In this document: piece after piece, positions 1 through 20,781 of the stretch
Layout: the number at the start of each line of letters is the position of its first letter
Position numbering within the stretch: position 1 is the stretch's first letter
Virus record (IMG/VR): IMGVR_UViG_3300029286_000288
Coordinates: 1 to 20,781 of that record
Length of the DNA: 20,781 nt
From: a virus
Reading direction: 5' to 3' (one strand)
Notes under the pieces: generated by a model
Seen by the model: only the letters and a program-made list of their open reading frames with translations
Database searches by the model: none
Told to the model about the DNA's origin: nothing
Position numbers and translations under genes: made by a program

Positions 1-3000
1 CACCGTGGTTCCCTGCGTGGTCTGCCGCCATCCCACACTCGTGAACACGGCAGCCGCGACGGACACGGGATCGTCGTTCCAGACGAATACCTTGACCTCC
101 CGCTGCCCGACCGGGATGCCCGCGGGCATTTGGAATTTGAATGTCGCTCGCCCGGCATCGGTCAGCTTCACCGTGGAATACAATCCCTGGTACAGGTTGG
201 TCCCGGCCTGGGTCGATCCCGTGGGAATAAGGGCGACAGGGACTCCATTGATCGTTCCCGCGATCTCCGTTCCGGCTCCGATGGATGTCGCATACATCCC
301 ATCAACGGTGCATTCAATGTAGAAAGGGCTGCCATCATCCAGCGTGGTCCTCATATAGGGCTGCATGGTCATGTCCACGACCCTGTCGCCCAGGTCCACG
401 GTCTTGGCGCCGGGCACCACGGACATCTGAGTCCCCGTCCGCTGATACCGCGAGATATCCAGCGATCCATACGCCCCACCGGAAGCCGAATTGGCGGCAT
501 TTTGCCACGCCGTTACCACTGCGGCCCATTCCTCGTCCGTCATCCCCGGTGTCCGGCCCTGCCAGTAAACCCCCTGATGAACGGAGCCCGTGAGATCCCA
601 TGAGCCCCACACGATGTCCTTCGCCAGGAGAGGATTTATTGCTCCGGCGAACGCCTCGAAATTTTGATCGAAATTCGTGGCAAGCTCCGGGAGCTGCTCC
701 GTGTCCTGATAATAGTCCTGCTCGGGATTGAGCTTCAGGACGCCCTGCCAGGAAAACAGATCGTCCGGATTGACGTTCTCGCTCTGGGTGGCCCGCTCCT
801 GTGAGATTATGACCTCCTCGGAGAATTGGAGCGTCATGGTCTTGCCCACCCGAGCAAACCCATTCGATAAGTCCTCGTCCAGCGTCAGCTCGATCCCCCG
901 TTGAGCCATAGGCAGGCGCACGCACTGGTTGATCGAGTCAATCGCCGCGTCGAATTTCACCCTATTGCCGAGCTTGTCCACCTTGTCGAATGCGATGTCC
1001 GCACGGCCTGAACCTGTGAGCGAGTCGGTGAGTATTCCCCTTGAAGTCTGCGCGGCCGGCGCCTCGGTCGCCTTGTCTGCCAGCGACCGGACCGCACTGA
1101 AGTATTCCTGGCGCTCGATCTTGCGAGCCAGGACCTGAATCCCAGCCTGTGTGGTTCGCAGAGCGTCAATGGGGATGAGCTGCGTGTCTTTCGCCGAGTA
1201 GGTGTAGGGATAGACTACGATGCACGCGATGCTCAGTTTTCCCGTTTGATCCGCGGGCCTCAGAGCGTCATCGCCGGGCTGCCCTGCTATCCGGGCAAAC
1301 GTGCCGTATCGGTCCACCGCGATCTTGTCCTGGCGACGGAGATAATACTCGAGGTCGAATACCGGGCTCTCATCAGGCCGCGGCCACTGACCACCCACCG
1401 TCCTGAAGTCCAGGCAATCCCTGAGCGAATAGGTCGGGTTCGGCGACTTCTCTATCTGGGGGTATAGATCGTATGAATCCGGCCCTACCCAGTCGCCCTC
1501 GACGCTGTGCCACCAGAACCGGAACGAACAGTAATAGGTATTGCCCGTCTGGGGCTGTGCGGTCGCCCGGGACCAATCCACCTCCGAGACTGCGTGGGCC
1601 AATGCAGCCGAATTCTTCAACAGCGTATAGCCCGAATACTCGGACTGCGATTGACCGGGCGAATTGTTGATCCGGAGGATGGAAACGACGTCCTTGACCG
1701 TGCCAGACAAGCCCGTGACGGCCGTCCCGTCGATGACTTTCTTGATCGTGGTCGCACCGGTCACGACTACCTGGTCCTGGCCGTCCAGGGCCCCTTTCAC
1801 GATCTGTGCGTCCGTGACCTCCACGAGCTGCCGGACCGCTTTCGTCCCGTTGTAGTTGTGCCTGAGCCGGACGTAATACGTCTGGCCGTTGCCCGGTTTT
1901 GACCCGCCGAGAGTCGAGTAGTCTATGCTGTTCTGGTTCTGGACGAAATCCACGCCCTTCCGATAGTTCCATTTGGAATCCCAGCAGTCCGCCAGGGCCG
2001 TGGAAGCGCCGAGGATGTCCGTCACGGACTCCACGCCGAGATCGTCCACATGAGTAATCCCGTTGTGGACGATGGATTTGACGATCTCGACCGAATAGAC
2101 CATGTCCGTGATCGTCTTCACGTACAGCTTTTCAAGCGGGTAGATGCGCTGCCCGGCCGTGGCATAGACGCCGACGGTCAGGCCCAAAATGCTGTATGCG
2201 TCATTCGCCACGGTCGCCAGCTCCAGGGATTCGCCCGCCCTCGCGTTGACCATCACTTTGCCGCTGATACCCCACGCGAGCACCAGCACAGGCTCCCCCG
2301 CGGTCGGATAGGCATTCACGGAGCTGTTGATTGCTGTCGCCACTTCAACGGCTGTTTTGCCGTTCCCGGAGAATGTGACCGTGTGGAAATTGCCAACCCC
2401 GACCTTGAGCTTGATGGCCTTGCCGTCCACATCGAACGTCTCGTCTTCGATCCCGAGCACCCAGCCGCCGGAATGGTCGAACGCCTCCACACCGCTGCCG
2501 TTGATCGTCCGCGTGGTCCTGGCCTTGGGAATCGTCACGGACTGCGGGGCAATGGTCTTGATCCGATACCCGTCCGGATACGCTGTGCCCCTGTTGACCT
2601 TGACCGTCAGGTTATCCGCGTCGAGGGGCAGGACCTCGATCTGGAAGGGCTCGGTAACGAATGGGCCGGAGACGTCGTATATTCTCTGCGCCACCCACTC
2701 CTCCAGCTCCGAATACATCTTCGGCAATGCAGCCAGCTTGGGTTGCCCGTCGATGAACGTGTGGACCAGTACGTCGTAGCCGTCAGTTACCCAGGCAAGA
2801 TCGAGAACCAATCTATCCATGCCCTTGCTGCCGTACGTCGGGTAAGGCCGGCCTTCATCCGGGTTTCTGAGATACTGGTCATCCAGGTATGTAACAATGA
2901 CGGGGGAAATCTTGAGGCCGACCTTTTCCGTGCCGGTCCCAATGAGCGTGACCGTCCCCTCCGGGACTTTCGGATAGTGCCCGTCGACATAGACTACGCC

Positions 3001-3570
3001 CGCCGTAATCTTCTTCACATTCGGCTCGGCCGTATCCTGGACCTGGCACCCGGAGATTATGTCACCGTTCCTATGCAGCACGTCTCCGACGTTCCGGATC
3101 GCTCCGTACGTCATGGCGAGCATGTCGGTGACTTCAGAACGCTGGTACCGACGGTTCTTGTTCGGCAGGAGGAATAACCAGTCCGGCCGGCCTGACGTAT
3201 TCACGGTTGGGGGCTGTGCCGTCCCGAGGGCCTGGCCCTCGTCATAGAGATATTTTGCAGGTGGCGCCACAGAGCCCAACAGCAGAAAATCGGAGCCGCT
3301 CTTCTTGAAAAACCGGATAGATCTCGCGGCCGCAGGGATGGAATCCACCCCGAGCCGCACCCTGTTCGACGGGCTCACGGTTGCCGGGCCGTTCGTGACT
3401 ATGAGGGCATCGCAGGGCGTCGTCTCACCCACCAGCGTGCTGAACGTGGCCCTATACTCGTAGGTGGTCGATCCGGGCGCACCCTCGACAATGCTCGGGA
3501 GCATCACGGGAGGGTTCAGGTTCTCGCCGTATCGCAGCCCGTATTGAAGCAGAATGTCATTTATAGCCAT
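1..3570 (-). CDS. DUF4815-like giant baseplate/tail-fibre protein (3' end outside window)
   Basis: The frame starting at ATG 3570 is open without a stop for all 1190 codons to the left edge, so the C-terminus is missing. An AGAGGG Shine-Dalgarno lies 8 nt upstream. Residues 1-30 (LLQYGLRYGENLNPP) look like a baseplate attachment segment. Residues 30-115 resemble an FnIII-like beta sandwich (TTYEYRATFSTLVGET). Residues 128-180 carry a helix ending in GDVLHRNGDIISGCQV. Residues 378-468 resemble a hook-IN-type beta domain also found in the sheath. YSLRDCLDFR (714-723) and NPDDLFSWQGVLKLNPEQDY (934-953) match what I recall of DUF4815 tail proteins of contractile phages. Residues 1070-1190 resemble the family's C-terminal segment (GQREVKVFVWNDDP, then an A/F-rich strand), so little may be missing. 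It is the last baseplate gene, which suits a fibre-attachment or structural fibre role; the exact function is inferred. Confidence 0.8.
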   Translation of the reverse strand, partial: MAINDILLQYGLRYGENLNPPVMLPSIVEGAPGSTTYEYRATFSTLVGETTPCDALIVTNGPATVSPSNRVRLGVDSIPAAARSIRFFKKSGSDFLLLGSVAPPAKYLYDEGQALGTAQPPTVNTSGRPDWLFLLPNKNRRYQRSEVTDMLAMTYGAIRNVGDVLHRNGDIISGCQVQDTAEPNVKKITAGVVYVDGHYPKVPEGTVTLIGTGTEKVGLKISPVIVTYLDDQYLRNPDEGRPYPTYGSKGMDRLVLDLAWVTDGYDVLVHTFIDGQPKLAALPKMYSELEEWVAQRIYDVSGPFVTEPFQIEVLPLDADNLTVKVNRGTAYPDGYRIKTIAPQSVTIPKARTTRTINGSGVEAFDHSGGWVLGIEDETFDVDGKAIKLKVGVGNFHTVTFSGNGKTAVEVATAINSSVNAYPTAGEPVLVLAWGISGKVMVNARAGESLELATVANDAYSILGLTVGVYATAGQRIYPLEKLYVKTITDMVYSVEIVKSIVHNGITHVDDLGVESVTDILGASTALADCWDSKWNYRKGVDFVQNQNSIDYSTLGGSKPGNGQTYYVRLRHNYNGTKAVRQLVEVTDAQIVKGALDGQDQVVVTGATTIKKVIDGTAVTGLSGTVKDVVSILRINNSPGQSQSEYSGYTLLKNSAALAHAVSEVDWSRATAQPQTGNTYYCSFRFWWHSVEGDWVGPDSYDLYPQIEKSPNPTYSLRDCLDFRTVGGQWPRPDESPVFDLEYYLRRQDKIAVDRYGTFARIAGQPGDDALRPADQTGKLSIACIVVYPYTYSAKDTQLIPIDALRTTQAGIQVLARKIERQEYFSAVRSLADKATEAPAAQTSRGILTDSLTGSGRADIAFDKVDKLGNRVKFDAAIDSINQCVRLPMAQRGIELTLDEDLSNGFARVGKTMTLQFSEEVIISQERATQSENVNPDDLFSWQGVLKLNPEQDYYQDTEQLPELATNFDQNFEAFAGAINPLLAKDIVWGSWDLTGSVHQGVYWQGRTPGMTDEEWAAVVTAWQNAANSASGGAYGSLDISRYQRTGTQMSVVPGAKTVDLGDRVVDMTMQPYMRTTLDDGSPFYIECTVDGMYATSIGAGTEIAGTINGVPVALIPTGSTQAGTNLYQGLYSTVKLTDAGRATFKFQMPAGIPVGQREVKVFVWNDDPVSVAAAVFTSVGWRQTTQGTTV

Positions 3571-3584
3571 TGTTGAAACCCTCT

Positions 3585-3716
3585 AACCGCAGATGACGCA
3601 GATTGCGCAGACGTCGCCCCGGACGCGATCCGGGGCCCGGGACGGGCGGGTTTCAAACCCGCCCCTACATTCCCTACATTCCCTTCATCTGCGTTCATCT
3701 GTGCCATCTGTGGATT
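3585..3716. repeat. Composite palindromic repeat cluster A
   Basis: The gap between the tail-protein-I-like gene and the DUF4815-like gene is almost all repeat. Outer inverted arms are built of CGCAGAT units (3587-3610 and 3686-3716, the latter ending ATCTGTGGATT). Nested inside are a CCGGACGCGATCCGGGG hairpin (3618-3634) and GGCGGGTTTCAAACCCGCC (3646-3664) with its CCCCTAC flank. The left arm starts just next to the Shine-Dalgarno of the following gene, and the right arm ends 4 nt from the stop codon of the preceding one. Confidence 0.85.
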
Positions 3717-3720
3717 GTTT

Positions 3721-4380
3721 TCATTCCGCGACTCCATCAACGAGGCACGACCGCGTGCCCACGGTGATCGTCTCATCGTCCATGAACACGTCCTCACGGT
3801 CCATCGTGAGGTTTTCGCCGAATTCATGCGTCAGCCAAAACGCTGGCAGGGTGTAGAACAGCCATTTCTCCCCGGCCGGTTTGATCCGTGCGCACTCGGC
3901 TTGGAACGCTGCCATATCGCAGCCCGCATCCACGAACAGCAGGAACACGCCGTCGTGGAAGAAATCCTCGTCCTCGAAGAACGCAGCGTCCCCGCCCAGC
4001 TCCCCGAGCAGGTCCAGGGTCAGAATCTGTGAGGCCATGTCCACAACGACGAGCTTCGTGGCTCCGCACTCGAGCGCGATATCTGCCACACACTCGATAG
4101 TCCCTTTGTACGACCACCTGCGGATGGCGGATGCGATCTTGCGCCTGTTCCAATCGTAACTGCGGTCCGAACGCCAGACGTGCCCGACGATATCCGAGAG
4201 CAGCGCGACCCAGCGATCGGGACACCTGTTCACACTGCGGGTGTCGAGGATATCGCGGCCCTTGCCGTGGACACGGTCGAATGCCGCATCGAGCACCTGC
4301 GTGAACCGTTCCGCTATGCGGTCAAAGTCCAGCCTGTGCCAGATCTGCGGTAATCGTTTGAAGAATGGTGTTCGTGCCAT
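3721..4380 (-). CDS. Tail protein I-like baseplate wedge protein
   Basis: This 219-aa protein resembles the P2 gpI / tail protein I group, which sits next to the J protein in the baseplate wedge and links it to fibre proteins. The visible pattern is an N-terminal LPQIWHRLD, a helix with FTQVLDAAFDRV (26-37), a conserved-looking CPDRWVALLSDIVGHVW (53-69), and a WNRRKIASAIRRWSYKGT segment (77-94) matching the family's 'KR..i..a...y..KGT' signature. The C-terminal third is acidic and aromatic (FFEDEDFFHDGVFLLFVDAG). It lies between the J-like gene and the DUF4815-like gene, the usual order in contractile tails. The ATG start has only a weak GTGGGA Shine-Dalgarno. The family is assigned by pattern and order, not by search. 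Confidence 0.7.
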   Translation of the reverse strand: MARTPFFKRLPQIWHRLDFDRIAERFTQVLDAAFDRVHGKGRDILDTRSVNRCPDRWVALLSDIVGHVWRSDRSYDWNRRKIASAIRRWSYKGTIECVADIALECGATKLVVVDMASQILTLDLLGELGGDAAFFEDEDFFHDGVFLLFVDAGCDMAAFQAECARIKPAGEKWLFYTLPAFWLTHEFGENLTMDREDVFMDDETITVGTRSCLVDGVAE

Positions 4381-4396
4381 GATCCCACGCCATTTT

Positions 4397-4636
4397 GGTA
4401 GGGGCGCTGCTTGCTGCGCCCGACCCTGTGCCGCCCCGATATCAGTTCCGTAGGATGCGGTGACCTACAGGAACCGCATCGTTCGAGATCGGACGGCCAT
4501 TGATGCGGTTCCCACGCCGGGGCGTGGTCACCACATCCTACGTGCCGCCTGTCGTCGCCCCGTTGAAAAACGGGGCCCAGACAATCCGGACCCCGGCTTT
4601 CGCCGGGGAGGCGGGCGGGTTTCAAACCCGCCCCTA
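4397..4636. repeat. Composite palindromic repeat cluster B (fills a 253-bp gap)
   Basis: Five repeat units occupy the whole space between the J-like gene and the next gene. They are a GGGGCGCTGCTTGCTGCGCCC hairpin family (4397-4425), a long inverted pair starting GTAGGATGCGGTGA (4450-4481) and ending CACCACATCCTAC (4501-4541), GCCCCGTTGAAAAACGGGGC (4556-4575), CCCCGGCTTTCGCCGGGG (4591-4608), and GGCGGGTTTCAAACCCGCC (4614-4632) with CCCCTAC. I see no gene here. The last unit supplies the TAG stop of the J-like gene. Confidence 0.85.
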
Positions 4637-6052
4637 CATAACGGCTATCGCTATCGTTCCCGGGCCGGGTATTTCACCCACGCCCGGTATTGTGTCCTCC
4701 CGCGGGGCATCGAATTCGATCCATGAGACGCCGGCCACGGCCGAAGCCGCCCGGTGTAATTCCGTGAAGGTCAGCCGTCCGCCGATGGTACGGTTCTCCG
4801 GGGCCAGGACGGTCTGGAGCGCCACGATTACGGCGGACCGGACGACTTCGGGGTCGTAACCGGCCAGGACGCCTATCCTGGCCGCGATATTGACAGGCAG
4901 GATTATGGCGTCCTTCAGGAGGTAACGCTCAGGCCAGTTCCCGAGATGTCCCCACTTCCCGAGTTCGGTCCACAGATAGTTTTTAAGGTAGCTCGACATG
5001 GGCCCGCCGCCGTCGGGCACGACGAACAGGACCACATGCATGTGGGGCCATTCGTCGCCGTAGTTGCGGTCAACGGCCTGGCAATGGAGCACACCGGGCT
5101 GATATTCCATCAACGCCCGGTAATCGCCGTCCGGGCCACACGTGACGGCCCTGCGCTGCGTCCGGGTCACAGCGGGTATCATCCTGCGCAGGGACGCAGT
5201 GGTCTCGGCCGCCGCACCGCCTGTCGCAGGTTCGATATTCGTGCATGTTATCAGGTCCCCGAACCCGTCCGGGACCGCGGTAATCATCGAGTGGCCGCAA
5301 TTTCCCGATGTTTCGGCGCACTTCACATACCGGACGTGCACGGTCTGGTCCGTGGGCGGGCCCTGGCCCTGCACGCCGTCACCGAGCACCAGCCACACGC
5401 TGTCATCGTCCCCGTTCAACTCCAAAAAAAAGTGGCGATCCTGCGCGGAGCTTCGCCACGGATGATCCACTTCCAGCCAAGCCAGCGCAGGATCGCCATG
5501 CCACAACTCGGTGCAACGTGCGGCCACTCCCCGCGGGAGCGCATATTTGGGTTTTTTCGACCAGTCGATGACGTGGAAATCGGCCGCTTCCAGGTCCAAC
5601 GTCACGGCCTCACCCTGGACTGCGTCCACTTCCGCAGACTCGATCCCGTCCTGGATGATGATCGCAGCCGCGGTCAGATACGTTAGACCGTCCGAACGGC
5701 TGAACGCCGAATATTTCGGGATGGAAATCGCTCCGGACACCCCCGACTTTCTGGTCAGCCGCAGCCGCGTGGATGCGGGCGACGCCAGGGTCGGCAGGTA
5801 CCCGACGAGCATCCCGAGATCCACCAGATACTGTTTGAATTGCGCTGTGTTGATGAACCCGGAATTGAATATGTGATCGATGTACTGGTTGATCTGGTCG
5901 GTGTCACGCGCGCTCAGACGGATCTGCACTATGCCGGGGTCCGCATGATTCCAGTCCGTGTATTCGGGCAGCTCCACGCCCAATATCGCCAGGAGCCGTT
6001 CCACCTCGGCTGTGTAATCCCGGCCCGAAAAGTTTGTCGTCGGATCAGCCAT
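4634..6052 (-). CDS. Baseplate J / gp6-like wedge protein
   Basis: This 472-aa protein has the hallmark baseplate J / T4 gp6-like N-terminus: a DYTAEVERLLAILGVELPEY helix followed by TDWNHADPGIVQIRLSA (about 32-48). These proteins form the ring of wedges around the hub. Residues 90-200 form beta-rich sequence (GVSGAISIPKYSAFSR), then a J-core ring segment (AETTASLRRMIPAV) and a C-terminal GYDPEVVRSAVIVALQTVL region. I place the start at ATG 6052 because it has AGAGG 10 nt upstream and begins MADPTTNFSG; the frame is open a further 14 codons, but only through repeat DNA. The stop TAG lies in the edge of the neighbouring repeat, so the protein ends AIAVM right at the repeat border. Confidence 0.85.
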   Translation of the reverse strand: MADPTTNFSGRDYTAEVERLLAILGVELPEYTDWNHADPGIVQIRLSARDTDQINQYIDHIFNSGFINTAQFKQYLVDLGMLVGYLPTLASPASTRLRLTRKSGVSGAISIPKYSAFSRSDGLTYLTAAAIIIQDGIESAEVDAVQGEAVTLDLEAADFHVIDWSKKPKYALPRGVAARCTELWHGDPALAWLEVDHPWRSSAQDRHFFLELNGDDDSVWLVLGDGVQGQGPPTDQTVHVRYVKCAETSGNCGHSMITAVPDGFGDLITCTNIEPATGGAAAETTASLRRMIPAVTRTQRRAVTCGPDGDYRALMEYQPGVLHCQAVDRNYGDEWPHMHVVLFVVPDGGGPMSSYLKNYLWTELGKWGHLGNWPERYLLKDAIILPVNIAARIGVLAGYDPEVVRSAVIVALQTVLAPENRTIGGRLTFTELHRAASAVAGVSWIEFDAPREDTIPGVGEIPGPGTIAIAVM

Positions 6053-6305
6053 TGTGATCGACCTCTGTAGGGGCGCCGCTTGCTGCGCCCTCATTCAGGG
6101 CGGGTTTCAAACCCGCCCCTACCATTACCACGGGCAATTCACCCGTAAACCGGCTCCCTACGATCAGCGCCCAGGCCTCTTTGATGAGATAATTGGCGTT
6201 GTGCAAACACCGCAGCGTCTCGTTGACGTCCTCTTCGCTGTGCGCCCGGCCGAGAGCCCGGACTGCGCATTCGATTCGATTCTGTGCCGTTTCGCGGTCG
6301 GTCAT
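6045..6305 (-). CDS. Small 86-aa protein with repeat-encoded C-terminal tail
   Basis: I do not recognise this protein. Residues 1-60 are helical and hydrophilic (ETAQNRIECAVRALGRAHSE; NANYLIKEAWALIVGSRF). The last 23 or so residues (VGAGLKPALNEGAASGAPTE and onward) are translated from two palindromic repeats at 6097-6122 and 6067-6090. The stop TGA overlaps the start of the J-like gene, so translation is probably coupled. GAGG lies 7 nt before ATG 6305; a TTG two codons upstream is less likely. It sits between the gp25-like and J-like genes, where contractile injection systems often carry a PAAR tip gene, but it has no PAAR signature. It may be a small wedge or chaperone protein. Confidence 0.6.
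   Translation of the reverse strand: MTDRETAQNRIECAVRALGRAHSEEDVNETLRCLHNANYLIKEAWALIVGSRFTGELPVVMVGAGLKPALNEGAASGAPTEVDHNG
6067..6122. repeat. Two palindromic repeats inside the 86-aa ORF (cluster C)
   Basis: GTAGGGGCGCCGCTTGCTGC (6067-6086, hairpin completed by GCCC to 6090) and GGCGGGTTTCAAACCCGCC (6099-6117) with flanking CCCCTAC. Both lie inside the reading frame of the 86-aa protein and abut the Shine-Dalgarno of the J-like gene. Confidence 0.85.
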
Positions 6306-6318
6306 TTTCAAACCTCAT

Positions 6319-6482
6319 CCGCAGATTGCACAGATGTCACAGACGTCGCCCCGGACTTGATCCGGGGCCCAGGACGGGCGGGTTTCAAACCCGCCCCTAC
6401 ATCTGCCATCGTTTCATCTGCGGCCATCTGCGTCATCTGTGGATTCATCCGTGTTCTCTGCGTCCTCTGCGACATCTGCGGT
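6319..6482. repeat. Composite palindromic repeat cluster D
   Basis: Same design as cluster A. A left CCGCAGATT arm (6319-6345) is followed by CCGGACTTGATCCGGGG (6350-6366), GGCGGGTTTCAAACCCGCC (6377-6395) with CCCCTAC, and then a long right arm of ATCTGCG/ATCTGTG units (6411-6482) that is extended relative to cluster A by extra CTCTGCG copies. It fills the gap between the gp25-gp53 gene and the 86-aa gene; no gene is seen. Confidence 0.85.
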
Positions 6483-6492
6483 TTCTCCCTCT

Positions 6493-7353
6493 TTACGCCG
6501 CTATCTCCATCAGCAGCCGTGTTCTCGAGGGCACCCGGAGCAACGTGCCCGGTTCCGGATCGCCGCACGTCTCCATTTTGTCGCTGGATTCCCCTCGTTC
6601 CGCCGCATCCTGGATGTAGTAGTCCGTTACGACCCACCAAAACCGGATATCCCCGTAGAGCTTATGGCTGACGAGCAGCCAGGTATCGCCATAGACCGTC
6701 TCGTAGAACTGATCGTCTGCGGAGAATGGCGCGGGCCGCATCTTCCGGGGCCGGATGTATTGCACGTCGCCGTCGGTGTAGACTCGTGCGCCGTAGTAAC
6801 GGCTGGCCCAGTCGTGGCCGGCTGCGTCCGGATCGCCGAGCGGATATTCCTGCGCACGGGCCTGCCGCGGAGTGACGAACGGCGCCACCAGGTTGCCCGG
6901 AACCTGCGACTTGATGAACTCCACTTTGAGCCGGACGGGCGCTTGCCCCTCATCGATGCCTTCGGGCGTCTGACGCCATTCGACGCCCTCGGGGACGGGT
7001 ATGCGGGCCCGTTTCTCCCAGCGCTCCGTGGCCTGTTCGACCCATGTCTCGAATTCCTGGCACGAGGCCCAGTTGTTCGGGTCGAAGAGCACATAATGGA
7101 GCCGCGATCCGAACTCGGGCAGAGTGTCGTGCTCACCCTGATCGCAGAGCAGGAGGTGCGTCATGTCCTCTGCGATATGGTTCCCGCGGTCTCCGGGATC
7201 GCCGGGCCGGATCGAGTACCGGTCAGCGACATATTCGAGCGCGATGGACACGTCATCGGCTCGGCCTTCCGTCATTTTGAGGCCGCCCGTGGCCGGGTCG
7301 AGCCGGAGCGGGAAGGCTATCCCCCGACCGAAGAATGGCGCTGTCAAGATCAT
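6493..7353 (-). CDS. gp25-like wedge protein fused to a gp53-like domain
   Basis: This 286-aa protein joins two baseplate modules. Residues 10-115 look like T4 gp25 / gpW (IAFPLRLDPATGGLKMTEG, DDVSIALEYVADRYSIRPGD, then LPEFGSRLHYVLFDPNN), the wedge protein that starts sheath polymerisation. Residues 212-282 resemble T4 gp53-type or LysM-like wedge domains (QFYETVYGDTWLLVSHKLYG, RFWWVVTDYYIQDA, PGTLLRVPS). The middle (about 120-205) is a linker region rich in Pro, Arg and Asp. I place the start at ATG 7353, which has AGAGG 7 nt upstream and leads straight into the gp25 segment; the frame is open further upstream only through repeat DNA. Typical gp25 proteins are roughly half this length. The C-terminal assignment rests on short motifs and is less sure. 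Confidence 0.8.
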   Translation of the reverse strand: MILTAPFFGRGIAFPLRLDPATGGLKMTEGRADDVSIALEYVADRYSIRPGDPGDRGNHIAEDMTHLLLCDQGEHDTLPEFGSRLHYVLFDPNNWASCQEFETWVEQATERWEKRARIPVPEGVEWRQTPEGIDEGQAPVRLKVEFIKSQVPGNLVAPFVTPRQARAQEYPLGDPDAAGHDWASRYYGARVYTDGDVQYIRPRKMRPAPFSADDQFYETVYGDTWLLVSHKLYGDIRFWWVVTDYYIQDAAERGESSDKMETCGDPEPGTLLRVPSRTRLLMEIAA

Positions 7354-7366
7354 GCGAAAACCTCTA

Positions 7367-7511
7367 ACCGCAGATTTCGCAGATGACACAGATGAAATCC
7401 CATATTCCCGTCGTCCCGGACTCGATCCGGGACCCAGACTCGGGCGGGTTTCAAACCCGCCCCTACATTCGTTTCATCTGCGGCCATCTGCGTCATCTGT
7501 GGATTCATCCG
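7367..7511. repeat. Composite palindromic repeat cluster E
   Basis: The third copy of the cluster A/D design. It has a CCGCAGAT arm (7368-7396), TCCCGGACTCGATCCGGGA (7414-7432), GGCGGGTTTCAAACCCGCC (7443-7461) with CCCCTAC, and a right arm ending ATCTGTGGATTCATCC (7472-7510). It separates the spike gene from the gp25-gp53 gene. No gene is seen. Confidence 0.85.
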
Positions 7512-7518
7512 TGTTCCC

Positions 7519-8475
7519 TTACTCGCTCAGCTCCTTGAATTCCGCGCCGAGGCCCGCCAGCATGGCCTGGATCGCGTCTTCGACGGGCACTTTCTTCGCG
7601 GCTTCCTTTACGATCTGCCGTGTGACTCGGATGTGGCCCTTTTCGCCCAGGATTTGGATCTGCACGTCGCCTGCGGTGACGTATGCGTTGTCCTTTTGGG
7701 AATCCAGCACGAGCGACGGGCCGATCTGTCCGGGTCCTTTGGTTGCGAATACGGCCACCATGCCGCGGCCGTCCGTGGCGAATTGGATTATCCCCTGTCC
7801 GATGAGGTCCAGGAGGCCCATGAGCATGGAGCCGTCCCGCAATATCTCGCTCGGCTTCTTCGCGGTGCCCGTCACAACCAGCTTCGTGCCGCGGCGCTCG
7901 CCTTTCCGGGGCTTGGACTCTTCGCCCTCCTTCTCCTCTTCGTCCTGCTTCTTGCCCGGAGCGGAAACGAACAGACCCGAACCGGTCCAGTCCACCAGGA
8001 ACATTTTTTCCTTTTTGCCGCGTGAATCGAAGAAGAGGGTATGCCCGGATTCGGTCTTCACTATGTTCAGCCGGGTGCGCTCACGCGGCTTCTCCTTGCC
8101 GCCGATCTTCTTAGCCTCTTCAGGTGTGAGCTGCGTGCCGGCTTCGGGCTTCTCCTGGCATGGCGGCCCTGGGATCACGAAATATGCGAACGGATCGCCT
8201 GTCAGATATCCCACGCCGACGATCTGTCCATGTTGCAGCGGCCACCAGATGCCTTCATCTCCATCGCCGGAGTTGTTCGAGCCGATTGGGTTTGCAAAGA
8301 CCTCGGCCCACGGCGTCCAATTCTTCTTGCCCTTGCCGAGCAGACCAGGGCATTCCACCCGGACACGGCCGCGTCCCTCCGGGTCTTTGACGTCCTTGAC
8401 CACACCCAGGTGGAAGGTGCACTGCTGGTTGATCAGATAAGGCGTGACAGGATACGAGAGGGCATTGTCGGCCAT
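7519..8475 (-). CDS. gp5/gpV-like baseplate spike protein
   Basis: This 318-aa protein starts with the OB-fold of phage base V / gp5 spikes: FHLGVVKDVKDPEGRGRVRV (21-40), a WAEVFA strand, then WWPLQHGQIVGVGYLTGDP (77-95). This domain caps the hub and forms the base of the membrane-piercing spike. Residues 144-174 (SGHTLFFDSRGKKEKMFLVD) look like the start of the beta-helical spike. A highly charged linker (KKQDEEEKEGEESKPRKGER, 175-194) then interrupts the beta pattern, and beta-like sequence resumes at 198-290 before a helical C-terminus. No lysozyme domain and no metal-binding tip motif are seen. The start ATG overlaps the hub stop (TAATG), so the two are probably translationally coupled. 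Confidence 0.85.
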   Translation of the reverse strand: MADNALSYPVTPYLINQQCTFHLGVVKDVKDPEGRGRVRVECPGLLGKGKKNWTPWAEVFANPIGSNNSGDGDEGIWWPLQHGQIVGVGYLTGDPFAYFVIPGPPCQEKPEAGTQLTPEEAKKIGGKEKPRERTRLNIVKTESGHTLFFDSRGKKEKMFLVDWTGSGLFVSAPGKKQDEEEKEGEESKPRKGERRGTKLVVTGTAKKPSEILRDGSMLMGLLDLIGQGIIQFATDGRGMVAVFATKGPGQIGPSLVLDSQKDNAYVTAGDVQIQILGEKGHIRVTRQIVKEAAKKVPVEDAIQAMLAGLGAEFKELSE

Positions 8476-9632
8476 TATTGCCCGCCTCCTGTGCCGCCCT
8501 TGTCGCTGTCATCCTTGGCCACTATTGCCTCGGCCCGCTTCCGGAGATCCACGGTGTCGATCTGCCCCTGACCCGACTCGCCGCCGCCCCTGCGATCCTG
8601 GGGGTTGACACTGAGCCAGAACCCGATGACCGGTTTCCCCTTGCCGTAGTTGTATGTGAACGATCTCTGTGGTGTTTGATCCACCTTGCGGGGGCCCATA
8701 TAGATCTTGTTGTTGTCGTAGATTTCCGCGTACTGCACCAGCGGCTGACCCTTGTTTTCACCTTTGCCCGTGCCGCTCCGGATTAAGTCCGCCTCCGTGT
8801 GATATCCGTCGCCGGGCGTCCATCGCTGTTCGACCTTCTTTGCGTAGTAGTTCCCGGATGACACCGGACCCACGCCCAGAATTTGCACCGTGGCCTTGGC
8901 CCTCAGTCCCGGCTCGCCGATGATTTCCAGTCTGGCCGTTACCGGTTCGCCCTCCGCAGCCTGGTGGTCGTTGTATTCCCGGCCCTCGTCCAGCCGTTCT
9001 CCATCCTTCTGATGAAAGGGAATATTCCCCGCGCCGGATCGCGCCAGGCCCAGCCCCACCTCTCCATTGAATTTCGCGACCTTTTTCTGTTCGCCCTTGA
9101 TTGGGCTCTTGCCGCCCTTCTTCGATGAGCCCTCCCCGTCGCGCTTGCACGCTTTGCGGCAGGTGTCCGCAGCCTGCTGTTTGGTCATGTTTGGTATGGG
9201 GATGGGCGTCTTCTCGAACTTGGGCGACTTCATGTTCGGGTCGGTCTGCAGGCCCTCGCTCTCAACGATTTTCTGAGCCGCCTCCGTGAGGTCCATGTCC
9301 TCGTCGAAGTTCCCCTTCATCTTGCCGCGGTTGAGCTTTTCCTGCGGGTCGTAGCCGGTATAGGTCACCGTCAGATTGCCGTCCGTCGGGTAAGCCTCGC
9401 CGAACGGCTGGATCGGGAATTCGATCTTGCCGGACATGCTGCCCTGATACCCGAACCGCAGAGCAATAGTGTCACCGGTGACGGCCAGGCCGCTGTTCAC
9501 CATGTCGGGATTCGCGAGTGTTGCGGTCAGCGAAGACATGCCCTCCTCATCGTCCACCACTATCAATTCCTGGCAGTATTTGGTGACGTCCTTGCCGCCC
9601 ACGGTCAGAATGAAATCAGGATCAAACGCCAT
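8475..9632 (-). CDS. Baseplate hub protein (gpD / gp27-like)
   Basis: This 385-aa protein matches the late-control gpD / gp27 hub family, which makes the trimeric hub joining tube and spike. The N-terminal FILTVGGKDVTKYCQELIVV and DTIALRFGYQG (54-64) form the first hub barrel. Residues 232-286 carry the second-barrel signature (ARLEIIGEPGLRAKATVQIL, GVGPVSSGNYYAKKVEQRWT, GDGYHTEADLIR). Between them lies a Lys/Gly-rich stretch (about 158-190; RKACKRDGEGSSKKGGKSPI) and the end is Gly-rich (GGTGGGQ); both look disordered. GAGG lies 4 nt before the ATG. Its position between the CIS-tube-like protein and the spike supports the call. Confidence 0.8.
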   Translation of the reverse strand: MAFDPDFILTVGGKDVTKYCQELIVVDDEEGMSSLTATLANPDMVNSGLAVTGDTIALRFGYQGSMSGKIEFPIQPFGEAYPTDGNLTVTYTGYDPQEKLNRGKMKGNFDEDMDLTEAAQKIVESEGLQTDPNMKSPKFEKTPIPIPNMTKQQAADTCRKACKRDGEGSSKKGGKSPIKGEQKKVAKFNGEVGLGLARSGAGNIPFHQKDGERLDEGREYNDHQAAEGEPVTARLEIIGEPGLRAKATVQILGVGPVSSGNYYAKKVEQRWTPGDGYHTEADLIRSGTGKGENKGQPLVQYAEIYDNNKIYMGPRKVDQTPQRSFTYNYGKGKPVIGFWLSVNPQDRRGGGESGQGQIDTVDLRKRAEAIVAKDDSDKGGTGGGQ

Positions 9633-9652
9633 GTGCCCTCGTCAACGAGCCC

Positions 9653-9745
9653 CGTCGCCCCGTTGGAAAACGGGGCCCAGACTGGGTTCCTGCTTCCGCA
9701 GGAACGACGAGAATTTTCCATCTGCGTCCACCTGCGACATCTGCG
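9653..9745. repeat. Palindromic repeat cluster F
   Basis: The gap between the CIS-tube-like gene and the hub gene holds GCCCCGTTGGAAAACGGGGC (9657-9676), a GGTTCCTGCTTCCGCAGGAAC hairpin (9684-9704) and a run of ATCTGCG units (9720-9745) leading into the stop codon region of the upstream gene. Confidence 0.8.
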
Positions 9746-9747
9746 GA

Positions 9748-10191
9748 TCATGTCTCCCGCCATTTCCACAGCGTCACGCTCACGTGCGCCTCCAGAGGCT
9801 GCAAGTCCGTCGTGAACCGAGGGCCCACAATGGGCCTGACTTCAACGACGACGCATTTTTCCCGTATGGGCCCGAATATGAGCTGCACCCTCGGCGGCCT
9901 ATTCACGCCCTGGCCGCGGGCCACCGGCTTTGTGAGCTTCACCAGAGCATCAACCTGGCTCTTCACAAAGCCCGGCGATTTGTCCTGGCCCGAAATGTCC
10001 AGATCGAGCCGTATTTCCGGCACGTCTCCGCACGCAAACTGGAGGAACGGCTGCTCGCCGCCCGCGCACTTGAGTTGCGCATATTCGGCTCGTCCGCCGG
10101 GCCCCTCGACCGTCTTCGGATTCCACTGGAATTGGATGGACCCGCCGCCGCCATCGAGGGGTATGATCTGTCCGCGTGTGAAGGGTCTCAT
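9748..10191 (-). CDS. CIS-tube / Afp7-like baseplate protein without LysM
   Basis: This 147-aa protein resembles the N-terminal domain of Afp7-type proteins of contractile injection systems (and T4 gp53/gp54-region LysM proteins), which sit at the junction of tube and hub. Visible cues are FQWNPKTVEGPG (21-32), PEIRLDLDISGQD (58-70), VKSQVDALVKLTKP (76-89), PPRVQLIFGPI (99-109), and a final AHVSVTLWKW strand. Afp7 proteins usually continue into a LysM domain; this one stops there. The start overlaps the tape-measure stop by ATGA, with a GGGGTGA Shine-Dalgarno. The gene order tape measure - this protein - hub - spike - gp25 parallels injection systems. The family is assigned by pattern only. 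Confidence 0.65.
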   Translation of the reverse strand: MRPFTRGQIIPLDGGGGSIQFQWNPKTVEGPGGRAEYAQLKCAGGEQPFLQFACGDVPEIRLDLDISGQDKSPGFVKSQVDALVKLTKPVARGQGVNRPPRVQLIFGPIREKCVVVEVRPIVGPRFTTDLQPLEAHVSVTLWKWRET

Positions 10192-12212
10192 TTCACCCCA
10201 TACCCTAACGCATTCTCGCCGTACCCGTCGCCATGCCGCGCAGCCTCGGCCTTTATGCCCCGCTGGGTTATTTTCAGGATCTCCCGGCCGTCCACCTCAC
10301 CTCGAACGTTTATATTGACCGCGATATCGTCCAGCTTTTCCCGAATCGCCCGAGCTATCTCGTCAACCTCCGACAGGAAGCCTCGGCTCGGTTGGCCCAC
10401 GGGCCGCGCAATCGGCTCCCGCATCCGACCTACAGGCACTAATGAGCCCGGCCTTACGGCAGACGGGTCAAGCGGCCCCCCTGCCGTTGCCGTCGCAGCC
10501 GCCCGCTGCCGTGCAGCTTCTTCGTGTGGTATGGCCGGCTCGAATGGGTTCTTGGTGAAGACGTCCTTCATGAACGACCAGAACGGCTTCTCGTCTGCAG
10601 CCGCACCCTTCACCAGAGGGTCGAGGATCTTGCCTCCTACGAGGTCTCTGAATGCACCCACCAATTTGGCCGTGAGTGCGGCTGCATCCGCCAGAAACGA
10701 TGCTATTGCCCCGACGTCCCGGACAAGCTGAGCAAGGTCCGTCCCTGCCATCCTGCCCAATTCGGCGCTCCATTCCCGCAATGACTCAATATCCCCGCCC
10801 TCGATCAGGTTCCAAAACTTCTCCACATAGCCCACCAGCGACGGGAACCCGTCCATACCGGCGGAAAACGCATCGGAAAATCCCTTGGCGAATGCGGCCA
10901 AGCTGGAATGCAATGCAGGCAACTTGCCCTCGACCCAATCCGAAATGGTCATCAAACGCCGACCGAGCCACTTAATTGTGCCTATGGCCAGAGGCTCGAA
11001 GACCTTGGCGAGCTTCCTGCTTGCGCCCTGCCACAACTGTCCGAGGATCTCGCTGGCCGGACCCACACCCTTGGACATTTCCTTTTCCACCACGTCCCTG
11101 ACATCGCCGAATGTCTTCGATCCGACCACCGTCGTCAGGTCTCCCATAGACTTGCGCTTGGAGATCAGCGTCAACAGAGCATTGACAGGCTCCTCGCCGA
11201 AGGCCTTGCTCATGGCATCCTTGTAGTCGACCCCTTTCGCCTTCAATCGCTCGATGGCCCCGGCCAATTGATCGAGCCATTGGTTCGGGTCCTTCTTGAA
11301 CAGCTCCGCGCCTTTCATCCCATGCTGCTCTGCCACCAGTTCGGCGAGTTCCTTCTTCTGCTTTTTGGACAGTCGGCTGCTGATGGCTTCCGCATCGATG
11401 GCATCCTGTTGGGCAGCCGCCATCAGCTCCCCGAAACCCTTGCGCTCCTTGATTGCAAATTGCTTCATAGCATTGCCCGCGGCCTCGCCGGACATGCCGC
11501 CGGAAACCAGGCTTCCCCACCATGTGGCCATTTGCTCGGGCGTCCAGCCCGATTCATACAGCATGGCCAGAGAATGTTTTGCCGCAGCCGCAAGTTCCGG
11601 GCCGGTCGTCTTGAATAGTTTCACGGCTTGATAGATCGCCGAGCTCCATGATTCCGCGAACTTCTGCGCACCCACGGATCTGGCGCTCTCTGAGGCGGCG
11701 CCCCAGAAGCTCCCGAAGAGTTTCGTTGCCTCATCCGCGGTCATCCTCGTAGCCTTGGCCGTATACAACGCTATGTCGTTGATCAGGGTCTGTTCGCCTA
11801 TCTTCAGGTCCGAAAACGCGCTCACCGTGTCATACAGCGCCTTGATATACGCAGGGCCGGTCACGCCCGCGATTTTCCGCCCGAGCTTCTCGGCCGCCTT
11901 CTCCGCGACCTCAATTGCCGCATCATCCAGCCCGAGCGCCCGGAGATTCGCCTCCTCGTTCGTGATTTCCACACGGGACTTGGCCATCACCATGTCCATC
12001 GCCGCACGCGCGGCCCGAAACGCAACCACCCCGGCGGTGATCCTGGCCGCCCATGCGCCGACCGAGTTTCCCATCGACGTGGTCGCAGCCTTCCCGTGCC
12101 GGTCCACATCCTTGTTGAACTTGCCCCACTGGTCGGACAACCTCTGCATCTCGTTGCGAGCTGCGCCCCCGCCCTGGAACTGAAACATTACGCCCAGGTT
12201 CGCGAGCATCAT
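10188..12212 (-). CDS. Tail tape measure protein (TP901-core type)
   Basis: This 674-aa protein sets tail length and is the longest helical protein in the tail block, just downstream of the tail-assembly chaperone genes, as is standard. An N-terminal helical segment (MQRLSDQWGKFNKDVDRHGK) precedes Ala-rich amphipathic helices (AARITAGVVAFRAARAAMDM). The middle (about 110-370) has the TP901-core pattern: YTAKATRMTADEATKLFGSF, SGWTPEQMATWWGSLVSGGM, SGEAAGNAMKQF. Hydrophobic helices near 500-550 (VGAIASFLADAAALTAKLVG) may be membrane-active on injection. The C-terminus is Pro/Arg-rich, then IAVNINVRGEVDGREILK. At about 0.15 nm per residue, a family rule of thumb, it would suggest a tail near 100 nm. 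The start overlaps the stop of the preceding ORF (ATGA). Confidence 0.85.
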   Translation of the reverse strand: MMLANLGVMFQFQGGGAARNEMQRLSDQWGKFNKDVDRHGKAATTSMGNSVGAWAARITAGVVAFRAARAAMDMVMAKSRVEITNEEANLRALGLDDAAIEVAEKAAEKLGRKIAGVTGPAYIKALYDTVSAFSDLKIGEQTLINDIALYTAKATRMTADEATKLFGSFWGAASESARSVGAQKFAESWSSAIYQAVKLFKTTGPELAAAAKHSLAMLYESGWTPEQMATWWGSLVSGGMSGEAAGNAMKQFAIKERKGFGELMAAAQQDAIDAEAISSRLSKKQKKELAELVAEQHGMKGAELFKKDPNQWLDQLAGAIERLKAKGVDYKDAMSKAFGEEPVNALLTLISKRKSMGDLTTVVGSKTFGDVRDVVEKEMSKGVGPASEILGQLWQGASRKLAKVFEPLAIGTIKWLGRRLMTISDWVEGKLPALHSSLAAFAKGFSDAFSAGMDGFPSLVGYVEKFWNLIEGGDIESLREWSAELGRMAGTDLAQLVRDVGAIASFLADAAALTAKLVGAFRDLVGGKILDPLVKGAAADEKPFWSFMKDVFTKNPFEPAIPHEEAARQRAAATATAGGPLDPSAVRPGSLVPVGRMREPIARPVGQPSRGFLSEVDEIARAIREKLDDIAVNINVRGEVDGREILKITQRGIKAEAARHGDGYGENALGYGVK

Positions 12213-12406
12213 GCACCCCGCTTCGAGTCATCGAATTCACGCTGCTTGTCGAAGAGGACCAACATCCGTTCCCTCAATTCAATCGGCCAGCCCATGACTT
12301 CTGTTACGCTCTGGTGCAGGTGATAGGCCAAATTGAACACCGCCTGGCTGTTGTCCACGGCATGGAAGAATAGATTCCAGTCCGTGCGGCCGAGCCATAC
12401 CGCCAT
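12209..12406 (-). CDS. Tail-assembly chaperone second ORF (possible frameshift partner)
   Basis: This 65-aa ORF lies between the chaperone and the tape measure, where phages encode the C-terminal part of the frameshifted tail-assembly chaperone (the lambda G-T or P2 E-E' arrangement). The segment VMGWPIELRERMLVLFDKQR is typical of such T-type extensions. The ATG has no Shine-Dalgarno within the usual distance. The frame is open for 26 codons upstream of the ATG and reads plausibly (FGAGAEVGLTLAN), overlapping the end of the previous gene. Independent initiation by coupling to the stop 12 nt upstream is the alternative. Confidence 0.65.
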   Translation of the reverse strand: MAVWLGRTDWNLFFHAVDNSQAVFNLAYHLHQSVTEVMGWPIELRERMLVLFDKQREFDDSKRGA

Positions 12407-12417
12407 ATTGGCCAGCG

Positions 12418-13119
12418 TCAGCCCGACCTCAGCCCCGGCGCCAAAAACGAAGGGTCCAGCAATAGATCCCTCACTACGGCCACCCCCCGGTCATCCGTGA
12501 ACCTCACCCGCGTATCCAATCCGCAACGCTTGGACTCCATGTCCTTACGGAGAGCAATATGATCGATCATCGGCCACGACTGCACATCTGCCAGTTTCGC
12601 GGGCGCCCCGTCCACTCTGCGAATGGCCCTGAATTCAAGGCGGCCCAGGCTGAAATCATCGAGGTTCAATTCCTCGATTTCCTGCTTGCCCGTGAGATAC
12701 CCGTAGTCCACCACATGGCCTGTGCGAGGCAGCGTGAATGTGAATTCCGGATCGGGCCCGCAAGCCCCCTCGGGCAGCGGCACAAGATCCAAATTGGTCA
12801 GATCGTATTCATATCCTGCATTCCCGCCGCGGCCGGCCGCTCCACTGAGACGCAGAATGTCGCCATACGTCAACCGGTAGATCTCGATGGCCAGAAAGTG
12901 CTGGTCGGGTAAGACCAGATTCAGGATATCGGCCTCGGTGACCGGTTCCTTGTCTCCCATCCTCACGGTCAAGTAGGCCCAATAACCCGGCAGCGCAAAA
13001 TGGATGCGTTCCAACCCTTTCCTGAAGAGGAGGTCCTCCGCGTGCGAGTCCGCCTCCCGTATCACCGCCTCCAAACCGCTCACCGGCAGCGTGATTGTCT
13101 TTTTCAGGTATTCCATCAT
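12418..13119 (-). CDS. Tail-assembly chaperone (gp26-like / gpG-type)
   Basis: This 233-aa protein follows the tube gene and precedes the tape measure, the position of the chaperone that coats the tape measure before tube assembly. The pattern TITLPVSGLEAVIREADSHA, an acidic LNLVLPDQHFLAIEIYRLTY (66-85), GD at 86-87, and later FTFTLPRTGHVVDYGYLTGK fits what I recall of a family of phage tail-assembly / gp26-like proteins in which a zinc ribbon often follows TYGD. Here that spot reads LSGAAGRGGNAGYEYDL with no Cys pair. The start overlaps the previous stop; two ATGs are adjacent and GAGGGG precedes both. The last codons contain a G TTT TTG run, discussed as a frameshift candidate. Confidence 0.65.
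   Translation of the reverse strand: MMEYLKKTITLPVSGLEAVIREADSHAEDLLFRKGLERIHFALPGYWAYLTVRMGDKEPVTEADILNLVLPDQHFLAIEIYRLTYGDILRLSGAAGRGGNAGYEYDLTNLDLVPLPEGACGPDPEFTFTLPRTGHVVDYGYLTGKQEIEELNLDDFSLGRLEFRAIRRVDGAPAKLADVQSWPMIDHIALRKDMESKRCGLDTRVRFTDDRGVAVVRDLLLDPSFLAPGLRSG
12442..12448 (-). promoter_or_regulatory. Candidate -1 ribosomal frameshift site
   Basis: On the coding strand the heptamer is G TTT TTG, with TTT and TTG in the zero frame of the 233-aa gene. A -1 slip after it continues as GAGAEVGLTLANMAVW into the 65-aa frame and gives a 303-aa fusion. The heptamer is imperfect (the first base should be T), and I cannot confirm a downstream stimulatory structure. Confidence 0.4.
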
Positions 13120-13349
13120 TTCCCCTCGAATGGTCTGATATTTGCCGCAGCCGCGCCTATCCGCGCGGACCAGTCGTTGACTATCCAGGCCGCGGCCTTG
13201 GACTTGCGCTGGACGAATGTCGCCCGCTCCACCGGGTCCTCCGGGTTCACCAGCGTGACTTCGACCGTCTCACCGGCCACCGTCACCTGCGCCGCGGCGA
13301 ACATGTCCGCGGCCGCCGCTTCCGGCGTCCCTTCCTTGCTTCGTTTCAT
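13116..13349 (-). CDS. Small 77-aa protein between tube and chaperone
   Basis: I do not recognise this protein. The N-terminus is hydrophilic (MKRSKEGTPEAAAADMFAAA), then a beta-like segment (VTVAGETVEVTLVNPEDPVE) and a C-terminal helix (AAWIVNDWSARIGAAAANI). A very strong GGGAGGAGG Shine-Dalgarno lies 6 nt upstream and directly abuts a palindromic repeat. The stop overlaps the start of the chaperone gene (ATGA), so it is likely co-translated with tail-assembly genes and may be a small accessory chaperone or tube-associated factor. Confidence 0.6.
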   Translation of the reverse strand: MKRSKEGTPEAAAADMFAAAQVTVAGETVEVTLVNPEDPVERATFVQRKSKAAAWIVNDWSARIGAAAANIRPFEGK

Positions 13350-13355
13350 GAGCGC

Positions 13356-13420
13356 CTCCTCCCTCTCCCTCGGGGAGAGGGCTGGGTGAGGGTTGTCGGG
13401 CGGGTCTGAAACCCGCCGGC
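13356..13420. repeat. Palindromic repeat cluster G
   Basis: Two units lie between the tube gene and the 77-aa gene: CCCTCTCCCTCGGGGAGAGG (13361-13380) continuing into GCTGGGTGAGGGTTG, and GGCGGGTCTGAAACCCGCC (13400-13418), a variant of the common GGCGGGTTTCAAACCCGCC unit. The first unit borders, or carries, the Shine-Dalgarno of the 77-aa gene. Confidence 0.8.
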
Positions 13421-13421
13421 A

Positions 13422-13889
13422 TTACTTTAGTTGGAGCTTGTAGTCGTTGCAGCGCATCTTCACCTTGACTTGGACCATCTTCTTCTTGTCGCTGGTCTCG
13501 AAGTCGTCAAAATCCGGCTCCTCCGGCCAACAATCCTGGATCTCCCAGACCATACTCGGAGCCTTGTTCGGGCCCAGGAGCGTCAGGGTCGCGTCCTTAT
13601 AATAGATGGAGGTGTCCCCGGTATCCGCATCCGCTGATCGTTGCTCCCAGTATCCCCGCTCCGGCCCTGCAGCAGGGAAGACGCAGGTCAGCTCGTATTC
13701 CAGCGCCTTCTGGCCGCCGGCCTGCTGGGCCGGGACGGTTTGCCCCCCGCCACTCAGCTCTACGACCTCACGCGACCGCTTCGGCGGCTTCGCCTTGATC
13801 ACGCAATATGCGCTGAAACCGGTCTCCTCATATCGGAAGTTCGCAGCCAGCAACGCATTCTTGACGGTCTTCGCCTCGGTTATTGCCAT
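13422..13889 (-). CDS. Tail tube protein
   Basis: This 155-aa protein has the size and position of a contractile-tail tube, encoded soon after the sheath. It is beta-rich, with YEETGFSAYCVIKAKPPKRS near the N-terminus, LEYELTCVFPAAG (63-75), SIYYKDATLTLLG (94-106), MVWEIQDCWPEE (112-123) and a final MVQVKVKMRCNDYKLQL strand resembling the tube C-terminal strand. AGGAGG lies 7 nt before the ATG. Only one tube gene is seen, as in phages and unlike many injection systems that carry several. The alternative is another small beta-barrel tail protein, but position favours tube. Confidence 0.75.
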   Translation of the reverse strand: MAITEAKTVKNALLAANFRYEETGFSAYCVIKAKPPKRSREVVELSGGGQTVPAQQAGGQKALEYELTCVFPAAGPERGYWEQRSADADTGDTSIYYKDATLTLLGPNKAPSMVWEIQDCWPEEPDFDDFETSDKKKMVQVKVKMRCNDYKLQLK

Positions 13890-14053
13890 TTCGCTTCCTC
13901 CTGAAGGCGCAGTCCCGCGTTCTGCGCGGGATGCCCCTGCCGGTGATCGTGATACGCCACTCCGCAGTTGGTGCCCGGCGCCGGCCGGATCGTTCCCCTC
14001 GAGACTCCCGTTTGTGTCACCATCAGCGAATTGTCGATATTTCGTATGCGCAT
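13880..14053 (-). CDS. Possible 57-aa ORF between sheath and tube
   Basis: The ATG at 14053 follows an AGGGGTGG Shine-Dalgarno-like stretch, and the stop TAA overlaps the first codons of the tube gene, so coupling is possible. The sequence is basic and unfamiliar (MRIRNIDNSLMVTQTGVSRG). Near its C-terminus the DNA contains a 7-bp hairpin (TCCCGCG/CGCGGGA, 13913-13931). It could equally be non-coding leader DNA for the tube gene. Confidence 0.4.
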   Translation of the reverse strand: MRIRNIDNSLMVTQTGVSRGTIRPAPGTNCGVAYHDHRQGHPAQNAGLRLQEEAKWQ

Positions 14054-14079
14054 CGTGCCACCCCTAGAATCATGGGAGT

Positions 14080-14129
14080 TTTTGGGGAGAGGTCCGGGGA
14101 GGGTGTTTTTGCAAAAACATCCTCCCCGG
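14080..14129. repeat. Long near-perfect palindrome downstream of sheath (cluster H)
   Basis: Positions 14094-14129 form an inverted repeat: CCGGGGAGG, one mismatch, TGTTTTTGC, mirrored exactly with no loop. Preceding TTTTTGGGGAGAGG (14080-14093) probably belongs to the same dispersed unit. It lies 15 bp from the sheath stop. No U-run follows it in the gene direction, so it is not a standard terminator. Confidence 0.75.
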
Positions 14130-14144
14130 TTCCTTCTTTCCTTC

Positions 14145-16454
14145 TTACGCGGCCTGGGCCAGCCAGCCCGGCAGCGCATACATATCCGTGTAGTTGACAA
14201 ATGGCTCTCCGGTCCTCATCACTCCCATCTCGATGACGAAATAGAAGATCTGCCGAACCGGCTGTATGAGCATCCTGCACCGGTAGATCCCCCAATCGAT
14301 GTCCGGGCCGGTATTCAAAACAGCGCCCTTCAGCTCGCCTTCCGCGGTGAAGTACGCATCCTGGTCACACACCAGCGCAAACCCGTAGATCGCGCCCTTC
14401 TGGAGGTCCCGACGCAATATCGGGTTCAAGGTGCGGTACACCTCACGCCAGGTCACAGGATGATTCGGGTCGTTGATGAAGCTCAACCCGATGGGATAGA
14501 ACATCCACTGGTACTCTTTGACCTTCCGCACTACCGGCACTTCCCGAAGCGCGGACATCCTCCTCGAGAGCGTCTGACCTCCCCAGTTGTAAGCGCCCTC
14601 CATGCCGCGGGTCTCGATGCTCGTCCGCAGGATTCGGCCGTTGTTGATCTGATACTCGAAGAGCAGGTCCGCAGCCGCGGAATTCTCCGCAGGGTTGCGA
14701 TCTATCCCAAGGACGCCCTTGGCGCTCCCCCGCTTGATTCCGAACGGCGATACGTGGCGGCCCTGACCGATGTCCGTCTTGCAGATCGAGCCTGCAAGAT
14801 CCGCGAGAGCGCTCAATTCCACCCGCTCGTTGTTCCGGGTGTCGAATTTCTCGAATCGGCCGGCCACCAACGCCGAATCATGCACGTTGAATGCTGCGTG
14901 CTGATACCCGTGATCCGGATCGCCCATACGCCACGCGACAGTCTCGGTTTCATCCGTGCCCGGCGGCGTCGCGCTCCACCCGAACCGGCCCTTGCGGCCC
15001 TGGATGAACTCGTGCATGCCGGTGGTCACCACCGCTGAGGTTGTCCCGAACAGGAATATGTCGATAAACGGCATCTGCCAGTGGTCCGTGCAATACAGGC
15101 CCGTCTGGCCGTTTGGGTCTCCGAGCCAGTCCGCATCGGTGAGCACCAGGGTCCCGTCATCTCCCTCCGCCAGCACATGGCCGGTATCGCAGATTGCGGG
15201 CCAGTCCGCAGGTGCGGCATTGGGCTCGTCCACTCCGTCGATGATGCGGCCGTAATCGCTGTGCGAATTGATGTAGTTCTTCCAGTGCCGCGGATCGTTG
15301 ATATCGTTCACCAGGTCCCGGAAATACTCCTCGGGCCTGTCGGGGACCGTGATCCGCACATTCATCGCGGTGCCCGGATTCAGCTTGGAATCATAGAAAT
15401 AGATCTTCGCTCCGTTTGCATACGAACCCGGACCGATCATCTGGAATTTCCATGGGTGCTTTACCGACCCAGCAGTCCCGGAATGGACCTCCGTGTCGAA
15501 CTCGAACGCATCCAGCGCAGTCGATCCGGCTTTCGCCTGGATAGACGAACTGACGCCTGTAGTCGAAGACCGGATCGTCAATCTGCCGCCTGAACCGCTC
15601 GCCGTCGCAAGCAGCAGGGTTGCCGCGATTTGAGCCGCCGCTTCCGCCGACGTCAGCGAGAACTGGCCCGGCTCGCCATGAGCCGCAATCAGTCTGAACG
15701 ATTGGTCCGCGCCTCCGTTCACCGAGAGCACCAGAAGATCGGTGCCGACGGTGTGCGCATAGACCTGTTCGACGATGCCCAGCGCCGAGCACGCGTCGTT
15801 GGTCACTGCCATGAATTCCACATCATGCGCCGGGTCAATCACTTCGATGTAGACCTTATTGCCGATGACGGTGGCGTTCACGCCCGTGGTCTGAGCATTG
15901 ATGTCATCGCAGATCTGCTGTGCAGTCCGGGTGCCGGACGCGAGCGTGATCGTCTGTTCCGCGCCCCAGGCCCCGACGACTCCGACCCGCAATTTGAGCT
16001 TGTCGTTGGAATCGACGACGATGAGATACGGCCCCAGCTCGGTTCCCGTGACCCGGCCGGAAAGCGCCTTTTGGAACGTGAACGGACCTGCCTTGCTGAG
16101 CACGTAGCCTGCGGTGTCCACGCCGCCGCGATCGGGAAGAGCCACGAACGCAGGCAGTATGTCCAGCGTGCTGCGATCTCCGGTATCGGTGCAGTGGCCG
16201 ATACGGTGAAATACGATGTTGGCCCCGTTCTGCATGGCTTCGATGCAGTGGAGCACGTCGCGGGTCCACCGGGCCTGGTTGCCGTAGGTCTGCGTGAAAG
16301 CCTCGATGTTGTTCGACGAAAACGCCTTACCGACCCACATGGGGCCGCTCTCGGCCTGGCCGACAACCCCGACATAAGAGAGAATCAGCGGCTCGGGGGT
16401 GACCGATAGATCGAACAGCGGAAATAGGACTCTCGGATCGCCTGCATAACTCAT
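14145..16454 (-). CDS. Contractile tail sheath protein
   Basis: This 769-aa protein forms the contracting outer sheath. The C-terminal domain is clear: TWREVYRTLNPILRRDLQKG (668-687), AIYGFALVCDQ (688-698), and IYRCRMLIQPVRQIFYFVIE (723-742). The N-terminus (LSYVGVVGQAESGPMWVGKA, 25-44) fits the sheath N-terminal strand followed by a TQTYGNQARWTRDVLHCIEA segment. An insertion at about 145-320 contains two copies of a hook-IN-like beta domain (151-226 and 239-320). It is larger than many phage sheaths, mainly because of this insertion. The start has an excellent GGAGGTGA Shine-Dalgarno and overlaps the preceding stop (ATGA). Confidence 0.9.
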   Translation of the reverse strand: MSYAGDPRVLFPLFDLSVTPEPLILSYVGVVGQAESGPMWVGKAFSSNNIEAFTQTYGNQARWTRDVLHCIEAMQNGANIVFHRIGHCTDTGDRSTLDILPAFVALPDRGGVDTAGYVLSKAGPFTFQKALSGRVTGTELGPYLIVVDSNDKLKLRVGVVGAWGAEQTITLASGTRTAQQICDDINAQTTGVNATVIGNKVYIEVIDPAHDVEFMAVTNDACSALGIVEQVYAHTVGTDLLVLSVNGGADQSFRLIAAHGEPGQFSLTSAEAAAQIAATLLLATASGSGGRLTIRSSTTGVSSSIQAKAGSTALDAFEFDTEVHSGTAGSVKHPWKFQMIGPGSYANGAKIYFYDSKLNPGTAMNVRITVPDRPEEYFRDLVNDINDPRHWKNYINSHSDYGRIIDGVDEPNAAPADWPAICDTGHVLAEGDDGTLVLTDADWLGDPNGQTGLYCTDHWQMPFIDIFLFGTTSAVVTTGMHEFIQGRKGRFGWSATPPGTDETETVAWRMGDPDHGYQHAAFNVHDSALVAGRFEKFDTRNNERVELSALADLAGSICKTDIGQGRHVSPFGIKRGSAKGVLGIDRNPAENSAAADLLFEYQINNGRILRTSIETRGMEGAYNWGGQTLSRRMSALREVPVVRKVKEYQWMFYPIGLSFINDPNHPVTWREVYRTLNPILRRDLQKGAIYGFALVCDQDAYFTAEGELKGAVLNTGPDIDWGIYRCRMLIQPVRQIFYFVIEMGVMRTGEPFVNYTDMYALPGWLAQAA

Positions 16455-16807
16455 GCGCTCTCACCTCCCGGCACGGGCTCGAATGCAATCCGGCCCTGTT
16501 TCTCCCATTTGAAGAGCAGCGGTGTCCGCTCTTTCTTCAGGACCGGCTTGCTGCGGTGGATATTCAGCCCGCGCACCCTGGGCCCCAGCGGCACGTTTAT
16601 GCCGCTGCGCAAGGCACAATCGAGCGGGTCCTTCGTGAGGTTCACCAGAATGCAGTAATCGCCGTCCGGCGGCCCCGTGGGCGCTGCCTCCGCAGTCGAT
16701 GATTCCCCTCCCTCGGCGGGAGGGGTAAGGGGAGGGGGATTCCCGTCCACGGCCGGAATGTCCTCCGCCACCGGCCCCGGATCTTCGTTTTTCTTCTTTC
16801 CGGCCAT
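16451..16807 (-). CDS. Small pre-sheath protein with repeat-encoded linker
   Basis: I do not recognise this 118-aa protein. The N-terminal half is low-complexity and Pro/Glu-rich and includes NPPPLTPPAEGGESS (about 23-37), translated from a dispersed repeat at 16702-16744. The conserved-looking part is residues 48-112 (GDYCILVNLTKDPLDCALRS, VPLGPRVRGLNIHRSKPVLK, LLFKWEKQGRIAFEPV). AAGGAG lies 6 nt before the ATG. It overlaps the sheath start. Genes in this slot in other contractile phages are small, often uncharacterised proteins; a role in sheath or terminator assembly is only inferred. Confidence 0.65.
   Translation of the reverse strand: MAGKKKNEDPGPVAEDIPAVDGNPPPLTPPAEGGESSTAEAAPTGPPDGDYCILVNLTKDPLDCALRSGINVPLGPRVRGLNIHRSKPVLKKERTPLLFKWEKQGRIAFEPVPGGESA
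16702..16744. repeat. Dispersed repeat inside pre-sheath gene
   Basis: ATTCCCCTCCCTCGGCGGGA followed by GGGGTAAGGGGAGGGGGAT makes an imperfect palindrome translated in frame as the PPPLTPPAEGGES linker. Confidence 0.7.
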
Positions 16808-16827
16808 GTTGTGCTCCTTTTCGTGGG

Positions 16828-16937
16828 GCAGGCTGGAAAACCTGCCGTCTCCCCGGCGAAAGCCGGGGTCCAGTGTTTCCTGACTTTCTCTGGGCCCCGT
16901 TTTTCAACGGGGCGACGGGCGGGTTTCAAACCCGCCC
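16828..16937. repeat. Composite palindromic repeat cluster I
   Basis: The gap between the terminator candidate and the pre-sheath gene holds GGCAGGCTGGAAAACCTGCC (16829-16848), CCCCGGCGAAAGCCGGGG (16852-16869), GCCCCGTTTTTCAACGGGGC (16894-16913) and GGCGGGTTTCAAACCCGCC (16918-16936) with CCCCTAC. The last unit provides the stop codon of the upstream gene. Confidence 0.85.
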
Positions 16938-17528
16938 CTACATCTCGTCCCATTCCATCTGCACGTCCCTGATGGACGGTTTGGTCCATTCCTCGGGCCG
17001 TTCGACCCACACGTTCGACGCCTCGTATCGCTGGATGAACCTGAAGATCGGTATCGATCCGTCGTCTTCATCGAGCCGGATCGGAGGCCCTTCGGGCAGG
17101 ATCTGCACGCCCGCATCCTGGATGACCACCTCGTAGGGCGGGGGCAGAGCCGCATTCATGGCCCAGACGAACCGGTCGGCCTGGGCTTTCTCAGTCGCTT
17201 GCAGCTCGATCTGCACGGGCACGATCATCGGCGTCGGGCACGGCTTCCACGACCATGATGCCGGGCCGGTGACCTCGGTTCCGGGAGCGCCTCCCATGCC
17301 CGGGACCAGGATGGTCTGTTCTTCTTCCGAGGGCGTGAACACCTCGATATGCGGACGGGTCCGGGGCATGTCCACATACGGCAGTATGTGATAGAGCAGC
17401 ACACCGCACGGATAGACGGTCTCGCCTTTCGTCCGGTCGTCGCCGGGGCCGTAGACCGTGATGGGCTCGCCGTCCAGGGTGATCCTGGCGAGACGTCCGA
17501 GGATATGTGCTTCCAATGCTGCGATCAT
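16938..17528 (-). CDS. Tail terminator candidate
   Basis: This 196-aa protein lies between the tail-completion gene and the sheath, the normal place for a tail terminator (gpU-like) that caps the tail tube. An N-terminal helix (MIAALEAHILGRLARITLDG) followed by an alternating beta region is consistent with the fold, as is the beta-rich TPMIVPVQIELQATEKAQAD segment with a following helix. I recognise no specific signature, so the assignment is from order. I chose ATG 17528 because it overlaps the preceding stop (ATGA) and begins the helix; the frame is open upstream but only over the previous gene. The stop TAG comes from the adjoining repeat. Confidence 0.5.
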   Translation of the reverse strand: MIAALEAHILGRLARITLDGEPITVYGPGDDRTKGETVYPCGVLLYHILPYVDMPRTRPHIEVFTPSEEEQTILVPGMGGAPGTEVTGPASWSWKPCPTPMIVPVQIELQATEKAQADRFVWAMNAALPPPYEVVIQDAGVQILPEGPPIRLDEDDGSIPIFRFIQRYEASNVWVERPEEWTKPSIRDVQMEWDEM

Positions 17529-17989
17529 TTCTTGAACGCCCGTTCCACCGCATCTTCGTAGTTCGTGACCATCTTCGGGGCACACTCCTGTAAGGAGGGC
17601 CGCACGAAGGGCCTCGGCGGGACACGGCCGTCCCGTGATCCGAATTCCATGATCCAGCCGATGTCATAGCCATGCTTGGGCTCGCGGCGCAGAACCGTGA
17701 CGACGCCCTGATCCCAATTGACGCTCTGGTATCGGATGTTCCCCATCAGGGTGCCGGTGCGGATGAGCTTCTTCTCGGAATAGCCCTGCCGGACCTTCGC
17801 TGCCAGATATGCCGGACTGAGCTCGGGGCCGCTCATCTTTTGATCTTCGATCCGCTTCACGATGGCCCCTTCCAACAGCTTCCCGTTCTTGTCGGTGGCC
17901 TTCTTGACTTGGCTCTTGAATCGATCCCCGAGACCGGAGAGCATCCGTTCGATTTTTTTCCAGTCGCCTGTTTTTTGGAATGCGGCCAT
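17525..17989 (-). CDS. Tail completion protein (HK97 gp10 / phage tail S-like)
   Basis: This 154-aa protein has the recognisable signature of the gp10 / virion morphogenesis group that joins tail to head: KLLEGAIVKRIEDQKM (37-52), LSPAYLAAKVRQGYSEKKLI (57-76), RTGTLMGNIRY (77-87), and the C-terminal VPPRPFVRPSLQE (123-135), a close match to the family's 'PxRPFLxP' motif. The MEFGSRDG segment just before is also typical. The ATG has only a weak GGA Shine-Dalgarno, but lies 10-48 bp downstream of an unusual array of CGTTCAA repeats. Confidence 0.8.
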   Translation of the reverse strand: MAAFQKTGDWKKIERMLSGLGDRFKSQVKKATDKNGKLLEGAIVKRIEDQKMSGPELSPAYLAAKVRQGYSEKKLIRTGTLMGNIRYQSVNWDQGVVTVLRREPKHGYDIGWIMEFGSRDGRVPPRPFVRPSLQECAPKMVTNYEDAVERAFKK

Positions 17990-17998
17990 GTTGAGATC

Positions 17999-18037
17999 CG
18001 TTCGAGAATGCGTTCAAAAACGTTCAATTTCGTTCAA
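17999..18037 (-). promoter_or_regulatory. Iteron-like TTGAACG array upstream of tail-completion gene
   Basis: On the coding strand three TTGAACG units start every 10 bp (plus-strand CGTTCAA at 18031, 18021, 18011), and a fourth degenerate TCGAACG lies 12 bp further on. The 10-bp period places the units on the same face of the helix. It lies directly upstream of the ATG at 17989. No convincing -10 box is seen. Confidence 0.45.
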
Positions 18038-18131
18038 CACGATCCGAGCCGTGTGAGTGTCCCAGCCGCCGACCGTTACGCCCGTCCGTGGGGCTCTCCG
18101 TTGTTTGGAATTCCCCGCCCGATTTCGTATC

Positions 18132-18169
18132 GCGACCGATGCGGTTCGCTCCGCTCACCACATCCTACG
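18132..18169. repeat. Palindromic repeat J overlapping a stop codon
   Basis: A unit of the GTAGGATGTGGTGAGCGG family (written here as its complement, CCGCTCACCACATCCTAC). Its inner edge supplies the TAG stop of the upstream 140-aa gene. The rest of the 175-bp gap (18038-18131) shows no gene or clear signal. Confidence 0.75.
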
Positions 18170-18587
18170 GTCCCACATCGAACCCTATCTCCCCGCTCTG
18201 CGCGGCCTTCCGTTCCGTGGCCCTCCGCAACCGCACGGTCACCACGTTCTGAATGCCCGCAATCGGGACCTGGTGCGCCAGGATGGGCTTGTCCTTGGCG
18301 AAATCGTATCGATAGCCGTCCAGCGTGAAGTGGCCCGAGACCTGCAACGTCACGCCTGCGGCTTCGAGGTCTGCCGTTAGGAACGTCAGCTTTTCCAGTT
18401 CGATGAGCCGCATGCCGGATGGACCTATCAAGAGGCCCTCGTTGTCCGAGGTGTCCACGTCCTCCCGCATGCCGATCAGCTCATGCTCTTCGCCTTCCGG
18501 GTCCGTGTAGGTCGCGGGATCGCCGGCCATGAACCGGAAGCCCCGTTCCAGGGCCGCCTCGACTCGTTGTTTCTGATCGTCCCTCAT
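18165..18587 (-). CDS. Head-tail stopper / joining protein candidate
   Basis: This 140-aa protein starts with a helix (QKQRVEAALERGFRFMAGDP) followed by DPATYTDPEGEEHELIG (23-39), which resembles the start of lambda FII / stopper-type joining proteins ('F..ga..Y....G....v'). The remainder is beta-rich with a C-terminal VVTVRLRRATERKA. It sits just before the tail-completion gene, as stoppers do. GAGG lies 7 nt before the ATG. The call rests on a short motif and gene order. Confidence 0.55.
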   Translation of the reverse strand: MRDDQKQRVEAALERGFRFMAGDPATYTDPEGEEHELIGMREDVDTSDNEGLLIGPSGMRLIELEKLTFLTADLEAAGVTLQVSGHFTLDGYRYDFAKDKPILAHQVPIAGIQNVVTVRLRRATERKAAQSGEIGFDVGP

Positions 18588-18605
18588 CAGGATTCCTCAC
18601 GGAGA

Positions 18606-18732
18606 CATCCACAGATTACGCAGAATGCACAGACATCCGCAGATTACTCAGATGGCCGCCGATAACGGAATTGTCGGGAAGGGGGAACCCTGTATTCCAT
18701 CTGTGTCAATCTGCGTAATCTGTGGATACATC
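18606..18732. repeat. Large inverted repeat K
   Basis: Two perfectly complementary 18-bp arms, ATCCACAGATTACGCAGA (18607-18624) and its complement (18710-18727), enclose about 85 bp. The similarity continues inward with a gap. Unlike clusters A, D and E, no other palindromic repeats sit between the arms. The element fills the space between two connector genes. Confidence 0.85.
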
Positions 18733-18745
18733 TGCGGATAGCCTC

Positions 18746-19138
18746 CTACCAGCTTTCCACGCCAGTCCAGGGGCTGGGCTTCCGGTCCGTCTCCACATCC
18801 GCAGGATCCGTCTGTTTCGCTGCGGCCTTCACCTGGCTGTTCAGTTCGGTCTGCAAAGCCTTCAGGAACTCCACCGCGTTCTGGAACTCGGTCTCAGCGG
18901 GCCCGCCCTTCACCCGTTGGATCTCCTGGGCGAATTTGGCCAGAAGCCTGGGAATGAGCCCCTTGGTGGCCAGGATCGAAATATACACCCTCTGCTGGTC
19001 GGTCAGGCCCGCAGCGATCCACCCTTGCAGAGCGATCTGAGCCTCGACCTGCCTCGGGATTGCGGCCTCGATGGTCGGATCGAGCCCGAGCACCGGCTCG
19101 AACTGATCCTTGACGAGCTGCACCATATCCACTGCCAT
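18746..19138 (-). CDS. Head-tail connector candidate (130 aa, helical)
   Basis: This 130-aa protein is largely helical (LVKDQFEPVLGLDP; RQVEAQIALQGWIAAGLTDQ; LLAKFAQEIQRVKGGPAETE), consistent with a head-completion or adaptor protein, and it lies between the capsid and the stopper candidate. I recognise no family signature. The ATG overlaps the preceding stop (TAATG) and has a GGGAGGAG Shine-Dalgarno that abuts a repeat. The C-terminal 20 residues are polar and may be disordered. Confidence 0.6.
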   Translation of the reverse strand: MAVDMVQLVKDQFEPVLGLDPTIEAAIPRQVEAQIALQGWIAAGLTDQQRVYISILATKGLIPRLLAKFAQEIQRVKGGPAETEFQNAVEFLKALQTELNSQVKAAAKQTDPADVETDRKPSPWTGVESW

Positions 19139-19380
19139 TAACGATCTCCTCCCTCTCCCTCTGGGAGAGGGTCGGGGTGAGGGTTGCCGGCGGCTTCTGC
19201 GTCATCTGCGGATCTCTTCATCTCCGCCAGCGCCAGCCGCGTGGCCAGCTCCGTCTTGCTCTCCCGCCCGTTGAAATCCAAACCCTTGATCACCATCATC
19301 TCGCACAGATCCCGGTGTGTGCAGTTGGATTTCAGCTCATGGATGCGGGCGGCAAGGGTTGCCATCTCAGTCTCCGTCAT
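19138..19380 (-). CDS. Small SAP/HeH-like protein with repeat-encoded C-terminus
   Basis: In this 80-aa protein, THRDLCEMMVIKGLDFNGRE plus SKTELATRLAL (21-51) resembles a SAP/HeH helix-extended-loop-helix motif ('sK.eL...L'), often nucleic-acid or protein binding. The C-terminal 24 residues or so are translated from two repeats: SADDAEA from a CGCAGATGACGCAGA unit and NPHPDPLPEGEGG from a CCCTCTCC palindrome. The start overlaps the preceding stop (ATGA) and its own stop overlaps the next start (TAATG). A role at the capsid-connector stage is inferred from position. Confidence 0.6.
   Translation of the reverse strand: MTETEMATLAARIHELKSNCTHRDLCEMMVIKGLDFNGRESKTELATRLALAEMKRSADDAEAAGNPHPDPLPEGEGGDR
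19148..19213. repeat. Two dispersed repeats inside the 80-aa gene
   Basis: A CCCTCTCCCTCTGGGAGAGG unit (19151-19170, extending to 19186) and a TCTGCGTCATCTGCGGAT unit (19196-19213). Both are read in frame as the C-terminus of the 80-aa protein. Confidence 0.8.
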
Positions 19381-19730
19381 GAGGTCTTGACCTTTTTGGG
19401 TCTTCGAGGACGGGCGGGTTTCAAACCCGCCCCTACGGTATCCGTCACGGCCGCTGCGTCGGTATCCGGTTTTGCGGTGTCCCCTTCCGGCGGGCAGACA
19501 CCCGGGTCTGCCCCTACGGCGTCTTCCACCTTATCTGAGACATCTGCGTTATCTGCGGTTGCTCCCTCCGGCGGATCGCATCGCACCAACTGCCCGAACT
19601 TCAGCGCTTGCCGTGTCAGCTTGCCGATGGGCTCGGTCAGCTCCTCCACGTCATCGCAGCTCACGCCGAACTTCGTCTCAAAATCGAAGAACGATCCCTG
19701 CGGGTTGGCGAGTTTCACATAGTCAGCCAT
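19377..19730 (-). CDS. Small capsid-proximal protein, C-terminal half built from repeats
   Basis: I do not recognise this 117-aa protein. The first 55 residues look ordinary (MADYVKLANPQGSFFDFETK; VEELTEPIGKLTRQALKFGQ) and could be a small head or connector protein. From about residue 57 the sequence is translated from three different repeats: TADNADVSD, VGADPGVCPP and VGAGLKPARP, separated by low-complexity Asp/Ala/Thr-rich spacers, and it ends in a basic RRPKKVKTS. ATG 19730 is favoured over the adjacent ATG 19733 because GAGG is 6 nt away. The gene follows the capsid gene after a repeat cluster and overlaps the next gene by ATGA. Confidence 0.6.
   Translation of the reverse strand: MADYVKLANPQGSFFDFETKFGVSCDDVEELTEPIGKLTRQALKFGQLVRCDPPEGATADNADVSDKVEDAVGADPGVCPPEGDTAKPDTDAAAVTDTVGAGLKPARPRRPKKVKTS
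19411..19559. repeat. Three dispersed repeats inside a coding region
   Basis: GGCGGGTTTCAAACCCGCC unit (19413-19431, with CCCCTAC to 19436), GGGCAGACACCCGGGTCTGC hairpin (19492-19511, with CCCTAC to 19517), and an ATCTGCGTTATCTGCGGT unit (19542-19559). All three are read in frame within the 117-aa protein. Confidence 0.8.
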
Positions 19731-19740
19731 CATTCACCTC

Positions 19741-19909
19741 GTCGCCCCGTTGGAAGACGGGGCCCAGGTCTGTAGGGGCAGGTTTGAAACCTGCCCGTCT
19801 TCAGGCGGCGTAGGGACGTAGGATGTGGTGAGCGGAGCGAACCGCATCGCTGGCCGTCCGATCGCGACCGATGCGGTTCCCCCGCCGGAGCGTGGTCACC
19901 GCATCCTAC
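19741..19909. repeat. Composite palindromic repeat cluster L
   Basis: The gap downstream of the capsid gene contains GCCCCGTTGGAAGACGGGGC (19744-19763), a GGCAGGTTTGAAACCTGCC hairpin in reversed orientation (19777-19795), and a long inverted pair: GTAGGATGTGGTGAGCGG and onward (19818-19849) with its partner ending CACCGCATCCTAC (19869-19909). It closely resembles part of cluster B. No gene is seen. Confidence 0.85.
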
Positions 19910-19912
19910 TTC

Positions 19913-20743
19913 CTACGCAGCGACCTTCTCCCAATCTGCGGGGAACCCGTACGCGCTGAACAATTTACTCATGTCGATAACGATCCGGGCCCGCTTGTTG
20001 ACGTTCTCGTAGCCGGTGATCTGTCCGACGGTCACAGCGTTCACCCAGCGTTCCGGATACCGGGCGTCATCGACTTGCAGCGGCATGAACACCAACTGAC
20101 GGGTAGCCCGCCGCGTGTTCACCAGCATGATCTTGCCGTCGCCCATCCTGCGGCTGATGATGTGCAGGACCTCTGCGGGCTGAATGTCATTCACGGGCTT
20201 CAGAGTTACCCTCGTCCCGCCCGTGCCCTGTTGGTCTCTGAATTCCTGGATCTTCCGGACGATCTTCGCGGTGGCGCGGTTCGTCACCATTGTGAACCAC
20301 TGCTGATTGATGTCCGCGCCGAAGATCCAGACATTGTCCAAATCGTCAAAGACTATCGTGCTGACAGTCTCGACGCCGACCACCTGCGCCTCGTCGCCGC
20401 CGGACCGCTGATCTCCGTTGAGCTGCGCATCCACCACGGCGTCATTCTCCTGCGCGATAATCGTCTCGTAGACCTCCCGCAGATACGGACTCAGGAGGTT
20501 GATCGGGCACGATTTGACGACTTCGTCGGACAGCTCGACAGTGCGGCCCTTCTTGGTGCACCGCACACCACGTTCCGCCGTGGTAATCTTAGCCAACGGG
20601 AAGGTCTCGGCCTCAGCCGTCTCGGCCGGCCCCGCGTCCTTGAATGTGATCTTCGGCGTAGTCGCGGTCATGGCTGAGACAGGCTCATCCGTGGCCAGGC
20701 AGAGCTGCTTGTACCAGGGAGTGACACCACCGTCCTCCTGCAA
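19913..20743 (-). CDS. Major capsid protein, HK97 fold (N-terminus uncertain)
   Basis: Residues are numbered from TTG 20743 (276 aa). The segment VRCTKKGRTVELSDEVVKSC (59-78), PINLLSPYLREVYETIIAQE and NDAVVDAQLNGD match the E-loop / spine-helix region of HK97-fold capsids ('selsdELl.dsp.dl...v...l...ia..eda..l.G'). The later VWIFGADINQQWFTMVTNR and KIMLVNTRRATRQLVFMPL fit the A-domain. It lies upstream of connector and tail genes, as capsid genes do. The frame is open up to 20776, where a TGA occurs; TTG 20743 and ATG 20671 are possible starts but neither is convincing, because RDAAIGGLQEDGGVTPWYKQ upstream of and across the TTG looks coding. The TGA lies within an inverted repeat at the window end, which may be an artefact. 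Confidence 0.75.
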   Translation of the reverse strand: MQEDGGVTPWYKQLCLATDEPVSAMTATTPKITFKDAGPAETAEAETFPLAKITTAERGVRCTKKGRTVELSDEVVKSCPINLLSPYLREVYETIIAQENDAVVDAQLNGDQRSGGDEAQVVGVETVSTIVFDDLDNVWIFGADINQQWFTMVTNRATAKIVRKIQEFRDQQGTGGTRVTLKPVNDIQPAEVLHIISRRMGDGKIMLVNTRRATRQLVFMPLQVDDARYPERWVNAVTVGQITGYENVNKRARIVIDMSKLFSAYGFPADWEKVAA

Positions 20744-20781
20744 GCCCCCGATAGCCGCATCCCGGATCAGCCTGTCTCAGC
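20673..20781. repeat. Inverted repeat ending exactly at the window edge
   Basis: GCTGAGACAGGCTCATCC (20673-20690) and GGATCAGCCTGTCTCAGC (20764-20781) are complementary at 17 of 18 positions, with a 73-bp spacer. The right arm stops at the last base of the window. Confidence 0.7.

Follow-up and report, generated by a model that had tools for sequence, protein, structure and literature searches.

Hairpins of 20-40 bp tagged with GTAG or CGTC make up two superfamilies of REPs (Di Nocera et al. 2013, PMC3733652). REPs lying in frame within chromosomal genes, mainly those for repair and housekeeping, are already known from that work; there clusters of REPs code for 43-82 amino acids, and flexible linkers are proposed to tolerate them (Di Nocera et al. 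2013, PMC3733652). GTAG units that supply TAG stop codons are described in the same source, as are inverted dimers, and the intragenic elements RPE-4 and RPE-6 of R. conorii – members of the Rickettsia palindromic elements (RPEs), being CGTC-tagged – are sorted with the REPs (PMC3733652). Phage genes are not discussed: the words ‘phage’ and ‘prophage’ are absent at word start, and ‘bacteriophage’ is found once, in a statement about CRISPR spacers (PMC3733652).

The DNA considered here (the window) is the IMG/VR virus contig IMGVR_UViG_3300029286_000288, analysed over its 20,781 bases (positions 1-20,781). Directly downstream of the major capsid protein gene (19913-20743, minus strand; Phage_capsid_4, E = 1.5e-6; phrog_3922 major head protein, E = 4e-10) is an ORF of 117 codons plus TGA (19377-19730, minus strand), with a GAGGTG ribosome site ahead of its start. 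Family searches with this 117-aa ORF itself gave no Pfam, PHROG or PDB sequence match. An earlier note, made from the letters of the window, had reported three repeat units read in frame in its tail, and all three are present in the frame that was claimed: a CGCAGAT array of three copies with a 9-nt period (19530-19557, minus strand; residues 58-67, TADNADVSDK), a type B GTAG-REP, GTAGGGGCAGACCCGGGTGTCTGCCC (19492-19517, minus strand; residues 72-80, VGADPGVCP), and a type A GTAG-REP, GTAGGGGCGGGTTTGAAACCCGCCC (19412-19436, minus strand; residues 99-107, VGAGLKPAR), the last a 25-nt unit of which the window has seven exact copies. The idea that half of the protein is made from repeats was overstated: the units account for 79 of 351 coding bases (23%), for 26-28 of 117 residues and for 42% of the 186-nt tail, the remainder of residues 56-117 being an ordinary linker rich in D, A, T and P. 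There is no stop codon before residue 57, and the tail would be translated, yielding the repeat-tail peptides TADNADVSDK, VGADPGVCPPEGDTAKPDTDAAAV and TVGAGLKPAR. The open tail by itself counts for little, because shuffled versions of it are open 16% of the time.

Relatives were found through neighboring genes. The tail sheath led to G002 (L004) and G003 (L006), the capsid to G001 (L002), and the conserved 130-aa gene next in order (18746-19138, minus strand) to G004, G005 and G006; the last two are one virus (99.9% identity) taken from different IMG/VR records. Searches with the first 56 residues of the 117-aa ORF or with the window capsid alone returned no or one relative, and bacterial genomes returned none; a further search with the N-domain added zero lineages, and among annotated phage records none matched the fused homologue, the next gene or the REP composite.

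The homologues are 148 (G001), 185 (G002), 158 (G003), 119 (G004) and 181 (G005) amino acids long, and alignment shows an N-domain common to all six lineages. In the window this domain covers residues 1-55 (19566-19730, minus strand) and comprises four strands, one helix and one strand. AlphaFold2 predicts that residues 1-51 of the window protein are folded (pLDDT about 90) and residues 56-117 disordered; for the G003 homologue it predicts a fold at 1-53, disorder at about 58-100 and three helices at 104-157. In G001, G002, G003 and G005 the N-domain is followed, within one ORF, by an acidic linker (linkers of the homologues are roughly 40-70 residues) and by a C-domain that we call only SAP-like, because its scores with Pfam SAP (PF02037; E = 0.012-0.12, 12-16 bits) are below the Pfam cut-off of 23.9; a comparison with the SAP domain of Ku70 (1jjr) gave E = 0.0023. 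G004 has a short form with a basic tail and without the C-domain. Homologues from five other lineages account for the layout: in general a single gene, at the position of Mu gp35, encodes a folded N-domain of ~55 amino acids and a SAP-like C-domain with a disordered linker between them.

Only in the window is the C-domain found in a separate frame. It is assigned to an ORF of 80 amino acids (19138-19380, minus strand), which matches the C-domain profile over 46 colinear columns (hhalign, E = 6e-4, with a probability of only 28%) and whose counterpart shares one ORF with the N-domain in all but one of the five other lineages. The stop of the 117-aa ORF and the start of the 80-aa ORF overlap in the sequence ATGA (19377-19380, minus strand), and this start coincides with the onset of C-domain conservation. 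The 80-aa ORF has repeats of its own: its tail contains a CGCAGAA/CGCAGAT pair in frame as SADDAEA (19195-19210, minus strand), and it ends in a CCCTCTCCC hairpin in frame as NPHPDPLPEGEG (19151-19171, minus strand; terminal SADDAEAAGNPHPDPLPEGEG), of the family found as an in-gene insert in G005. In the window the C-domain became, or remained, a separate overlapping ORF; the simplest reading is that it is made, probably, by coupled re-initiation at the ATGA. Programmed -1 frameshifting at CCCAAAAAGG, which would join both ORFs of the window in a single protein, is very unlikely. The C-domain ORF does occupy the -1 frame and, in the upstream direction, stays open across both GTAG-REPs, but the codons of the 0 frame read CCC AAA AAG, which is not an X XXY YYZ phase, and the strong hairpin is on the upstream side of the run, not on the downstream side. 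Both the phased slippery heptamer and the downstream hairpin are therefore missing.

The separate frame might also be read as decay: insertion of repeats would have broken a two-domain gene, leaving a pseudogene with an accidentally readable frame. This would explain why the C-domain stands in another frame in the window only, and is in keeping with the share of shuffled tails that stay open and with repeat units that are open in most frames. We nevertheless regard it as improbable, since the N-domain still has 65% protein identity to that of G001, the ATGA overlap is tidy, the second ORF begins where C-domain conservation begins, and the G004 form indicates that a short protein without the C-domain can work.

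In every lineage the repeats of the capsid-adjacent gene are restricted to the linker and are never in the folded domains. The linker of the window contains the CGCAGAT array and two GTAG-REPs; that of G001 contains one GTAG-REP; that of G002 contains a GTAG-REP dimer (two hairpins), which constitutes a 29-aa in-frame insert relative to G003 – a virus 88% identical to it at the nucleotide level over 23 kb. The REPs of G001 and G002 occupy the site of the type B unit of the window, and must be read through because the conserved C-domain comes next in frame. At the same place the linker of G005/G006 carries a CCCTCTCCC hairpin, a family unrelated to the GTAG-REPs. The claim made for the window, that one gene holds a stack of several families, is borne out. 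The linkers of G003 and G004 are repeat-free, but the spacer that immediately precedes the gene in G003 holds a REP dimer. Because type B is at one site in three lineages (window, G001 and G002), one or more of the insertions may be of old date, and the three may go back to a single event and not to repeated hits. The same arrangement of a REP dimer is seen twice, intergenic in G001 (24337-24408) and inside the capsid-adjacent gene in G002 (441-515), with a 75-nt match; such placement is what one expects of a mobile REPIN-like unit.

These comparisons bear on the proposal of the earlier note that the protein was recently elongated. Repeat-free homologues do exist (G003, 158 aa; G004, 119 aa), but repeats added to a 55-residue protein do not by themselves account for the gene, because the homologues already possess a linker of ~40-70 residues and four of the five other lineages possess the SAP-like C-domain. 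A repeat-free homologue having the same C-terminal half as the window protein was looked for, and there is none among the homologues. The repeats of the window decorate a linker that is old.

Sequence relationships change abruptly at the REP. Between the window and G001 protein identity is 65% in the N-domain and 25% in the C-part; between G001 and G002/G003 it is 37% in the N-domain and 82% in the C-part. Compared as nucleotides over this gene, G001 and G002 match from 14662/488 onward, a point lying two bases outside the REP, and the match continues through the C-domain, the shared half being about 78-84% identical. Given that nucleotide similarity starts at the REP, the REP marks a mosaic breakpoint, where two histories meet. 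It may have served as the recombination patch, or insertion and joint may merely have settled at one tolerant place. Chimeric assembly of this half was considered and rejected, the exchanged halves being only about 80% identical. Every contig is metagenomic, and the repeats as a whole could be put down to an assembly or sequencing artefact; we give this next to no weight, because the repeats occur in several independent contigs, G005 and G006 agree at 99.9% although they come from different records, and a chimera would have given a shared half of 100% identity, not one of about 78-84%.

A breakpoint at the REP raises the question of whether REPs are kept by selection, either as recombination joints for the exchange of N- and C-halves or as RNA elements that tune the capsid-operon mRNA. 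Two further observations agree with this. Among the tagged hairpins of G001-G003, five of ten lie within the 1.8% of sequence that runs from the capsid stop to the end of the gene, a concentration that is overstated, since the region was picked in hindsight and some of the copies share ancestry (the other tagged hairpins of these contigs are intergenic or not clearly coding), and RNA of the linker folds better than shuffles (z = -2.3). The boundary cases are few, however, and linkers free of repeats have lasted in G003 and G004; selection for the REPs is accordingly a doubtful reading, though not a negligible one. We put forward with similar hesitation, as a guess rather than an expectation, the broader idea that REPs in phage virion genes are ready-made, frame-tolerant joints: having landed in disordered linkers, they would provide phages with short stretches of common sequence where protein domains can be swapped. 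If true, the repeat population of the host would drive domain shuffling in virus particles.

The linker is one of many places in the window where such repeats occur. Tagged hairpins number 19 (11 GTAG and 8 CGTC), compared to a mean of 1.2 and a maximum of four in shuffles, and CGCAGAT words number 24 compared to 4.1 expected: both are far above chance. The hairpins are GTAG- and CGTC-REPs. GTAG copies, two of 11 of which are in the 117-aa ORF, are palindromes of 20-40 bp with an unpaired GTAG at one end; they are present in many copies (type A in seven exact ones), form inverted dimers (in G001, G002 and G003) and supply TAG stop codons, in the window those of the baseplate J gene (4613-4637, minus strand) and of gene 16938-17585 (16917-16941, minus strand). 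The exact type A unit is also present in 17 other IMG/VR contigs (L007-L023).

The earlier note had described the other copies that lie between genes in the window as non-coding. Intergenic copies exist: the spacer of the capsid gene contains a CGTC-REP (19740-19763) and a GTAG-REP (19772-19796; together 19740-19796, plus strand), plus a 93-nt CGTAGGATG...CATCCTAC repeat (19817-19909, plus strand) that has a second copy at 4449-4541. Three composite intergenic blocks (3587-3730, 6319-6490 and 7365-7519) consist of a CGTC-REP and a GTAG-REP nested in CGCAGAT arrays, in the same order each time. But coding copies exist as well, in addition to the TAG stops of the two genes: besides those of 19138-19380, a GTAG-REP dimer (6067-6090 and 6098-6122; terminal VGAGLKPALNEGAASGA) forms the tail, that is the last ~25 residues, of an 88-aa ORF (6045-6311, minus strand) for which a homologue was looked for in the relatives and not found, and the gene before the sheath (16451-16807, minus strand), which carries NPPPLTPPAEGGESS, has an in-frame hairpin insert at residues 19-41 (16685-16753).

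This sheath-proximal gene is a second landing site: in-frame hairpin inserts near the N-terminus are present in the window, in G002 (3361-3711) and in G005 (25466-25849), while the gene in G001, G003 and G004 is without one. A portal-type protein of G005 (33089-35578, minus strand) has an in-frame LTPPSPARGER hairpin insert at residues 459-486, with conserved parts on either side. Over 60 ortholog clusters a hairpin was found in 17 of 96 internal insertions of at least 8 amino acids, compared to 3.0% of background windows; the 17 include some that are not repeat elements, and the inserts differ in length whereas each background window is 60 nt. Cross-hits show a related domain of ~100 amino acids recurring in the sheath (14145-16454, residues about 125-235), in the gp37-position protein of the relatives (homologues of 16938-17585) and in the long tail protein (1-3570, residues about 385-470).

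Taken as a whole, the explanation we consider probable is that repeats landed repeatedly in the disordered linker of a Mu gp35-like two-part gene and were mostly tolerated. The gene would belong to the head region, and in its product a disordered linker would join the folded N-domain to a SAP/HeH-like C-domain. GTAG-REPs, CCCTCTCCC hairpins and CGCAGAT arrays would be short palindromic repeats that are mobile or amplified, that were presumably moved by enzymes of the host while in its cell, and that landed in the linker several times. GTAG-REPs as a class are linked to a RAYT, a Y1 transposase; a PF01797 gene was looked for in the seven contigs and not found in any. Plasmid matches to the REP composite are short (27-39 nt) and scattered over sphingomonads and a cyanobacterium, and therefore identify no host. 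Copies that kept the frame would have survived because the linker is disordered and five of the six frames are open in these units. In the window the translated linker would include one CGCAGAT array along with two GTAG-REPs, and the C-domain would come from the ATGA-overlapping ORF. Most repeats would be near-neutral passengers, with the REP of G001 and G002 marking – and maybe having served as – the joint where the C-terminal half was exchanged. Selfish repeats that in bacteria are usually intergenic would then be built, as parasitic DNA and probably harmlessly, into the linker of a virus protein. G002 and G003 (88% nucleotide identity) offer a with-and-without pair for the effects of insertions on a protein, and such pairs are also suited to asking whether repeats seed modular exchange between phages.

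The gene itself resembles Mu gp35/HI1506 (PDB 2OUT) in its place, a Mu-like head module in which it comes straight after the gene for the major capsid protein. HI1506 has an N-domain, an unstructured linker and a helical C-domain, and the predicted structure of the G003 homologue suggests the same plan of two folded domains plus an unstructured linker. The gene for YqbF, in the skin element of B. subtilis, also comes directly after a capsid gene. For the fused homologue the top Foldseek hit was 2OUT, titled ‘a novel two domain protein’, with a weak score (E = 0.74, probability 0.12); for the N-domain, YqbF (2HJQ) was second by E-value, again weak (E = 0.65), and had the highest probability (0.60). 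A gp35-like role is likely, given the position after the capsid gene and the Mu-like neighbors in G003 (Mu Gp27 and GpA_ATPase terminase).

As to the repeats, the earlier note's comparison with Rickettsia was apt in that these are in-frame palindromic elements of the same class inside protein genes: in G001 and G002 the REP stands between two conserved in-frame domains. It fails on the tag, which in the hairpins of the capsid-adjacent gene is GTAG, unlike the CGTC of RPE-4 and RPE-6; CGTC copies are found only outside this gene. With the REPs of Di Nocera et al. the repeats share tagged hairpins, inverted dimers, TAG stops and in-frame copies within ORFs. Those REPs, however, were described in chromosomal genes, whereas here they are in virion-module genes, in one linker, with unrelated families, and at a recombination boundary. 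In the literature searched the setting – virion-module genes of uncultivated Mu-like contractile-tail phages – is not described, and what appears to be new is the presence of REPs in virion genes, a single recurrent linker, different families at one site and a recombination joint.
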